From assembly GCF_003075455.1 (NCBI RefSeq), contig NZ_QDAE01000016.1, positions 1-64,000 of the forward strand: a stretch of 64,000 bases of DNA, in the 5' to 3' direction. A model generated the notes under the pieces. The model ran no database searches and was not told the DNA's origin. It saw only the letters and a list, made by a program, of their open reading frames with translations. The translations under genes were made by a program, and so were the position numbers. This DNA comes from Arthrobacter sp. Bz4 (GTDB lineage: Bacteria > Actinomycetota > Actinomycetes > Actinomycetales > Micrococcaceae). This document shows positions 1 to 64,000 of the stretch, one piece after another. Numbering within the stretch: the stretch's first letter is position 1; each line of letters starts with the position of its first letter.

Positions 1-84
1 AAGAGTGGCTGCCCCGCAACTACGTCACCAAAAGAGTGGCTGCCCCGCAACTACGTCACCAAAAGAGTGGCTGCCCCGCAACTA
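1..84. repeat. 31-bp tandem repeat, about 2.7 copies
   Basis: A 31-bp unit beginning AAGAGTGGCTGCCCCGCAAC starts at 1, 32 and 63. The first two copies are identical and the third diverges after about 22 bases. The copies are directly abutted, with no spacers. The array touches the window edge, so more copies may lie upstream. No gene is supported here. Confidence 0.9.
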
Positions 85-128
85 AGTGGTGGCGCAACCA
101 CGCGGATGCGGTGCTGCCACTTTTCTGC

Positions 129-257
129 GGCCGGCGGTGCCCCGGCGGTGCCCAGGCGAGGGCGGTGCCCCGGCGTGGCCCGGCGAGGCAAGGCCCCGGC
201 GAGGCAAGGCCCCGGCGAGGCAAGGCCCCGGCCCGCCGTTCCCCGGCGAGGGCGGTG
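129..257. repeat. GC-rich low-complexity repeats including a 17-bp tandem
   Basis: A stretch made almost only of C, G and short GGCGAGG/GGTGCCCC words. Inside it a 17-bp unit (CGGCGAGGCAAGGCCCC) is repeated head to tail three times at 181-231, flanked by imperfect GGCGGTGCCCC copies. Open frames across it exist only because the composition lacks stop codons. It lies just downstream of the minus-strand gene that ends at 285. Confidence 0.8.
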
Positions 258-284
258 CCGCCTAGTGGGACCCGCAAGGACCGG

Positions 285-713
285 TCAGGAGTCGGGGAGG
301 AGGCCACCCAGGTTGCTGAGCTCGTCCTGGCACGCGCTTTGTGCCGAGTGGGTCAGGGCGGTGCTCATGCATTCCTCGTACTCGGCGGTGACCGGCCAGA
401 AGGCAACCTGGGCGCCGGTCCCGAGGACCAGGAACGTCGTCGCCGCCAATCCGATCACCGTGGTGACGCGGAGCGTCCCGGGAAGTTTGTCCCGCACCGC
501 CCGCACCAGGGCGAAGATCCCGAGCACCAGGGCCGCCAGCCCGAAGACCAGCCCGAAGACCTTCCACGGCAGGGGGAGGGTCGCGGTGAGGACCGCGCCC
601 AGCATCGCCAGCAGAAACCATCTGAAGTAGCTTCTCGTCCGGGCCAGCTCTTTTTCCTCGGGTGACCCAGCAGCGGGCGGAGCTGGCTTGGCGGGGCGGG
701 GGCTGTCGGTCAT
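285..713 (-). CDS. small membrane protein of unknown function
   Basis: 142 residues. After a Pro/Ala-rich cytoplasmic-looking N terminus (about 1-28) there are hydrophobic segments near residues 31-48, 51-70 and 83-105, then a short extracytoplasmic-looking tail with two Cys (in EECM and SACQ). I do not recognise the family. It is divergent from purN with only 39 bp between the starts, so the promoters must share that space. The ATG at 713 is the first start in a frame with normal actinobacterial third-position GC. The function is unknown. Confidence 0.6.
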   Translation of the reverse strand: MTDSPRPAKPAPPAAGSPEEKELARTRSYFRWFLLAMLGAVLTATLPLPWKVFGLVFGLAALVLGIFALVRAVRDKLPGTLRVTTVIGLAATTFLVLGTGAQVAFWPVTAEYEECMSTALTHSAQSACQDELSNLGGLLPDS

Positions 714-752
714 GGTTTAACCCTAGGGTAGAGCGCAGCCTATGGTTGACCC
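714..752. promoter_or_regulatory. 39-bp divergent intergenic region with a 10-bp palindrome
   Basis: Only 39 bp separate the divergent starts at 713 and 753. It holds a perfect 10-bp palindrome, ACCCTAGGGT (720-729). No convincing -35/-10 pair is visible. The palindrome is seen directly; an operator role is a guess. Confidence 0.3.
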
Positions 753-1322
753 ATGCGCATCGTAGTCCTGGTTTCCGGTACCGGATCCAACCTTCAGGCG
801 GTCATCGATGCCGTCAGCACCGGCTCCCTCGACCTCACCATCGCGGCCGTCGGCGCCGACCGGCACGGCACCTACGGGGTGGAGCGGTCAACAGCAGCGG
901 GCATCGACGGGTTCGTGGTGGACTTCAAGTCCTTCGACCAGCGTGCCGACTGGAACGCGGCCCTGACCGAGAAGGTCGCCTCCTACTCCCCGGACTACGT
1001 GGTGTCCTCGGGATTCATGCGGATCGTCGACCAGGGTTTCCTCGATGCGTTCCCCAACCGCTACCTCAACACCCACCCGGCCCTGCTGCCGAGCTTCCCC
1101 GGCGCCCACGGTGTCCGGGACGCGTTGGGCTACGGGGTGAAGGTGACCGGCTGTACGGTGATGATCGCCGACGCCGGCGTCGACACCGGCCCGATCCTCG
1201 CGCAGGCCGCCGTCGAGGTGCTCGACGACGACACCGAGGACACCCTCCACGAACGCATCAAGGTGAAGGAGCGGGCGCTTCTCATTGAGACCCTCCGTCA
1301 GCTCGCGCTGGACGATCGCTGA
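753..1322 (+). CDS. purN: phosphoribosylglycinamide formyltransferase (GAR transformylase 1)
   Basis: Cytoplasmic enzyme of de novo purine synthesis that transfers the formyl group of 10-formyl-THF to glycinamide ribonucleotide. 189 residues, the usual length. The N-terminal SGTGSNLQA loop binds the substrate phosphate. The catalytic Asn106 and His108 lie in NTHPALLPSFPG and the catalytic Asp in the DAGVDTGPI segment. The neighbour purH lies about 2.6 kb downstream, separated by corA and a broken MFS gene. The stop codon lies one base before the corA start, so the two are probably co-translated. Confidence 0.95.
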   Translation: MRIVVLVSGTGSNLQAVIDAVSTGSLDLTIAAVGADRHGTYGVERSTAAGIDGFVVDFKSFDQRADWNAALTEKVASYSPDYVVSSGFMRIVDQGFLDAFPNRYLNTHPALLPSFPGAHGVRDALGYGVKVTGCTVMIADAGVDTGPILAQAAVEVLDDDTEDTLHERIKVKERALLIETLRQLALDDR

Positions 1323-1323
1323 G

Positions 1324-2340
1324 ATGGCCATCGTCGACAACGCTGTCTACCTGGAGGGTAAACGGCAAACAGACCCGGTGTCGCTGGCTGAAACCTTCGA
1401 GTTCATGCGATCCCTCGGCGGAATGGCGTGGATCGGTCTGTACCGGCCCGACGACGACGAGCTCGCCGCCGTCGCCGACGAATTTTCCCTCCACCACCTT
1501 GCGGTCGAAGACGCGATGGAGGGTCATCAGCGGTCCAAGCTGGAACGCTACGGATCCACCTTGTTTGTGGTGCTGCGCCCGGCCCGCTACCTCGACGCCG
1601 AGGAGAAGGTCGAATTCGGCGAGCTTCATGTATTTGTCGGTGCCGACTTTGTGGTGACCGTGCGGCACGCCGAGTCGCCGGATCTGGGCCGGGTCCGGCG
1701 GCGGCTGGAGGAGACACCCGAGCTGCTGAAAATGGGGCCGTCAGCCGTGCTGTACGCGATCCTGGACGAGGTCGTCGACGAGTATGAGCCCGTGGTGAAC
1801 GGACTTGAGAACGACATCGACGAAATTGAGAACGAACTCTTCGGCGGTGAGCCTGGTGTCTCCCGTCGCATCTACGACCTGCACCGCGAGGTGATCGAGT
1901 TTCAGCGTGCCACCCAACCACTGCAGTTCATGGTGGAGAACCTGGAGCGCGGATCAGAGAAATATCATCTGGACCCGGAGATCAGCCGCCGGCTGGGCGA
2001 CGTCCTTGACCATGTGATCCGGCTGGTCGAACAGGTCAACACGTTCCGTACCCTGCTGCAGAATGCCCTCACCGTTCACTCGACACTGGTGGCGCAACGT
2101 CAGAATGAGGAAATGACCCGGTTGACGGAGACGTCCCTGAGGCAGAACGAGGAAGTCAAGCGGATCTCCTCCTGGGCTGCGATCCTCTTCGCGCCCACCC
2201 TGGTCGCCGCGATTTACGGAATGAACTTCGATTTCATTCCCGAACTGCAGTGGGCGTTCGGCTACCCGTTTGCCCTGGTGCTCATGGTCGCCACCGGCGT
2301 GGCGCTGTATCTGGCGTTTAAGCGGAATCGCTGGTTGTAG
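1324..2340 (+). CDS. corA: CorA-family magnesium/cobalt transporter
   Basis: 338 residues, a typical CorA length. A large cytoplasmic alpha/beta and helical domain (about 1-280) is followed by two C-terminal membrane helices. The first ends with the diagnostic GMN motif (residues 299-301) followed by the acidic periplasmic loop FDFIPEL; the protein ends in a basic tail. Divalent-cation uptake is established for the family; the metal specificity here is not visible. I chose the ATG at 1324, one base after the purN stop, because it removes a 13-residue extension that only re-reads purN. The 3' end overlaps the convergent MFS gene by 23 bp. Confidence 0.9.
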   Translation: MAIVDNAVYLEGKRQTDPVSLAETFEFMRSLGGMAWIGLYRPDDDELAAVADEFSLHHLAVEDAMEGHQRSKLERYGSTLFVVLRPARYLDAEEKVEFGELHVFVGADFVVTVRHAESPDLGRVRRRLEETPELLKMGPSAVLYAILDEVVDEYEPVVNGLENDIDEIENELFGGEPGVSRRIYDLHREVIEFQRATQPLQFMVENLERGSEKYHLDPEISRRLGDVLDHVIRLVEQVNTFRTLLQNALTVHSTLVAQRQNEEMTRLTETSLRQNEEVKRISSWAAILFAPTLVAAIYGMNFDFIPELQWAFGYPFALVLMVATGVALYLAFKRNRWL

Positions 2341-3708
2341 CGCCTGCCGGCTTCACCTTGTTGAGTGCAACGCCGCGGGTTTCCGGGGCGTTGCGTGCCA
2401 TCCACAGCACCGCCAGCAGCACGAGCAGGCCGGTCGCCGCGAAGGTAAGCGGCAGCCCGAGGACCGGCCAGAGCAGCGAGCCGAAGATTAGTGGCACCAG
2501 GCCGGCTCCTACCCGGGACACGGTGGACGCCCAGCCGAACCCTGAGGCGCGCAGCTCGGTGGGGTACAGCTCCGACACATAGGTGTAGAGCACCGGGATG
2601 GCGACCTGGATCAGGAACCCGAACAGCAGCAGCCAGGCGGTGGCGACGGCGGGGAGTTCGACGGTGAGCGCGAAAATCACCAGCGCGACGGCGGACAGCG
2701 GACCTGACACGGCGAGGATCCACTTCCGTCCGACCCGTTCCACCAGCAACGCAGCGGCGACGACGCCGAAGAACCCCACCGCTGTCATTCCGGCGGTGGT
2801 GAGGAAAGCAACCGACTGTTCGTAGCCCGCCTGCACCAGAATCTGTGGCATCCAGGTCAGTGCCCCGTAATAGACCAGAAGGATGCTCAGGAACAGTCCC
2901 CAGGCGGCGAGGGTGATTCGCCAGTCGAATCGCCACAGGGCGGTGAGCTGGCCGGAGACCGAACCGATGGACAGCTTCGGTGTTTCTGCGGGGGAGGGTA
3001 GCCGCCAGGGGGTTGGAGTGGCGCCGGTGCGTTCCACCAGGTCGTTGATCACCGCTTCAGCCTCAGCCTGGCGGCCCTTCTGGACCAGGAAGAGCGGGGA
3101 CTCGGGTACCGACCGGCGCACCCAGAACACCAGCAGGGCAGGCAGCACCATCACGAGCATCAGGTACCGCCAATCACCGAAGGCAGTCATCAGGAGCGCT
3201 GAGACCACCCGCACAGTGCGGCCCCGATGGGCCACCAGGCATCCATGGCGGTCAGTACCCGACCGCGGTGTTTACGGGGGGTGAACTCGCCGACGAGAGC
3301 GTAGTCCACCGGGATGCAGCCGCCTAACCCGACCCCGGCCATGAACCTGAACACACAAAACCAGATGAAGTCGGGGGAGAACGCGCCCAGGACGGTGAAG
3401 ATGGAGAAGATCAGCAGGGTGAGAGTGAACGCGCGTTTCCGGCCGATGATGTCCGCAATGGACCCCCAGGCGAACGCGCCGATGGCCATGCCGATGAGGT
3501 TGGAGGTGGCCACCCAGGCGGCTTCGCCGGGCGCCAGGTCCCAGTGGTCCGACAGCAACGGGATGAGGTACCCGTTCAGGGTGACATCCCACGCGTCGAA
3601 CATGAAGCCGAGGCCGCCGATGAGGAAAATCTTCCCCTGTACTCTCCAGCGCCACGGCAGTTCCTGCACCACCTGGTCTCCGGTGGGTAGTTCAGTTTCG
3701 GTGCTCAC
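2318..3708 (-). pseudogene. MFS transporter with a single-base frameshift
   Basis: Two minus-strand frames together encode one 12-helix major facilitator protein of the sugar-porter/SV2-like type. The N-terminal half starts at GTG 3708 and carries the loop GSIADIIGRKR and the motif RFMAGVGLGG. It runs into a stop just after DAWWPIGAALCG. The C-terminal half resumes one frame over at VVSALLMTAFGDWRYLM. Adding one G to the minus-strand GGG run (CCC at 3208-3210) restores a 463-residue protein of normal family length with no other lesion. The substrate cannot be told. It is either a real inactivating mutation or a homopolymer sequencing error. Confidence 0.85.
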
Positions 3709-3892
3709 GGGGAAACTGTACCGTCGGAGCCTCCCTTCACCAGAAACCCCCCTGCGTCGAGTCAACACATAGGACAGGTTTTCCGAGAAATTCCGGCTAT
3801 TTGTGCCGACTCGCAGGGAGAGGCGGCCCGCAGCGCCCCGTGACTTAGAATGAAGTCGATCCCACCCGCAGCAAAAATCCTGGAGCCACCGC

Positions 3893-5506
3893 GTGACTTT
3901 GAACCATCTTGACCAAGTTCCCATCCGCCGGGCCCTGATCTCGGTGTACGACAAGACGGGGCTGGAGGAACTGGCCACGGGCCTGCACCGCGCCGGCGTC
4001 AGTATCGTCTCCACCGGGTCCACTGCGAAGCGCATTGCCGCGGCTGGCGTCCCCGTCACGGAAGTTTCTGAGCTCACCGGTTTCCAGGAATGCCTCGACG
4101 GCAGGGTCAAGACACTCCACCCCCGTGTACATGCGGGAATCCTCGCCGACCGGCGCCGCGATGACCACGTCGAGCAGCTCCGCGAGCTTGAGGTGGAACC
4201 TTTCGACCTGGTGGTCGTGAACTTGTACCCCTTCGTCGACACGGTGAGGTCCGGCGCGGCCGAGGACGACGTCGTCGAGCAGATCGACATTGGCGGCCCA
4301 GCAATGGTCCGCTCCGCCGCAAAAAATCACCCATCGGTGGCGATCGTCGTGGATCCGGCACGGTACGGCGACGTGGTGGCTGCCGCCGACGCCGGCGGGT
4401 TCGACCTCAGCGCACGACGCCGGTTGGCTGCGCTCGCGTTCTCGCACACCGCCGCCTATGACAACGCGGTAGCGGCGTGGACGGCGGCCCAGTTCGGTGA
4501 CGGAACCGACGACGGCGACACCTGGCCCGCGTACGCGGGCCTGGCCCTGGAAAGGTCGGAGGTCCTCCGGTACGGCGAAAATCCGCACCAGGACGCCGCC
4601 CTGTATGTGGAGAAGGGCGCCACTCCGGGCATCGCCCAGGCCGACCAGCTGCACGGCAAGGCCATGAGCTACAACAACTACGTCGACGCCGACGCCGCCC
4701 TGCGTGCCGCATTCGACTTTGACCAGCCAGCTGTCGCCATCATCAAGCACGCCAACCCTTGTGGTGTGGCGGTCGGTGCGGTGGACGCGGCCGACCCCAT
4801 CGCGGACGCGTACTCCAAGGCACACGCGTGCGACCCGGTATCGGCGTTCGGCGGGGTCATTGCCGCGAACCGGACGGTCACGGCAGCCATGGCCGCCGCG
4901 GTGAAGGACGTCTTCACCGAAGTGGTGATCGCCCCCGACTTCGAGCCCGAAGCGGTGACCATTCTCTCTGCCAAGAAAAACATCCGCCTGCTGACCCTGC
5001 CGGAAGGCTACCGGCGTGATCCGGCCGAGCTCAGGCAGGTCTCAGGAGGAGTGCTGGTGCAGTTGACCGACACGGTCAAGGCCGACGGCGATGCCCCCAA
5101 CACGTGGACCCTCGCCGCCGGGCCGGCAGCCGACGAACGCACCCTCGCCGACCTCGCCTTCGCCTGGACCGCGTGCCGTGCCGCCAAGTCCAATGCCATC
5201 CTCCTCGCCGACGGCGGGGCAGCCGTGGGAGTGGGCATGGGGCAGGTGAATCGGGTTGATTCCTGCAAGCTCGCGGTCGAGCGGGCCAACACCCTGGCCG
5301 GTGACGGCGTCGACCGGGCCCGTGGCGCCGTAGCGGCGTCGGACGCGTTCTTCCCCTTCGCCGATGGCCTCCAAATCCTGCTCGACGCCGGGGTCCGCGC
5401 GGTAGTGCAGCCGGGCGGATCAGTACGGGACCAGGAAGTAGTGGACGCAGCAACCGCCGCGGGGATTACCATGTACTTCACGGGCACCAGGCACTTCTTC
5501 CACTAG
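3893..5506 (+). CDS. purH: bifunctional AICAR transformylase / IMP cyclohydrolase
   Basis: Catalyses the last two steps to IMP. 537 residues, normal length. The N-terminal IMP cyclohydrolase (MGS-like) domain spans about 1-200 and includes STGSTAKRI and [15 protein letters not shown]. The C-terminal AICAR formyltransferase domain has [21 protein letters not shown] and a C-terminal TGTRHFFH. The GTG start at 3893 has a GGAG Shine-Dalgarno 7 nt upstream. Its substrate AICAR (ZMP) and product flux link it to the ZTP riboswitch before glyA further along. Confidence 0.97.
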
Positions 5507-5534
5507 CCGGCCCCACAGAGACAGGGCAAGGCGC

Positions 5535-6116
5535 ATGGAGGTCGGATCGATTCTTACCCTCGCGGCGGGGATGGCACTGGCTGGGTCGGCCTTCGCCCCT
5601 GCAATCGCCCCGGGAACCCGGATGATCTCGGCCTTCCTCGGTCTTGCGTTATCGCTGCTCGCCGTCGTCACGCTGTTCTTCGGAGCCTCCCCGGGGCTGT
5701 TCCTGTGGGTCATTGCCGGCCTGTTTGCGGTCAGGAACTTCCGGGCAGCCGACCGGCACCGGAAGAAGGTGGACGCTGGCGTGGACCCGGCACGCCACCC
5801 CAACCTGAAGGACCTGCGCCAGGCCCAGTTACCGGCCTGGGCGCCGAAGGTGCCCGGGCTGAGCGGCCCCGGCACCGCCGGGGTGACCCGGCAGGGGACG
5901 ATGGGGGCACGTCAGCCGACCATCAGGCGGGGCCAGGCGGCTTCGTACCCCACTGCCGGGCAGGCACCCGGCCACAATTCGGCGCCCGACACCCGCGGAC
6001 TGCGGCCCGCCCCGGCCACCGACCGGTGGGGTAAACCCATTCCGCCCGGGTCCATGATGGACCGTTGGGGAAACATTGCGCCCACCGAAGGGCACCTTCC
6101 CGGTGAGCCCATTTAG
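5535..6116 (+). CDS. membrane protein of unknown function between purH and icd
   Basis: 193 residues. Two to three hydrophobic segments occupy about residues 5-68, and a basic stretch (RNFRAADRHRKK) suggests a cytoplasmic C-terminal tail. The tail is rich in Gly, Pro and Thr and ends with two related words, DRWGKPIPPG and DRWGNIAP. I do not recognise a named family. It starts 28 bp after the purH stop in the same orientation, so it may be in the same transcript. Confidence 0.65.
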   Translation: MEVGSILTLAAGMALAGSAFAPAIAPGTRMISAFLGLALSLLAVVTLFFGASPGLFLWVIAGLFAVRNFRAADRHRKKVDAGVDPARHPNLKDLRQAQLPAWAPKVPGLSGPGTAGVTRQGTMGARQPTIRRGQAASYPTAGQAPGHNSAPDTRGLRPAPATDRWGKPIPPGSMMDRWGNIAPTEGHLPGEPI

Positions 6117-6226
6117 GGCACCAATAGTGGCCTGTGGCATAGTTGAGCAGGATAAAACCAGTACAAATCACGGGCCGTGCTGCGTCCATCACAACGGCTG
6201 CCGGCCCACCACCACAAGGAGACCGT

Positions 6227-7459
6227 GTGGCTGACGCGCCTGCAACAAAAATCAAGGTACAGGGTTCGGTTGTCGAACTCGACGGCGACGAGATGACCCG
6301 GATTATCTGGCAGTTCATCAAGGACCGCCTGATCAACCCCTACCTGGATATCGACCTCAAGTACTACGACCTCTCCATCCAGAACCGCGACGCGACCGAT
6401 GACCAGGTCACCATTGACGCCGCAAACGCCATCAAAGAGCACGGCGTCGGCGTCAAATGTGCCACCATCACCCCTGATGAGGCCCGCGTCGAAGAATTCG
6501 GCCTGAAGAAGATGTGGGTTTCGCCCAACGGCACCATCCGCAACATTCTCGGCGGCGTCGTCTTCCGCGAACCCATCATCATCTCCAACATCCCGCGCCT
6601 GGTGCCGGGCTGGAACAAGCCCATCATCATCGGCCGCCACGCGCACGGTGACCAGTACAAGTCCACCAACTTCAAGGTGCCGGGCCCCGGCAAGGTCACC
6701 ATGATGTTCGAGCCCGCTGACGGCTCCGAGCCAATGAAGTTCGACGTCGTCACCATGCCTGAAGAGGGCGGCGTGGCGATGGGCATGTACAACTTCAACG
6801 AGTCCATCCGCGACTTCGCCCGGGCGTCCTTCGCCTACGGCCTGCAGCGCCAGTACCCCGTGTACCTGTCGACGAAGAACACCATCCTCAAGGCCTATGA
6901 CGGCCAGTTCAAGGATCTCTTCCAGGAAGTCTTCGACGCCGAGTTCAAGGACCAGTTCGAAGCGGCTGGCCTGACCTACGAGCACCGCCTGATTGACGAC
7001 ATGGTGGCTTCCGCCATGAAGTGGGAAGGCGGCTATGTCTGGGCCTGCAAGAACTACGACGGCGACGTCCAGTCCGACACCGTCGCCCAGGGCTTCGGCT
7101 CGCTGGGTCTGATGACCTCGGTGCTCATGACCCCAGACGGCAAGACCGTCGAGGCTGAAGCCGCCCACGGCACGGTGACCCGTCACTTCCGCCAGCACCA
7201 GCAGGGCAAGCCCACCTCCACCAACCCGATCGCGTCGATCTTCGCGTGGACCCGCGGGCTGATGCACCGCGGCAAGTTGGATAACACCCCGGAGGTCATC
7301 ACCTTCGCTGAAACCCTCGAGGACGTGGTCATCAAGACCGTCGAGGCCGGCCACATGACCAAGGACCTCGCGGCCCTCGTCGGACCGGACCAGGCATACC
7401 AGACCACCGAGGAATTCCTTGCGACCCTCGATGACAACCTGAAAGCACGCCTGGGCTAG
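6227..7459 (+). CDS. icd: NADP-dependent isocitrate dehydrogenase, homodimeric eukaryote-like type
   Basis: Oxidative decarboxylation of isocitrate to 2-oxoglutarate in the TCA cycle. 410 residues, the size of the dimeric type II enzyme rather than the 740-residue monomeric form found in some actinobacteria. Markers are [24 protein letters not shown], the isocitrate/NADP region around [25 protein letters not shown] near the cofactor site, and [14 protein letters not shown] chose GTG 6227 because AAGGAGA (6216-6222) sits 4 nt upstream. The earlier ATG at 6143 would add 28 residues with no family match. Confidence 0.93.
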
Positions 7460-7470
7460 CACCCGCTCAG

Positions 7471-7518
7471 CAGACACGGAGAGACCCGGCGGAATTCCGC
7501 CGGGTCTCTCCGTGTCTG
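7471..7518. terminator. 48-bp perfect palindrome, likely bidirectional terminator
   Basis: Positions 7471-7518 read identically on both strands (24-bp arms centred on GAATTC), with no mismatch. In RNA this gives a stem of about 21 bp with an AAUU loop. It lies between the convergent icd (+) and oxidoreductase (-) genes, the expected place for a shared terminator. There is no U-tract on either side, so termination efficiency is uncertain. Its right end merges with the 12-bp tandem repeat. Confidence 0.7.
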
Positions 7519-7584
7519 TGCCCGTGTCTGTGCCCGTGTCTGTGCCCGTGTCTGTGCCCGTGTCTGTGCCCGTGACTGTGCCCG
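7513..7584. repeat. 12-bp tandem repeat, six copies
   Basis: TGTCTGTGCCCG repeats six times in register from 7513. The first five copies are exact and the last has one T-to-A change. The first copy overlaps the right end of the palindrome at 7471-7518. Non-coding, between convergent genes. Such arrays often vary in copy number by replication slippage. Confidence 0.95.
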
Positions 7585-7603
7585 GGGTGTCGGCTACGGG
7601 CCG

Positions 7604-8692
7604 CTACTCGCCGTCGTCGTTGGCGTAGCGCAGCCCCAGCTGGTTCCTGACCCCGTCCAGGAGCCGCATCGTGTTGAGGGTATCGGCCCAGGGCATGGTG
7701 GGTGACTCGGTCAGACCCTGCTGGATGCACCGGGTGGTTTCGCGCAGCTCGTAGACATAGCCACGACCGGCCTGCTCAAAGGTCTCTACCCGTTGCTCGC
7801 CCTGATGGGGGTGGATGGTCAGCTCCCGCGGGTTGTGCAGCACCGACCCGGTCCGCAACCAGCCTGCCGAGCCCGACACGGTAGCCTGGCCCGGGCCGGA
7901 GGAGACGAGCGACGACGTCAGCTGAGCCTGGCCGCCGCCTTCGTAGCTGAGGGTGAGCGCGTTTTGGGTGTCGATGTTGTCGTCGTTCAGGGCCCCTGTT
8001 GCGGTCACTGCGGCGGGGAACCCCAGCGCGCCGAGGGCCCAGGTCAACGGATAGACGGTGAGGTCAAGCAGCGCCCCGCCGCCAGCAGCCGGGTCCCACA
8101 GGCGGTGGGTGCGCGAGTGGTCGGAGGGGAAGCTCAGATCGGCTTGGACCCACTGGATTTCACCGAGCTCGCCGGAATGAATGATCTCCCAGGCCCGGTT
8201 GACGCTCGGGAGGAAACGGCTCCAAAGGGCTTCCATCAGGAAAAGATTGCGGGTCCGGGCCAGGTCGATCAGCTCCGCGGCTTCCCGCGCGTTGACGGTA
8301 AAGGCCTTCTCGCAAAGGACGTGCTTGCCTGATTCCAGGGCCGCCTTGGCCACCTGGTAGTGCTGGGCGTGGGGGGTCGCGATGTAGACGACGTCGACGT
8401 CGGGGTCGTTGAAGAGCCGCTGGTACCCGGTCTCGCCGTCGGCGTCGTAATAGCTCGCCGCGAAACCGAACTCCTCAGCGAAGGCCTGGGCCGATTCCTG
8501 GGATCGGGAGCTGACCGCCTGCAAAACACTGTCCTCCAGCCCGGCAAGATCCTGGGTGACGTTGCCGGCGATGCGGCCGGTGGCGACGACGCCCCAGCGT
8601 AGTGGCTCGCCGGTGGCTGCGAACGGATCGGCGGCGTCGGGTGCGGCGCAGGGTGGCCGGGGGATTTGCTGGGCAGGTGTGTGGAGGTTCAT
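7604..8692 (-). CDS. Gfo/Idh/MocA-family NAD(P)-dependent oxidoreductase
   Basis: 362 residues. A Rossmann fold begins near residue 30 (RWGVVATGRIAGNV). The family signature is IATPHAQHY followed by the CEKAF word around the catalytic Lys, then a C-terminal alpha/beta domain with SDHSRTHRLWDPAAGGGALLD. Members oxidise or reduce cyclic sugars, inositols or diols; the dihydrodiol/xylose dehydrogenase branch looks closest. It lies directly downstream of a sugar ABC importer, separated by a terminator, so a role on an imported sugar is plausible but inferred. The start is ATG 8692, because the upstream extension reads through the terminator. Confidence 0.85.
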   Translation of the reverse strand: MNLHTPAQQIPRPPCAAPDAADPFAATGEPLRWGVVATGRIAGNVTQDLAGLEDSVLQAVSSRSQESAQAFAEEFGFAASYYDADGETGYQRLFNDPDVDVVYIATPHAQHYQVAKAALESGKHVLCEKAFTVNAREAAELIDLARTRNLFLMEALWSRFLPSVNRAWEIIHSGELGEIQWVQADLSFPSDHSRTHRLWDPAAGGGALLDLTVYPLTWALGALGFPAAVTATGALNDDNIDTQNALTLSYEGGGQAQLTSSLVSSGPGQATVSGSAGWLRTGSVLHNPRELTIHPHQGEQRVETFEQAGRGYVYELRETTRCIQQGLTESPTMPWADTLNTMRLLDGVRNQLGLRYANDDGE

Positions 8693-8718
8693 CGTTCCAT
8701 CTTTGCGTGGCTGAGGAC

Positions 8719-8752
8719 AAAAAAGTAGCCCGGCCCATCCGGGCCGGGCTAC
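8719..8752 (-). terminator. rho-independent terminator of the sugar ABC operon
   Basis: On the minus strand a perfect 12-bp GC-rich stem (arms 8725-8736 and 8741-8752, 4-nt loop) is followed by six U (8719-8724). It begins 15 bp after the stop codon of the chvE-like gene. This is a textbook intrinsic terminator separating the importer from the oxidoreductase. Confidence 0.92.
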
Positions 8753-8766
8753 TTCAATCACATCGG

Positions 8767-9849
8767 TTACTCGTTGACGATCTCGGAGAGCGTTGGATCG
8801 TTCTCGTAGGCTTCGGCAGCGTTTTCCATGGTGACGATCTGTGGTTCGAGCAGGTACGCGGGAACAACCTTCACGCCGTTGTCGTAGGAGTCGGGATCGT
8901 TGATCTCGAGTTCCTCGCCTGCGCCCAGCCCCTGAACCATTTCAATGGCGTGGGAGACGAGCGCGCGGGTGTCCTTGTTGATGGTGGAGTACTGTTCGCC
9001 GGCCATGATGGAGCGAACCGACTCAACCTCGGAGTCCTGCCCGGTCACGATGGGCAGTTCCTTGCCGCTGGCCTGGACCGAGGTCAGGATGGCGCGGGCC
9101 AGGGTGTCGTTGGGGGACAGGACGCCGTGCAGTTCCTCGGAACCGTAGGTGCCGGTCAGGAGGGTATCCATGCGGGTCTGCGCGTTGCCGGCTTCCCAGC
9201 CCTGGGTGACAGCCTGGTTGAACTCGGTCTGACCGGAGGCGACGACGACGTTGCCGGACTCGATCTCTGGCTCGAGGATGCTCATCGCACCGTCGAAGAA
9301 GACCTGGGCGTTGGCATCATCGGGTGAACCAGCGAACAGTTCAATGTTGTAGGGACCTTCGCCGCGCTCAGCCATTCCGTCGAGCAATGCCTGGCCCTGC
9401 AGCTCGCCCACCTGGAAGTTGTCGTAGGCCACGTAGTAGTCAACGTCTTCCGTGTTCGTCAGCAGACGGTCATACGCGATGACGGTGATGCCGGCTTCCT
9501 TGGCCTGGGCCAGCTGGGTTCCCAGCTGAGCACCGTCGATGGCGCCAACAATCAGCACCTCGACGCCGTTGGTGATCATCGAGCTGATCTGGTTCTGCTG
9601 CTCAGAGACGCCACCGTTGGCGAACTGAACGTCGGGTTCGTACCCGGCTTCGGTGAGGCCGTCGTTGAACAAGCCCTCAGCCAGAACCCAGTTCTCTGAA
9701 GTCTTCTGGGGCAGGGCGACGCCGATCGCTGCACCGTCCTCGAATCCTCCCTCGCCCTCGGTTTCGGTCCCGGCGTCGCGACCGCAACCAGAGATGGCTA
9801 ACGCTGAAATTGCGGCGATTGCCGCTAGTGATTTTGCGTACTTACGCAT
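8767..9849 (-). CDS. chvE: ChvE-type monosaccharide-binding lipoprotein of an ABC importer
   Basis: 360 residues. The signal peptide ends in a lipobox with the lipidated Cys at residue 22 (LAISGC). The mature part is a periplasmic-binding-protein type 1 fold with GVALPQKTSENW near the start and DGAQLGTQL, ITVIAYDRLL and GVLSPNDTLA characteristic of the ChvE/MmsA sugar-binding group. It captures monosaccharides outside the membrane for the adjacent permease and ATPase. It is the last gene of the operon and is closed by a strong terminator. The exact sugar cannot be read from sequence. Confidence 0.88.
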   Translation of the reverse strand: MRKYAKSLAAIAAISALAISGCGRDAGTETEGEGGFEDGAAIGVALPQKTSENWVLAEGLFNDGLTEAGYEPDVQFANGGVSEQQNQISSMITNGVEVLIVGAIDGAQLGTQLAQAKEAGITVIAYDRLLTNTEDVDYYVAYDNFQVGELQGQALLDGMAERGEGPYNIELFAGSPDDANAQVFFDGAMSILEPEIESGNVVVASGQTEFNQAVTQGWEAGNAQTRMDTLLTGTYGSEELHGVLSPNDTLARAILTSVQASGKELPIVTGQDSEVESVRSIMAGEQYSTINKDTRALVSHAIEMVQGLGAGEELEINDPDSYDNGVKVVPAYLLEPQIVTMENAAEAYENDPTLSEIVNE

Positions 9850-9900
9850 TGTTGCTCCTTTAGTGGACTCAATAACTTACTGCTGAAGTGTTGGTTAGGG

Positions 9901-11172
9901 TCAGCGGGCGGAAACGTCGTTGGAGATGACGGTCTCGGTGGCTGTCGGCAGTTCGGGTTTCCCCTTGTTGCCGAAATTCTTCATGATCATGCCGGTGATG
10001 GAGGGCTTGCCCTGGCTCTTGTTGTAGACGTCGAAGGCGACGGCGACCAACAATACGAGGCCCTTGATAATCTGCGTCAGGTCGGCGCCAACGCCGAGCA
10101 GCTGCAGGCCGTTGTTCAGGACCGCCATGACGAGCCCGCCGATCACGGATCCCACCACTGTGCCCACACCACCGGTCACTGCGGCGCCACCGATGAATAC
10201 TGCGGCAATGGCATCGAGTTCCCAGCCGACGCCGTCGAACGGGCCCGATGCCGTGGAGCGTCCCACGAAGATCATGCCGGCCAGCGCCGCCAGGATGGAC
10301 ATGTTCATCATGACGAGGAAGTCGACCCGGCGGCTACGGACGCCCGATAGCTTCGCTGCGTGGCGGTTACCACCGACCGCGTATACGTGGCGGCCAATGA
10401 TGGTCTTGGTGGAGATGAAGCCGTAGATGATGACCAGTGCGCCGAGGATCAGCCCGGGAACTGGGAATGAGGTGCCGGGGTTGCCGGTGGCGAACAGGTA
10501 GGTGGCGTACAGGATGACCGCCGAGAGCAGCGTCATTTTGACTACCGAGACCCACACCGGGGGAGCCTCGGCACCGATCTTGGCGAAACGCTTGCGGGTG
10601 CGTACCTCGTTGTAGATCACCGCTGCGACGAGCGCGAAGCCGAGCAGCAGGGTGAGGTTGTTGTAGCCCAGATCCGGCCCTATTTCGGGCAGGTATCCGG
10701 CACCAATGAAGCGGAACTCCTGGGGGACGGGGACCGTGTTGGACTGCCCCACGAACTGGTTGGCGCCGCGGAAGAGCAGCATGCCGGCCAGCGTGACGAT
10801 GAACGCCGGGATGCCGACATACGCCACCCAGAAGCCCTGCCATGCCCCAATCAGGGCACCCAGGAGCAGGCCGACGACGATACCCAGGTACCAGGGGAAG
10901 TCCCAGTCCCGCATCACCAGGGCGACGACAATGCCGGCGAACGCTGCGATCGAACCGACCGACAGGTCGATGTGGCCGGCAATGATCACCAGCACCATCC
11001 CGATCGCGAGGATCAGGATGTACGAGTTGCCGTTGAAAAGGTTCATCATATTGCCGGAGGTGAGCGTCTTGCCGCCGGTCATGATCTGGAAGAAAACGAC
11101 CAGGGCGAGCAGGGCGAAGATCATCCCGAACTGCCGTGTATCGCCGCCAAAGAGTTGTTTGAGGGAGGTCAT
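9901..11172 (-). CDS. mmsB: monosaccharide ABC transporter permease (MmsB/GguB type)
   Basis: 423 residues with about ten or more hydrophobic segments, including the conserved permease region GHIDLSVGSIAAF and a C-terminal GGAAVTGGVGTVVGSVIGG. The length above 400 and the pairing with a ChvE-like binding protein favour the GguB/MmsB group over the shorter RbsC/XylH permeases. The ATG at 11172 lies 17 bp after the ATPase stop, so the genes are co-transcribed. The gene symbol follows family usage and is not proof of substrate. Confidence 0.88.
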   Translation of the reverse strand: MTSLKQLFGGDTRQFGMIFALLALVVFFQIMTGGKTLTSGNMMNLFNGNSYILILAIGMVLVIIAGHIDLSVGSIAAFAGIVVALVMRDWDFPWYLGIVVGLLLGALIGAWQGFWVAYVGIPAFIVTLAGMLLFRGANQFVGQSNTVPVPQEFRFIGAGYLPEIGPDLGYNNLTLLLGFALVAAVIYNEVRTRKRFAKIGAEAPPVWVSVVKMTLLSAVILYATYLFATGNPGTSFPVPGLILGALVIIYGFISTKTIIGRHVYAVGGNRHAAKLSGVRSRRVDFLVMMNMSILAALAGMIFVGRSTASGPFDGVGWELDAIAAVFIGGAAVTGGVGTVVGSVIGGLVMAVLNNGLQLLGVGADLTQIIKGLVLLVAVAFDVYNKSQGKPSITGMIMKNFGNKGKPELPTATETVISNDVSAR

Positions 11173-11189
11173 GGGGTGGGTCCTAAGAG

Positions 11190-12728
11190 CTAGGCAGTCT
11201 TCCTGCGGGCGGTCATAAGTTTCATCAACGATTCCTGGTCAGCTTCTCCGCGGGCTAGTTCCCCCGTGATGGCTCCCTCGAAGATTGTGTAGATACGGTC
11301 GGAGATGCCCAACAGTTCAGGCAGTTCCGAGGAGATGACGATGACGCCCTTGCCCTGGTTGGCAAGCTCCTGGATGATCCCGTAAATCTCGTACTTGGCT
11401 CCGACGTCGATGCCGCGGGTGGGTTCGTCGAGGATCAGCAGGTCGGGGTCGGTGAACATCCACTTGGCGAGGACCACCTTCTGCTGGTTCCCGCCCGAAA
11501 GCTTGGCCACTCCCTCGTTGACTGATGGCGTCTTCGTCCTCAACGACTTGCGGTACTTCTCGGCGACGACAAATTCCTGGTCGTTATCTACCACCAGTCC
11601 GCGGGTGATCTTCTTCAGTGCCGCCGAAACCGTGGTGGTCTTGATGTCGTCGAGCAGGTTCAGTCCGAGTGACTTCCGGTCCTCAGTGACGTAGGCCAGC
11701 CCATGCTTGATGGCCGACGGTACCGATCTGAGGGTGACAAGCTCGCCGTCCTTGTAAATCTCACCCGAGATGAAGTTCCCGTAGGAGCGTCCGAAGATGG
11801 AGCGCGCCAGCTCAGTGCGTCCAGCACCCATCAGGCCGGCGAACCCCACGACCTCACCCCGACGGACTTTGAAGCTTGAGTCCTTGCAGACCAGCCGGTC
11901 CGCGACGGCCGGGTGGCCGACGGTCCAGTTGCGGACCTCGAAGAAGGTTTCGCCGATCTTCGGGGTGTGGTCGGGGAAGCGCGACTCAAGGGACCGGCCA
12001 ACCATGCCGCGGATGATCCGGTCCTCGTCGACGCCGTCGTTCTTCACATGCAGCGTCTCGATGGTCTTGCCGTCACGGATGATCGTGATTGAGTCAGCGA
12101 TCTGTTCGATCTCGTTGAGCTTGTGGGAAATCATGATGCAGGTGATGCCCTTGGATCGCAGCCCGGCCATCAAATCGAGGAGGTGCTGCGAATCGGATTC
12201 GTTCAGGGCGGCGGTGGGCTCGTCGAGGATCAGGAGCTTCACGGATTTGCTGAGGGCCTTGGCGATCTCGACCAGCTGCTGCTTGCCAACGCCAATGTCC
12301 TTGACCGGGGTGTTCGCTTCTTCGCGAAGCCCTACCCGCGCCATGAGTTCAAGGGTCTGGGAGTTCACCGAGTCCCAGTTGATGACCCCGTTTCGGCTCG
12401 GCTCGTTGCCGAGGAAAATGTTCTCGGCGATGGAGAGTTCAGGGATGAGCGCGAGTTCCTGGTGAATGATCACGATGCCAGCTGATTCGCTGGACCGGAT
12501 GTCCTTGAACTCCACTTCTTCGCCCTGGAAGATGATACTGCCGTCATAGGTGCCGTGCGGGTACAGGCCCGAGAGGACCTTCATCAGGGTGGACTTGCCA
12601 GCACCGTTTTCCCCGCAGATCGCGTGGATCTCGCCAGCCTCGACGGTGATGGAGACCTGGTCGAGGGCCTTGACTCCCGGGAATTCTTTGGTGATGGAAC
12701 GCATTTCCAGAATCTTGTGATGTTCCAT
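11190..12728 (-). CDS. mmsA: monosaccharide ABC transporter ATP-binding protein (MmsA/GguA type)
   Basis: 512 residues with two fused ABC domains. Domain 1 has an intact Walker A (GENGAGKST) and Walker B ([11 protein letters not shown]). Domain 2 has a degenerate Walker A ([10 protein letters not shown]) but a good signature ([15 protein letters not shown]) and Walker B ([12 protein letters not shown]). This asymmetry is normal for sugar importers of the CUT2 class. I chose ATG 12728, since GGGAGG sits 6 nt upstream; the ORF can be opened 24 nt earlier but without a ribosome site. It is the first gene of the importer operon. Confidence 0.9.
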
Positions 12729-12762
12729 ACGCATCCTCCCTGGTGACGGCATTGGCTGTACC

Positions 12763-12816
12763 TGACCCCTAGTGGTCAGAATAGGAAGTTAACCCTGCCA
12801 AGCCGCTTGGAGTCAA
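12763..12816 (-). promoter_or_regulatory. candidate promoter with two operator-like palindromes before mmsA
   Basis: On the minus strand TTGACT (12811-12816) resembles a -35 element. A weaker -10 candidate lies 18 nt on (12787-12792). The spacer contains a perfect inverted repeat, CCAAGCGGCTTGG (12798-12810). A second near-palindrome of 16 bp (12763-12778, TGACC...GGTCA, 14 of 16 symmetric) lies downstream, near where transcription would start. Both are well placed for repression, possibly by the adjacent ROK protein. The repeats are seen; the regulator assignment is inferred. Confidence 0.5.
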
Positions 12817-12847
12817 GTCTTGAACACATAAGCAAATATATTGGTAG

Positions 12848-14050
12848 CTAAACGTTATGAAGGTGCGGTTGCGAGAGGACGACGGCGGCTCCTCCGAGGG
12901 CCTCAGTCCGGTCCCCGAGGGCAGACATCAGTACGGTGGTGGACTCGCCGACCACTGGGACCGCGTTACGGAGGAGGCCCCGCCGGATCGGCTCCAGCAG
13001 GATGTCCCCAAGACTGGTGAGCGGCCCACCAATCACCACCAGTTCAGGGTTGATCAGGTTTGCTACGTTGGCGACTGCTTTGCCGAGGGCGAGGCCGGCG
13101 TCGTCAATCACTCGCAGCGCCGCCGTGTCGCCGGCCAGCACCAGGCTCAGCAGTTCGTCCACCGAGATGGGGCCGTCAGCGCGGCGGCTAAGCAGGTCGA
13201 CCATGGTGCTGGTCGATGCGACCGTTTCGAGGCAGCCGCGGTTGCCGCACCGGCAGACGAGACCATGTTCAACGATGGTGCTGTGGCCGAGTTCGCCGGT
13301 GATGCCGACGTGGCCGTAGTAGACCGATCCGCCGAGGATCAATCCGGCGCCGATGCCCGAGCCGACCTTCAGGAACATCAGGTTGTCGACCGCACTGTGG
13401 GGCCCCCAGGTGACCTGGGCCAGGGCGCCGAGGTTGGCGTCATTGTCAATGAAGACGGGGAACCCGAGCCGCTCCCCGAAGGCGGCGAGGATGTTGATGC
13501 CAACCCATTCCGGGAGGATCGCACCCTGTACCACCGTGCCGGTGCGGCGGTCGATTGGGCCTGGGATGCCAACCCCGGCGCCGAGCACCGATGAGCGTGC
13601 GACGCCTGCCTTGAGGAGCAGGCGGTCGAGGAGTTGCTCGGCGGCGTCGAGCCCTTCCTCGGCGCAGTGGCCAAGGGGTAGGGCGATTGCCTCATCCTGA
13701 ATTACCTGATAGTTCAGTCCGGCCAGGACAACTCGCACGTGGCGTCGGCCGATGTCGATGCCGACGGCCAGGGACCCATTGTCGTTGAGGATGACCGAGA
13801 GGGCGCGACGGCCTGAGCTGGTGGTTGGAGCTGTGGTGGCGAGGCCGGCGTCGACCATTGCCTTGACGATGTTCGAGACCGTTGCGGTGGAGAGCCCGGT
13901 CTGCCGGGCGAGTTCCGCCTGGGTCTGTGGGCCACCCACCAGGACACCGATGACACGCTGTTGGTTGCGTTGCCGAAGAGCCGACTGGGAACCCGGGCTT
14001 GGAGGATTCCCGTCGAAGTCACGCTTGGTGTTCGGGCGTCCTGCGGGCAT
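12848..14050 (-). CDS. ROK-family transcriptional regulator
   Basis: 400 residues. A winged helix-turn-helix at about 25-75 (TQAELARQTGLSTATVSNIV) is followed by a ROK sugar-kinase-like domain with GIDIGRRHVRVVL and the zinc motif CRCGNRGCLE. This two-part build is that of XylR/NagC-like repressors, which usually sense a sugar and control nearby uptake genes. It lies immediately upstream of the mms/chvE operon on the same strand with a 119-bp gap, so it is the likely regulator. The start is ATG 14050, overlapped by an inverted repeat. Confidence 0.9.
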   Translation of the reverse strand: MPAGRPNTKRDFDGNPPSPGSQSALRQRNQQRVIGVLVGGPQTQAELARQTGLSTATVSNIVKAMVDAGLATTAPTTSSGRRALSVILNDNGSLAVGIDIGRRHVRVVLAGLNYQVIQDEAIALPLGHCAEEGLDAAEQLLDRLLLKAGVARSSVLGAGVGIPGPIDRRTGTVVQGAILPEWVGINILAAFGERLGFPVFIDNDANLGALAQVTWGPHSAVDNLMFLKVGSGIGAGLILGGSVYYGHVGITGELGHSTIVEHGLVCRCGNRGCLETVASTSTMVDLLSRRADGPISVDELLSLVLAGDTAALRVIDDAGLALGKAVANVANLINPELVVIGGPLTSLGDILLEPIRRGLLRNAVPVVGESTTVLMSALGDRTEALGGAAVVLSQPHLHNV

Positions 14051-14083
14051 GTACTACAGGGTGCTACATGCACCTCTTGTAGT
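14048..14083 (-). promoter_or_regulatory. inverted repeats overlapping the ROK gene start
   Basis: A 23-bp imperfect palindrome (14048-14070, ends CATGTA/TACATG, 8 of 10 arm bases matching) overlaps the ROK start codon. A second perfect 6-bp pair, ACTACA (14053-14058) and TGTAGT (14078-14083), is nested with it. Placement on the start codon suggests autoregulation; this is inference. The sequence differs from the palindromes before mmsA. Confidence 0.35.
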
Positions 14084-14604
14084 CAAGAAGTTAACGCTGC
14101 ACGGTGTGATTGAGCCAACACCTGATAGGACGAGGCATTCTCCTTGACAGCCTCGAATTCGCTGTCGGTGAGTTCACGACGCACCTTCGCGGGCACTCCC
14201 GCGACGAGGGAGCGGGGTGGCACCTGCGTCCCCTCGAGGACCACTGCGCCCGCAGCGACCAGTGAGCCAGCGCCGATGACCGCCCCGTTCATCACGGTGG
14301 CGCTCATCCCAATGAGGCAGTCGTCGCCGATGGTGCAACCGTGGACCACCGCGGAGTGGCCGATACTGACCCGGTTCCCAACGGTGGTGGGGAAATCCGG
14401 GTCAGCGTGCAGCACGACATTGTCCTGCAGATTGGTGCCGTCGCCGACACGGATCGGCGCGGTGTCACCCCGTACTGAAACGCCATAGAAGGCGCTGGAG
14501 TCCTGACCGAGCACCACGTCGCCGATGATCGACGCCGTCGGTGCAACGAAGCAGGACTCACTGATGGTGGGGGTTTTGCCGAAAATTTCGATGATGTGGG
14601 CCAT
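14083..14604 (-). CDS. gamma-class carbonic anhydrase-like protein (left-handed beta-helix)
   Basis: 173 residues, the usual size. It is built of hexapeptide repeats: ASIIGDVVLG, DGTNLQDNVVLHAD, GHSAVVHGCTIGDD and LIGMSATVMNGAVIG. The His residues in VVLHAD and GHSAVVHG are those that bind metal in the family. Members are trimeric; bacterial YrdA/PaaY/CaiE-like members have carbonic anhydrase or thioesterase activity, so the reaction is not certain. ATG 14604 begins MAHIIEIFG; longer frames run into the upstream tandem duplication. It lies downstream of purU on the same strand. Confidence 0.87.
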   Translation of the reverse strand: MAHIIEIFGKTPTISESCFVAPTASIIGDVVLGQDSSAFYGVSVRGDTAPIRVGDGTNLQDNVVLHADPDFPTTVGNRVSIGHSAVVHGCTIGDDCLIGMSATVMNGAVIGAGSLVAAGAVVLEGTQVPPRSLVAGVPAKVRRELTDSEFEAVKENASSYQVLAQSHRAALTS

Positions 14605-14610
14605 GGACCT

Positions 14611-14670
14611 CAGCCTAGCTGGCCGGGTCAACGGTGCCGCCAGCCTAGCTGGCAGGGTCAACGGTGCCGC
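14611..14670. repeat. 30-bp tandem duplication upstream of the carbonic anhydrase gene
   Basis: Positions 14611-14640 and 14641-14670 are the same 30-bp unit with one mismatch (C/A at the fourteenth base). They begin 7 bp upstream of the ATG at 14604, so the duplication lies in the leader of that gene. The word CTAGCTGGC recurs in each copy. Confidence 0.95.
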
Positions 14671-14719
14671 CGCGGTGAGCAACCTGGACAGGCCGGGTCC
14701 CGGTGAGGAGCCCCGTGCC

Positions 14720-15583
14720 CTAGTTGAAGACGATGGTCCGGCCGCCGTCGAGCAGCACCCGGTGCTCGGCGTGCCACTGCACGGCCTGGGTGAGGGTGCG
14801 GCCTTCGACGTCGCGCCCGATCGCCACAAACTGCTGGGCCGAACGGGCATGATCCACGCGGATGACCTCCTGCTCGATGATCGGCCCTTCGTCCAGGGCG
14901 GGGGTGACATAGTGGGCCGTCGCTCCGATCAGCTTCACTCCACGGGCGTGTGCCTGGTGGTAGGGCTTGGCCCCCTTGAAGGAGGGCAGGAACGAGTGGT
15001 GGATGTTGATCGCCCGTCCCACCAGTTCCGAGCACAGCCCATCGCTGAGAATCTGCATGTAGCGCGCCAGGACCACCAGCTCGATGTTGTGCTCGGCGAT
15101 GACAGTGCGCAGGGCGTCCTCGGCCGCGTCCCGGGTGTCAGGGGTGACCGGGATGTGATGGAAAGGAATGCCGTAGAAGGCGGCGAGGTCGGCAAGCTCG
15201 GTGTGGTTCGAGACGATCGCCGGAATCTCGATCGGCAAGGTCCCTGAACGCTGTTGGAAGAGCAGGTCGTTGAGGCAGTGCGCGGCCTTCGACGCAAGAA
15301 TCAGCGTCCGGGCGGGCGCGCCGTCGTCATGCAGCGCCCAGGTCATGCCAAACGCTGTGGCAACCGGAGCCAAGTGAGCCTCCAAAGCCGTCCGCGGAGC
15401 TGCTGTGCTCATGGCTACCCGCATGAAGAAGGTCCCGGTGTCGGGGCTTCCGTACTGCTGCGATTCGGTGATGTTGCAGCCCGAACTCACCAGCGCTCCG
15501 GCAACCGCATGCACAATGCCGGGTTGGTCAGCGCAGGAGAGCGTCAGGATAAAGGAGGTCTGGGTGGTAGCGGAGTCAGTCAC
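14720..15583 (-). CDS. purU: formyltetrahydrofolate deformylase
   Basis: Hydrolyses 10-formyl-THF to formate and THF, balancing the one-carbon pool. 287 residues. The N-terminal ACT domain (about 10-90, LTLSCADQPGIVHAVAG) responds to Met/Gly in studied homologues. The C-terminal formyltransferase-like domain carries the Asn-His pair in INIHHSFLPSFKGAKPYH and the Asp in PALDEGPIIEQE. It is divergent from the ZTP riboswitch/glyA unit, with a 299-bp intergenic region. Confidence 0.95.
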   Translation of the reverse strand: MTDSATTQTSFILTLSCADQPGIVHAVAGALVSSGCNITESQQYGSPDTGTFFMRVAMSTAAPRTALEAHLAPVATAFGMTWALHDDGAPARTLILASKAAHCLNDLLFQQRSGTLPIEIPAIVSNHTELADLAAFYGIPFHHIPVTPDTRDAAEDALRTVIAEHNIELVVLARYMQILSDGLCSELVGRAINIHHSFLPSFKGAKPYHQAHARGVKLIGATAHYVTPALDEGPIIEQEVIRVDHARSAQQFVAIGRDVEGRTLTQAVQWHAEHRVLLDGGRTIVFN

Positions 15584-15632
15584 AAATCAAGCGTACTTCG
15601 AATGATCGACCTGCCGGGATACACTCGGAAGT

Positions 15633-15770
15633 GCCGCGACTGGCGTCAGGTGGGTCACCATCAGGAAGCGGCATGCATCGTTATCTTCGGGCAATTTCTG
15701 GAAGACTCTTTCAGGAAGGCTCCGACGACGACGGCGCGCCGTGCCGACCACGGATCGCACGCCTGGGACG
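15633..15770 (+). ncRNA. ZTP riboswitch (pfl motif) in the glyA leader
   Basis: The block GCCGCGACTGGCG (15633-15645), then AGGTGGGTCACCATC and the P1 closing strand GCGGC (15668-15672), matches the first ZTP domain. P1 pairs 15633-15637 with 15668-15672. After a variable linker, a hairpin (15739-15743 with 15749-15753) precedes the second-domain core CGCCTGGGA (15760-15768). GGCG (15642-15645) can pair with CGCC (15760-15763), the expected pseudoknot. ZTP/ZMP rises when 10-formyl-THF is short, and this class typically turns on glyA and folD. No clear intrinsic terminator follows, so control may act on translation. The consensus was matched by eye. Confidence 0.85.
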
Positions 15771-15882
15771 TCTGGTCAAGAATTTGCTTGATGATGCTTC
15801 AGTGTGACCGGATATCGGAGCTGCCCGGAAGACTCAGCGAGTAACCTGACCTGTAGAAACGCATCCCACCCAGGAGTTCACT

Positions 15883-17190
15883 GTGACAACTTCGCACCTG
15901 CCCGCCACCGGATCCGCCACCTCGGCGGTCACCAACGCGCCCCTCTCCGAGATCGACCCGGAGATCGCAGCAGTCCTGACCGACGAACTTGCCCGCCAGC
16001 GCGACACCCTCGAGATGATCGCCTCCGAGAACTTCGCCCCGCGCGCGGTCCTTCAGGCGCAGGGGTCGGTCCTGACCAATAAATACGCCGAAGGTTATCC
16101 TGGCCGCCGGTACTACGGCGGTTGTGAGTACGTCGATGTTGCGGAGACCCTCGCGATCGAGCGGGTCAAGGCCCTGTTCGGCGCCGAGTTCGCCAACGTC
16201 CAGCCGCACTCCGGCGCGCAGGCCAACGCCGCTGCGCTCGCTGCGATGATCAAGCCCGGCGACAAGATCATGGGCCTGTCCCTCGCCCATGGTGGACACC
16301 TGACCCACGGCATGAAGCTCAATTTCTCCGGCAAACTCTACGAAGTTGCTGCCTACGGTGTGGAGGAAGATACCCACCGCCTGGACATGGACAAGGTCCG
16401 CGCGCAGGCGATCGCCGAGAAGCCGCAGGTCATCATTGCGGGCTGGTCCGCGTACCCGCGGCAGCTCGACTTCGCCGCGTTCCGGTCCATTGCCGACGAG
16501 GTGGGTGCACTCCTCTGGACCGATATGGCCCACTTCGCTGGCCTCGTCGCTGCCGGCCTGCACCCCAACCCGGTGCCGTACTCCGACGTCGTCACCTCCA
16601 CTGTGCACAAGACCCTCGCCGGACCCCGCTCGGGCGTCATCCTGGGGAAGCAGGAGTGGGCGAAGAAGCTCAACTCTGCGGTGTTCCCGGGCCAGCAGGG
16701 CGGGCCGTTGATGCACGTCATCGCGGCGAAGGCGACGGCGTTCAAGATCGCCGGTTCCCCTGAATTCAAGGAACGCCAGGCGCGGGTCCTTGAAGGTGCC
16801 CGCATCATTGCCGACCGGTTGACCGCCACCGATGTGAGCGAGCACGGCGTTTCGGTGCTGACCGGCGGCACCGACGTCCACCTTGTCCTGGTGGATCTGC
16901 GCGCTTCGCAGCTTGACGGCCAGCAGGCCGAGGACCTTCTGCATTCAATCGGCATCACCGTCAACCGCAACGCGGTTCCGTTTGACCCACGCCCACCGAT
17001 GGTCACCTCCGGTCTGCGCATCGGCACCCCGGCGCTGGCCACCCGAGGCTTCGGTGCGGAAGAGTTCACCGAGGTCGCGGACATCATCGCGACGGCGCTG
17101 AAGCCTGGCGCGGCTGCGGATGCACTGCGCGCCCGCGTACTGGCCCTTACCGCCGACTTCCCCCTCTACCCCGAACACGAGCAGTGGTAG
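15883..17190 (+). CDS. glyA: serine hydroxymethyltransferase
   Basis: PLP enzyme that interconverts serine plus THF with glycine plus 5,10-methylene-THF. 435 residues, slightly longer than usual because of a 15-20 residue N-terminal extension. Landmarks are [37 protein letters not shown] and the PLP-lysine segment [14 protein letters not shown]. The GTG start at 15883 has AGGAG 6 nt upstream. The leader carries a ZTP riboswitch. A 50-residue ORF begins inside its last codons and leads into folD. Confidence 0.97.
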
Positions 17191-17336
17191 AAGACCTCCC
17201 GGAGGGCGCGCTGGACTCTGCTGCGGCCGCCTCGACTGACTACGACATCCCCACCAGCGAGTGCTGCTTCACCGGCTGCTGCGACCGCGGCAAAGCATTC
17301 GTCCTTGAGCAACTGGAAGCAGGCCACATCAGATGA
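17184..17336 (+). CDS. 50-residue Cys-rich small protein overlapping glyA and folD
   Basis: A GTG-initiated frame (17184-17336) begins 7 nt before the end of glyA and ends with a TGA that overlaps the folD ATG (ATGA). It exactly fills the gap between the two genes. The predicted protein is acidic in its first half and contains [11 protein letters not shown] at about residues 26-36, a CC-x3-CC arrangement suited to metal or disulfide binding, then a helical-looking EQLEAGHIR end. Third positions are mostly G or C. I do not recognise the family. The double overlap argues for translational coupling within the riboswitch-controlled operon. Confidence 0.6.
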
Positions 17337-18235
17337 GCCCTACCGCACAGATCCTCGACGGCAAGAAAACCGCCGCGGCCATCCGGTCCGAGCTGACCGA
17401 CCGCATCGCCACGCTTAAGGAGCGCGGCATCACCCCCGGTCTCGGCACCGTGTTGGTGGGGGACGATCCCGGCAGTCACTCCTACGTCGCCGGAAAGCAC
17501 CGCGACTGCGAACAGGTCGGCATCACCTCGGTCCGCCGGGATCTGCCCGCCGACATCTCGCAGGCGGACCTGGAACAGGTCATCGATGAACTGAACGACG
17601 ACGACGCCACCACCGGTTACATCGTCCAGTTGCCCCTGCCCAAACATCTCGATACCAACGCCATCCTCGAACGAATGGCGCCGGGGAAGGACGCCGACGG
17701 GCTGCACCCGGTCAACCTTGGCAAGCTGGTGCTGAACGTGGGCGCTCCGCTGGATTCGCCGCTGCCCTGCACCCCGCACGGCATCGTCGAACTACTCAGC
17801 CGGCACGGCATCAGCCTGAACGGGAAGAACGTTCTGGTGGTGGGTCGCGGGGTCACCGTCGGCAGGCCCCTCGGCCTGCTGCTCACCCGCCGCGACATCA
17901 ACGCCACGGTCACCCTGGCCCACACCGGGACCGTTGACCTGCCCCACCTGCTGCGGCAGGCCGACGTCGTCGTCGCTGCGGCGGGCTTCCCCGGCATGAT
18001 CAAGGCGGTGGACCTGAGGCCCGAGGCGATCGTGCTCGACGTTGGCGTCACCCGCGTGGAAGACCCCGAGACCGGCAAGGCGAAGCTCACGGGCGACGTC
18101 GAACCAGCGGCCGCCTCGACGGTTGCCTGGCTCTCACCCAACCCCGGCGGCGTGGGCCCGATGACCCGCGCCATGCTGCTGGCCAACGTGGTGGAAGCCG
18201 CCGAGCGGCAGGCCGGGATCGCCGTCGCACACTGA
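17333..18235 (+). CDS. folD: methylene-THF dehydrogenase / methenyl-THF cyclohydrolase
   Basis: Bifunctional enzyme converting 5,10-methylene-THF to 10-formyl-THF, supplying PurN and PurH. 300 residues. Signatures are [15 protein letters not shown] with the catalytic Lys, [34 protein letters not shown] for NADP binding and NPGGVGPMT near the end. Its ATG overlaps the stop of the 50-residue ORF, so glyA, the small ORF and folD are probably one ZTP-controlled transcript. Confidence 0.96.
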
Positions 18236-18381
18236 AACCAGGTACGCACGGCGCGGACCAGGTCGGGTGGAACCTCGGACGAGTTCGGTCTGGTAGGAGC
18301 CCTTCACGGTCGCGGGCAGCAGCAGCTTTCCCGAAGCGTGGTGATAACCCCCGACGCCCTTTTCGTAGCCCGTCCCTGATG

Positions 18382-18879
18382 TCAGGCTGTGAGGGCGGTG
18401 CTGTGGATGATTCGATCAAGGGTGGCGCCCCAACCATCTCGTGTGCCGCCATCGATGAGGTTCCGAACCTCTTCAGTTGGCAGGTGGTCGGGAAAGTTCA
18501 CCGTGAACTCGAGTCGGGTGCCGTCCTGGGCATCCGTGAGGTTGACGCTCACGACGGGCGCCTCCCGCTGCTGGTCTCCCGCGAGGTCCGGCCACCCGCC
18601 GACGGCTCCCCACCGAAAAACCAGTCGTACGTCGGGAACGATTTCGAGATACTCCCCGCCGGTTGGGTAGTGAAGTTCCTCATTTACGACCATCTGTTGC
18701 CTCCATGCACCGCCCACCCGCAGATCGACCTCTATCGGGGACGATGGGGTGGGCATGGCCGGGTTATAGAACCAGGCGAGATGTTCCGAATCGGTCCAGG
18801 CTTTGAACACCAGGTGGCGGGGGGCTTGCAGATTGCGGGTCAGGGTAAAGCTTCGTTCTGTTTGTGTGTGGTGCGCCAT
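18382..18879 (-). CDS. SRPBCC / AHSA1-like domain protein
   Basis: 165 residues. The helix-grip fold of the activator-of-Hsp90 homologue (AHSA1/SRPBCC) family is recognisable from RNLQAPRHLVFKAWTDSEHLAWFYNP near the N terminus (motif at about 15-40) and the central GGEYLEIVPDVRLVFRWG. Members bind hydrophobic ligands; many small bacterial ones have no known role. It is the last of three minus-strand genes (VOC, DinB-like, AHSA1) that look like one operon, and it follows the DinB gene by 39 bp. Confidence 0.82.
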   Translation of the reverse strand: MAHHTQTERSFTLTRNLQAPRHLVFKAWTDSEHLAWFYNPAMPTPSSPIEVDLRVGGAWRQQMVVNEELHYPTGGEYLEIVPDVRLVFRWGAVGGWPDLAGDQQREAPVVSVNLTDAQDGTRLEFTVNFPDHLPTEEVRNLIDGGTRDGWGATLDRIIHSTALTA

Positions 18880-18918
18880 CGGCCTTCCCTCAACTCGGAT
18901 TCCAGGGCGGGAGCACTC

Positions 18919-19401
18919 CTAGGAGGCGACGACAAGATCTTGATGCCCGTCGAGGAGTTCACGCACGATGTCCAGGTGCCCGGCATGGACGGAGGTCTCC
19001 GTGAGTACCCGATAGATGATCTCGCGCCCATCACGCATGGGCGGGCCTCCGTAGACATCTGCTGGGGGCACCCATCGCGGCGGGTCATCGAGGTCGACGC
19101 CAGCGAGGATTGTGTCGCTTTGAACGATCTCCCGCCGATAGGTGGTAATCGCCTCCGTCCCCGTCATCGGTTCCGCCGCCCATCCGTCATGGAGGTTTTG
19201 GATGGCTCTCCGGTCGCCGCCAAGGACGGCCGAAATCCAGAACATCTCATCATCGAATGCCAGATGATTCAGTAACTGTCTCACGGACCAACCGGAAGGC
19301 ACCATCACCCGGTGAAGTGCATCCTCTGGTAGCCCCTCGACAGCACGGAGCACATGCTCGCGGCCCGCCGTTAGCTGCGCGAGCAGTTGCGCGTCGCTCA
19401 C
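18919..19401 (-). CDS. DinB-superfamily protein
   Basis: 160 residues forming the four-helix DinB/YfiT-type fold. Metal-ligand-like His residues appear in the expected positions, in LLNHLAFDDEMFW and in ETSVHAGHLDIVRELLDG near the C terminus. Family members are metal-dependent, often thiol-linked transferases or of unknown role; a precise reaction cannot be given. The ATG at 19401 overlaps the stop codon of the preceding VOC gene (ATGA), indicating coupled translation. Confidence 0.82.
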   Translation of the reverse strand: MSDAQLLAQLTAGREHVLRAVEGLPEDALHRVMVPSGWSVRQLLNHLAFDDEMFWISAVLGGDRRAIQNLHDGWAAEPMTGTEAITTYRREIVQSDTILAGVDLDDPPRWVPPADVYGGPPMRDGREIIYRVLTETSVHAGHLDIVRELLDGHQDLVVAS

Positions 19402-19799
19402 AACCCGGGTTCATAACCGACGAGCCAGTGGAGTCCGTAGCGATCAACGACCTGGCCGTCGGAGGCACCCCACGGCTTCGGGGTTAGCGGGTCGATGACC
19501 GAGCCGCCATCAGCGAGCTTATCGAACCACTCATGCAGCACTGCCGGCTCGGCGGTACCCAACAACGAAAGCATCATCCCCTCGAACCGGACAGTCTTCC
19601 CGCCAGCCCCGGCATCCGATCCGGCCAGAGCAACGACACCGCTCAGAACTCCGTGCGCGATAGCGTTTCCAGGCCCATCGCTACGACCGAAGTCTTCGTA
19701 GGTATGCAAGGCGAGTTCTCCACCGAAAACGTGCCCGTAGAAGCTCAGGGCTTCACGAGCGGTACCAGGGAAACTGACGTAGATCTGGGGCGCCGTCAT
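19398..19799 (-). CDS. VOC-family protein, PhnB-like
   Basis: 133 residues with the start chosen at ATG 19799 (MTAPQIYVSFPGTA), which has GGGGAT just upstream; ATGs at 19805 and 19814 are possible. It has the PhnB/3-demethylubiquinone-like VOC layout: REALSFYGHVFGGEL in the first beta-alpha-beta unit and LHEWFDKLADGG with DRYGLHWLVGYEP at the end. The substrate is unknown. It is the first gene of a three-gene minus-strand operon and is divergent from an ABC exporter. Confidence 0.8.
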   Translation of the reverse strand: MTAPQIYVSFPGTAREALSFYGHVFGGELALHTYEDFGRSDGPGNAIAHGVLSGVVALAGSDAGAGGKTVRFEGMMLSLLGTAEPAVLHEWFDKLADGGSVIDPLTPKPWGASDGQVVDRYGLHWLVGYEPGL

Positions 19800-20049
19800 G
19801 GGCATCCCCGACATACGTCGAATGGGCGGGTGCGGGAGGAGTTCATGGTCTGATTCCTGACTGTCATCGGGTAGGGACACAGGTACGTCGGCGCCAATAC
19901 GCACATTTCGCCATCCTAGGCGAGGCTGATCGAGCTGAGTAGTAGGAGTTTCGATTTTTTCCTCCGCTGTGGGTGTGGTGCGATTGCGACCCGATCATAA
20001 AGATTCTGGTTGGCTTTTCCCAATGGGACAAATCCCCTAGGCTGAGCAG

Positions 20050-20991
20050 GTGCCCAACTCAGTGACCCGCGATTACGTCATTTCCGCCCGACAGCTCACC
20101 AAGCATTACGGTGACTTCGCCGCGGTCGATGACATTTCCTTCGATGTGCCGGCCGGTGAATCCTTCGGCCTGCTGGGACCCAACGGTGCCGGTAAATCCA
20201 CCACCATGCGGATGATCGGCGGAGTGTCGCAGCGTACCTCGGGGTCACTGACCATCATGGGCCTCGACCCAGAACAGCATGGTCCCCAGGTGCGCGCCCA
20301 CCTGGGGGTGGTGCCGCAGCAGGACAACCTCGACGAGGAACTCCGGGTCCGCGACAACCTGATCGTCTACGGGAGGTACTTCGGCCTGCCCCTGAGCTAC
20401 CTCAAGCCCAAGGCGGACGAGCTGCTCGAATTCGCCCAACTCACCGACAAGGCGAAAGCCAAGGTTGACTCGCTCTCCGGCGGTATGAAGCGCCGGCTCA
20501 CCATCGCCCGTTCGCTGATCAACGAACCAAAGATCCTGCTGCTCGATGAGCCGACCACCGGCCTTGACCCGCAGGCGCGCCACATCCTCTGGGACCGGCT
20601 GTTCCGCCTGAAGGAATCAGGGGTCACCCTGATCCTGACCACCCATTACATGGACGAGGCGGAGCAGCTCTGCGACCGGCTCGTGGTCGTGGACAAGGGC
20701 AAGATCATGGCGGAGGGCTCGCCAGCGAAGCTGATCCGCGAGCATTCCACCCGCGAGGTGCTCGAGCTACGGTTCGGTTCCGAGCGCAACACCACCGTCG
20801 CCGCTGAACTCCAGGGCATCGGCGACCGGCTGGAACCCTTGCCCGACCGCGTCCTCATCTACACGCACGACGGCGAAGCCGCCCTCGAGCAGGTCACCGC
20901 CCGCGGCCTGCACCCCATCACTTCCCTGGTCCGGCGGTCCTCGCTGGAGGACGTGTTCCTGCGCCTGACCGGGAGGAGTCTCGTTGACTAA
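20050..20991 (+). CDS. ABC-2 type exporter ATP-binding protein (NodI/DrrA-like)
   Basis: 313 residues, one ABC domain: Walker A GPNGAGKST, signature LSGGMKRRLTIARSL, Walker B LLLLDEPTTGLD and the switch His in LILTTHYMDEAEQLCDRL. A C-terminal extension of about 90 residues is typical of the DrrA/NodI drug and polysaccharide exporter ATPases. It starts at GTG 20050 and its 3' end overlaps the first permease gene. It energises the two permeases that follow. The substrate is not evident. Confidence 0.88.
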   Translation: MPNSVTRDYVISARQLTKHYGDFAAVDDISFDVPAGESFGLLGPNGAGKSTTMRMIGGVSQRTSGSLTIMGLDPEQHGPQVRAHLGVVPQQDNLDEELRVRDNLIVYGRYFGLPLSYLKPKADELLEFAQLTDKAKAKVDSLSGGMKRRLTIARSLINEPKILLLDEPTTGLDPQARHILWDRLFRLKESGVTLILTTHYMDEAEQLCDRLVVVDKGKIMAEGSPAKLIREHSTREVLELRFGSERNTTVAAELQGIGDRLEPLPDRVLIYTHDGEAALEQVTARGLHPITSLVRRSSLEDVFLRLTGRSLVD

Positions 20992-21898
20992 CTCGCCCAG
21001 CCCTGGCGCCGGCGTCGAGCCCGCCGCAACGCAGAAGGGCCCCACCAACAAGACGGCGATCCAGCCGCCGACGACGACGCTACGCGCCCACGCACCGCAG
21101 GTCGCGGCCGACCGCGCCAAACGGTTCGGTTCCTGGTACTACGCCGAGCACGCCCTGCGGGTCATGAACGGGTACCGCTGGACCCTCCTCGCCTACAGCG
21201 TGGGCAACCCGGTGATGTACCTGTTCGCCATGGGGGTTGGCCTGGCCACCCTGGTGGACCAGAACAGTTCCGATGCGTTCGGTGGGGTCAGCTATCTCGC
21301 ATTCATCGCACCGGCCCTGCTCGCATCCGCCACCATCATGACCGCCGCCACCGAGTTCACCTACCCGGTGATGGACGGTTTCAAGTGGCGGCGGGTCTAC
21401 TACGGGCCGCATGCCTCACCACTCGGCGTCCACCAGATTGTCAACGGCTACATCATCGCCATCAGCCTGCGGTTGATCCTCATGAGCGCGATCTACTTTG
21501 GGATTGTCGCCGCCTTCGGTGCCTCGCCGTCGGGGTGGGGCTGGGTGGCCGTGCCGGTGGCTGTGCTCTGCGGTCTGTCCTTCGGGTTGCCGCTGATGGC
21601 GTATTCGGCCAGTGTGCAGGAAGACAAGGGGCAGTTCGCGTTAGTGATGCGGTTCCTGGTGACGCCCATGTTCCTGTTCTCGGGCACCTTCTTCCCACTC
21701 GACACGCTGCCGATCTACCTGCAGTGGATCGGCTGGATTTCCCCGCTCTGGCATGGGACGCAACTGGGCCGGATGCTCACCTACGGCTTCCCGGTGCCGA
21801 TCTGGCTGGCCGTGATTCACGTGGTGTACCTGGTGGTGCTCGCCGTCCTCGGCTGGCGTCTGGCCCGCAGAACCTACGCACGGAGGTTGGGCAAGTGA
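20984..21898 (+). CDS. ABC-2 type exporter permease, first paralogue
   Basis: 304 residues. A Pro/Thr-rich N terminus of about 40 residues is followed by six hydrophobic segments of the ABC-2 membrane family, including LVTPMFLFSGTFFPLDTLPIYLQ and a loop with WHGTQLGR that matches its neighbour. The TTG start at 20984 overlaps the ATPase stop by 8 nt and is preceded by GGGAGGAG. The stop overlaps the GTG of the second permease. The tight packing indicates one complex. Confidence 0.85.
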   Translation: MTNSPSPGAGVEPAATQKGPTNKTAIQPPTTTLRAHAPQVAADRAKRFGSWYYAEHALRVMNGYRWTLLAYSVGNPVMYLFAMGVGLATLVDQNSSDAFGGVSYLAFIAPALLASATIMTAATEFTYPVMDGFKWRRVYYGPHASPLGVHQIVNGYIIAISLRLILMSAIYFGIVAAFGASPSGWGWVAVPVAVLCGLSFGLPLMAYSASVQEDKGQFALVMRFLVTPMFLFSGTFFPLDTLPIYLQWIGWISPLWHGTQLGRMLTYGFPVPIWLAVIHVVYLVVLAVLGWRLARRTYARRLGK

Positions 21899-22764
21899 CC
21901 GAGAAGCTGACCCATTCCGCAGCGCCGTCGTCGGCTGACCCGTTGACCGACGCCGACTACCGCATCACCCCGCAGACCCGACGCTTCAGCGCCCTCTACT
22001 CCCGCAACGCGAAAGCGGTAATCGCGCGTGGGCTGCGCGCCACGAAAAGCAGTAACTGGCTGATCATGGTCTCGGGCTTCTTCGAGCCGGTGCTGTACCT
22101 GATTTCGATGGGGGTGGGCCTCGGCGCACTGGTGGGGACCGTCGTCGGGCCCGGCGGCGAGGAGATCAGCTACGCGGCCTACATCGCACCGGCGCTGCTG
22201 GCCGTCTCCGCGATGAACGGCGCCGTGTACGACTCCACCTGGAACGTGTTCTTCAAGATGAATTTCGCGAAGCTCTACCAGGGCATGCTGTACACGTCGC
22301 TCGGGCCGCTGGATGTGGCGATCGGCGAGATCTTCCTGGCGCTCCTGCGCGGCGCGATGTACGCCACCGGGTTCACCGCGGTGATGGGCATAATGGGCCT
22401 GATCACCACGCCGTGGGCGCTGCTGATGGTCCCGGCGTCGGTGCTGATCGCGTTCGGGTTCGCCTCCTTCGGGATGGGGATCACCAGCTATATGAAGACG
22501 TTTCAGCAGATGGACTGGATTAACTTTGTGATGCTCCCGATGTTCCTGTTCTCGGCGACGTTCTACCCATTGAGCGTGTACCCGCAGGGCATCCAGTGGT
22601 TCATCCAGGCGTTGCCGCTGTGGCATGGCGTCGAGCTGCTGCGCCAAATCAGCGTGGGCACCTTCACCGCCGCGACGAGCATCCACATCCTCTACTACCT
22701 GGTGATGATCCTGGTCGGCATGGTGCTGACCACCAGCCGGCTGCGGAAGCTGTTCCTGAAGTAG
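21895..22764 (+). CDS. ABC-2 type exporter permease, second paralogue
   Basis: 289 residues, starting at GTG 21895, whose TG overlaps the preceding stop (GTGA). It has six hydrophobic segments with the same landmarks as the first permease: YAAYIAPALLA, the MLPMFLFSATFYPL region and LPLWHGVELLRQI. It is therefore a diverged tandem paralogue, and the exporter membrane part may be a heterodimer. Confidence 0.86.
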   Translation: MTEKLTHSAAPSSADPLTDADYRITPQTRRFSALYSRNAKAVIARGLRATKSSNWLIMVSGFFEPVLYLISMGVGLGALVGTVVGPGGEEISYAAYIAPALLAVSAMNGAVYDSTWNVFFKMNFAKLYQGMLYTSLGPLDVAIGEIFLALLRGAMYATGFTAVMGIMGLITTPWALLMVPASVLIAFGFASFGMGITSYMKTFQQMDWINFVMLPMFLFSATFYPLSVYPQGIQWFIQALPLWHGVELLRQISVGTFTAATSIHILYYLVMILVGMVLTTSRLRKLFLK

Positions 22765-22819
22765 CAGTTTGCTGCTCGAAGGGGTTCCATCCCGGAGGGA
22801 GGCTGGAACATACTGGAGC

Positions 22820-23179
22820 ATGATTGGAAAGTGGCAAGCCACCGTTTTCGACTGTCCAGACACCGATCGGCTCGCGTCGTTCTACGAGGACCTGCTCGGC
22901 ATGATCAGGGTCCAGCACGACGACGACGGGTGGATCTCCATCGGCGATGCGCCGGACCGGCCCGCGCTCGGCTTCCAACGGGTGAGCGACTACACGCCGC
23001 CCCGCTGGCCCAGCCAGGACCTGCCGCAGCAGGTGCACCTCGATGTTCGGGTCGATGACCTGGACATTGCCGAGGCGAAAGTCCTGGCCTTGGGCGCCGT
23101 GAGCATGAACTCAGGCTCCAAAGCCCACCGGGTCTTCCTCGACCCGGCCGGGCACCCGTTCTGCCTCGTCAGCTGGTAA
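22820..23179 (+). CDS. VOC-family (glyoxalase/bleomycin-resistance-like) protein
   Basis: 119 residues. One VOC module pair: ATVFDCPDTDRLASFYEDLLG at the N terminus and VHLDVRVDDLDIAEAKVLALG with a C-terminal HRVFLDPAGHPFCLVSW, the usual DPxGHPFCL ending. The His in HLDV and the Cys/Glu-type ligand pattern fit a metal site, but the substrate cannot be told. The ATG at 22820 follows the exporter operon by 55 bp; the longer frame has no support. Confidence 0.83.
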   Translation: MIGKWQATVFDCPDTDRLASFYEDLLGMIRVQHDDDGWISIGDAPDRPALGFQRVSDYTPPRWPSQDLPQQVHLDVRVDDLDIAEAKVLALGAVSMNSGSKAHRVFLDPAGHPFCLVSW

Positions 23180-23197
23180 CCAGGCCACCGAACTGGC

Positions 23198-23890
23198 TTA
23201 CGGTACGAGAGTCGCGTAGACCACGTAGTTGTCGTCAAACTCGCCGGTCTCCGGGTTGTAGCCGTCGCAGGTGATCAGGCGCAGCTCGGCGGCGTCAGTA
23301 TTTCCGTAGACCTCAAGGGTGGGGAAGTCGTCTTTCTGGTACTGCTCGCCGCGGTCGACGGCGAACACGGCAGTGCTCCCATCCTCGCGGACCACGTTGA
23401 TCTCGTCGCCGGCCTGCAGGGCGCGCAGGTCGGCGAACACGCCTGGGCCGCCACCGGTCGCATTGACATGGCCGAGCAGGACGGATGGCCCCCGTTCGCC
23501 CGAGGTGGGGGACTGGTCATACCAACTCGCTGGCGCCCCAGGTCCATCGGGCGGCACCTCAAGGGAGCCATTGTCCCGGAGCCCGAGATGCAGCAGCTCG
23601 GATTCAGCGGCGATCGTGGGAATGTTGAACGACACCGGCTTGGACGCTTCAAGGACCGCGGGCAGCTCCGGGGTGGGGACCGCACTGGGGGCCTCTGACG
23701 CAGCAGAGGTAGGTGCCGGGCTGGAAGGCGTGGCGGTCGAAGGCGCAGCCGAGGACGACGCCGAAGGGCTCGGCGCGGCAGGCCCCGTGCCTTCAGGGGG
23801 TGTGTCGGCACCGCAGGCGGTAAGAATCAAAAGGGCGGTCGCCGCCGAGGCCACAAAGCCTCGACGACGACCGTTTTTAGCGCTGATCAT
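23198..23890 (-). CDS. class F-like sortase predicted to be a lipoprotein
   Basis: 230 residues. The signal peptide ends in a lipobox (LTAC, lipidated Cys26), then a Ser/Pro/Ala linker (about 30-80) and a sortase domain (about 85-230). The catalytic His141 is in LLGHVNA and Cys208 in LRLITCDG. After Cys208 there is no Arg at all; the place where related enzymes have Arg (Y-R-D-N) reads FDDN. It may therefore use another residue or be impaired. It follows the CHRD surface-protein gene by 16 bp on the same strand, and that protein is its likely substrate. Confidence 0.82.
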   Translation of the reverse strand: MISAKNGRRRGFVASAATALLILTACGADTPPEGTGPAAPSPSASSSAAPSTATPSSPAPTSAASEAPSAVPTPELPAVLEASKPVSFNIPTIAAESELLHLGLRDNGSLEVPPDGPGAPASWYDQSPTSGERGPSVLLGHVNATGGGPGVFADLRALQAGDEINVVREDGSTAVFAVDRGEQYQKDDFPTLEVYGNTDAAELRLITCDGYNPETGEFDDNYVVYATLVP

Positions 23891-23906
23891 GAAATCAGAC
23901 TATTCC

Positions 23907-24689
23907 TTATGCGTTGTCTGCAGCGTTGCGGCGAACAACGTAGGTGCCACCAACGGCAGCAGCCAGAACGAGGCCACCTCCGAGGGCGAGCATGCCCATG
24001 TTGTTGTTTGACGTGGACTGTGCAACACCGGTGTCGGCGCCGCCCTCAGGCATTTCACCCATCTGTGAAGCGGTCACAACACCACAGAGTGCTGGTGAGG
24101 TGGCGCCCAGTGGAAGTGAAGGCTCGAGGTCCGAGGGAGCGTTGAAGGCCTCTTCGGAGCTTGACGTTGCTGGATCGAGGCCGTGGATGACGACGACGGC
24201 GGTCCCGGCTTCGATGGCGTCGAGGGTCTCGGCGTTCATCTCGAAGGTGCGCTCGATGGAGTAGTTTCCACCCTGGCCGGCGAGCTCAAGGTTCAGGCCG
24301 GCAGCTGGGCTGGTGTCGCCGCTGGTGCCCAAAGTGGTCTGGATGCCACCGTAGGCGGCTGCGCCTTCGGTGGTGGAGAGGATGCCGTCACCATCGGCGT
24401 CATCGGCCATGGTGGGGCAGGTGCCCTGCGCGCCACCGTGGATGTGCTGTACGTGTGGGTACGGCGCATCCATGAAGGTTTCGCCGAGACCGGAGACCTG
24501 AAGGTTTACGGTGGCAGTCTTGTCATCGATGTCCATCGCGAACGTAGCGGTACCGGTGGTGCCGCTGAGCTGCTGGAAGTCGACCGTGTATGAGCCGTTG
24601 GCGTGGTCGGCCATTGCTGGCGCACCGGCCATGGCAACCATGCCGAGGGCGAGGGTGGGGACTGCGAGAAGACGCAAGTTCTTATTCAT
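23907..24689 (-). CDS. secreted CHRD-domain protein with a C-terminal cell-wall sorting signal
   Basis: 260 residues. A Sec signal peptide is cleaved near AMA-DH (27/28). A CHRD (chordin-like) domain follows, with HVQHIHGGAQGTCP and an ELAGQGGNYS region. The C terminus has GADTG (217-221), a Ser/Asn linker, one hydrophobic helix (about 231-252) and RR (253-254). This is the layout of a sortase signal, with GADTG standing where LAxTG or LPxTG is usual. ATG 24689 has GGAGGA 8 nt upstream. It is the first gene of a two-gene unit with the sortase. Confidence 0.85.
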   Translation of the reverse strand: MNKNLRLLAVPTLALGMVAMAGAPAMADHANGSYTVDFQQLSGTTGTATFAMDIDDKTATVNLQVSGLGETFMDAPYPHVQHIHGGAQGTCPTMADDADGDGILSTTEGAAAYGGIQTTLGTSGDTSPAAGLNLELAGQGGNYSIERTFEMNAETLDAIEAGTAVVVIHGLDPATSSSEEAFNAPSDLEPSLPLGATSPALCGVVTASQMGEMPEGGADTGVAQSTSNNNMGMLALGGGLVLAAAVGGTYVVRRNAADNA

Positions 24690-24839
24690 GTGATTTTTCC
24701 TCCATAGAGCGAGTGTTAGCGCGCAATGATCAGCACACATACTAATACTTCGGAGTGGTGCCGATCACGGATGGGTGGGGAATAAAATAAAGTTTTGAGC
24801 CTGAGCGTTCGCCAACGGTGGAAGGTCATTCCTTCCCTG

Positions 24840-24861
24840 CCCCCATTTGCGAGAATGGGGG
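24840..24861 (+). promoter_or_regulatory. perfect hairpin abutting the start codon of the 24863 gene
   Basis: CCCCCATT (24840-24847) pairs perfectly with AATGGGGG (24854-24861) around a 6-nt loop and ends one base before the ATG at 24863. The only purine-rich ribosome-site candidate is the GGGGG of the right arm, so folding would hide it. This may limit translation; a terminator role is unlikely because the flanking genes diverge. Confidence 0.45.
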
Positions 24862-24862
24862 T

Positions 24863-25402
24863 ATGAAGCCTCTTGGGAACCAGAAACCGTTCGAGTCCGG
24901 CACCCCAGCGGGAGCGGGTCGAGGCCTGAGCCTGCGCATGGGCACCATCGGGATGAGCATTATGTTGATCGTCTTCCTGGTGGCTGTGGTCTTTGCCGCC
25001 AACCAGAACGACGTCGTCGGATGGCTGGTTGCCATCATCTCGCTGGGCTGGCTCCTGGTCTTCAGCTTCGTGGTCTTCAGCCTCAGGACGGCAGCCCGCA
25101 ATGCGGCGGCGCGGATCAACGAGGCCCAGCAGCAGTTCAACCGTGCCAACGGCATCCAGGATTCCACCAGCACCGGGGTGGTCGATGAGGCCACTTTGGC
25201 CCGCGACATGAAACTGGACCACAGCTTCAAAATTGTTCAGGTTCAGGTGCGGGTAATCCGGGACCATCTGGCCGCGGGGAAGTCCAGCGACGAGGAGACG
25301 GTGGGGCGGGCGCTCGAGACCATCGAGATCACGTCGCACAACGCCCGGTCGATGATGAAGAAGAACGATGACGGACCGGTGGAGGGCACCGTTGTCGACT
25401 GA
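24863..25402 (+). CDS. membrane protein of unknown function with two N-terminal helices
   Basis: 179 residues. Two hydrophobic segments lie at about residues 29-46 and 53-75. A long soluble C-terminal part, mostly helical and charged (LRTAARNAAARINEAQQQF then EATLARDMKLDHSF), may form a coiled coil. No family is recognised. It is divergent from the CHRD/sortase pair with a 173-bp region between starts. The ATG at 24863 directly follows a hairpin; the longer frame reads back through that hairpin and is not preferred. Confidence 0.65.
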   Translation: MKPLGNQKPFESGTPAGAGRGLSLRMGTIGMSIMLIVFLVAVVFAANQNDVVGWLVAIISLGWLLVFSFVVFSLRTAARNAAARINEAQQQFNRANGIQDSTSTGVVDEATLARDMKLDHSFKIVQVQVRVIRDHLAAGKSSDEETVGRALETIEITSHNARSMMKKNDDGPVEGTVVD

Positions 25403-25468
25403 CAAGGGCAACCAACGCCGCCTCTTTTTCGCCCTCATTCGTCAGAGCGCTCGGGTAGGGTGGAGCGG

Positions 25469-26323
25469 GTGAGTTCCACTGCAGCAACGACAGCTTTCAC
25501 CGATGGGTTGTCCCGAGCCAACGGGTCACTCCTGCGCGTCGCCACGGTCAACGTCAACGGTATCCGTGCGGCCTACAAACGAGGCATGGCCGACTGGCTC
25601 GCGGAACGAGAGATCGACATCCTCTGCCTCCAGGAGGTCCGTGCACCCGACGACGTCCTCAGAGGGCTCCTTGGGGAATCGTGGCACATCCTGCATGCCG
25701 AAGCCGAGGCCAAGGGCCGCGCCGGAGTCGCGATCGCCTCGCGAATCGCACCGACCGCAACCCGCACCCATATCGGCGACGACTACTTCGCCACCGCCGG
25801 GCGGTGGGTCGAAGCAGATTTTGAGCTTGGGGGAGTAACCCTCACCGTCGTCAGCGCGTATGTGCACTCGGGTGAAGTCGACAGCCCCAAGCAGGACGAC
25901 AAGTACCGATTCCTCGACGTGATTTCGGAGCGGCTGCCGGAACTGCGCCGCACCCGGGACCACACCCTGCTGGTGGGTGACCTCAACGTGGGGCACACCC
26001 AACTCGATATCCGCAACTGGAAAGGCAACGTGAAGAAGGCGGGTTTCCTGCCCGAGGAACGCGCCTACTTTGACCGGTTCTTTGATGACGAGTTCGGCTT
26101 CGTTGATGTGCACCGCCGCCTCGCGGGCGACGTCGACGGCCCCTACACCTGGTGGTCCTGGCGCGGTCAGGCGTTCGACAACGACACCGGTTGGCGGATT
26201 GACTACCACCTCGCCACCGAGGGCCTCGCTGCCGCTGCAGCAGACGCCGTCGTCGACCGTGCACCCTCGTATGACACGCGCTTCTCAGACCACGCTCCGC
26301 TGGTAGTCGATTACCGGCTCTAA
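25469..26323 (+). CDS. xth: exodeoxyribonuclease III (AP endonuclease)
   Basis: 284 residues. DNA-repair enzyme cutting at abasic sites and digesting 3' ends. All family motifs are present: VNVNGIRAA, the metal-binding Glu in CLQEVRA, YVHSGE, the [18 protein letters not shown] segment, [15 protein letters not shown] and the terminal [11 protein letters not shown] with catalytic Asp-His. I chose GTG 25469, preceded by GGAG; a GTG three codons earlier (25460) is equally in frame. It is 19 bp upstream of trpS on the same strand. Confidence 0.93.
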
Positions 26324-26342
26324 CTTTCAGGATTCTGTAACC

Positions 26343-27377
26343 ATGACGACTACCACTAACGGTGCACGGCAGCGGGTGCTCTCCGGCATGCAGCCTTCGG
26401 GCGAGTCCCTCCACCTGGGCAACTACCTCGGGGCGCTGGTGCACTGGGTGCGGATGCAGGACGAGTATGAGGCAATCTACTTCATTCCCGACCTGCACGC
26501 GATCACTGTTCCGCAGGAACCGGGCGAGCTTGCAGAACGCACCCGCCGCACCGCCGCGCAGTACATTGCCGGCGGCGTCGACGTTGATAAGTGCACCTTG
26601 TTTGTGCAGTCACACGTGCCGGAACACGCTCAGCTCGGGTGGGTGCTGAACTGCATCACCGGGTTTGGCGAGGCGTCACGGATGACCCAGTTCAAGGACA
26701 AGTCACAGAAACAGGGCGCCGATGCGGCGAGCGTGGGGCTGTTCACCTACCCCATCCTTCAGGCCGCCGACATCCTCCTGTATCAGCCGGAGGGCGTGCC
26801 AGTAGGGGAGGACCAGAGGCAGCACGTCGAACTCAGTCGCGACCTGGCGCAGCGGTTCAACTCCCGGTTCGGCGAAGCGTTCGTGGTGCCGAAGCCCTTC
26901 ATCCAGAAGGAATCGGCGAAAATCTACGACCTGCAGAACCCCACGGCGAAAATGTCCAAGTCGGCGAGCTCGGCGACGGGACTGATCAACCTGATGGATG
27001 ACCCGAAGGTGACGGCCAAGCGGATCAAGTCGGCGGTCACTGATACCGATACCGAGATCCGCTTCGATAAGGAAGCCAAGCCGGGCATCTCGAACCTTCT
27101 CACCATTTACTCGATGCTCACCGGCAAGACCATTGACGACGTCGTCGGGGACTTCCAGGGGCGGATGTACGGGCACCTGAAAACCGAGTTGGCGGACATC
27201 GTGGTGACCCACCTTGAGCCGATCCGCCTCCGCACCGAGGAACTGCTTGCCGATCCAGCCGAACTGGACAGGCTCCTGGCCCGCGGTGCCGAGAAGGCAC
27301 GCACCATCGCGTCAGCCACCCTCGCCGACGTGTATTCGAAGGTCGGCTTCCTCCCACCGCTGGGCGGTGCGCGCTAA
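26343..27377 (+). CDS. trpS: tryptophanyl-tRNA synthetase
   Basis: 344 residues. Class I aminoacyl-tRNA synthetase charging tRNA-Trp. The HIGH-type motif lies in [15 protein letters not shown] near the N terminus, and the KMSKS loop is intact (AKMSKSAS). The DLHAITV and [11 protein letters not shown] segments are typical. It lies between xth and a 2H phosphoesterase gene. No tryptophan leader or T-box-like element is visible in the short upstream gap. Confidence 0.96.
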
Positions 27378-27381
27378 CCGC

Positions 27382-28002
27382 ATGGACCAGCCGATCAGCT
27401 CCACCACTACCAGCCACCAGCAGGCACCGGCCGAGGGGATGGCCGTGCCACCGGCAGCCGGCGCCTCGCAGAGCTGCGTCGGTGTGGTCATCGCGGTACC
27501 TGAGCCGCTGGCGGCGGAGCTCGGACGCTGGCGCGCATCCTTTGGTGATCCGATGGCTGATCTCATTCCGGCCCACATCACCCTCGTGACAACCACCCCG
27601 GCAACGGACTGGGACGCAACCATCGAGCACGTCCGTGAGGTTGCCCGCGGACAGCACGCCTTCACCGTGACGTTGAAAAGTACGGGAACGTTCAGGCCCG
27701 TCTCCCCAGTGGTGTTCCTCAACTTGGAGGATGGCTTCGAGGATTGCGTGGACCTGCACACCAAACTCCAGCGCGGGCCACTGGAGCGGTCGCTGGAGTT
27801 CCCTTTCCACCCGCATGTGACGGTCGCCCACGATGTCAGTGTGGCGAGCATGGACGGCGCGGAGGCCCGGTTGAAGGGGTTCGAGGCTTCCTTCATGGTC
27901 CGTACTATGGGGTTGTATGAGCACGATTCGTGCGGTATCTGGCGACTGAGGGAAGAGCTAAGCTTTGGCCAAGATCAAAACCAGGGCGATCACCCCGGCT
28001 GA
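27382..28002 (+). CDS. 2'-5' RNA ligase / 2H phosphoesterase-family protein
   Basis: 206 residues from ATG 27382, four bases after the trpS stop. The two diagnostic HxT motifs of the 2H superfamily are present: HIT in IPAHITLVTT and HVT in PHVTVAHD, separated by about 85 residues. Members hydrolyse 2',3'-cyclic phosphates or ligate RNA ends; the bacterial substrate is usually unknown. The ribosome site for 27382 is poor, and ATG 27439 is an alternative. The 3' end overlaps the next gene by 38 nt. Confidence 0.8.
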   Translation: MDQPISSTTTSHQQAPAEGMAVPPAAGASQSCVGVVIAVPEPLAAELGRWRASFGDPMADLIPAHITLVTTTPATDWDATIEHVREVARGQHAFTVTLKSTGTFRPVSPVVFLNLEDGFEDCVDLHTKLQRGPLERSLEFPFHPHVTVAHDVSVASMDGAEARLKGFEASFMVRTMGLYEHDSCGIWRLREELSFGQDQNQGDHPG

Positions 28003-29065
28003 GACCGACTTCTACAACGAGCCTCGTCCGGCCGAGCTAACCCACCTCAAACTGAAGGTGATTGACGCCCGCCGCGATCTGGGCAAGGTGAAACGGCGGG
28101 GCACAACGGGTTTGCCACTGATAATGGCGACCATCAACTACCTCCTGGCGCGGATCTTCGTCCTCCGGCCAGTGCGGGTGTTCCATCTGTACGCGGTCCG
28201 GCGTGGTCCGCTCATGGCAGCGGGTATTGCGTACAGGCTGTTCTTCTCCATGGCATCACTGTTACTCGCCGGTTTCTCGATTCTCGGTCTGGTGGTCTCC
28301 GGGAATGCACCGTTGCAGAACCTGATCGTCGAAACGGTGAATTCGGCGGCACCGGGCATCCTCAAAATGGAGGAGGACGGTCCCGGTCTGGCCACCCCCG
28401 AACAGCTTTTCAATGCAGGGGATGGCTTGACCCTCACCCTGATCGTCTCCACGATCATCACGGCAATCACCGCCTTGGGCTGGATTGCCGGTGTCAGGCA
28501 GGCGATGAGAGGCATCTTCGCCCTCCCCCCAATCCCTAGACACCCCATCCTGATCCGGGTCCAGGATCTGGGGACGCTGCTCGTGTTGGGGGTAGCGATG
28601 ATCCTCACCACCGTGGTTGGCCTGGTTGCCAACACCCTTCTGGACGTGGTGTTCGACTGGCTGGGGTTCGGCGACACCGGGCGGCCTTTCACGCAGCTCG
28701 CCGGGGTAGCCATCATGCTGGTCCTGGACTTCGCCGTGGCCGTGATCCTGTTCCGCCGTGCCTCGGGAATCAATCAGACACGGCGCCTGCTCATCCAGTC
28801 GTCGCTGGTCACCGCGGTTGGAAGCACTGTGCTGCGGACGTTCAGCACCCTGCTCCTCGGCAGCGTGGGTGGAGGCAACCCACTGTTGGCGCCTTTCACC
28901 GTCGTCGTCGGTTTGATTGTCTGGTTCTTCCTGCTCAGCCAGGTCTACCTGCTTGCTGCGGCGTGGGGCGCCATTGGTGCCGCCGACGCCGAAGCGGGGC
29001 TCGCTCCACGGCATGGCCGGTCGCTAAAGCAGCGCAGCCGCGTTGCAGGACGGCGGAAAGACTAG
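27965..29065 (+). CDS. YihY/BrkB-family inner membrane protein
   Basis: 366 residues with a cytoplasmic N terminus of about 75 residues, then around six hydrophobic segments. Family landmarks are GPLMAAGIAYRLFFSMASLL in the first helix and GGNPLLAPFTVVVGLIVWFFLLSQVYLLAAAWGA near the end, with a basic C terminus (RQRSRVAGRR-like). These proteins were once misnamed ribonuclease BN; their role is unsettled. The TTG start at 27965 has GAGGGAA upstream and overlaps the preceding gene. Two hairpins follow. Confidence 0.85.
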   Translation: MAKIKTRAITPAETDFYNEPRPAELTHLKLKVIDARRDLGKVKRRGTTGLPLIMATINYLLARIFVLRPVRVFHLYAVRRGPLMAAGIAYRLFFSMASLLLAGFSILGLVVSGNAPLQNLIVETVNSAAPGILKMEEDGPGLATPEQLFNAGDGLTLTLIVSTIITAITALGWIAGVRQAMRGIFALPPIPRHPILIRVQDLGTLLVLGVAMILTTVVGLVANTLLDVVFDWLGFGDTGRPFTQLAGVAIMLVLDFAVAVILFRRASGINQTRRLLIQSSLVTAVGSTVLRTFSTLLLGSVGGGNPLLAPFTVVVGLIVWFFLLSQVYLLAAAWGAIGAADAEAGLAPRHGRSLKQRSRVAGRRKD

Positions 29066-29075
29066 CGAGCCTGCG

Positions 29076-29094
29076 ACGGGGGAGCGGCCCCCGT
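29076..29094 (+). terminator. GC-rich hairpin after the YihY gene
   Basis: A perfect 7-bp stem (ACGGGGG at 29076-29082 with CCCCCGT at 29088-29094) around a 5-nt loop lies 11 bp after the YihY stop. A short TTAAT follows, so it may act as an intrinsic terminator on the plus strand. Confidence 0.6.
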
Positions 29095-29103
29095 TAATCA
29101 GAA

Positions 29104-29145
29104 ACGTCGGCCCGGTCACGCTGGGTAGCGCGACCGGGCCGACGT
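29104..29145. terminator. 14-bp hairpin between convergent yihY and sdhB
   Basis: Arms 29104-29117 and 29132-29145 are perfect complements (ACGTCGGCCCGGTC and its reverse complement) around a 14-nt loop. It lies between the plus-strand YihY gene and the minus-strand sdhB, 33 bp beyond the sdhB stop. It probably terminates one or both units, although there is no U-tract. Confidence 0.6.
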
Positions 29146-29178
29146 CGACGATCACCGCATAATGCGGGTGGTGACCAA

Positions 29179-29967
29179 CTAGATCTTGCGGCTCAGAATG
29201 GCCTGCTTGACCTCAGCAATGGCCTTGGTGACCTGGATGCCACGGGGGCAGGCTTCGGTGCAGTTGAACGTGGTGCGGCACCGCCACACACCTTCCTTGT
29301 CATTCAGGATCTCGAGGCGCATGTCGCCGGCATCGTCGCGCGAGTCGAAGATGAACCGGTGGGCGTTCACGATCGCTGCTGGGCCAAAGTACTGGCCATC
29401 GGTCCAGAAGACCGGGCAGGACGAGGTGCACGCGGCGCACAGGATGCACTTGGTGGTGTCGTCGAAGCGTTCGCGCTCCTCGGAGGACTGCAGACGCTCC
29501 TTGGTGGGCTCGTGTCCGCGGTTGACCAGGAACGGCATGACCTCACGGAATGACTGGAAGAACGGTTCCATGTCGACAATCAGATCCTTCTCCACGGGGA
29601 GGCCCTTGATGGGTTCCACCAGGATGGGCTTCGACGTGTCGAGATCCTTCAGCAGGGTCTTGCAGGCCAATCGGTTACGGCCGTTGATCCGCATGGCGTC
29701 GGAGCCGCAGACCCCGTGGGCGCAGGAGCGCCGGAAGGTTACCGTGCCGTCATGCTCCCACTTGACCTTGTGAAGGGCATCGAGCACGCGGTCCGTGCCG
29801 TACATGGTGAGGTTCCACTCGTCCCAGTGGGCCTCGTCCGAGACCTCGGGGTTGTACCGGCGGACCTTGAGCGTGATGTCGAACGTCGGGATTTCTCCGC
29901 CGCCGCCGATTCCCGGCGCGAGCTCGATTTTGGAGGCTGGTTCTCTTTCGACTGTTTCGGTGCTCAT
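29179..29967 (-). CDS. sdhB: succinate dehydrogenase iron-sulfur subunit
   Basis: 262 residues. Passes electrons from SdhA to the membrane anchor. The [2Fe-2S] ligands are Cys82, Cys87, Asp90 and Cys102. The [4Fe-4S] motif is CILCAACTSSCPVFW, and the [3Fe-4S] cluster uses Cys in the NCTEACPRG segment with its preceding C. The length is normal apart from a slightly long N terminus. The ATG overlaps the sdhA stop by one base (TAATG). Last gene of sdhCDAB. Confidence 0.97.
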   Translation of the reverse strand: MSTETVEREPASKIELAPGIGGGGEIPTFDITLKVRRYNPEVSDEAHWDEWNLTMYGTDRVLDALHKVKWEHDGTVTFRRSCAHGVCGSDAMRINGRNRLACKTLLKDLDTSKPILVEPIKGLPVEKDLIVDMEPFFQSFREVMPFLVNRGHEPTKERLQSSEERERFDDTTKCILCAACTSSCPVFWTDGQYFGPAAIVNAHRFIFDSRDDAGDMRLEILNDKEGVWRCRTTFNCTEACPRGIQVTKAIAEVKQAILSRKI

Positions 29968-31745
29968 TAGTACTTACGCTCCATGGGCTGGTAACGGGTA
30001 AAGACAACCGGCTTGGTCTTCAGACGCACGCCGGATGTTTCGGTGGCCGTTGGATCTTTGTATGCCATCGAGTGGGTCATGTAGTTCTCGTCGTCCCGCT
30101 CGGGGAAATCTTCGCGGAAGTGGCCCCCGCGGGATTCCTTCCGGTGCAAGGCAGCGGCGGTCATGACCTTGGCCATGTCGAGCAGGAAACCCAGCTCGAC
30201 GGCTTCCAGCAGGTCAAGGTTGAAACGCTTGCCCTTGTCCTGGACGGTGACGTGCTTGTACCGCTCTTCGAGACCATCGATGACGCTGAGTGCCTCCAGC
30301 AGGGTCTCCTCGGTGCGGAATACCTGGACATTGGCGTCCATGATGTCCTGCAGTTCCTTGCGGATCTGCGCCACCCGTTCGCCACCCTCGGAGCTGCGCA
30401 TCGTGTCCAGCAGCGACTGCGTTTCCGTGAGGGGGTTCTCGGGGATCTCGATGAAGTCGGCGGTCAGCGCGTATTCGGCCGCGTAGATCCCGGCACGCTT
30501 ACCGAACACGTTGATGTCCAGCAGCGAGTTGGTGCCCAGGCGGTTCGAGCCGTGCACCGACACACACGCCACTTCACCGGCGGCGTACAGGCCCGGCACC
30601 ACGGTGTCGTTGTCCTGCAGCACCTCCGCCTTGATGTTGGTGGGGATGCCACCCATCGCGTAGTGGGCCGTGGGGAACACGGGGACCGGCTCGGTGTACG
30701 GTTCCACACCCAAATAGGTCCGCGCGAACTCGGTGATGTCCGGAAGCTTGGCATCAATGTGAGCGGGTTCCAGGTGGGTGAGGTCCAACAGGACGTAATC
30801 CTTGTTGGGGCCGCAACCGCGGCCTTCCCGCACCTCGTTGGCCATGGAACGGGCCACAATGTCGCGGGGCGCCAGGTCCTTGATGGTGGGGGCGTAGCGC
30901 TCCATGAAGCGCTCACCCTCCGAGTTACGCAGGATCGCGCCCTCACCGCGGGCAGCCTCCGAGAGCAGGATGCCCAGACCGGCCAGACCGGTCGGGTGGA
31001 ACTGGAAGAACTCCATGTCTTCCAGGGGGATGCCGCGGCGGAAGGCGATGCCCATGCCGTCACCGGTCAGGGTGTGCGCGTTGGAGGTGGTCTTGTAGAC
31101 CTTCCCGACGCCGCCGGAGGCGAAGATGATCGACTTGGCCTGGAACACGTGCAGCTCGCCCGTGGCCAGATCGTAGGAGACAACTCCGGCAACCCTGGTC
31201 TGCAGCTTGGTCACGCCGTCGACAGTCACTTCCTCCTGAACGGTCAGGAGGTCGAGGACGTAGTACTCGTTGTAGAACTCGACGTTGTGCTTGACACAGT
31301 TTTGGTAAAGCGTCTGGAGGATCATGTGACCGGTGCGGTCAGCCGCGTAGCAGGACCGGCGGACGGGGGCCTTGCCGTGGTCACGGGTGTGACCGCCGAA
31401 GCGACGCTGGTCAATCCGGCCTTCGGGCGTGCGGTTGAACGGCAGGCCCATCTTCTCAAGGTCGAGCACGGCGTCAATGGCTTCTTTCGCCATTACCTCC
31501 GCAGCGTCCTGGTCAACCAGGTAATCGCCACCCTTGACGGTGTCGAAGGTGTGCCATTCCCAGTTGTCTTCCTCAACGTTCGCCAGGGCCGCGCACATGC
31601 CACCCTGCGCCGCGCCAGTGTGGGAGCGGGTCGGGTACAGCTTGGTCAGTACTGCCGTCTTCGCGCGCTGACCGGATTCGATGGCGGCGCGCATACCGGC
31701 GCCGCCGGCACCCACGATTACGACGTCGTACTTGTGGACCTGCAT
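29967..31745 (-). CDS. sdhA: succinate dehydrogenase flavoprotein subunit
   Basis: 592 residues. Oxidises succinate to fumarate with covalent FAD. The FAD-binding GAGGAG is at 12-17 and the flavinylated His42 lies in SHTGAAQGG. The substrate-site region HTRDHGKAPVRRSCYAADRTGH and the HYAMGGIPTN word are intact. The size and motifs match the classical four-subunit enzyme rather than the L-aspartate oxidase. It is preceded by sdhD with a 61-bp gap. Confidence 0.97.
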   Translation of the reverse strand: MQVHKYDVVIVGAGGAGMRAAIESGQRAKTAVLTKLYPTRSHTGAAQGGMCAALANVEEDNWEWHTFDTVKGGDYLVDQDAAEVMAKEAIDAVLDLEKMGLPFNRTPEGRIDQRRFGGHTRDHGKAPVRRSCYAADRTGHMILQTLYQNCVKHNVEFYNEYYVLDLLTVQEEVTVDGVTKLQTRVAGVVSYDLATGELHVFQAKSIIFASGGVGKVYKTTSNAHTLTGDGMGIAFRRGIPLEDMEFFQFHPTGLAGLGILLSEAARGEGAILRNSEGERFMERYAPTIKDLAPRDIVARSMANEVREGRGCGPNKDYVLLDLTHLEPAHIDAKLPDITEFARTYLGVEPYTEPVPVFPTAHYAMGGIPTNIKAEVLQDNDTVVPGLYAAGEVACVSVHGSNRLGTNSLLDINVFGKRAGIYAAEYALTADFIEIPENPLTETQSLLDTMRSSEGGERVAQIRKELQDIMDANVQVFRTEETLLEALSVIDGLEERYKHVTVQDKGKRFNLDLLEAVELGFLLDMAKVMTAAALHRKESRGGHFREDFPERDDENYMTHSMAYKDPTATETSGVRLKTKPVVFTRYQPMERKY

Positions 31746-31806
31746 ACGTGTTGTTCTTTCTGTTGTTACCGAACGGCCGCGCCGGCGGCCGGAAGCGTCG
31801 AGAGCC

Positions 31807-32274
31807 CTACGGGGCCGGGCAGTATGGCGCTACATGCGCCACGCCGTCGATCACGGGGCACGGATCGAAGGTGAAGATCACCAGGGTGCCGAGCACGATG
31901 ATAACGACGGTGGAGGCGTAAAGAACGCTCTTGAGCCAGAACCGGGTGGAGTCCTTCTCGGCGTAGTCATTGATGATGGTGCGAACACCGTTGGTGCCGT
32001 GCAGCATGGCCAGCCACAGCATCACCAGGTCCCAGATCTGCCAGATGGGACTTGCCCACTTGCCTGCGACGAAGCCGAAGTCGACACCCTTGATGCCGTC
32101 GCCGTCGATCAGCGAGGTCCACAGGTGGACGAAGATCAGCACCACCAGGATGACGCCGGAGACCCGCATAAACAGCCAGGCCACCATTTCAAAGTTGCCC
32201 TTGCTGGCACCAGTGCGCGTGTACTCGGGCGCAACGCGTCCCGAGCGGGGACTTTCAATTACTGGGTTAGTCAT
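31807..32274 (-). CDS. sdhD: succinate dehydrogenase hydrophobic anchor subunit
   Basis: 155 residues with three membrane helices after a 35-residue N-terminal extension. Landmarks are MRVSGVILVVLIFVHLW, with the candidate heme/quinone-side His, and the middle-helix region LAMLHGTNGVRTIINDY. The assignment rests on position between sdhC and sdhA and the three-helix pattern. It begins 3 bp after the sdhC stop. Confidence 0.92.
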   Translation of the reverse strand: MTNPVIESPRSGRVAPEYTRTGASKGNFEMVAWLFMRVSGVILVVLIFVHLWTSLIDGDGIKGVDFGFVAGKWASPIWQIWDLVMLWLAMLHGTNGVRTIINDYAEKDSTRFWLKSVLYASTVVIIVLGTLVIFTFDPCPVIDGVAHVAPYCPAP

Positions 32275-32277
32275 GGC

Positions 32278-32655
32278 TTAACCTCCGAAGACAACCGCGA
32301 GATGACGGATGGAGAACGCGACCATGGTGACTGCCCACAGCCCGACGACGCCCCAGAGCAGCTGACGCTGATACTTGGGACCTTTTTTCCAGAAGTCGAT
32401 CAGGATGACGCGCAGACCATTGAACGCGTGGAACACGATCGCTGCTACCAACCCAAGTTCGCCCAGGCCCATGATGGGGTTCTTATAGGACTCGATCACT
32501 GCGTCATAAGCCTCGGGGGACACGCGCACCAACGAGGTGTCAAGCACATGGACCAGGAGGAAGAAGAAGATCACTACTCCGGTAATACGATGGGCTACCC
32601 AGGACCACATGCCTTCACGGCCGCGATAAAGGGTGCCTGCTGGTGTCTTCGACAC
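32278..32655 (-). CDS. sdhC: succinate dehydrogenase cytochrome b556 subunit
   Basis: 125 residues from GTG 32655, chosen because GGGGAGG lies 9 nt upstream; longer frames have no ribosome site. There are three membrane helices. The SdhC signature is in MWSWVAHRITGVVIFFFLLVH, with the His of the final VH as a candidate heme ligand; the second helix contains AIVFHAFNGLRVI. First gene of the sdhCDAB operon. Confidence 0.92.
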   Translation of the reverse strand: MSKTPAGTLYRGREGMWSWVAHRITGVVIFFFLLVHVLDTSLVRVSPEAYDAVIESYKNPIMGLGELGLVAAIVFHAFNGLRVILIDFWKKGPKYQRQLLWGVVGLWAVTMVAFSIRHLAVVFGG

Positions 32656-32742
32656 TGAAATAACCTCCCCTGCAACGCCCGGCGTTTGCGTGTCTGCCAC
32701 GCAGGTAAGACGCCGATGCGAAAGCACTCTTCACTTGATCCT

Positions 32743-32771
32743 AATGTAGGCTCCGTCACCTGCGCAGACAA
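32743..32771 (-). promoter_or_regulatory. candidate sigma-70-type promoter of sdhCDAB
   Basis: On the minus strand TTGTCT (32766-32771) and TACATT (32743-32748) are separated by 17 nt, each matching four of six consensus positions. The element lies about 90 bp upstream of the sdhC start, in the divergent sdhC/manC region. The assignment is by eye. Confidence 0.5.
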
Positions 32772-32898
32772 TTTAGGCTTCCCTACGCTGTGACATTTTT
32801 AACAGGGGCTATGGTGGCGGGCCTCTTGACAGGCGCCGACCGGGTCAGCGCACGCCGCGAACGCGTTGAGCCGCGAGAATTTTGTGGAGTGCACTACC

Positions 32899-34047
32899 GT
32901 GGAAACGATGACTACGCAAAGGGCTGGTGCCCAAAATCCAGACGAGGCGCTCCGACGTTTCTACGGCGTAATACCCGCCGGAGGGGTCGGGACGCGTCTC
33001 TGGCCGCTGTCGCGGGCCGCTGCTCCCAAATTCCTGCACGACCTGACCGGATCCGGCAGTACCCTGATCCGTGCCACCTACGATCGGCTCGGGCCCCTGA
33101 CCGGGGACCGCATCATGGTGGTCACCGGGAAGGTGCACCGTCGCGCAGTTCTGAAGCAAATCCCGGAAATCCAGGACGCTAATCTGGTCCTGGAGAGTGA
33201 GCCCAAGGACTCCGCGGCGGCGATCGGCCTTGCTGCAGCGATCCTGTACCAGCGTGACCCCGAGATCATCATGGGATCCTTCGCGGCCGACCAGGTCATC
33301 ACCCCGGTCGAGGTGTTCCAGGAGGCAGTCCGCGAGGCGATCCACACCGCAGCGCAGGGGTATATCGTCACCATTGGAATCAAGCCCACCCTCCCCGCCA
33401 CCGGATTTGGGTACATCAGGGCTGGCAGGAACCTCCACATCGAGGGTGCGCCCAGCGCCCACGCCGTCATTGAGTTCGTCGAGAAACCTTCCGAAGAGGT
33501 GGCGCGCGGCTACCTTGAGACCGGAGATTACAGCTGGAACGCCGGGATGTTCGTCGCCCCGGTGGCACTGATGCTCCGCCACCTGGAAGCGAACGAGCCC
33601 GAGCTCTACACCGGCCTGACCGAGATTGCCCGGGCCTGGGATACCCCATCACGGGTCGAGGTTGCCCGGCGGGTCTGGCCTACCCTCCCGAAGATCGCCA
33701 TTGACTACGCTGTCGCTGAACCGGCCGCCGCTGCCGGCGACGTCGCAATGATTCCCGGGAACTTCAGCTGGGACGACGTCGGGGACTTCGCCGCCATCGG
33801 TCGCCTGAACCCGGCCATCGAAAACAGCAAGCTGACAGTGATGGGCGAAGGGGCCAGGGTGTTCTCCGACAACGCCTCGGGCATCGTCGTCTCGGATACC
33901 AAACGGGTGATCGCGTTGATCGGGATCGACGACGTCGTTATTGTCGACACCCCCGATGCCCTGCTCGTGACCACCAAGGAGCACGCCCAGGAAGTGAAAA
34001 AGGCCGTCGAGCACCTGCGCGCCAGCGGCGAAACCGACGTCCTGTAG
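32899..34047 (+). CDS. manC: mannose-1-phosphate guanylyltransferase (GDP-mannose pyrophosphorylase)
   Basis: 382 residues. Makes GDP-mannose from GTP and mannose-1-phosphate for glycan synthesis. The nucleotidyltransferase signature PAGGVGTRLWPLSRAAAPKFL is near the N terminus, FVEKP marks the sugar-phosphate site, and a WDDVGDFAAIG segment follows. It lacks the C-terminal isomerase half of long bifunctional ManC. I favour GTG 32899 (GGAG 9 nt upstream); ATG 32908, three codons later, is also possible. Divergent from sdhC. Confidence 0.9.
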   Translation: METMTTQRAGAQNPDEALRRFYGVIPAGGVGTRLWPLSRAAAPKFLHDLTGSGSTLIRATYDRLGPLTGDRIMVVTGKVHRRAVLKQIPEIQDANLVLESEPKDSAAAIGLAAAILYQRDPEIIMGSFAADQVITPVEVFQEAVREAIHTAAQGYIVTIGIKPTLPATGFGYIRAGRNLHIEGAPSAHAVIEFVEKPSEEVARGYLETGDYSWNAGMFVAPVALMLRHLEANEPELYTGLTEIARAWDTPSRVEVARRVWPTLPKIAIDYAVAEPAAAAGDVAMIPGNFSWDDVGDFAAIGRLNPAIENSKLTVMGEGARVFSDNASGIVVSDTKRVIALIGIDDVVIVDTPDALLVTTKEHAQEVKKAVEHLRASGETDVL

Positions 34048-34122
34048 CTCCACTGGGGTGCATCCGGACGCTTCATGCTGCCACACAGTTCTATGGTGTG
34101 GACCGGCTGTGGCTAGGCTGGA

Positions 34123-35340
34123 GTGGTGCAAACCAACCGCAGTGCGCCACCCGTTCCGTCAGCAGCCCCTCCCATCGGCGTGTGGCTTGCCCCCATGCTC
34201 GAGGAGCTGACCCGGTTCCGGCGCGATCTGCACATGCACCCCGAACTTTCGCACAAGGAATACCGCACCACAGACCAGCTGGTCGAACGCCTGGCGGCGG
34301 CAGGGTTGGCGCCGCAGCGGCTCGAATATACGGGCCTCTACGTCGACATTGGTGAAGGCCCCATCCGCTTGGGGCTGCGCGCCGACATTGACGCGCTGCC
34401 GGTACTTGAAGAGACGGGGCTGCCGTACGCCTCGGCGTCGACCGGCATTGCCCACGCCTGCGGGCACGACATTCATGCGACGGTGATGCTCGGCGTTGCG
34501 CTGGTCCTGGCGAAAATGCACGACGACGGACCGCTGGGCGGCCGCATCCGAGTCATCTTCCAGCCTGCTGAAGAGATGATGCCCGGTGGTGCGCTGGAAG
34601 TCATTGAGCAGGGAGTGCTCGCCGATGTGCCCCGCATTGTTGCGTTGCACTGTGATCCCCACATCGACGTCGGCCTCGTGGGTACCCGGATCGGCGCGAT
34701 CACCTCCGCGTCGGACACCGTCCGGGTGGAGCTCACCGGGAGGGGCGGGCACACCTCACGCCCCCATCTGACCGAGGACCTGGTGTTCGCGCTGGCGAAC
34801 ATTGCCGTGAACGTTCCAGCCGTGCTGTCCCGCCGAATCGACGTCCGCAGCGCCGTCTCGGTGGTTTGGGGGCAGATCCACGCCGGCAGCGCACCAAACG
34901 CGATCCCCGGCCACGGTTTCATGTCCGGCACCATGAGGTGCCTGGACGGGGAGGCCTGGGAGGCTGCCGGTGATCTGTTGGACAGTACCGTGCGCCAGAT
35001 CGCCGCGCCCTTCGGCGTCGACGTCCACCTGGAACACACCCGCGGAGTGCCGCCGGTCATCAACACCGAGGCGGAGACCGGCCTGCTCGAAGCGGCGGCC
35101 CGGGCGGAACTGGGGCCGGACGCCGTCGTGCTCACCCCGCAGTCGATGGGCGGCGAAGACTTCGCCTGGATGACCCAGGCAGTGCCCGGCGCCATGATGC
35201 GTCTTGGCACACGGACCCACGGTGGCGAGACCTACGACCTGCACCGTGGCGATTACAACCCTGATGAACACGCCATCAGCTGCGGGGTCCGGGTGATGGC
35301 CAACGCGGCCCTCCGGGCCATCCGCGGCGTGAGGTACTAG
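34123..35340 (+). CDS. M20-family amidohydrolase (peptidase M20D)
   Basis: 405 residues. Metal-dependent hydrolase of the IAA-amino-acid hydrolase/hippurate hydrolase group. Ligands and catalytic residues are visible in RRDLHMHPELSHKEY, ADIDALPVLEE, CGHDIHATVMLG, QPAEEMMPGGALEVI and the final MGGEDFAWM. The dimerisation domain lies at about 200-300. GTG 34123 and GTG 34126 are both possible starts. The substrate (an N-acyl amino acid or similar) cannot be fixed. A hairpin follows the gene. Confidence 0.9.
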   Translation: MVQTNRSAPPVPSAAPPIGVWLAPMLEELTRFRRDLHMHPELSHKEYRTTDQLVERLAAAGLAPQRLEYTGLYVDIGEGPIRLGLRADIDALPVLEETGLPYASASTGIAHACGHDIHATVMLGVALVLAKMHDDGPLGGRIRVIFQPAEEMMPGGALEVIEQGVLADVPRIVALHCDPHIDVGLVGTRIGAITSASDTVRVELTGRGGHTSRPHLTEDLVFALANIAVNVPAVLSRRIDVRSAVSVVWGQIHAGSAPNAIPGHGFMSGTMRCLDGEAWEAAGDLLDSTVRQIAAPFGVDVHLEHTRGVPPVINTEAETGLLEAAARAELGPDAVVLTPQSMGGEDFAWMTQAVPGAMMRLGTRTHGGETYDLHRGDYNPDEHAISCGVRVMANAALRAIRGVRY

Positions 35341-35356
35341 GCCCCCTGGGATCGGG

Positions 35357-35387
35357 CCACCGCCCCGGGATCGATCCCGGGTGGTGG
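35357..35387 (+). terminator. palindromic hairpin between the amidohydrolase and monooxygenase genes
   Basis: A perfect 18-bp palindrome (CCCGGGATCGATCCCGGG, 35364-35381) is extended, after a small internal mismatch, by CCACC (35357-35361) pairing with GGTGG (35383-35387). It lies 17 bp after the amidohydrolase stop and 43 bp before the next start. There is no U-tract, so termination is probable but not assured. Confidence 0.55.
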
Positions 35388-35429
35388 GGCCGGACGGAAT
35401 AGAGCCGGCACGGGGCGGGTTACCCCCAT

Positions 35430-36485
35430 GTGAGTACATCAGTGAATACCCGTCCGCCCCTGTCAGTCCTCGATCTCGCCACAGTGGGCGTCGGAAAGTC
35501 CTCCGGGCAGGCACTAGCCGACAGCACCACCCTTGCGCAGGCAGCCGACCGGTTGGGGTTCAGGCGCTTCTGGGTTGCCGAACACCACAACATGCCTGCC
35601 GTTGCGTCCACCTCCCCGCCCGTCCTGATGGCGCATCTGGCGTCAAGGACCGAGCGGATCCGGCTCGGCTCCGGGGGAGTGATGCTCCCCAACCATGCGC
35701 CATTTGTGGTCGCCGAGCAGTTCGCGCTGCTCGAAGCGCTCTACCCGAACCGGATTGACCTGGGCATCGGCAGGGCCCCCGGCACGGATCAGGCCACGGC
35801 GATGGCGCTGCGGCGGCAAGCCGGTGGTCTTGGCGTGGAAGAGTTCCCCCAGCACGTCCTCCAGGTAATGAGCCTGCTCGGCGACCACCGATCGCCGGAT
35901 CAGGCGCTGAATCTGGTTGCAACGCCGTCGGCAACCAGTTCCCCCGAGGTCTGGCTGCTGGGCTCCAGCGGATATTCCGCGCAGCTCGCCGGCATGCTCG
36001 GCGTCCGGTACAGCTACGCCCATCACTTCGGCAACGAGGACCCGGCAGCCATCATGAACCTCTACCGGTCCAACTTCCAGCCCTCCCCGGTCCTCGATGA
36101 GCCGCACTCCATGCTGGCCACGTCGGCGCTCACCGCCGACACCGAGGAGGAAGCGCAATACCTGGCCGGCCCCGCCCGGATCATGGCGTTGGCTCTCCGT
36201 TCCGGGCAGCTGGGCCCGATCGTCTCCCCTGAAGCCGCCGCAGCCCGCGTTCTCACGGACCAGGAACTTATGGTGCTCGATCATCTCCCGGCCATCAAGG
36301 CAGTGGGCACACCGGCACAGGTGGTCCAACGCCTCGATGACCTGGTCCAGCGCACTGGGGTGAACGAGCTGATGGTCACCGGAACCACGTACGACGTCGC
36401 CTCCCGGATCTCCTCGTTGGAGGCGCTGAGCGCCGCGTGGTCCGAGACTGTTTCCAACGCAATACCCGTTGGTAACAAATCCTGA
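35430..36485 (+). CDS. LLM-class flavin-dependent oxidoreductase (luciferase-like)
   Basis: 351 residues. A TIM-barrel flavin enzyme of the MsnO8/alkanal-monooxygenase-like group: N-terminal LSVLDLATVGVGKSS, FWVAEHHNMPAVAST, IRLGSGGVMLPNHAPFVVAEQ, and RIDLGIGRAPGTD. The substrate is unknown; many members show no clear activity beyond flavin use. It starts at GTG 35430. It is followed by a 199-bp leader region before the nucleoside importer. Confidence 0.9.
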   Translation: MSTSVNTRPPLSVLDLATVGVGKSSGQALADSTTLAQAADRLGFRRFWVAEHHNMPAVASTSPPVLMAHLASRTERIRLGSGGVMLPNHAPFVVAEQFALLEALYPNRIDLGIGRAPGTDQATAMALRRQAGGLGVEEFPQHVLQVMSLLGDHRSPDQALNLVATPSATSSPEVWLLGSSGYSAQLAGMLGVRYSYAHHFGNEDPAAIMNLYRSNFQPSPVLDEPHSMLATSALTADTEEEAQYLAGPARIMALALRSGQLGPIVSPEAAAARVLTDQELMVLDHLPAIKAVGTPAQVVQRLDDLVQRTGVNELMVTGTTYDVASRISSLEALSAAWSETVSNAIPVGNKS

Positions 36486-36521
36486 ACAATGTGATTTCCG
36501 TCGCCTGATTTGGTAGGTGCG

Positions 36522-36571
36522 GGGCCGGCACGCCGCTAGAGTATGCTCATATCGTGCCGGCCCCGGCACGG
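36522..36571 (+). promoter_or_regulatory. overlapping alternative hairpins upstream of the BMP-type importer
   Basis: GGGGCCGGCACG (36522-36533) is perfectly complementary to 36554-36565 across a 20-nt loop. The same right-hand strand can instead form a tight hairpin with the following bases (36554-36561 with 36564-36571). The two folds are mutually exclusive. This could be the LLM gene's terminator, an attenuator for the importer, or both. No U-tract follows either fold. Confidence 0.4.
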
Positions 36572-36684
36572 CCCAGTGCCTACGAAAAATCAGTGAAAAC
36601 AGAGCTCTGCACACGTTCGCGTGGTAACGGGCGGTCACTCATTGAGGTCTTCAGCCGTGGGGCCCATTTCTTTCTGGAGGAATT

Positions 36685-37815
36685 TTGAAGAACTCACAGC
36701 GCACCACTACGCGCCTCAACAACAAGACGGCCCTCTCAGCCGCGATGCTCGGTGTTTCGGCACTGCTGCTCGCCGGTTGCGGCGCGGCACCTGAAGACAC
36801 CGCAGGCTCGGATGAGAGTGCCGAAGCAACTGCAGCCTCGATCGACTACACCGGTTGCATCGTCTCTGACCAGGGCGGTTTCGACGACGAGTCGTTCAAC
36901 CAGTCCAGCTACGAGGGCATCACCGCTGCCCAGGAAAACCTCGGCATTGAGGTCCGCCAGGCCGAGTCGCAGGCCGAGACTGACTTCGGCCCCAACGTCA
37001 ACTCGATGGTCACCGAGGGTTGCGACATGATCGTCACCGTCGGATTCCTCCTCTCAGCAACCACCGCCGAGGCAGCCGAGGCAAACCCTGACACCAACTT
37101 CGCCATCGTCGATGACAACCAGATCGAGTTGCCGAACGTCAAGCCCATCATCTACGACACGGCCCAGGCCGCCTTCCTCGCTGGCTACACGGCCGCTGGC
37201 ACCACCGAGACCGGCACTGTAGCCACCTACGGCGGCATCCAGATCCCGACCGTCACCATCTTCATGGACGGTTTCGCCGATGGCGTTGCCTACTACAACG
37301 AGCAGAAGGACGCCGACGTCCAGCTGCTCGGCTGGGACAAGGAAGCTCAGACCGGCACCTTCACCGGCGACTTCGAGTCCCTCGCCAACGGCAAGACCAA
37401 CACCGAAAACTTCATCAACGAAGGCGCCGACATCATCATGCCGGTCGCCGGTCCTGTTGGTGCAGGCACCATTGAAGCAGTCGAGGAAGCCAACGCCGAC
37501 GGCGCCGACGCCAAGGTGATCTGGGTTGACTCCGACGGATTCCTGACCGTCAACGCCGGTAACGAGTACATCCTGACCTCGGTCATGAAGCTCATGGGCG
37601 AGGCAGTTGAAGAAGTTATCAGCACCGACGTTGATGACAGCTTCGACAACACCCCGTACGTTGGCACCTTGGAAAACGGTGGCGTGGCCCTCGCGCCATT
37701 CCACGATCAGGAGGACGCCGTGTCCGAGGAACTGATGGCCGAGTTGGAAGAGATCGAAGCCGGCATCATTTCAGGGGACATCGTTGTGGAATCTGAAGCC
37801 AGCCCACAGCAGTAA
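36685..37815 (+). CDS. BMP-family nucleoside-binding lipoprotein of an ABC importer
   Basis: 376 residues. The signal peptide ends in a lipobox with Cys32 (LLLAGC), followed by an acidic linker and a PnrA/BmpA-type periplasmic-binding fold: SDQGGFDDESFNQSSYEG, MIVTVGFLLSATTAEAA, VATYGGIQIPTVTIFMDGFADG and KVIWVDSDG. PnrA-type proteins bind purine nucleosides, and the downstream deaminases and phosphorylase agree with that. The TTG start at 36685 has GGAGG upstream. An extended hairpin separates it from the ATPase gene. Confidence 0.92.
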   Translation: MKNSQRTTTRLNNKTALSAAMLGVSALLLAGCGAAPEDTAGSDESAEATAASIDYTGCIVSDQGGFDDESFNQSSYEGITAAQENLGIEVRQAESQAETDFGPNVNSMVTEGCDMIVTVGFLLSATTAEAAEANPDTNFAIVDDNQIELPNVKPIIYDTAQAAFLAGYTAAGTTETGTVATYGGIQIPTVTIFMDGFADGVAYYNEQKDADVQLLGWDKEAQTGTFTGDFESLANGKTNTENFINEGADIIMPVAGPVGAGTIEAVEEANADGADAKVIWVDSDGFLTVNAGNEYILTSVMKLMGEAVEEVISTDVDDSFDNTPYVGTLENGGVALAPFHDQEDAVSEELMAELEEIEAGIISGDIVVESEASPQQ

Positions 37816-37827
37816 CAGCTCTGGCAT

Positions 37828-37884
37828 AACGCGCCGCCGCTCCGCGTGAGGATATACCGCACACGGACCGGTGGCGCGTTTTGC
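37828..37884 (+). terminator. intercistronic attenuating terminator after the BMP gene
   Basis: AACGCGCC (37828-37835) pairs with GGCGCGTT (37873-37880), and the inner arms continue pairing with a few mismatches to give a long stem around an AT-containing loop. Two more T follow directly (TTTT in all at 37879-37882). Located between the binding-protein gene and its ATPase, it probably lowers expression of the later genes relative to the binding protein. Confidence 0.65.
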
Positions 37885-37978
37885 GTTTAGGCTGGTGACC
37901 AGCGAAATCTTATCGACCAGTTCAGCGGCTCCCTCCGCTGTTATCTGGTCCTGACCCAGAACAGGTGGTTGGAGTCCG

Positions 37979-39514
37979 TTGCTGCTCGAACTGCAGGGAA
38001 TAACAAAGAGGTTTGGCACCCTGGTGGCCAACGACTCCATCGATCTGATCGTCAAACCGGGCGAAGTGCACTGCCTGCTGGGCGAAAATGGCGCAGGCAA
38101 GTCCACTCTGATGAATGTCCTCTATGGACTTTACGAGCCTACCGAAGGCAGCATTCTGCTCGACGGCAAGGAAGTGACCTTTAATGGTCCGGGCGATGCG
38201 ATGGCCGCGGGAATCGGCATGGTGCACCAGCATTTCATGCTGGTCCCGGTCTTCACCGTCGCCGAGAATGTGGCGTTGGGGGACGAGTTCACCCGCGCCG
38301 GTGGGATCCTCGATCTGGAGAAAACCCGTGCCAAGATCCGGGACATCTCCGAACGGTACGGGTTCGACGTCGACCCCGACGCCCTGATCGAGGACCTCCC
38401 CGTCGGCGTCCAGCAGCGGGTCGAGATCATCAAGGCCCTCGTTCGCAACGCGAGCATCCTGATCCTCGATGAACCCACAGCAGTCCTGACCCCCCAGGAA
38501 ACCGACGAACTCATTGAAATCATCGGGCAGCTCAAAGCAGCCGGCACAGCCATTGTGTTCATCTCGCACAAGTTGCGGGAGGTCCGCGCCGTCTCCGACG
38601 TGATCACCGTGATCCGCCGCGGCGCGGTGGTGAGCAGCGTTGCACCGAGCACCAGCACCACCGACCTCGCGAACATGATGGTCGGCCGCCAGGTCAGCCT
38701 GAGCCTTAACAAGGCACCAGCGACCCCGGGAGAACGCACCTTCCAGGTCCGGAACCTCACGGTCCTGTCTGCCACCGGGCAACGCCTGGTCGACGACGTC
38801 ACGTTCGACATCGCCGAAGGAGAGATCCTCGCCGTCGCGGGCGTCCAGGGCAATGGGCAGACCGAACTGACCGAAGCGATTATGGGCCTGCAGCCCCATA
38901 CCAGCGGCTCAATCACGCTCAAGGGCACCGAGCTGATCGGGATGAAAGCCAGCCAGGTGATCCGGCAGGGCGTCGGCTTCGTTCCCGAGGACCGCACGGT
39001 CGACGGGCTGGTCGGGAGTTTCTCCGTAGCCGAGAACCTGATCCTCAACTGGTACAACGAACCCCCCTTTGCCAAGGGCCTGGCCATGAAACCCGCGGTG
39101 GTGCAGGCCAACGCCACAGCGAAGATCGAAGAATATGACGTGCGTACCCAGTCAGCCGAGTCAGCTGTGGGCACGCTGTCCGGCGGAAACCAGCAAAAGG
39201 TGGTGCTGGCACGCGAACTTTCACGGCCACTGCACCTGTTCATCGCTTCCCAGCCCACCCGCGGCGTCGACGTCGGTTCCATCGAGTTCCTGCATAAGCG
39301 CATTGTCCAGGAGCGCGACGGCGGCACCCCGGTGATGATCGTGTCCACCGAGCTCGACGAAATCAGTGAACTGGCTGACCGGATCGCCGTGCTGCATCGC
39401 GGAAAGCTGATGGGTGTGGTCCCCGGAGACACCACTCGTGACATCCTCGGATTGATGATGGCCGGAATGACGGCGGACGAGGCGTTTGGCCAGTCCGCGG
39501 AGGAGAAAAAATGA
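37979..39514 (+). CDS. nucleoside ABC importer ATP-binding protein
   Basis: 511 residues, two fused ABC domains. Domain 1 has [22 protein letters not shown] and [10 protein letters not shown]. Domain 2 has a diverged Walker A ([10 protein letters not shown]), an intact [15 protein letters not shown] and a Walker B where the usual DEPTRG reads [10 protein letters not shown], so its acidic residue is replaced by Gln. This asymmetry matches the YufO/NupO-type importers that pair with BMP proteins. TTG 37979 has GGAG 5 nt upstream. It overlaps the first permease by 4 nt. Confidence 0.92.
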
Positions 39515-40755
39515 GTTCACAGTCGCAATCCGGCGATTCCTCACGCAGCGTCCTGCACCGGCTCATGGGCGGAAGTACACTGGTGGCACTGCTGTCGGTA
39601 GTGCTGTCGATCGTGCTCGGTGGGCTACTCATCGCAGTGACTGACGAGCGGGTCGCCGAGACGTCGTCGTACTTCTTCAGCCGCCCCGGTGACATGCTTT
39701 CGGCGGCCTGGGAAGCGGCGAGCGGTGCCTACATTGCCCTGTTCCAGGGCGCCGTGTTCAACCCTCGTGCCGATACCTTGGCCGGATCGATCCGGCCATT
39801 CACCGAAACACTCACCGTCGCGACCCCGCTGATCCTCGCCGGCCTCGGCGTGGCCATCGCGTTCCGCACCGGACTGTTCAACATCGGCGCCCAGGGCCAG
39901 ATCATCATCGGCGCGACCTTCGCGGCCTGGGTGGGTTTCACCCTCGAACTGCCGCCAGGTATTCACCTGTTGATAGCAGTGCTCGCCGGGTTCATTGGTG
40001 GCGCCCTGTGGGGTTTCATCCCGGGCATTCTCAAGGCCCGCACCGGTGCCCACGAGGTGATTGTCACCATCATGCTCAACTATGTTGCCGTGTACCTGGT
40101 GGCCTACCTGCTATTCACACCGGCCTTCCAGAACCCCGGGTCGTCCAACCCCATCAGCCCCCGACTCGATGACTCGGCAATGTTCCCGCTGATCCTGGGA
40201 TCCGGCTACCGATTGCATCTCGGTTTCCTCGTCGCAATTGCCGCGACCTACGGCGTGTGGTGGCTGCTGAACCGCTCAACCACCGGGTTCGAACTCCGTG
40301 CGGTCGGCGCCAACCCGCACGCCGCCCGTACCGCCGGTATCAGTGTGACCAAAGGGTACGTCGTGGTCATGATGCTCGCCGGCGGGCTTGCGGGACTTGC
40401 TGGCGTCGCCCAGGTCGCTGGCACCGAGAAGGTCCTCACAGGCGGTATCGCCGCCAGCTTCGGCTTCGACGCGATCACCGTCGCGCTGCTGGGCCGGTCC
40501 CACCCCTGGGGGGTCTTCTTCGCCGGGTTGCTGTTCGGCGCGTTCCGCGCCGGCGGGGTCCAGATGCAGACCCAGACCGGCACCCCCATCGACATAGTCC
40601 TTGTGGTGCAGTCACTGATCGTGCTGTTCATTGCGGCGCCGCCCCTGATCAAAGCTATCTTCAGAATCGACCAGAAAAAGAAGAAAAAGAAGTCCAACAA
40701 GCCTGACCGGTCCGAGGACATCACCACCCCAACTGCAGCTGGAGGCCTGGCGTGA
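39511..40755 (+). CDS. nucleoside ABC importer permease 1 (YufP/NupP-like)
   Basis: 414 residues with about nine to ten hydrophobic segments. Family landmarks are [20 protein letters not shown], the [15 protein letters not shown] segment and [18 protein letters not shown]. The C terminus is very basic (a KKKKKK run) and cytoplasmic. The ATG overlaps the ATPase stop (ATGA) and the stop overlaps the next GTG, so translation of the set is coupled. Confidence 0.92.
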
Positions 40756-42038
40756 GCACCGCAACAGAAGCGCGGCCCAAGAAGCAGGCGCCAGGCGCAA
40801 CAGTGAGGAACTGGAAAGCGCCCATCGGGTTCGGTATCGGCGCCCTGGTCGCCCTGCTGGTGTTTGCCGCGGGTAGCCCCGCCCAGACGGCGGTCTTCCG
40901 TATCTCCGACGATTCGGACCGGTTCCGGCTGGCCGATGTCGCGTTGCCCGCAACAGCGGTGGGTTGGTTCACCGCCGTCGCACTGACCCTGCTCGCGGTC
41001 TACGCGTTCCTGCAGGTCAGGAACGGCCGAAAGCTCAACAAGTGGATCCCGATCATCTACGGTGTGCTGTTCATGATCGGTTTCCTCACCTGGGTGGTGG
41101 GAAGCGCCAACACTCCCAGCATCTCGCTGTCCGGCCTGATCGCGGGGTCGGTCACCCTCGCCATTCCGCTGATCTTCGGCTCCCTCTCGGGTGTCCTGTG
41201 TGAACGCGTGGGGGTAGTGAACATTGCGATCGAGGGTCAACTGCTGTCCGGCGCGTTTGCGGCGGCAGTAGCAGCCTCGATCTCCGGCAACGCCTACGTG
41301 GGGCTGATCGCCGCTGCTTTCGCCGGAACCATGGTTTCCCTGGTCCTCGCGGTGTTCAGCATCAAGTATTTCGTGAACCAGATCATTGTCGGCGTGGTTT
41401 TGAACGTGCTGGTTTCGGGCCTCACCGGGTTCCTCGCCTCGACTCTCCTGAGCCGCGACCCCGGCGCGTTCAACTCGCCGCCCAGCTTGCCGGACATCAG
41501 CATCCCGCTACTCTCCGAACTTCCGATCATCGGTGCGATCCTGTTCAAGCAGAGCATCGTCGGCTACCTCATGTATGTGGCAGTGATTGTGATCTACATC
41601 GGGCTCTTCCACACCAAGTGGGGGCTGCGCGTGAGGGCCGTCGGCGAGCACCCGCAGGCAGCGGACACCATGGGCATCAAGGTCAACTCGACCCGATTCT
41701 GGAACGTGTTGCTCGGCGGAGCAGTGGCCGGGTTCGGTGGAGCCTTCTTCACCCTCGTCTCCGTGAGCGCTTTCTCCAGGGATATGACGGCGGGCGCCGG
41801 CTATATTGCCCTGGCCGCACTGATCTTCGGGCGGTGGAACCCAATCGGAGCGTTCTTCGCAGCACTCCTCTTCGGCTTCTTCACCAACCTGCAGTACGTG
41901 CTATCTATCGTCGGCACGTCAGTGCCGAGCCAGTTCATGGCCATGCTCCCGTACATTGTCACCATTCTCGCCGTCGCTGGACTCGTCGGACGTTCCCGGC
42001 CCCCGGCAGCCAGCGGCACCCCGTACATGAAGGAGTGA
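40752..42038 (+). CDS. nucleoside ABC importer permease 2 (YufQ/NupQ-like)
   Basis: 428 residues. An N-terminal extension with extra hydrophobic segments (about 25-125) precedes the conserved permease core with ERVGVVNIAIEGQLL, FVNQIIVGVVLNVL, LRVRAVGEHPQAADTMG and AGAGYIALAALIFGRWNP. GTG 40752 overlaps the preceding stop. It forms the membrane channel with permease 1 and is followed after 2 bp by cytidine deaminase. Confidence 0.92.
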   Translation: MSTATEARPKKQAPGATVRNWKAPIGFGIGALVALLVFAAGSPAQTAVFRISDDSDRFRLADVALPATAVGWFTAVALTLLAVYAFLQVRNGRKLNKWIPIIYGVLFMIGFLTWVVGSANTPSISLSGLIAGSVTLAIPLIFGSLSGVLCERVGVVNIAIEGQLLSGAFAAAVAASISGNAYVGLIAAAFAGTMVSLVLAVFSIKYFVNQIIVGVVLNVLVSGLTGFLASTLLSRDPGAFNSPPSLPDISIPLLSELPIIGAILFKQSIVGYLMYVAVIVIYIGLFHTKWGLRVRAVGEHPQAADTMGIKVNSTRFWNVLLGGAVAGFGGAFFTLVSVSAFSRDMTAGAGYIALAALIFGRWNPIGAFFAALLFGFFTNLQYVLSIVGTSVPSQFMAMLPYIVTILAVAGLVGRSRPPAASGTPYMKE

Positions 42039-42040
42039 TC

Positions 42041-42451
42041 GTGACCTCGACGGCCCCTGAACCGGACCGGATTCCCTGGGACCAGCTCACCCAGGCCGCA
42101 ACCGAAGCGATGCGCCGCGCCTATGTGCCGTACTCCAAGTTCCCGGTCGGTGCAGCAGCCCTGACCGATGACGGGCGTATCGTCTCCGGGTGCAATGTAG
42201 AGAACGCCTCCTACGGGTTGACCCTCTGCGCTGAGTGCTCACTGGTGAGCCAACTGCAAATGACCGGCGGCGGCAAGCTCGTCGCATTCAGCTGTGTTGA
42301 CGGCGACGGCAACACCCTGATGCCCTGCGGGCGCTGCCGGCAGCTCCTGTACGAGTTCCGGGCGCCCGGAATGTTGCTCCTGACGGTCAGCGGCATCAAG
42401 ACCATGGATGAGGTGCTCCCCGACGCGTTCGGCCCCGAGCACCTCGCCTGA
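42041..42451 (+). CDS. cdd: cytidine deaminase
   Basis: 136 residues, the homotetrameric short form. Deaminates cytidine and deoxycytidine to uridine forms. Substrate and zinc site: FPVGAAALTDDGRI, NVENASYGLTLCAECS with the catalytic Glu between the zinc Cys and CAE, and PCGRCRQ supplying the other zinc Cys pair. GTG 42041 has AGGAG 5 nt upstream, formed from the end of the permease gene. It acts on nucleosides imported by the upstream transporter. Confidence 0.95.
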   Translation: MTSTAPEPDRIPWDQLTQAATEAMRRAYVPYSKFPVGAAALTDDGRIVSGCNVENASYGLTLCAECSLVSQLQMTGGGKLVAFSCVDGDGNTLMPCGRCRQLLYEFRAPGMLLLTVSGIKTMDEVLPDAFGPEHLA

Positions 42452-42510
42452 AACTCAGCAAGCGGATCCCATGCCCACCAAAACTTATGAAGTAAAGGAC
42501 ACCCCCACTC

Positions 42511-43803
42511 ATGTCTGAGCAGTTCGACGCCGTCGACATCATCCGGATCAAGCGGGACAAAGGCACCCTCAGCCCGGCGCAGATCGACTGGACCATCGAC
42601 GCGTACACCCGCGGTGCCATCGCCGATGAGCAAATGGCCGCCCTCAACATGGCGATCCTCCTTAACGGCATGAACCGTGAGGAAATCAGCCAGTGGACGA
42701 CGGCGATGATCGCCTCCGGTGAGCGGATGGACTTCTCGTCGCTCGGCAAAGCCACCAGCGACAAACACTCGACGGGCGGCGTCGGCGACAAGATCACGCT
42801 CCCACTGGCACCCCTGGTCGCGGTCTTCGGGGTAGCAGTCCCGCAGCTCTCGGGGCGTGGACTGGGCCACACCGGGGGCACCCTGGACAAGCTGGAGTCC
42901 ATCCCCGGCTGGCGCGCCGACCTGACAAACGACGAAATGATGCGCCAACTGGCCGACGTCGGAGCCGTGATCTGCGCTGCGGGAGCCGGTCTGGCGCCCG
43001 CCGACAAGAAGCTCTACGCGCTGCGTGACGTGACGGGTACGGTCGAAGCGATCCCGCTCATTGCCTCCTCAATCATGAGCAAGAAAATCGCCGAAGGCAC
43101 AGGGTCGCTGGTGCTCGACGTCAAGGTCGGTAGCGGCGCGTTCATGAAGAATCTGGAGCAGGCCCGCGAGCTGGCCCGCACCATGGTCGCCCTGGGCCAG
43201 GACGCGGGCGTCAACACCGTTGCGTTGCTCACGAACATGGCGACCCCACTGGGCCTCACCGCAGGCAACGCCATCGAGGTTGAGGAATCGGTTGAGGTGC
43301 TGGCCGGCGGCGGCCCGCAGGACGTCGTCGAACTGACCGTCAGACTTGCGGAGGAAATGCTTGCCTGCGCCGGGGTGAAGGACGCGGATCCGGCCGCCGC
43401 GCTGCAGGACGGGCGCGCCATGGACGTGTGGAACAAAATGATCGAAGCCCAGGGCGGCGATCCCCGCGCAACCCTGCCGGTAGCCAAGGAATCCGAGACT
43501 ATCTTTGCTCCCGCTGACGGGGTTCTGGTGGAACTGGATGCGCTGTCCGTTGGGGTTGCCGCCTGGCGCCTCGGCGCGGGACGTGCCCGTAAGGAAGATG
43601 CGGTGCAGGCAGGGGCCGGAATCCGGATGCACGCCAAGCCCGGTGCTCTGGTGCGGGCTGGCGAGCCGCTGATGACCCTGCTGACCGATACCCCCGAGAA
43701 GTTCGATCGGGCACGCGAGGCGCTCGACGGCGCCGTCGTCATTGCGCCCGAAGGATCCAGGCCCAATTATCAGCTGATCCTGGACCGTATCGCCGAGGCG
43801 TAA
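42511..43803 (+). CDS. deoA: thymidine (pyrimidine-nucleoside) phosphorylase
   Basis: 430 residues. Splits thymidine, and in related enzymes uridine, with phosphate to base and sugar-1-phosphate. The phosphate-site signature KHSTGGVGDK is followed by the conserved SGRGLGHTGGTLDKLE. The C-terminal alpha/beta domain is complete. It is 59 bp downstream of cdd and is the last gene of the importer/salvage run before a 333-bp gap. Confidence 0.94.
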   Translation: MSEQFDAVDIIRIKRDKGTLSPAQIDWTIDAYTRGAIADEQMAALNMAILLNGMNREEISQWTTAMIASGERMDFSSLGKATSDKHSTGGVGDKITLPLAPLVAVFGVAVPQLSGRGLGHTGGTLDKLESIPGWRADLTNDEMMRQLADVGAVICAAGAGLAPADKKLYALRDVTGTVEAIPLIASSIMSKKIAEGTGSLVLDVKVGSGAFMKNLEQARELARTMVALGQDAGVNTVALLTNMATPLGLTAGNAIEVEESVEVLAGGGPQDVVELTVRLAEEMLACAGVKDADPAAALQDGRAMDVWNKMIEAQGGDPRATLPVAKESETIFAPADGVLVELDALSVGVAAWRLGAGRARKEDAVQAGAGIRMHAKPGALVRAGEPLMTLLTDTPEKFDRAREALDGAVVIAPEGSRPNYQLILDRIAEA

Positions 43804-44136
43804 CAGCCGCGCCGAGCGCGCCGCCGCCGGACTGTCCTGGCGGTGATGTCCCCCTGTGGGTGGATGCGGGCAGCCCAAAGATCAGCCGAACGGGCGACGC
43901 GGTCCGGGACCTCCTCGCCCTAACGTTGAGGTATCACGGCGACCGAACAACCTGGCCCGACCAACCTGGCCCGACCAACCGGGCATTGACACAACCGGGC
44001 CCTGACGCAACCGGCCTCAGCCCTGAGGGAAACAGGGGTTGTGTCAGGGGATCCACCCATGGCGGCGACCCTCGGCGGATGGCATCGTGATAACTGTCGG
44101 ACAGTCAGCGAGGGCGGATAAGGGGGTAGATCGAAC
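43804..44136. other. 333-bp intergenic region with short repeats and nested inverted repeats
   Basis: No convincing gene. It holds two exact copies of a 14-bp unit, AACCTGGCCCGACC (43949-43962 and 43963-43976), then further AACCGG words. A perfect 10-bp inverted repeat, TGACACAACC (43987-43996) with GGTTGTGTCA (44037-44046), encloses an inner CCTCAG/CTGAGG hairpin. A 76-codon frame at 43860-44090 crosses it but has repeat-driven composition. Confidence 0.7.
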
Positions 44137-44796
44137 ATGGACGCTGTCATCACAGCCCTGAACGCGGTCAGCACCTTCATCCTCAGCACCGCCGAGCAAC
44201 CCTGGGTCTACCTCCTGGTGTTCATCTGCTGCACCGTCGACGGGTTCTTCCCGCCCTTCCCCAGCGAATCGGTGGTTGTCGGGCTCGCCTCACTAGTGCT
44301 CACCCAGGGTGTTCCCAACCCCTGGTTCCTGATAATTTCGGCGGGTCTCGGGGCGTTCATCGGCGACAACATTGCGTACGCGATGGGAAAAGCGATCGGC
44401 ACCCGACGGTTTCGTTGGATGCGCTCGGCCCGTATGCAACGCTCCTTTGCCTGGGCCGGATATGAGCTGCAAAAGCGCGCTGCCTCACTGATCCTTGTGG
44501 CACGGTTCATCCCCATCGGGCGGGTGGCGGTGAACCTCACGGCAGGAGCCACCGGGTATTCACGCCGAAGCTTTGTTGGGCTCACCGCACTCTCGGCGGT
44601 GGTGTGGTCGACCTACTCGGTCGGCATTGGCGTCCTCGCTGGCTCCTGGTTCGAGCACAATCATCTGCTCGGCGTCATGGTAGCCATCGGGATCGCCGTC
44701 ATTCTCGGGATCGTTGTGGACCGCATCATTGCAGCGGTCCGCGGCTCAACGCCGATGCGTCCCGAGCCGGCCAGGGTTCACTCGGACAGCAAGTAA
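44137..44796 (+). CDS. DedA-family membrane protein
   Basis: 219 residues with four to five hydrophobic segments. The family signatures are present: FPPFPSESVVVGLASLVL near the N terminus, GAFIGDNIAYAMGKAIG, and the ARFIPIGRVAVNLTAGATGYSRRSF segment with its conserved Arg. DedA/SNARE-associated proteins act as undecaprenyl-phosphate or phospholipid flippases in studied bacteria; which lipid is handled here is unknown. The ATG at 44137 has GGGGG upstream. Confidence 0.9.
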   Translation: MDAVITALNAVSTFILSTAEQPWVYLLVFICCTVDGFFPPFPSESVVVGLASLVLTQGVPNPWFLIISAGLGAFIGDNIAYAMGKAIGTRRFRWMRSARMQRSFAWAGYELQKRAASLILVARFIPIGRVAVNLTAGATGYSRRSFVGLTALSAVVWSTYSVGIGVLAGSWFEHNHLLGVMVAIGIAVILGIVVDRIIAAVRGSTPMRPEPARVHSDSK

Positions 44797-44863
44797 CGGT
44801 GCCGTGCCTGAACGGGCGCCTCAGCGCTAGTCCCCACAAAGCACCTCGCGTAAGGTAAGTGAA

Positions 44864-45992
44864 GTGACTGAGCCAATAATCTCCCCAGCGACCGACCTCT
44901 CCTTCGACCTGCGGAGCCTGCCCAAGGTGTCCCTGCATGACCACCTCGACGGCGGCCTGCGCCCGTCCACCATCATCGAACTAGCCGAAGCGGTTGGCCA
45001 CCAACTGCCGTCCACCGATCCGGTGGCATTGGGCGAATGGTTCAGGGAATCAGCCAACTCCGGTTCCCTGGTCCGCTACCTCGAGACCTTTGACCACACC
45101 ATCGCTGTCATGCAGACCCGCGAAGGCCTGATCCGCGTAGCCCGCGAGTTCGTTGAGGACCTGGCCGACGACGGCGTCGTCTACGGTGAGGTGCGCTGGG
45201 CCCCGGAACAGCACACCGCCAAGGGCCTCAGCCTTGACGAAGCCGTTGAAGCTGTCCAGCAGGGCCTCGACGAGGGCGTCGACGCAATCGTTGCCGGCGG
45301 CCGGGCCATCCAGGTGGGTCAGCTGATCACCGCCATGCGGCACGCAGACCGCGGCCAGGAAATCGCTGAACTGGCCGTTCGCCACCGCGACAAGGGCGCC
45401 GTCGGGTTCGATATTGCCGGCGCCGAGGACGGATTCCTGCCGTCCCGGTTCAAGGATGCGTTCACCTACCTGGCAGAACACCAGTTCCCGGTGACCGTCC
45501 ACGCTGGCGAGGCCGCTGGTCTGGACAGCATCGTTGACGCCCTGGTTCACGGGCACGCGCTGCGCCTCGGGCATGGGGTCCGGATCGCCGAAGACATCGA
45601 GATTGAATATGACGAGGACAGCGAAGAGCCCGAACTCGGCGTCGTCACCCTCGGCCAGGTGGCCGCCTGGGTACGCGACCGCGGCATCGTCCTTGAGGTG
45701 TGCCCCTCCTCGAACCTCCAGACCGGAGCCATCGCAGCGTTCGGCGGGGACATCGCCAGCCACCCCATCGACCTGCTGTTCCAGCTGGGATTCAAGGTGA
45801 CCGTCAACACCGACAACCGCCTGATGAGCGGTGTCACCCTGACCGACGAGTTCGAGCTACTCTCCGAAACCTTCGACTATGACCTGGACGATCTGCTGGA
45901 GCTGACCCTCAACGCGGTCAACGCAGCGTTCCTGCCACTCGAAGACCGCGAGGCGCTTGCCGACTACGTCACCGAAGGTTTTCTTCGCGCTG

Positions 45993-46000
<8 letters not shown>
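44864..46000 (+). CDS. add: adenosine deaminase
   Basis: 378 residues. Converts adenosine and deoxyadenosine to inosine forms. Zinc and catalytic residues appear in SLHDHLDGGLRP (HxH metal pair, here HDH), VTVHAGEAAG, LRLGHGVRIAED, CPSSNLQTGA and VNTDNRLMSG. It follows the nucleoside importer cluster, consistent with a salvage role. GTG 44864 is preceded by AAGG. Its last 8 nt overlap mazG. Confidence 0.94.
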
Positions 46001-48097
<2,097 letters not shown>

Positions 48098-48179
48098 TTA
48101 GCAGCAGCGGCGGCTACCCTCGTAATAGGGACGGCTCACAGGCCACCAGTCCCGATACAGAGGATTTTGAGGAGTTTTG

Positions 48180-48905
48180 ATGTCTACCCGCCGCCCCAAG
48201 GTGCCGCGCAGCGCTGGTCCTCAGGCGCCGCCGGCACCAGCACCCATCGACCGGCATGGGACACACGCCACGCCTACGGCGCGGCGAACACCCAAGAAGC
48301 CTGCCGCGGGTGCAGGCAAGTCCACCGCAGCCAAACCGGCTACACGCGGTGCGGGTCCGACCGGGAAACCGGCAGGACCCGCACCGCGTCCGGCGCCAAC
48401 ACCTCTGACCCCGTCAGAGGAACGGGCGAAGCAGCGGCTGCAACTCGCTGGCACCATCCGGCGGGCACGCCAACCGTTCCGGCGTGAAGCGCCAGCAATT
48501 GTGCCGGCCGAGGATGCCAAGCCCATTCCGGCCAAATCCTTCTCCGGTCGGCTCTTGGCGCTGGCGGTAGTGCTGGTGACCATCACGGTCCTCCTGGCGC
48601 CATCGGTGCGCACCTACCTGCTCCAGCAGGGCGAGCTCAACACGCTGCGGGACGAGATTGCCGCCCTGGAGGAAACCCAACTGGAATCCCAGCGGCAGCT
48701 CGCCCGCTGGGAGGACCCCGCCTATATCAAGGCCCAGGCCCGCGAACGAATTTTCCTGGTAATGCCCGGTGAGACCCGCTATGTGGTGGTCGGCGACACC
48801 GAACCAGGCGAAGAAGCAGTCGGCTCCTCCGGCGACGCCCCGCAGGATCTCCCCTGGGTCGATGCGCTCTGGGACTCCATTGAGCGGTCTGCAACAGACT
48901 CCTAG
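48180..48905 (+). CDS. FtsB/DivIC-like septum formation initiator protein
   Basis: 241 residues, longer than E. coli FtsB because of a basic Pro/Ala/Lys-rich cytoplasmic N terminus (about 1-115). One membrane helix (about 124-141, LLALAVVLVTITVLLAPS) is followed by a short coiled coil (LLQQGELNTLRDEIAALEE) and the conserved WEDPAYIKAQARERI word. It links divisome proteins at the septum. ATG 48180 has GAGGAG 5 nt upstream. The position after eno and before DUF501 is the usual actinobacterial order. Confidence 0.9.
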   Translation: MSTRRPKVPRSAGPQAPPAPAPIDRHGTHATPTARRTPKKPAAGAGKSTAAKPATRGAGPTGKPAGPAPRPAPTPLTPSEERAKQRLQLAGTIRRARQPFRREAPAIVPAEDAKPIPAKSFSGRLLALAVVLVTITVLLAPSVRTYLLQQGELNTLRDEIAALEETQLESQRQLARWEDPAYIKAQARERIFLVMPGETRYVVVGDTEPGEEAVGSSGDAPQDLPWVDALWDSIERSATDS

Positions 48906-49001
48906 CGCCCGCACCCGCGCTCATCATTCCCGGTGCAGGTCCCGGAACACCGCACCTCATCTCCCTCCACGAACTTCAACCACGAAAGGTTGGGCCCCGA
49001 T

Positions 49002-49733
49002 ATGGACGCTGCACCCGGTACCGAGCTGACCACATCCGATCTGGAAACCCTCAGCCGTCAACTTGGCCGTCCCGTGCGCGACGTCGTCGAAATTGGTGCT
49101 CGCTGTGTCTGCGGCAACCCGCTGGTGGCGACCACCGCCCCCCGGCTGTCCAACGGCATCCCCTTTCCCACCACCTACTACCTGACGCATCCCGTGATCA
49201 CTGCTGCGGTCTCCCGCCTTGAAGCGTCGGGCTTGATGGCCGAGATGACGACACGGCTTGAACACGACCCGGGACTCGCCGAGAAGTACCAGTCGGCGCA
49301 CGAGCAGTACCTTCGTGTCCGTAAAGCCATCGGCGACCGGTCAGGGACGGGTCCTGTTCCGGAGATCGACGGCGTGTCAGCCGGCGGAATGCCCACCCGG
49401 GTCAAATGCCTCCATGTCCTGGTGGGACACTCGCTGGCGGCCGGCCCAGGTGTCAACCCGCTCGGCGACGAAGCGGTTGAAGGTATTGCCCAGTGGTGGA
49501 CCCGGGACACCTGCTACTGCTCCGGTGCCTGGGACACGGCCGGATCGGCGCCGGACCGCGAACTCAGCCGGCACACCCGCACCCAGAACCTCAGCCCAGA
49601 GGAAATCGACGCGAAACGCGCCTCGCGTCGTGCGGCTGCCGACGCGGCTGAAGCGACGACGGCCCCCACCGGCACAGCACCCACCGGCACAGCACCCACC
49701 GGCACCGACGCAAACACGCCGGAGAAACCATGA
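49002..49733 (+). CDS. DUF501-family protein
   Basis: 243 residues. Core DUF501 motifs are VVEIGARCVCGNPLVATTAPRL (two Cys), PFPTTYYLTHP, VKCLHVLVGHSLAAGPGVNPLGDEA and a late DTCYC. The function is unknown; the Cys and His pattern suggests a metal or redox site. The C terminus ends in a variable (APTGT)n repeat. The start is ATG 49002. Its stop overlaps the ppx ATG (ATGA). Confidence 0.9.
   Translation: MDAAPGTELTTSDLETLSRQLGRPVRDVVEIGARCVCGNPLVATTAPRLSNGIPFPTTYYLTHPVITAAVSRLEASGLMAEMTTRLEHDPGLAEKYQSAHEQYLRVRKAIGDRSGTGPVPEIDGVSAGGMPTRVKCLHVLVGHSLAAGPGVNPLGDEAVEGIAQWWTRDTCYCSGAWDTAGSAPDRELSRHTRTQNLSPEEIDAKRASRRAAADAAEATTAPTGTAPTGTAPTGTDANTPEKP
49662..49706 (+). repeat. 15-bp in-frame tandem repeat, three copies
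   Basis: Three head-to-tail units close to GCACCCACCGGCACA (49662-49676, 49677-49691, 49692-49706), differing at one or two bases. They encode Ala-Pro-Thr-Gly-Thr repeats at the C terminus of the DUF501 protein. The length of 15 bp keeps frame, so copy-number change would be tolerated. Confidence 0.9.
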
Positions 49734-50698
49734 TCCGCACAGCCGCCATCGATTGCGGCACCAATTCCATCCGACTGCTGATCGCTGACGTGGACGACGA
49801 CGGCAGGTCACTCACCGACGTCGTGCGTCTCATGCGCGTGGTCAGGCTTGGAGAGGGAGTGGATACCACCGGGCGGTTGTCCGCGGCCGCGCTCGAACGC
49901 ACCCTCACCGCGGTCCGCGAATACGCTGAACTTATCGGTCTGCACGGAGCCGACCGGATACGGTTCGTCGCCACCTCGGCGACCAGGGATGCCGAGAACC
50001 GCGAAGAATTCACCTCGGGCATTAGCGCACTGCTGGGGGTAGCGCCGGAAGTGGTCAGCGGGGCTGAAGAAGCCGCACTGTCATTCGATGGTGCGCTGAG
50101 CGTGCTTCCCGCGGCGGCCTCCCCGGCCGATGAGTCGCTGGCGCTCGTCGTCGATCTGGGCGGCGGAAGCACCGAATTCGTCCTCGGCACTTCTGCAGGG
50201 GTGACGGCCTCACGCAGCATGGATATGGGGTGCGTGCGATTCACTGAGCGCTACCTGGCCGCAGACCCGCCCACTGCTCAGGAGATCGCGACCATGGAAA
50301 CCGAGGTCCGACGCCTGATCGCCGAGGCTTCACAGGACGTGCCATTTGACCGGGTCAGCCGGCTGATAGGGGTGGCAGGAACCATCACCACCATCACCGC
50401 TCATGCGTTGGACCTGCCGGGGTACAGCTCGGCGGACATTCATGGCGCAGAACTGGACCAGGAGCGGGTCTGGCGGGCCTCCACCGAGCTGCTGGCAATG
50501 AGCAGGGAATCCCGCGCCGCCCTGCCGTACATGCACCCGGGCCGGGTGGATGTGATCGGTGCCGGAGCATTGATTTGGCGCACCATCACCGCCCACCTTG
50601 CCGATGCCACCGGGGGCAGGGTGAAAACCTCTGTCGCCAGCGAGCACGATATTCTTGACGGAATTGCCCTCAGCCAGAACAGGAAAACCACCCAGTGA
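49730..50698 (+). CDS. ppx: Ppx/GppA-family exopolyphosphatase
   Basis: 322 residues, the short two-domain actinobacterial form. The ASKHA fold is marked by AAIDCGTNSIRLLIADV, the FVATSATRDAENREEF segment with the catalytic-site Glu region, SGAEEAALSF and VVDLGGGSTEFVLG. It degrades polyphosphate or pppGpp; which cannot be told. It is flanked by 4-nt overlaps on both sides, with DUF501 upstream and the subtilase downstream. Confidence 0.92.
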   Translation: MIRTAAIDCGTNSIRLLIADVDDDGRSLTDVVRLMRVVRLGEGVDTTGRLSAAALERTLTAVREYAELIGLHGADRIRFVATSATRDAENREEFTSGISALLGVAPEVVSGAEEAALSFDGALSVLPAAASPADESLALVVDLGGGSTEFVLGTSAGVTASRSMDMGCVRFTERYLAADPPTAQEIATMETEVRRLIAEASQDVPFDRVSRLIGVAGTITTITAHALDLPGYSSADIHGAELDQERVWRASTELLAMSRESRAALPYMHPGRVDVIGAGALIWRTITAHLADATGGRVKTSVASEHDILDGIALSQNRKTTQ

Positions 50699-52143
50699 CC
50701 AACCCCAGCGGAGCTTTCGGCTCCCGGTTGCGAGCCACGGCTTGCCTGCTCGGTGTGGCTGTCGCAGCAGCACTCCTTCCTGCCCTCCCGGCTCAGGCAG
50801 ATGACCTGCGGGAACGCGAATACTGGCTGGAAGACTACGGGATCGTCGAAGCCTGGGAAACCACCAAGGGCGAGGGAGTCCGGGTCGCTGTCATCGACAG
50901 CGGCGTCGACGGTTCACATCCCGATCTTGAGGGAGTGGTGGTAGGCGGCAGCGACGTTTCGGGGTCGGGGCAACCCGACGGTCAGCTCGGCATCGGCGAG
51001 GTTGCTGAGCACGGCACTCTCGTCGCCAGCCTGCTGGCCGGGCGCGGGCACCTGCCCGATCCTCCGCCCAGCCCCTCACCATCCGATGACGAAGATGCCG
51101 CTGACGAGTCGCCGTCGCCCGAACCGGTCGCTACGTCCGGCCCCGATACCTACGGTCGGGGATCGGACGGGATTGTCGGAGTGGCACCTGAGTCAGAGCT
51201 GTTGGCCGTGTCCGTCTGGATTGAAGGCGAAACCAAGGGACCCAATCCAGCGGGCATCAGTATCGACGCCCAGATCCCGAACGCTGTGCGCTGGGCGGTG
51301 GACAACGGAGCCCAGGTGATCAACATGTCGCTTGGAAGCACCTCACCGACCTGGCCGGAGAGCTGGGACGAGGCCTTCCTTTACGCCGAGCAAAACGACG
51401 TCGTCATCGTCGCCGCCGCGGGTAACCGTGCGGGAGGCTCCCTGCAGGTGGGTGCTCCGGCGACCATGCCGGGCGTTCTTGCCGTCGCTGGTCTGGACCG
51501 GGAGGGCGAAGCGAGCCGCGAATCCTCGTCCGAGGGAATCAGTATCGGGGTCGCTGCTCCTGCCGAGAACCTGGTGGGAGCCCTGCCGGGTGGGGTGTAC
51601 GCCGACTGGTCGGGCAGCTCGGGAGCTGCGCCTCTGGTCGCTGGAACCGCCGCGCTGATCCGTTCGAAGTACCCTGACCTCTCCGCGGCCCAGGTCGTCA
51701 ACCGGATTTTGTTGACGGCCCAGGAGGCCGGCGCCGAGGGCGAGGAACGCGACACTATCTACGGCTACGGGATCCTCGACGTGGCAGCGGCGGTTAATGC
51801 CGAGATTGCCGTCCCCGAGGAAAACCTCCTGGGTTCGATGGCCGAGTATATCGAGATCTACCGCAGGGGAGCTCCAGCACCCCCACCCGAGGCCGATGCT
51901 CCAGCCAGCAAACCCACGGCGGCCGATATCCCCGAGCCGGAGGTGCCGGTGGCCGAAGATGGCACTGGCACCTCCGGCGGGCTTCCCGCGTCGATCGTGC
52001 TGGGTTTTGGCGGCCTGATAGTGGTGGTCCTTGCCGCTGGGACCTTCGCAGTCGTCCGTGCGCGGAGGGCCGCTTTGTCCAACCCGATGGACGAGAATAC
52101 CGACACGGATTCTTTGGAAGCGGCCGCCGAACCTCGGCCCTAG
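50695..52143 (+). CDS. membrane-anchored subtilisin-like serine protease (mycosin-like)
   Basis: 482 residues. A signal peptide (cleavage near AQA, 34-35) is followed by an S8 domain with the triad Asp68 (VAVIDSGVD), His106 (EHGTLVAS) and Ser309 (GSSGAAPLVAG), plus the oxyanion Asn243. An acidic Pro/Ser insert occupies about 121-150. After a Pro-rich linker a single C-terminal helix (about 428-451) and RARR anchor it to the membrane. The layout resembles mycosins, but no ESX genes are in the window. GTG 50695 overlaps the ppx stop. Confidence 0.88.
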   Translation: MTNPSGAFGSRLRATACLLGVAVAAALLPALPAQADDLREREYWLEDYGIVEAWETTKGEGVRVAVIDSGVDGSHPDLEGVVVGGSDVSGSGQPDGQLGIGEVAEHGTLVASLLAGRGHLPDPPPSPSPSDDEDAADESPSPEPVATSGPDTYGRGSDGIVGVAPESELLAVSVWIEGETKGPNPAGISIDAQIPNAVRWAVDNGAQVINMSLGSTSPTWPESWDEAFLYAEQNDVVIVAAAGNRAGGSLQVGAPATMPGVLAVAGLDREGEASRESSSEGISIGVAAPAENLVGALPGGVYADWSGSSGAAPLVAGTAALIRSKYPDLSAAQVVNRILLTAQEAGAEGEERDTIYGYGILDVAAAVNAEIAVPEENLLGSMAEYIEIYRRGAPAPPPEADAPASKPTAADIPEPEVPVAEDGTGTSGGLPASIVLGFGGLIVVVLAAGTFAVVRARRAALSNPMDENTDTDSLEAAAEPRP

Positions 52144-52221
52144 ACACTGATCCTGTTGGCCGGGCTCAAGGCTCAACGTAAACTTAGTGAACTTTTTCAC
52201 AAAGTCCGGTACCATCGAGGC

Positions 52222-53658
52222 ATGGCACTGAATCAACAGTTCTCCGATCGTCCGCGCATTCTTGTAGTCGGTGGCGGCTACGTAGGTCTCTATGTGGCCC
52301 ACAAGTTACAGAAGAAGATCAGGTCCCACGGTGGCATTGTCACCCTGGTGGACCCGCTGCCCTACATGACGTACCAGCCGTTCCTCCCCGAGGTGGCCGG
52401 TGGCAACATTGAAGCCCGCCACGCCGTGGTTTCGCACCGCACCCACCTCAAGCAGACCGAGTTGATCACCGGCAAGGTCACCGGCATCGACCACGCCCGC
52501 CGTACTGCAACGGTCGCCCCGGCTGACGGTAGCGAACCGTTCGAGTTGACCTACCGCGATGTCGTCGTCGCCGCCGGTTCCATCACCCGGACCTTCCCCA
52601 TTGAAGGGTTGAAGGACCAGGGGATCGGCCTGAAAACCATCGAGGAAGCTGTCGCACTGCGCAACCAGATGCTGGAGCGGATCGAGACCGGCTCGCTGAT
52701 GGCGGCCGGACCGGAGCGCGACCGTGCCCTGACCTTCGTTGTGGTTGGCGGCGGATTCGCCGGTATTGAAACCATCACCGAAATCGAGGACATGGCCCGG
52801 GCGGCGGTCAAGAAAAACGACCGGCTTGAGCACTCGGACCTGAGGTTCGTCCTGGTGGAAGCCATGGGACGGATCATGCCCGAGGTAACTGAATCCCAGG
52901 CGGTGTGGGTGGTCGCCCACCTAAGGTCCCGAGGAATTCAGGTCAAGTTGAATACCTCGTTGGCTAGCGCGGTGGATGGCCGGCTGAAGCTGATCAATAT
53001 GCCGGACAAGACTCCAGCGGACGAGTTCGAGACTGACACCCTGATCTGGACCGCTGGGGTTCAGGCCAACCCGATGGTCAGGTCCTCTGACTTCCCGATC
53101 GACGAGCGTGGCCGTATTCGCGCCAACGCCGAACTGCGGATCACCGGCGACGATGGACCCCTTGAGGGTGCCTGGACTGCAGGCGATGTCGCAGCAGTTC
53201 CGGACCTCACCGGCGGCGGCGTCGGCGGATTCTGCGTTCCCAACGCCCAACACGCTGTGCGCCAGGCCAAACTCCTCGCGAAGAACATCTACGCGCAGAA
53301 CAACGGCGTCGGCAGGGTCAAGGAATACAAGCACAAAAACCTCGGTGCTGTGGCTGGCTTCGGGCAGTACAAGGGTGTTGCCAACATCATGGGCTTCGGC
53401 ATGCGAGGACTCCCCGCGTGGTTGGCTCACCGTGGCTATCACGGGATGGCGATGCCGATGTTCGAGCGTAAGTTCCGAGTGGTCTTCAACTGGATTCTGA
53501 GCTTCGTCTTCGGACGGGACACCACCCAGCTGATGGATTTGCAGACGCCCAAGCGTCAGTTCCGTGAGGCCGCGACGCCGCCGCCGAAGAAGGATGAAGC
53601 TCCCTCCAGCGCCGGTGCAGCGAAAAGCGATTCCTATAGTGAGCCAGCCAGGAAATAG
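52222..53658 (+). CDS. ndh: type II NADH dehydrogenase (NDH-2)
   Basis: 478 residues. Single-subunit, non-proton-pumping NADH:menaquinone oxidoreductase attached to the inner membrane face. FAD site ILVVGGGYVGLYVAHKL at the N terminus; NADH site TFVVVGGGFAGIETITEI; quinone/FAD region GDVAAVPD and NAQHAVRQAKLLAKNI. The C terminus is amphipathic and then Lys/Pro-rich. The start is ATG 52222 with GAGG close upstream; the longer frame is unsupported. A strong terminator follows. Confidence 0.94.
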   Translation: MALNQQFSDRPRILVVGGGYVGLYVAHKLQKKIRSHGGIVTLVDPLPYMTYQPFLPEVAGGNIEARHAVVSHRTHLKQTELITGKVTGIDHARRTATVAPADGSEPFELTYRDVVVAAGSITRTFPIEGLKDQGIGLKTIEEAVALRNQMLERIETGSLMAAGPERDRALTFVVVGGGFAGIETITEIEDMARAAVKKNDRLEHSDLRFVLVEAMGRIMPEVTESQAVWVVAHLRSRGIQVKLNTSLASAVDGRLKLINMPDKTPADEFETDTLIWTAGVQANPMVRSSDFPIDERGRIRANAELRITGDDGPLEGAWTAGDVAAVPDLTGGGVGGFCVPNAQHAVRQAKLLAKNIYAQNNGVGRVKEYKHKNLGAVAGFGQYKGVANIMGFGMRGLPAWLAHRGYHGMAMPMFERKFRVVFNWILSFVFGRDTTQLMDLQTPKRQFREAATPPPKKDEAPSSAGAAKSDSYSEPARK

Positions 53659-53681
53659 GTTCAGCTGACTGACTGGAATTA

Positions 53682-53724
53682 ACGGCGGCACCGGCTCCTG
53701 GAGCGGGTGCCGCCGTCACCTTTT
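53682..53724 (+). terminator. intrinsic terminator of ndh
   Basis: A perfect 11-bp outer stem (ACGGCGGCACC, 53682-53692, with 53706-53716) encloses an inner GCTCC/GGAGC pairing. TTTT follows at 53721-53724. It lies 24 bp after the ndh stop. Confidence 0.85.
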
Positions 53725-53848
53725 AACGGGGAGCGTGTGGCGGACCGACCCGCAGTGACGTGACCAGTCGCCGGGATGGATTGGCTCCGCTCGGACCACG
53801 TGTGGTGCAACGATCACGTAGGCTAGAGACGACGATTCAGCCCGTCAC

Positions 53849-53924
53849 GCCCCAGTAGCCCAATGGCAGAGGCACCAGACTTAAAATCTGTTCAGTGTCA
53901 GTTCGAGTCTGACCTGGGGCACCA
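53849..53924 (+). tRNA. tRNA with UAA anticodon (nominal tRNA-Leu), short variable loop
   Basis: Full cloverleaf with encoded CCA. The acceptor stem is perfect (53849-53855 with 53914-53920), with discriminator A (53921) and CCA (53922-53924). The T arm is perfect (53897-53901 with 53909-53913) around TTCGAGT. The anticodon loop CTTAAAA (53880-53886) puts TAA at 53882-53884. The variable loop is only 5 nt (53892-53896), so this is class I in shape, whereas bacterial tRNA-Leu is normally class II with a long variable arm. The first anticodon-stem pair (C53875 with T53891) is a mismatch. The Leu identity is by anticodon only. Confidence 0.85.
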
Positions 53925-54011
53925 ACAAGCCGCGTGGGCGAACGCGAAACTCCGGCTGGTTGTACCCCTCTGTGGCGAGCGTTACAAGGATGTGACCGTT
54001 TTTGCTTATTT

Positions 54012-54043
54012 TTGACACATTTTTGCATTAGCTTTTCTACATA
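54012..54043 (+). promoter_or_regulatory. possible promoter of the binding-protein gene in an AT-rich stretch
   Basis: Between the tRNA and the next gene the sequence turns AT-rich. TTGACA at 54012-54017 is a perfect -35 hexamer. The best -10 candidates (CTACAT or TACATA, 54037-54043) are spaced 19-20 nt away, longer than ideal, so the call is tentative. Confidence 0.35.
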
Positions 54044-54106
54044 CCAGGAACACCTGGTGATCGCATCAAAGGCACAGAATGCCTTTCGGTCGAGGAGAAA
54101 ACATAC

Positions 54107-55492
54107 ATGACTGCAACACGCAACTCCGTGCGGTTCGGCATTGGAGACAATGCACCTCGCGCGGCAAAGGTCGCTGCCTTGGGGCTGGGTATCGCGCTCT
54201 TTGCATCTGCCTGCGGCGGATCCACTCCTGAAGGAGACGGCGGCGAAACCTCAGCCGCCCCTGCCGCTGCAACCGGGCTCAGCTGCCCGGAGAGTCAGGG
54301 TGGCGAAGCGCCCGAGGCCAACCCGAAGGGGGACCCGTCCGCTGTTCCCGAGGCGACTACCACCTCCGACACACCACTGGTCCTGGGAACGCTGCTTCCA
54401 ACCACAGGTGCTCTAGCGTTCCTCGGTCCGCCCGAAATTGCTGGCACCAACCTCGCCGTTCAGGAGATCAACGAGGCTGGCGGCGTGCTCGGCCAGGACG
54501 TCGAGATCATCCACCGCGACTCGGGTGACACGACCACCGACATTGCCACCCAGTCTGTGACGGATCTGCTGTCTCAGGACGTCAGCGCCATCATCGGCGC
54601 CGCATCCTCAGGTGTTTCACGAACCGTGATCAACCAGATCACCGGAGCTGGCGTGATCCAGATTTCGCCTGCGAACACTGCTCCCGACTTCACCGACTGG
54701 GATGACAACGGACTGTACTGGCGCACCGCACCTTCAGATGTGCTGCAGGGCCGCGTGCTCGGCAACTACATCATGGAATGTGGCGCCCAGACCGTCGGCA
54801 TGGTCACCCTGAACGATGCTTACGGCACCGGGCTTCAGGGCTTCATCAGCGAGGCAGTTGAAGGAGCTGGTGGCCAGGTGGTCGCCAACGAGATGTTCAA
54901 CGAGGGTGACTCACAGTTCAGCAGCCAGGTTGATGCAGTCGTCGCTGCCGAGCCGGACGCCATCGTAGTCATCAGCTTCGACCAGGCAACCAGCATTGTG
55001 CCGCTCTTGACGGCCCAGGGCATTGATCCAAGCACCCTGTTCCTGGTGGACGGCAACACGGCCGACTACAGTGCAGATCTGGATCCAGGAACCATGGAAG
55101 GTGCTCAGGGAACCATTCCTGGCCCCTTCACCGGTGACGCCTTCCAGGAGGCATTGCTGGAAATCGATCCCGCCCTCACCAGCTGGAGCTATGCAGGTGA
55201 AAGCTACGACGCTGCGAATGTTGTCGCGTTGGCAGCTGAAGCAGCAGGTTCAACCGATGGTGCAGCAATTGCAGCCGAACTTCAGGGTGTCACCGGCGAA
55301 GGCGAGAAGTGCTACGACTTCGCGGCTTGCGTGACCCTTCTGCGCGACGGCGAAGACATCGACTATGACGGTATCTCCGGCCCGATCACCTTTGACGAAA
55401 ACGGTGACCCAACCGAAGCCTTCATCGGGATCTATGCATTCGACGGCGACAACGTCCCGCAGCCGAGCCGTTCCGAAACCGGACAGCTCTAA
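54107..55492 (+). CDS. branched-chain amino-acid-type ABC importer binding lipoprotein (LivJ-like)
   Basis: 461 residues. The signal peptide has a lipobox at Cys36 (FASAC). A Ser/Ala/Pro linker of about 55 residues carries an extra Cys, then a type I periplasmic-binding fold: LVLGTLLPTTGALAFLGPPEIAGTNLAV (start of the domain), ASSGVSRTV, MVTLNDAYGTGLQG and SWSYAGESYDAANVVALAA. It probably serves the LivHMGF-like genes at 56144-60367, which lie on the opposite strand facing it. The substrate could also be another amino acid or amide. Confidence 0.88.
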   Translation: MTATRNSVRFGIGDNAPRAAKVAALGLGIALFASACGGSTPEGDGGETSAAPAAATGLSCPESQGGEAPEANPKGDPSAVPEATTTSDTPLVLGTLLPTTGALAFLGPPEIAGTNLAVQEINEAGGVLGQDVEIIHRDSGDTTTDIATQSVTDLLSQDVSAIIGAASSGVSRTVINQITGAGVIQISPANTAPDFTDWDDNGLYWRTAPSDVLQGRVLGNYIMECGAQTVGMVTLNDAYGTGLQGFISEAVEGAGGQVVANEMFNEGDSQFSSQVDAVVAAEPDAIVVISFDQATSIVPLLTAQGIDPSTLFLVDGNTADYSADLDPGTMEGAQGTIPGPFTGDAFQEALLEIDPALTSWSYAGESYDAANVVALAAEAAGSTDGAAIAAELQGVTGEGEKCYDFAACVTLLRDGEDIDYDGISGPITFDENGDPTEAFIGIYAFDGDNVPQPSRSETGQL

Positions 55493-55533
55493 GCGGTCTA
55501 GTCAGCCCAACTGATTCACTCGCACCACCAACG

Positions 55534-55575
55534 GCCGTTGCAACTCCCAGAACCTGGGAGTTGCAACGGCGTTTT
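55534..55575 (+). terminator. strong intrinsic terminator after the LivJ-like gene
   Basis: Perfect 17-bp arms (55534-55550 and 55554-55570) with a 3-nt loop are followed by GTTTT (55571-55575). It lies 41 bp after the stop codon and should end the plus-strand transcript before the convergent region. Confidence 0.93.
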
Positions 55576-55702
55576 GGTGAGCAACCCGGACAGCGGGGCA
55601 TGTTTTCTCGCTGCCCACCGGACCGCCGCCAGCCGTCAGCCTGCAGCCGACCGTGTGGCCACCCGAACGACCCCAGTGCACTATAGGGAAGCCGCCTGTG
55701 CT

Positions 55703-55963
55703 CTACAGGGAGGCGTAAAGCTTGCCGGTGGAGGTTCGCCAGCCTCGACCGTCAAGAGGGCCGAGTTGCCCATCTTCGGTTCTGTGATCACCCGGGTTTT
55801 CCAGGCGAATCGTTCCACATAGGGCATGGCCCGCATGCCAGCGACGGTGCCCCGCATGAAGTCCTCGGTCTGCGCACTTGTGCAGGACCCTCACCTTGCC
55901 GAGGAAGCTGTCCACGTCCGCCCAGCCGTGACAATGCATGGTCATGGAATTGCGACGGTCCAT
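55703..55963 (-). pseudogene. decayed remnant of an Asl1-like glycoside hydrolase
   Basis: Read on the minus strand, one frame gives MTMHCHGWADVDSFLGKVR. A second frame then gives QTEDFMRGTVAGMRAMPYVE and RFAWKTR...MGNSAL, and the first frame resumes for WRTSTGKLYASL and a stop at 55703. This is the C-terminal part of an Asl1-like glycosyl hydrolase (glycosyl hydrolase catalytic core family) as I know it. The segment holding the catalytic Glu, between DSFLGKVRVLH and FMRGT, is missing. A one-base loss at SALF/DGRG explains the second shift. No start or signal peptide remains. Confidence 0.6.
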
Positions 55964-56093
55964 GGGTTGTCTTTCCAGAGGAGGGACCGGAGTTCGCCGC
56001 GAGCACCAGCCTATGAGCCCACATGGATCCTTTTTGCCCTGATTTGCACAGTTTCCCGAGAGGCTAGGGGCAGGCGAGGACGCGCCCAACGCA

Positions 56094-56125
56094 AAACGCC
56101 CGGCTGGACTCCCAGCCGGGCGTTT
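56094..56125 (-). terminator. terminator of the liv operon
   Basis: A perfect 14-bp stem (56094-56107 with 56112-56125, 4-nt loop) lies 18 bp beyond the livF stop. On the minus strand the stem is followed by TTTTGCG, a short U-run counting the last stem bases. It is probably the end of livHMGF transcription. Confidence 0.85.
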
Positions 56126-56143
56126 ATGATCCTGAGGAGCCTG

Positions 56144-56884
56144 CTAAGCCGTGTCGGCGAGGGTGCCCAGGTACAACTGGATCACCTTCGGATCCTTCAT
56201 CAGCTCGCGGCCCGTACCCGTGTACGCGTCCTTCCCCTGATCGAGCACATACGCCCGGTCACAGATCTGGAGACACCGGCGGGCGTTCTGCTCGACCATG
56301 ATCACCGAGACTCCCGCCCGGTTGATCTCATGTACCCGTAGGAACGTCTCATCCTGTTTCACGGGTGAGAGACCGGCTGAGGGCTCATCGAGCAGGAGTA
56401 CTGCCGGGTCCATCATGAGCGCCCGTCCCATCGCCACCATCTGGCGTTCGCCGCCCGAGAGCGACCCGGCCCGCTGTGCCCGACGCTTCCCCAGTTCGGG
56501 GAACAAGTCAGCGACGAAGTCGAACCGCTTCTTGAAGTCCTTCGGCCGCTGGTACATACCCATTTCGAGGTTTTCCTCGATGGTCAGCGAGGCGAACACG
56601 TTGTTGTTCTGTGGGACGAACCCGACCCCCTGGCTAACCAGTTTGTTGGCCTTGAGCCCGGTGATGTCTTTGTCCCTGACCACCACAGACCCGGAATGTA
56701 CCTTCACCAACCCAAACATGGCCTTGAGCAGCGTGGACTTACCAGCGCCGTTGGGGCCGATGATGCCGATCAGCTCACCCGACCGTGCCTCAATACTGCA
56801 GCCGTTGAGGATGTTGACGCCCGGCAGGTAGCCAGCCACCAGGTCGGTGACCTTGACCACCGATGTGCTGTTGTCCTCGCTCAT
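56144..56884 (-). CDS. livF: branched-chain amino-acid ABC importer ATPase (LivF-like)
   Basis: 246 residues, one ABC domain: GPNGAGKST, the signature LSGGERQMVAMGRAL, VLLLDEPSAGLSP and the switch His position reading VIMVEQNARRCL, where LivF proteins have Gln as here. The length and DEPSAGL wording match LivF. The ATG overlaps the livG stop by 4 nt. Last gene of the operon, followed by a terminator. Confidence 0.92.
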   Translation of the reverse strand: MSEDNSTSVVKVTDLVAGYLPGVNILNGCSIEARSGELIGIIGPNGAGKSTLLKAMFGLVKVHSGSVVVRDKDITGLKANKLVSQGVGFVPQNNNVFASLTIEENLEMGMYQRPKDFKKRFDFVADLFPELGKRRAQRAGSLSGGERQMVAMGRALMMDPAVLLLDEPSAGLSPVKQDETFLRVHEINRAGVSVIMVEQNARRCLQICDRAYVLDQGKDAYTGTGRELMKDPKVIQLYLGTLADTA

Positions 56885-58026
56885 GGTCGGGTCTCCTTGC
56901 TGTCCGGTGCGGTATCCGCCGTTGTGGCGGGACCAGTCTGGCCTGTGCGAGTGGTTTCGACTGGCGTGCCGTCCAATTGGGTGCCTCCGGGGTGGGCCAG
57001 GATGCCGGCGTCGGCGGTGCCGACGACGGACTCCTCGTCCTGGGCGAGCTCAACTTCAAGCATCTCGACGCCCTTTGAGTCGCCGAGGTCGACGTCGTGA
57101 TGCGCGCCAAGGTAGGCATCGATCACGGCCTTATCCTTCATCACTATCTCGGGCGGCCCTTCGGCGACGATCCTGCCCTCGGCCATCACCACCACCCAAT
57201 CCGCGATGTGACGGACCATGTGCATGTCGTGCTCGACGAACAGCACCGTCATGCCCTCGGCCTTGAGGTTCTTGATGTGGTCCAGCAGGGACTGGGTGAG
57301 TGCTGGGTTAACTCCAGCCATCGGCTCATCGAGCATGACGAGAACCGGCTTGACCATCAGTGCCCGGGCCATTTCGAGCAGCTTACGCTGGCCTCCCGAC
57401 AGTGACGCCGCGTAGTCGTCCTTCTTCGCATCCAGTTTGAACTTGGCGAGGAGCACGTCTGCCTGCTCGGTGATTTCCTTCTCCCGCTTACCCCATAGCC
57501 CCTTGAACAGGGCCCGAGCGAGGCTCTCACCGGGTTGTGCAGTGGCGCCCAGACGCATGTTCTCCATGACGGTCAACTTGCCCATCACCTTGGTGAGCTG
57601 GAAGGTACGCACCATCCCCATCCGGGCCACCTTGTAGGACGGCACCCCGGCGATGTCACGGTCGTCGAAACGCCACTGCCCGCTGTTAGGGGTGTCGAAG
57701 CCGGTCAACAGGTTGAAGAGTGTGGTCTTGCCAGCACCATTGGGCCCGATCAGCGCAGTGATTTTGTTGCGGGGGACCTCAAGATACTCGACGTCGACGG
57801 CGTTCATCCCACCGAATTGGCGGGTCACCTTCTCCGCGACCAGGATGGGGTCCCGTTTTTTGCAGCCTGGACCGGTCTGCCCGGTGGTGATGTCGCGGGA
57901 ATCGGTCATGTAGTCCACCGGGGTTGAGCCGGCAGGCGCTGACTCCACGGCTCCGGGGGTGGCCGCACTGTGTTTGGGTGGACGCCCGTCCCCGGTGGTC
58001 GGCTGCGTCTCTAGTGGTTCGGTCAT
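56881..58026 (-). CDS. livG: branched-chain amino-acid ABC importer ATPase (LivG-like) with N- and C-terminal extensions
   Basis: 381 residues against about 255 for E. coli LivG. The ABC core (about 60-320) has GPNGAGKTT, LSGGQRKLLEMARAL, VLMLDEPMAGVNP and LFVEHDMHMV. An extra 60 residues at the N terminus (Pro/Thr/Gly-rich) and about 60 acidic then Thr-rich residues at the C terminus flank it. Both look disordered. The ATG at 58026 overlaps the livM stop; a later internal start would remove the N-terminal extension and cannot be excluded. Confidence 0.9.
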   Translation of the reverse strand: MTEPLETQPTTGDGRPPKHSAATPGAVESAPAGSTPVDYMTDSRDITTGQTGPGCKKRDPILVAEKVTRQFGGMNAVDVEYLEVPRNKITALIGPNGAGKTTLFNLLTGFDTPNSGQWRFDDRDIAGVPSYKVARMGMVRTFQLTKVMGKLTVMENMRLGATAQPGESLARALFKGLWGKREKEITEQADVLLAKFKLDAKKDDYAASLSGGQRKLLEMARALMVKPVLVMLDEPMAGVNPALTQSLLDHIKNLKAEGMTVLFVEHDMHMVRHIADWVVVMAEGRIVAEGPPEIVMKDKAVIDAYLGAHHDVDLGDSKGVEMLEVELAQDEESVVGTADAGILAHPGGTQLDGTPVETTRTGQTGPATTADTAPDSKETRP

Positions 58027-59003
58027 GCGAACGCCAGCTCCTTCTTGTTACCCAGGACGCCCTGGGGTCTGAACACCATTAGCAGCATCAACGCGACGCC
58101 AACGAGGATGTAGCGCAATTGACCTGCCTGCACGTTGGACAGGAAGGTGATGGCACCGATTTCAATTGCACCGTAGAGCAGCCCCTGGGTCAGGGACAGC
58201 ACCACCCAGAAGATCATGGCCCCGATCACCGGTCCAAGAACGGTGGCCATGCCACCGAGCAGGAGACAGGTGTACAGGAAGAACGTTAGCTCCGTGGCAT
58301 AGTTGGCAGGCTGTACCGCGCCGCGGGGGAGGGTGAAGATCATGCCCGCCAGGGAACCGAGGAGGCCACCGATAACCAGCGCCTGCATCTTGTACGCGTA
58401 CACGTTCTTGCCCAGGGCACGAACAGCGTTCTCGTCCTCCCTGATCCCCTTGAGCACACGGCCCCAGGGGCTGCGCATGAGCAACCAGACGGTCAGGCAG
58501 GCGAGGGCCACAATGGTCCAGCCCACGATTCTGATCCACAGGTCCCGCTCATTCATTGCGATGGGACCCACATTGTAGGATCCCGGGGCCAACGGATTTA
58601 GCGCGAAAAAGCCATTCTCGAAGTTGGCGAGACCGTTGGCTGAGCCCGTCACCTCGGTCAGCCCGTTGGTGGTCACGATGTACCTGACGATTTCCGCTGC
58701 GGCGATAGTGACGATCGCGAGATAGTCGGCTCGTAGGCGCAGGGTGGGAATGCCCAGGATGAGGGCGAAAAGCACGGAGGCCGTCAACGCCACCAGGACG
58801 GCGACTGGCAGGGGAGCGTCGAAAGTCAGGGTTGAAATTGCGTAGCCGTAGGCACCCACGGCCATGAAACCGGCCTGGCCGAAGTTCAGCAGTCCTGAAT
58901 AGCCAAAGTGCACGGCGAGACCGAGGGCGGCCAGAGCATAAGCGGCGGTGGTGGGGCTGATCATTTCGCCGAAGGCGAGTGCAAGAATATTTCCGAAATC
59001 CAT
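58023..59003 (-). CDS. livM: branched-chain amino-acid ABC importer permease (LivM-like)
   Basis: 326 residues with about eight to nine hydrophobic segments. Landmarks are GYSGLLNFGQAGFMAVGAYGYA, TLRLRADYLAIVTIAAAEIVRY, the RSPWGRVLKGIREDENAVRALGKN EAA-type loop that contacts the ATPase, and a C-terminal LLMVFRPQGVLG. The start is ATG 59003, 11 bp after the livH stop. Forms the channel with LivH. Confidence 0.92.
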   Translation of the reverse strand: MDFGNILALAFGEMISPTTAAYALAALGLAVHFGYSGLLNFGQAGFMAVGAYGYAISTLTFDAPLPVAVLVALTASVLFALILGIPTLRLRADYLAIVTIAAAEIVRYIVTTNGLTEVTGSANGLANFENGFFALNPLAPGSYNVGPIAMNERDLWIRIVGWTIVALACLTVWLLMRSPWGRVLKGIREDENAVRALGKNVYAYKMQALVIGGLLGSLAGMIFTLPRGAVQPANYATELTFFLYTCLLLGGMATVLGPVIGAMIFWVVLSLTQGLLYGAIEIGAITFLSNVQAGQLRYILVGVALMLLMVFRPQGVLGNKKELAFA

Positions 59004-59014
59004 GATGTGAGCCC

Positions 59015-60367
59015 CTAACCGACGCGCTCTTTGCGGCCGAGGATACCCTGCGGCCGGAACAGAAGAACCAGAATCATGATCAGAAGCGCTCCCACATACT
59101 TAAGGTCGGCTTCCAGCCAGATGGTCGAGATTTCCACGAACAGTCCTACGATGATCGACCCGATGAGGGCACCGAACACGGTGCCCAGTCCACCGAGGAC
59201 GACGCCAGCGAAGATGAGCAGCAGGATCTGCTGACCCATGTTGAAGGACACGCCCGGACGGTAGTACGCCCAGAGGATTCCGCCGAGGGCTGCCAGCGCC
59301 CCGCCGACCATCCAGACAATCCGGATGACCCGGTCCACATCGATACCTGAAGCGGCAGCGAGGGCTGGGTTGTCCGACACCGCGCGGGTGGCTTTGCCGA
59401 GGCGGGTGCGCAGGAGGAGGAACCCAACCAACAGGATGATCACCAGGGAAATCAGCAACGAATTGAGGTTGTTCTGTGAAATGGAGACCGGTCCGAAGTC
59501 CAGCCGAGCGCTCTGGGCGCCAGGCAACTGCTGCGTGGCACCACCGAAATTGAACTGAATGATGTACCGGAGCGCCAGGGCGAGCCCAATGCTGACGATC
59601 ATCATGGGAACCAGCCCGGTTCCGCGACGGCGCAGGGGCTTCCACAAACCAGCATCCTGGACCCACCCGAGGAGAGCACCAGCGACCACCGCCAACGGTA
59701 TTGCCACGAAGATGGGCAACCCCAATGCGGCGAATCCGAAGGCAACTACCGCGCCAAAGGTAACCATCTCGCCGTGGGCGAAGTTGGTGAGCCCGGTTGT
59801 ACCGAAAATCAACGACAGCCCGACGGCGCTCAGCGCGAGCAGCAGGCCGAAGCTGAGGCCGGCGAGGGAGCGTTCCGCGAGGGTGTCCCAGAAGCTGGTG
59901 GTGGTTGTGACGATCCCCTCGCCGAACAGAAACAGCGTGGTGACGTTGGATGTGCCAGCAAAGGTGACTGTGCGCGGATTGGCCTGGCCTTCAGCCAGGG
60001 CCGCACCCTCGGGGAGGGTGTCAACTTCGAGGGTTACCTCGTAGGCACCCTGCTCGGGTACCCCGACGGACCAGGACCCGTTGGCTGCCGAAGTAGTCTC
60101 ACCATCGAACCCGTTGCCCGATACCGAGATGGTGACGTCCGCGAGAGGGCCGTCGGCGTTCCGGAGAACACCACTGATCCGGTCAGTGAACTCCTGGGCA
60201 ACGATCTGCCCGGGGAGATGCGATGCGGCCAGTGTGCTGGGAGCTGTCGCGGGGGCCCCTGGGTGGTAGCCCTGGGCTGCGGGGGCGCTGAGCATGAGGA
60301 CGGCGATGAGGCCGGTCGCGAAAACCAGCAGCCTCCTGATCCACGCAGGCGTCGGTCGGGTTATCAA
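59015..60367 (-). CDS. livH: LivH-like permease fused to an exported Ig-like (carboxypeptidase-regulatory/Cna-B-like) domain
   Basis: 450 residues from TTG 60367 (GAGG 8 nt upstream). An N-terminal signal-like helix (about 12-32) is followed by an extracytoplasmic domain at about 62-147 whose strands read DRISGVLRNADGPLADVTIS and SAANGSWSVGVPEQGAYEV, a beta-sandwich of the carboxypeptidase-regulatory/Cna-B type. A LivH permease (about 165-450) follows with GTTGLTNFAHGEMVTFGA, RRRGTGLVPMMIVSIGLAL, the EAA-type RAVSDNPALAAASGID loop and a terminal LLFRPQGILGRKERVG. E. coli LivH is about 308 residues and lacks the extra domain. Confidence 0.87.
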   Translation of the reverse strand: MITRPTPAWIRRLLVFATGLIAVLMLSAPAAQGYHPGAPATAPSTLAASHLPGQIVAQEFTDRISGVLRNADGPLADVTISVSGNGFDGETTSAANGSWSVGVPEQGAYEVTLEVDTLPEGAALAEGQANPRTVTFAGTSNVTTLFLFGEGIVTTTTSFWDTLAERSLAGLSFGLLLALSAVGLSLIFGTTGLTNFAHGEMVTFGAVVAFGFAALGLPIFVAIPLAVVAGALLGWVQDAGLWKPLRRRGTGLVPMMIVSIGLALALRYIIQFNFGGATQQLPGAQSARLDFGPVSISQNNLNSLLISLVIILLVGFLLLRTRLGKATRAVSDNPALAAASGIDVDRVIRIVWMVGGALAALGGILWAYYRPGVSFNMGQQILLLIFAGVVLGGLGTVFGALIGSIIVGLFVEISTIWLEADLKYVGALLIMILVLLFRPQGILGRKERVG

Positions 60368-60423
60368 GTTATGAACCTCACTATGGGGTGCCCCACCGGC
60401 GATCCGGTGGAGTAAGGACGGCT

Positions 60424-60466
60424 TGTGGCATACGTCTGGTGCCACATGTCTTGTGACACATGTCAC
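60424..60466. promoter_or_regulatory. inverted and direct repeats upstream of the liv operon
   Basis: TGTGGCA (60424-60430) is the reverse complement of TGCCACA (60440-60446). Immediately after it GTGACACATGTCAC (60453-60466) is a 14-bp inverted repeat with a 2-nt centre. ACATGTC also occurs twice in direct orientation. They lie 57-100 bp upstream of the livH start, in the region divergent from the Bax-inhibitor gene, as expected for regulator sites. Confidence 0.45.
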
Positions 60467-60646
60467 CGAGTGTGAGTTCATGTTACCCGTGCCATGTTTC
60501 GACGGATACCCAAACGGCTACCGGCGGGTAGCGATTGGGTAACGACTGCTGGCGTCGCTGGCGCCGCAGGGAACAAAATGTCGGAAAAAGCGTTGACATT
60601 GATAAGGTTAAAATCACATTCATCCCCCATTGGAGGACAAGTTCAC

Positions 60647-61498
60647 ATGGCACTTGGCGGTAACCCGGTATTCAACGGAAAGAACTTCCGTACCGCTGCA
60701 CGCGGCAACACTCCGGCAGGGCAAGGCGCAACTGCGCTCGCCGGCCAGAGCGCAATGAGCACCACCCAGATGGAAGACCTGTACAACCAGCCATCAGCGG
60801 GGCCCTCGCAGACCGGACGGATGACCTTCGACGACGTGATCGTCAAGACAGTCCTCTCGATCGGCGTTGTACTGGTCGGTGCTGCTGTGCCTGCCTTCCT
60901 GCTCCCAGGGCTCGTGATGCCGCTGATGATCGTCGGTATGGTCGGCGGGCTGGTACTTGGACTGGTCAACGCTTTCAAGCGGGAACCCGTCCCGGCGCTG
61001 ATCCTGGCCTACGCGTTCCTGCAGGGTCTGTTCGTTGGCGGGCTGACCATGGTGTTGGAGGCTCAGTTCCCCAACATCGCGCTGCAGGCCCTCGTGGGGA
61101 CGCTCACCGTCTTCGCCATCACTTTGGCCCTGTTCAAGAGCGGCAAGGTGCGTGCCACACCCAAGGCGATGAAAATCTTCATGATCGCCATCCTCGGGTA
61201 CGCAGCGTTCAGCCTGGTCAACCTCGGTCTGATGCTCTTTGGCGTTAGCGAAGACCCTTGGGGCCTGCGCACCGGAATCGAAATCGCCGGTATCCCACTC
61301 GGTGTCATTATTGGTATTTTCGCGATCGGGCTCGCCGCCTTTTCCCTCGTTATCGACTTCACGTCGATCAGCGACGGAGTGCGAAACGGTGCACCCCAGA
61401 AATACTCGTGGACCGCGGCCTTCGGCCTGACCGTCACGCTGATCTGGCTCTACGTGGAATTCATTCGCCTCATCGCGATCCTGCGCGGCAGCGACTAA
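60647..61498 (+). CDS. Bax inhibitor-1 / YccA-family membrane protein
   Basis: 283 residues. A Gly/Thr/Ala-rich cytoplasmic N terminus of about 75 residues with GRMTFDDVIVKTVLSI is followed by seven hydrophobic segments; LAYAFLQGLFVGGLTMVLE and the C-terminal SWTAAFGLTVTLIWLYVEFIRL are typical. These proteins are calcium-leak or FtsH-modulating channels in studied cases; the role here is unknown. ATG 60647 has GGAGG 10 nt upstream; the longer frame to 60494 is not supported. A terminator follows. Confidence 0.9.
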   Translation: MALGGNPVFNGKNFRTAARGNTPAGQGATALAGQSAMSTTQMEDLYNQPSAGPSQTGRMTFDDVIVKTVLSIGVVLVGAAVPAFLLPGLVMPLMIVGMVGGLVLGLVNAFKREPVPALILAYAFLQGLFVGGLTMVLEAQFPNIALQALVGTLTVFAITLALFKSGKVRATPKAMKIFMIAILGYAAFSLVNLGLMLFGVSEDPWGLRTGIEIAGIPLGVIIGIFAIGLAAFSLVIDFTSISDGVRNGAPQKYSWTAAFGLTVTLIWLYVEFIRLIAILRGSD

Positions 61499-61523
61499 GT
61501 CCTCAGCATTTCGTAATCCTTCG

Positions 61524-61560
61524 ACTTATGCCCGCAGCGATTGTTGCGGGCATAAGTGTT
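61524..61560 (+). terminator. intrinsic terminator after the Bax inhibitor-1 gene
   Basis: Perfect 13-bp arms, ACTTATGCCCGCA (61524-61536) and its complement (61545-61557), enclose an 8-nt loop and are followed by GTTTAATA. It lies 26 bp after the stop. Confidence 0.85.
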
Positions 61561-61683
61561 TAATAGCCCCCTGGCTGGTCCGCCAAGCGCCCTCCGATTG
61601 GCAGTGGGCTGACCTTTAGTCACACGGGTCCGGCAGGCTGGACCCAGTGCTGAACGATCAGTGACGTGTGGAAAGATTGCACC

Positions 61684-62943
61684 ATGATTCGCCCTCCTCA
61701 GCGGCAGACCCCGTCGGGTATTCAGGGCGCCCGCGAACAGGCCATGGGGCGGGCCCTCGTCAGGGATGTACCGTACGCGCTGAGCCTCTCGGCTGCGTGG
61801 GCATGGCGGGTCGGCTTGATCATCGTCGTGGCCGGAATGCTGATCTGGCTCCTCGGACACATCTCGCTACTCATTATCCCGCTCCTGCTCGCAGGGTTGT
61901 TGGCCAGCCTCCTGTTACCCGTGATGGGTTTGCTGCGGAAGGCACGGGTCCCGAACGGTCTCGCCGTCGCCCTCACCGTCGTAGGGTTCCTGGGAGTGGT
62001 GGGCTCGATGGCAACGCTGGCGGGCCGGCAACTGGCTCTCGGATTTACCGATCTCTGGGATGAGGTGGTGGAAGGGATCCGGCAGGTCCAGACCTGGCTC
62101 CACGATGGGCCGCTGGGTCTCACCGACTTCCAGATAGACCAGTTCATCAGTGAGGGTGCCAGCGCCGTCCAGAACAACAGCGGATCGATCGTGACAGGCG
62201 TGATCTCTCTTGGGAGTAGCGCCGGCAGCTTCGCGGCCGGGGCGCTGCTGGCGGTCTTCGCCCTGATCTTCTTCCTCTTGGAGGGGGAGCGGATCTGGCG
62301 CTTCGTGGTTGGGCTGATGCCGCGTGACGCCCGAACAGCTGTCGACGGCGCCGGACGCCGTGGCTGGTCCTCAATGGCCAACTACGTGCGGGTGCAGATG
62401 CTCGTAGCGTTCGTTGATGCTGTGGGTATCGGAGTCGGTGCCGCCCTGATCGGGGTGCCGCTGGCGCTGCCGCTCAGTGTCCTGGTCTTCCTGGGATCCT
62501 TCATCCCCATCGTGGGAGCACTGTTCACCGGTTTGGTAGCGGTCCTGCTCGCACTGGTAGCCAACGGCTGGGTCAACGCGTTGATCATGCTCGCCATTGT
62601 GCTGGTCGTGCAGCAACTGGAAGGTCACGTCCTGCAACCGCTGATCATGGGACCCGCAGTGTCCCTCCACCCCCTGGCGGTGGTCCTCGCCGTCGCTGGC
62701 GGAACACTGATCGCTGGAATCCCCGGAGCGCTCTTTTCGGTGCCCCTCCTCGCGGTGGTGAACACAGTGGTGCGATATATTGCCGCGCGCTCCTGGGAGA
62801 CGGACCCGGTCGTCGGCGGGATCCCGCCACCACCCGACGGCCTTCCGGAGCCTCCGGAGGACCCTCCCCTCAGCGACGAAGACACCAACAACCACCCGAT
62901 CCACACCACCACCCCAGATGACACACGAAAGGCCAACCAGTGA
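61684..62943 (+). CDS. AI-2E family transporter (PerM/TqsA-like)
   Basis: 419 residues with seven to eight hydrophobic segments. Family landmarks are PLLLAGLLASLLLPVMGLLRK, a long middle domain (about 105-165) between helices, VLVFLGSFIPIVGALFTGLVAV, and VVQQLEGHVLQPLIMGPAVSLHPLAVVLAV. The tail is Pro/Asp-rich. The family includes autoinducer-2 exporters and Na+/H+ antiporters, so a quorum-sensing role must not be assumed. ATG 61684; the stop overlaps the GTG of the next gene. Confidence 0.9.
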   Translation: MIRPPQRQTPSGIQGAREQAMGRALVRDVPYALSLSAAWAWRVGLIIVVAGMLIWLLGHISLLIIPLLLAGLLASLLLPVMGLLRKARVPNGLAVALTVVGFLGVVGSMATLAGRQLALGFTDLWDEVVEGIRQVQTWLHDGPLGLTDFQIDQFISEGASAVQNNSGSIVTGVISLGSSAGSFAAGALLAVFALIFFLLEGERIWRFVVGLMPRDARTAVDGAGRRGWSSMANYVRVQMLVAFVDAVGIGVGAALIGVPLALPLSVLVFLGSFIPIVGALFTGLVAVLLALVANGWVNALIMLAIVLVVQQLEGHVLQPLIMGPAVSLHPLAVVLAVAGGTLIAGIPGALFSVPLLAVVNTVVRYIAARSWETDPVVGGIPPPPDGLPEPPEDPPLSDEDTNNHPIHTTTPDDTRKANQ

Positions 62944-64000
62944 CTGATCTTTTGGATCTCGCCGTGACGCTGGATGACGTCCAAGCCGCGCAGAAACTCC
63001 TTGACGGAGTCATCGCCCGCACCCCGATTGAGGAGTCCAGGGCGCTGGGGCGCCTGATTGGCGCCAATGTGTCGCTGAAGTGCGAGAATCTGCAGCGGGC
63101 GGGATCCTTCAAGATCCGCGGCGCTTACGTGCGGATGGCACGGCTCTCCGACGCCGAGAAGGCCAGGGGAGTGGTGGCCGCGTCGGCAGGCAACCACGCC
63201 CAGGGGGTGGCGGTTGCTGCCGCCCGGCTCGGCATCAAGGCGCGCATCTACATGCCATTGGGTGTCGCGCTACCCAAGCTCGCTGCCACCCGCGGCCACG
63301 GCGCCGAAGTGGTCCTTCACGGGCACAACGTCGATGAAGCGCTCGCGGAAGCCAAACGGTACGCCGAGGAGACCGACACCGTATTCGTCCACCCCTTCGA
63401 CAACGTCGATGTGGTCGCCGGTCAGGGGACCATCGGGCTGGAAATCCTCGAACAAGTGCCCGACGTCGACACCATCCTGATGGGGGTGGGCGGCGGTGGT
63501 CTGCTGGCTGGGGTCGCCGTCGCTGTCAAGGCCAGAGCGAGGGAGTTGGGCCGGGAGATCCGGATCATCGGGGTGCAGGCCGAAAACGCTGCGGCCTACC
63601 CGCCGTCGTTGGCGGCTGATGCGCTGGTACCGCTAACCAAGGTATCGACCATCGCCGACGGCATTGCCGTGGGCCGCCCCGGTCAGCTGCCCTTCTCGAT
63701 CATCAAGGAACTGGTCGACGACGTCGTCACGGTCACCGAGGATTCACTGGCACGGGCGCTGATCTTCTTGCTCGAACGGTCAAAGATGGTGGTGGAGCCC
63801 GCGGGCGCGGTGGGGGTGGCGGCCCTGCTCGACGGCAAGCTCACCGAGAACGGCGCTTCCCCGGGAAATACGGCGGTCATCCTGTCGGGCGGGAACATCG
63901 ACCCGATGCTGATGCTCAAGGTCATTCAGCGAGGACTCGCCGCTGCGGGCAGGTACCTGGTGGTGCGGATGCTCCTCGATGACAGGCCAGGCTCACTGGC
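62940..64000 (+). CDS. ilvA: threonine ammonia-lyase (threonine deaminase), 3' end outside the window
   Basis: At least 353 codons, still open at the window edge. PLP enzyme deaminating threonine to 2-oxobutyrate. The PLP lysine is in SFKIRGAYVRM, followed by ASAGNHAQGVAVAA, the phosphate-binding GVGGGGLLAG, and PAGAVGVAAL. The final residues (YLVVRMLLDDRPGSL) look like the start of a C-terminal ACT domain, which suggests the shorter ACT-bearing TdcB/IlvA form. GTG 62940 overlaps the preceding stop (GTGA). Confidence 0.92.
   Translation, partial: MTDLLDLAVTLDDVQAAQKLLDGVIARTPIEESRALGRLIGANVSLKCENLQRAGSFKIRGAYVRMARLSDAEKARGVVAASAGNHAQGVAVAAARLGIKARIYMPLGVALPKLAATRGHGAEVVLHGHNVDEALAEAKRYAEETDTVFVHPFDNVDVVAGQGTIGLEILEQVPDVDTILMGVGGGGLLAGVAVAVKARARELGREIRIIGVQAENAAAYPPSLAADALVPLTKVSTIADGIAVGRPGQLPFSIIKELVDDVVTVTEDSLARALIFLLERSKMVVEPAGAVGVAALLDGKLTENGASPGNTAVILSGGNIDPMLMLKVIQRGLAAAGRYLVVRMLLDDRPGSL

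Follow-up and report, generated by a model that had tools for sequence, protein, structure and literature searches.

Does a tRNA gene that reads the leucine codon UUA but has only a short variable loop still specify leucine? According to passages of one review (PMC9976931), tRNA-Leu has kept its long variable arm everywhere but in animal mitochondria. The gene in question lies in a stretch of 64,000 nucleotides of Arthrobacter sp. Bz4 (contig NZ_QDAE01000016.1, hereafter the window), where a UAA anticodon sits on a class I body. We conclude, with high confidence, that this gene encodes a functional class I tRNA-Leu(UAA) with a leucine-type core, that it is the sole UUA decoder found, that it is most likely charged by LeuRS, and that in one clade the gene most simply became class II again.

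The gene and its fold

ARAGORN called a tRNA at 53849-53924 on the forward strand with the anticodon TAA (53882-53884, positions 34-36), which reads UUA. Rfam RF00005 matched the same gene over 53849-53921 with 58.9 bits, against a gathering cut-off of 29 (E-value 3.4e-10 over 64 kb), and returned a full cloverleaf with an acceptor stem of 7 bp, a D stem of 3 bp plus an unpaired C13.A22, an anticodon stem of 5, a variable loop of 5 nt, a T stem of 5, the discriminator A73 (53921) and an encoded CCA (53922-53924). The variable loop, TCAGT (positions 44-48, 53892-53896), stands in place of the class II arm and ends on U48; its 5 nt fall short of the 10 nt or more by which a class II tRNA is recognised. 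Positions 8-25 (53856-53873) form a core of the tRNA-Leu type, with U8, A14, A15, G18G19, A20a, G21 and the unpaired C13.A22. The anticodon stem contains one mismatch, C27.U43. Among the class I UAA tRNAs of the family this position was C.U in 4 of 37 distinct sequences and a standard pair in 31. At the level of its sequence, the short-armed gene was confirmed as a genuine tRNA. The initial annotation had its coordinates, its 5-nt loop and the C-U first pair of the anticodon stem right, and it had correctly described a class I UAA tRNA that decodes UUA in a GC-rich genome.

The gene is flanked by two others on the same strand. Upstream, at 52156-53658, is a conserved neighbour with a provisional start codon, whose product we take, by inspection, to be an NADH-dehydrogenase-like flavoprotein. 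Downstream, at 54107-55492, is what by inspection appears to be the substrate-binding protein of an ABC transporter of the branched-chain amino-acid type; judged in the same way, this gene and the stretch at 56144-60481 resemble an ABC transporter for branched-chain amino acids. Upstream of the tRNA, a scan that is weak for actinobacteria detected no sigma-70-like promoter, and the terminator part of the same scan around the gene gave nothing useful.

UUA decoding in the genome

The Arthrobacter genome that we surveyed is a 3.41 Mb draft in 80 contigs, estimated at 99.94% complete. It contained 46 RF00005 matches, all of which were typed by ARAGORN. The other leucine tRNAs carry the anticodons CAA, UAG, CAG and GAG, and all are class II with variable arms of 13-15 nt. 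A CAA tRNA is expected to read UUG only. Since none of these four has a UAA anticodon, the class I gene is the only UUA reader found in the draft genome. The initial annotation had proposed looking for a second, class II tRNA-Leu(UAA), and none was found among the 46 typed matches of the 80-contig draft. One LeuRS gene was found, an 849-aa frame scoring 963.6 bits, with the remaining matches below the family cut-off.

UUA accounted for 9 of 18,662 codons in the window by a crude gene call, and some of the nine probably lie upstream of true starts. The codon is rare, as had been noted from the sequence. With CUA at 2.52 per 1000 and a UUG/CUG ratio of 0.18, about 0.46 UUA per 1000 would be expected against 0.48 observed, so its scarcity is about what composition predicts.

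For genomes that carry the class I gene, the meaning of UUA was read from protein alignments in which UUA positions had been masked as X; nearly all of the 42 sites came from relatives and few from the host genome. Leucine was the majority residue at 28 of these 42 sites (30 loci), compared with 87 of 120 CUA sites (Fisher p 0.55) and 558 of 724 UUG sites (p 0.13). The remaining 14 UUA sites were divided among I (3), S (3), V (2), M (2), A (2), Q (1) and G (1). Six loci were dropped from the UUA queries as non-actinobacterial or unplaced (L271, L274, L296, L297, L310 and L312), and five more non-actinobacterial class I loci stayed among them (L343, L346, L361, L368 and L373). A version with looser filters gave a leucine majority at 33 of 55 UUA sites and 119 of 169 CUA sites. 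In an AUA control under these looser filters, V was the majority residue at 86 of 207 sites and I at 70; this control was left out of the conclusions. Because UUA aligned with leucine about as often as CUA did, UUA behaves as a leucine codon in class I genomes. Reassignment of UUA was considered and rejected, given that the leucine share of UUA sites was like that of CUA.

Leucine identity elements

Passages of PMC9976931 name A73, A15-U48, G18G19 and A20a as determinants for E. coli LeuRS and U8:A14 for the A. aeolicus enzyme. They describe the anticodon and the long arm as both not crucial, the long arm being dispensable in E. coli, and they also list variable-arm base number among features predicted to be important for class II tRNAs. 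The UAA tRNA carries the LeuRS determinants, a set defined on the E. coli and A. aeolicus enzymes and applied here to an actinobacterial host. Among the 45 distinct tRNAs of the genome, A73, U8, A14, A15, U48 and A20a occurred together in exactly five, namely the four class II tRNA-Leu and the class I UAA tRNA. Two further features pointed to the same group less exclusively: G21 was found in tRNA-Leu, including the class I UAA tRNA, and elsewhere only in the Cys tRNA, while the unpaired 13.22 was found in tRNA-Leu, again including the class I UAA tRNA, and was shared by the Cys and Tyr tRNAs and by some of the Ser tRNAs.

All six elements were present in 36 of 37 distinct class I sequences within the family and in 170 of 173 overall, a wider conservation that is partly selection because A14, A15, A20a, G21 and A22 belonged to the search pattern for the order, phylum and named-record loci. 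A73, U8 and U48 were never part of that pattern, and the loci found by BLAST or by covariance model were pattern-free, the model itself having been built from the host genus. The exceptions were L114, whose failure apparently reflects a one-base register shift by ARAGORN, L241 (C48) and L296 (Chloroflexaceae, without A20a). As a control, the same six elements were scored on class II tRNA-Leu(UAA) and were complete in only 35 of 41 distinct sequences, so the set is typical of tRNA-Leu(UAA) and not perfect for it; one of the six failures had G73 and five were without the GG of the D loop. The case with G73, the sole one among the 41, is L219 (1453-1537) in genome G052. Every one of the 173 distinct class I sequences has A73, and the initial annotation was right that this discriminator fits leucine. 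At the same end of the molecule, a G1.U72 wobble was seen in 50 of the 173 (e.g. L048-L053).

Distribution of the class I form

ARAGORN read a TAA anticodon at all 30 loci fetched from the genus (own gene included). In the family, a covariance model gave one match of at least 73 bits in 134 of 149 genomes, representing 29 of 32 genera. Typing covered 50 of the 134, made up of one locus from each of 20 genera and the 30 best matches, and TAA was read in all 50 (own gene included). The 15 family genomes that were without a class I match comprised seven of genus g44, seven of g45, and G085, which is 82% complete and showed neither a class I nor a class II tRNA-Leu(UAA) by model or pattern.

Stem cells formed standard pairs in 3437 of 3460 cases over the 173 distinct class I sequences and in 731 of 740 over the 37 family sequences, with several pair types at many stem positions. 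Because pairing was kept at this level with varied pair types, the cloverleaf is not a chance fold and, judging from the alignment, is conserved with compensatory changes. The variable loop measured 5 nt in 165 of the 173 sequences and 6 nt in 8.

Beyond the family, 206 of 248 order genomes, spread over 78 of 85 genera, carried the class I pattern and 8 the class II pattern, with no overlap; typing covered 30 of the 206 class I genomes and 7 order class II loci beyond the 14 of the family described below. At the level of the phylum, 32 of 217 genomes matched the class I pattern and 101 the class II pattern. One genome, G552, matched both, and ARAGORN called no tRNA at its class I locus (L239). 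The 32 phylum class I genomes supplied 30 loci, 28 of which were typed; L236 and L239 gave no tRNA call, and L245 is truncated. L236 is one of two pattern matches in G565, the second lying outside the fetched set. From the 101 class II genomes 30 loci were fetched, of which 29 were typed, as the tallies of 22 and then 51 class II loci imply. Neither pattern, each of which can miss forms, was found in 34 of 248 order genomes (12 of 12 in family f14, 15 of 18 in f4 and 7 others) or in 85 of 217 phylum genomes. G085, f14 and most f4 genomes may have other UAA forms or no UUA-specific tRNA.

Among named records, at least 119 stretches matched; among the matches listed, 104 were typed as class I and 15 were not. 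The 104 class I loci among these listed matches divided into 93 from Actinomycetota, 10 from other phyla and 1 unplaced. Genera represented among the matches listed were Gordonia, Nocardia, Rhodococcus, Mycobacterium, Corynebacterium, Amycolatopsis, Saccharopolyspora and Streptosporangium, and Acidimicrobiia, Mycobacteriales, Pseudonocardiales and Microbacterium also carry the class I form in this set. Locus counts throughout take some genomes in more than once (e.g. L045, L084 and L231). Outside Actinomycetota, class I UAA tRNAs that share the D-arm pattern were also observed in at least ten records (L271, L274, L296, L297, L312, L343, L346, L361, L368 and L373), which belong to Planctomycetota, Rokuibacteriota, Chloroflexota, Myxococcota, Cyanobacteriota, Armatimonadota, Acidobacteriota and Pseudomonadota. 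These may be additional, mobile or misbinned copies.

Probable change of class beside a conserved neighbour

A class II pattern that required AGAC in the D loop matched 0 of 245 genomes. The class II genes of g44 and g45 carry ATAC at this place, and a relaxed pattern replaced the first. The relaxed pattern was found in 14 of 149 family genomes, seven of g44 and seven of g45, and all 14 were typed as class II UAA. These 14 genomes were all without a class I match, so that the two forms are mutually exclusive within the family. In each of the families f3, f4, f34, f47 and f63 some genomes showed one state and some the other, a pattern suggesting that the class has changed more than once; both states were tRNA-typed only in f3, and in f4, f34, f47 and f63 one of the two was assigned from the pattern alone. 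Seven class II loci of the phylum set, from family f21, have bldA-like sequences and presumably come from Streptomyces.

The NADH-dehydrogenase-like neighbour provided a fixed point for this comparison. Of 264 UAA-tRNA loci, 140 had its homologue in the fetched stretch, the 14 class II loci from g44 and g45 all among them; a homologue of the substrate-binding protein was present at 52 of the 264, mostly within the genus. The initial annotation had advised comparing Micrococcaceae homologues at the locus, and in the family the tRNA gene indeed lies beside this same NADH-dehydrogenase-like gene. We built a tree of the neighbour protein from 85 of the 140 homologues, keeping alignments of at least 400 aa, dropping identical rows and thinning genus g1. 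In this tree, which covers one protein and not the species and was midpoint-rooted for drawing, the 14 class II rows grouped in a single clade (support 100/96) that sits within class I genera. That clade adjoins two class I genomes, L119 and L121 (100/98), and the rows from other families were all class I.

The tRNA genes themselves gave a complementary picture. The class II gene L182 and the class I gene L119, which is identical to L121, share their first 8 nt and their last 27 nt (to A73) without a difference. Set against the nearest class I gene of the family, the nine distinct g44/g45 class II sequences showed 0-1 differences in the acceptor, none in the T arm and 6-9 in the D arm; set against the nearest other class II gene, they showed 3-4, 0 and 1-3, respectively. 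The class II genes of g44 and g45 thus look chimaeric by sequence comparison. Most simply, class I would be ancestral in the family and class II would have been regained in place in g44 and g45. The section from the D arm to the variable arm may have been replaced by class II sequence through recombination; stepwise mutation is also possible.

Discussion

In the mechanism that we favour, a single ordinary LeuRS would charge the class I UAA tRNA with leucine. Recognition would run through A73 and the D-arm/variable-loop core, that is U8:A14, A15-U48, G18G19 and A20a, none of which should need the long arm. In the one clade of two genera, the simplest course would be an exchange of the D and variable arms that returned the gene to class II. 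Transcription, charging by LeuRS, use on the ribosome and the direction of the class change are all steps that we infer.

Under a different account, the class I body would be the substrate of another synthetase, with UUA read as something other than leucine. The class I shape is compatible with this, and A73 is also found in Lys, Ile, Val and other tRNAs of the genome. We nevertheless judge such recoding or mischarging very unlikely, since the leucine-type core is unique to tRNA-Leu among the host's own tRNAs, UUA aligns as leucine much like CUA, and an ordinary class II tRNA-Leu(UAA) replaces the class I gene beside the same neighbour in g44 and g45. It is harder still to credit, to the point of being extremely improbable, that the gene is a degenerate copy, one that is not transcribed, or a mobile (phage) tRNA, and that UUA is really read by a gene at another place. 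Phages do carry related short-looped UAA tRNAs, and the anticodon stem has its one mismatch; against this stand the lack of a second UAA tRNA among the 46 typed, the conservation of the neighbour gene and of the stems, and the occurrence of the class I pattern in 206 of 248 order genomes.

A specialised or regulatory decoder after the manner of bldA, limiting the expression of a set of UUA-containing genes, is unlikely, though less so than either of these. The codon is rare and this tRNA is its only reader found, as such a role would have it. Its scarcity, however, matches composition, and passages of PMC4255298 note that outside Streptomycineae bldA may lack its developmental role. A role of this kind does not conflict with a normal tRNA-Leu identity.

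The reading as a LeuRS-charged class I tRNA-Leu leaves the initial annotation partly supported. Its suggestion of a mischarged or orphan molecule found no support, and neither did degenerate status: the gene is the sole UUA reader found, it shows compensatory changes, and it has the leucine core determinants. Its premise that LeuRS leans on class II shape runs against what the passages of PMC9976931 report for E. coli, though variable-arm base number is listed there as a predicted feature. The surprise is structural and evolutionary, not a new code.

More broadly, it is likely that across much of Actinomycetota the UUA reader is a class I tRNA-Leu, that its class flips beside a fixed neighbour while the meaning of the codon stays constant, and that in one Micrococcaceae clade the arm returned in place, apparently by recombination of the D and variable arms that kept the acceptor and T arms. 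If so, tRNA class is no fixed property of leucine identity in bacteria, and the LeuRS of those lineages must accept both shapes. The gene would represent a conserved bacterial exception to the long-armed tRNA-Leu, with relatives in Mycobacterium, Nocardia, Rhodococcus, Gordonia and Microbacterium. The apparent in-place reversal in g44 and g45 offers two closely similar genes and with them a natural experiment on the need of LeuRS for the arm. Annotation of isotype from shape could mislabel class I tRNA-Leu(UAA), which would also look different to toxins or engineered systems that detect the variable arm.

Short-looped leucine tRNAs are also found in phages. The class I UAA tRNA matched 196 phage records at an E-value of 1e-3 or better, and in 127 of them the match spanned 80% or more of the query. 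Mycobacterium phages accounted for 91 of the records and Streptomyces phages for 56. The genes of four of the 196 were inspected. In three of them, Pseudomonas phage 16Q, Citrobacter phage Moogle and Salmonella phage Si3, the tRNA has the anticodon UAA, measures 78-79 nt including CCA and has a loop of 6-7 nt. The fourth, Mycobacterium phage BeanWater, carries a 76-nt Leu(CAG) with a 5-nt loop. In BeanWater (MF919494.1, 30329-30672, L415) three adjoining short tRNA-Leu genes are annotated as CAG, GAG and CAA (74-76 nt), which indicates that short tRNA-Leu bodies exist with several leucine anticodons. The short-looped UAA tRNAs in phages of E. coli relatives would fit a bacterial LeuRS that ignores the arm.

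In the open-access papers searched, we found no account of a chromosomal class I tRNA-Leu(UAA). Several known systems can be set beside it. Class II tRNA-Leu(UAA), including Streptomyces bldA, shares with the class I form the anticodon, U8, A14, A15, U48, the unpaired 13.22 and, in 40 of 41 distinct class II sequences, A73, and the g44/g45 class II genes further share its neighbour gene, acceptor and T arm. The two forms differ in the variable loop (5-6 nt in class I and 12-19 nt in class II), at position 13 (all 173 class I sequences have C13, all 41 class II sequences G13) and at position 9 (A9 in 158 of the 173 class I sequences, G9 in every one of the 41 class II sequences). From mycobacteria, passages of PMC6582537 describe a cluster-encoded tRNA-Leu(TAG) with a short variable loop as an extra copy beside the normal isoacceptor, and passages of PMC11541572 report a long variable loop in some M. 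tuberculosis tRNAs, especially Leu-2, Leu-3 and Leu-5. The short loop of the cluster tRNA is shared with ours, but the TAG gene is an extra copy, whereas here the gene is the sole one found for its codon.

In genus g19 (f3) we observed, beside the class II tRNA-Leu(UAA), a tRNA-Ile(UAU) 93-94 nt long, whose variable region holds about 20 additional bases (L219, 1578-1670; L221, 1271-1363; L222, 1373-1466; L223, 1593-1685). By eye, the additional bases could form a GUGC/GCAC hairpin and the core looks Ile-like (G15-C48). It recalls the nematode nev-tRNA-Ile(UAU).

The nematode nev-tRNAs of PMC4300185 resemble our case in that the class of variable arm is decoupled from decoding identity. The direction is opposite, since there a variable arm sits on Gly(CCC) and Ile(UAU) tRNAs, which are misacylated with leucine in vitro. 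Animal mitochondrial tRNA-Leu without the long arm has a short variable loop too, and the human one is recognised via A73 and A14 according to passages of PMC9976931. Unlike it, the tRNA described here is encoded by a bacterial chromosomal gene, folds into a well-paired cloverleaf and stands beside four class II leucine tRNAs.
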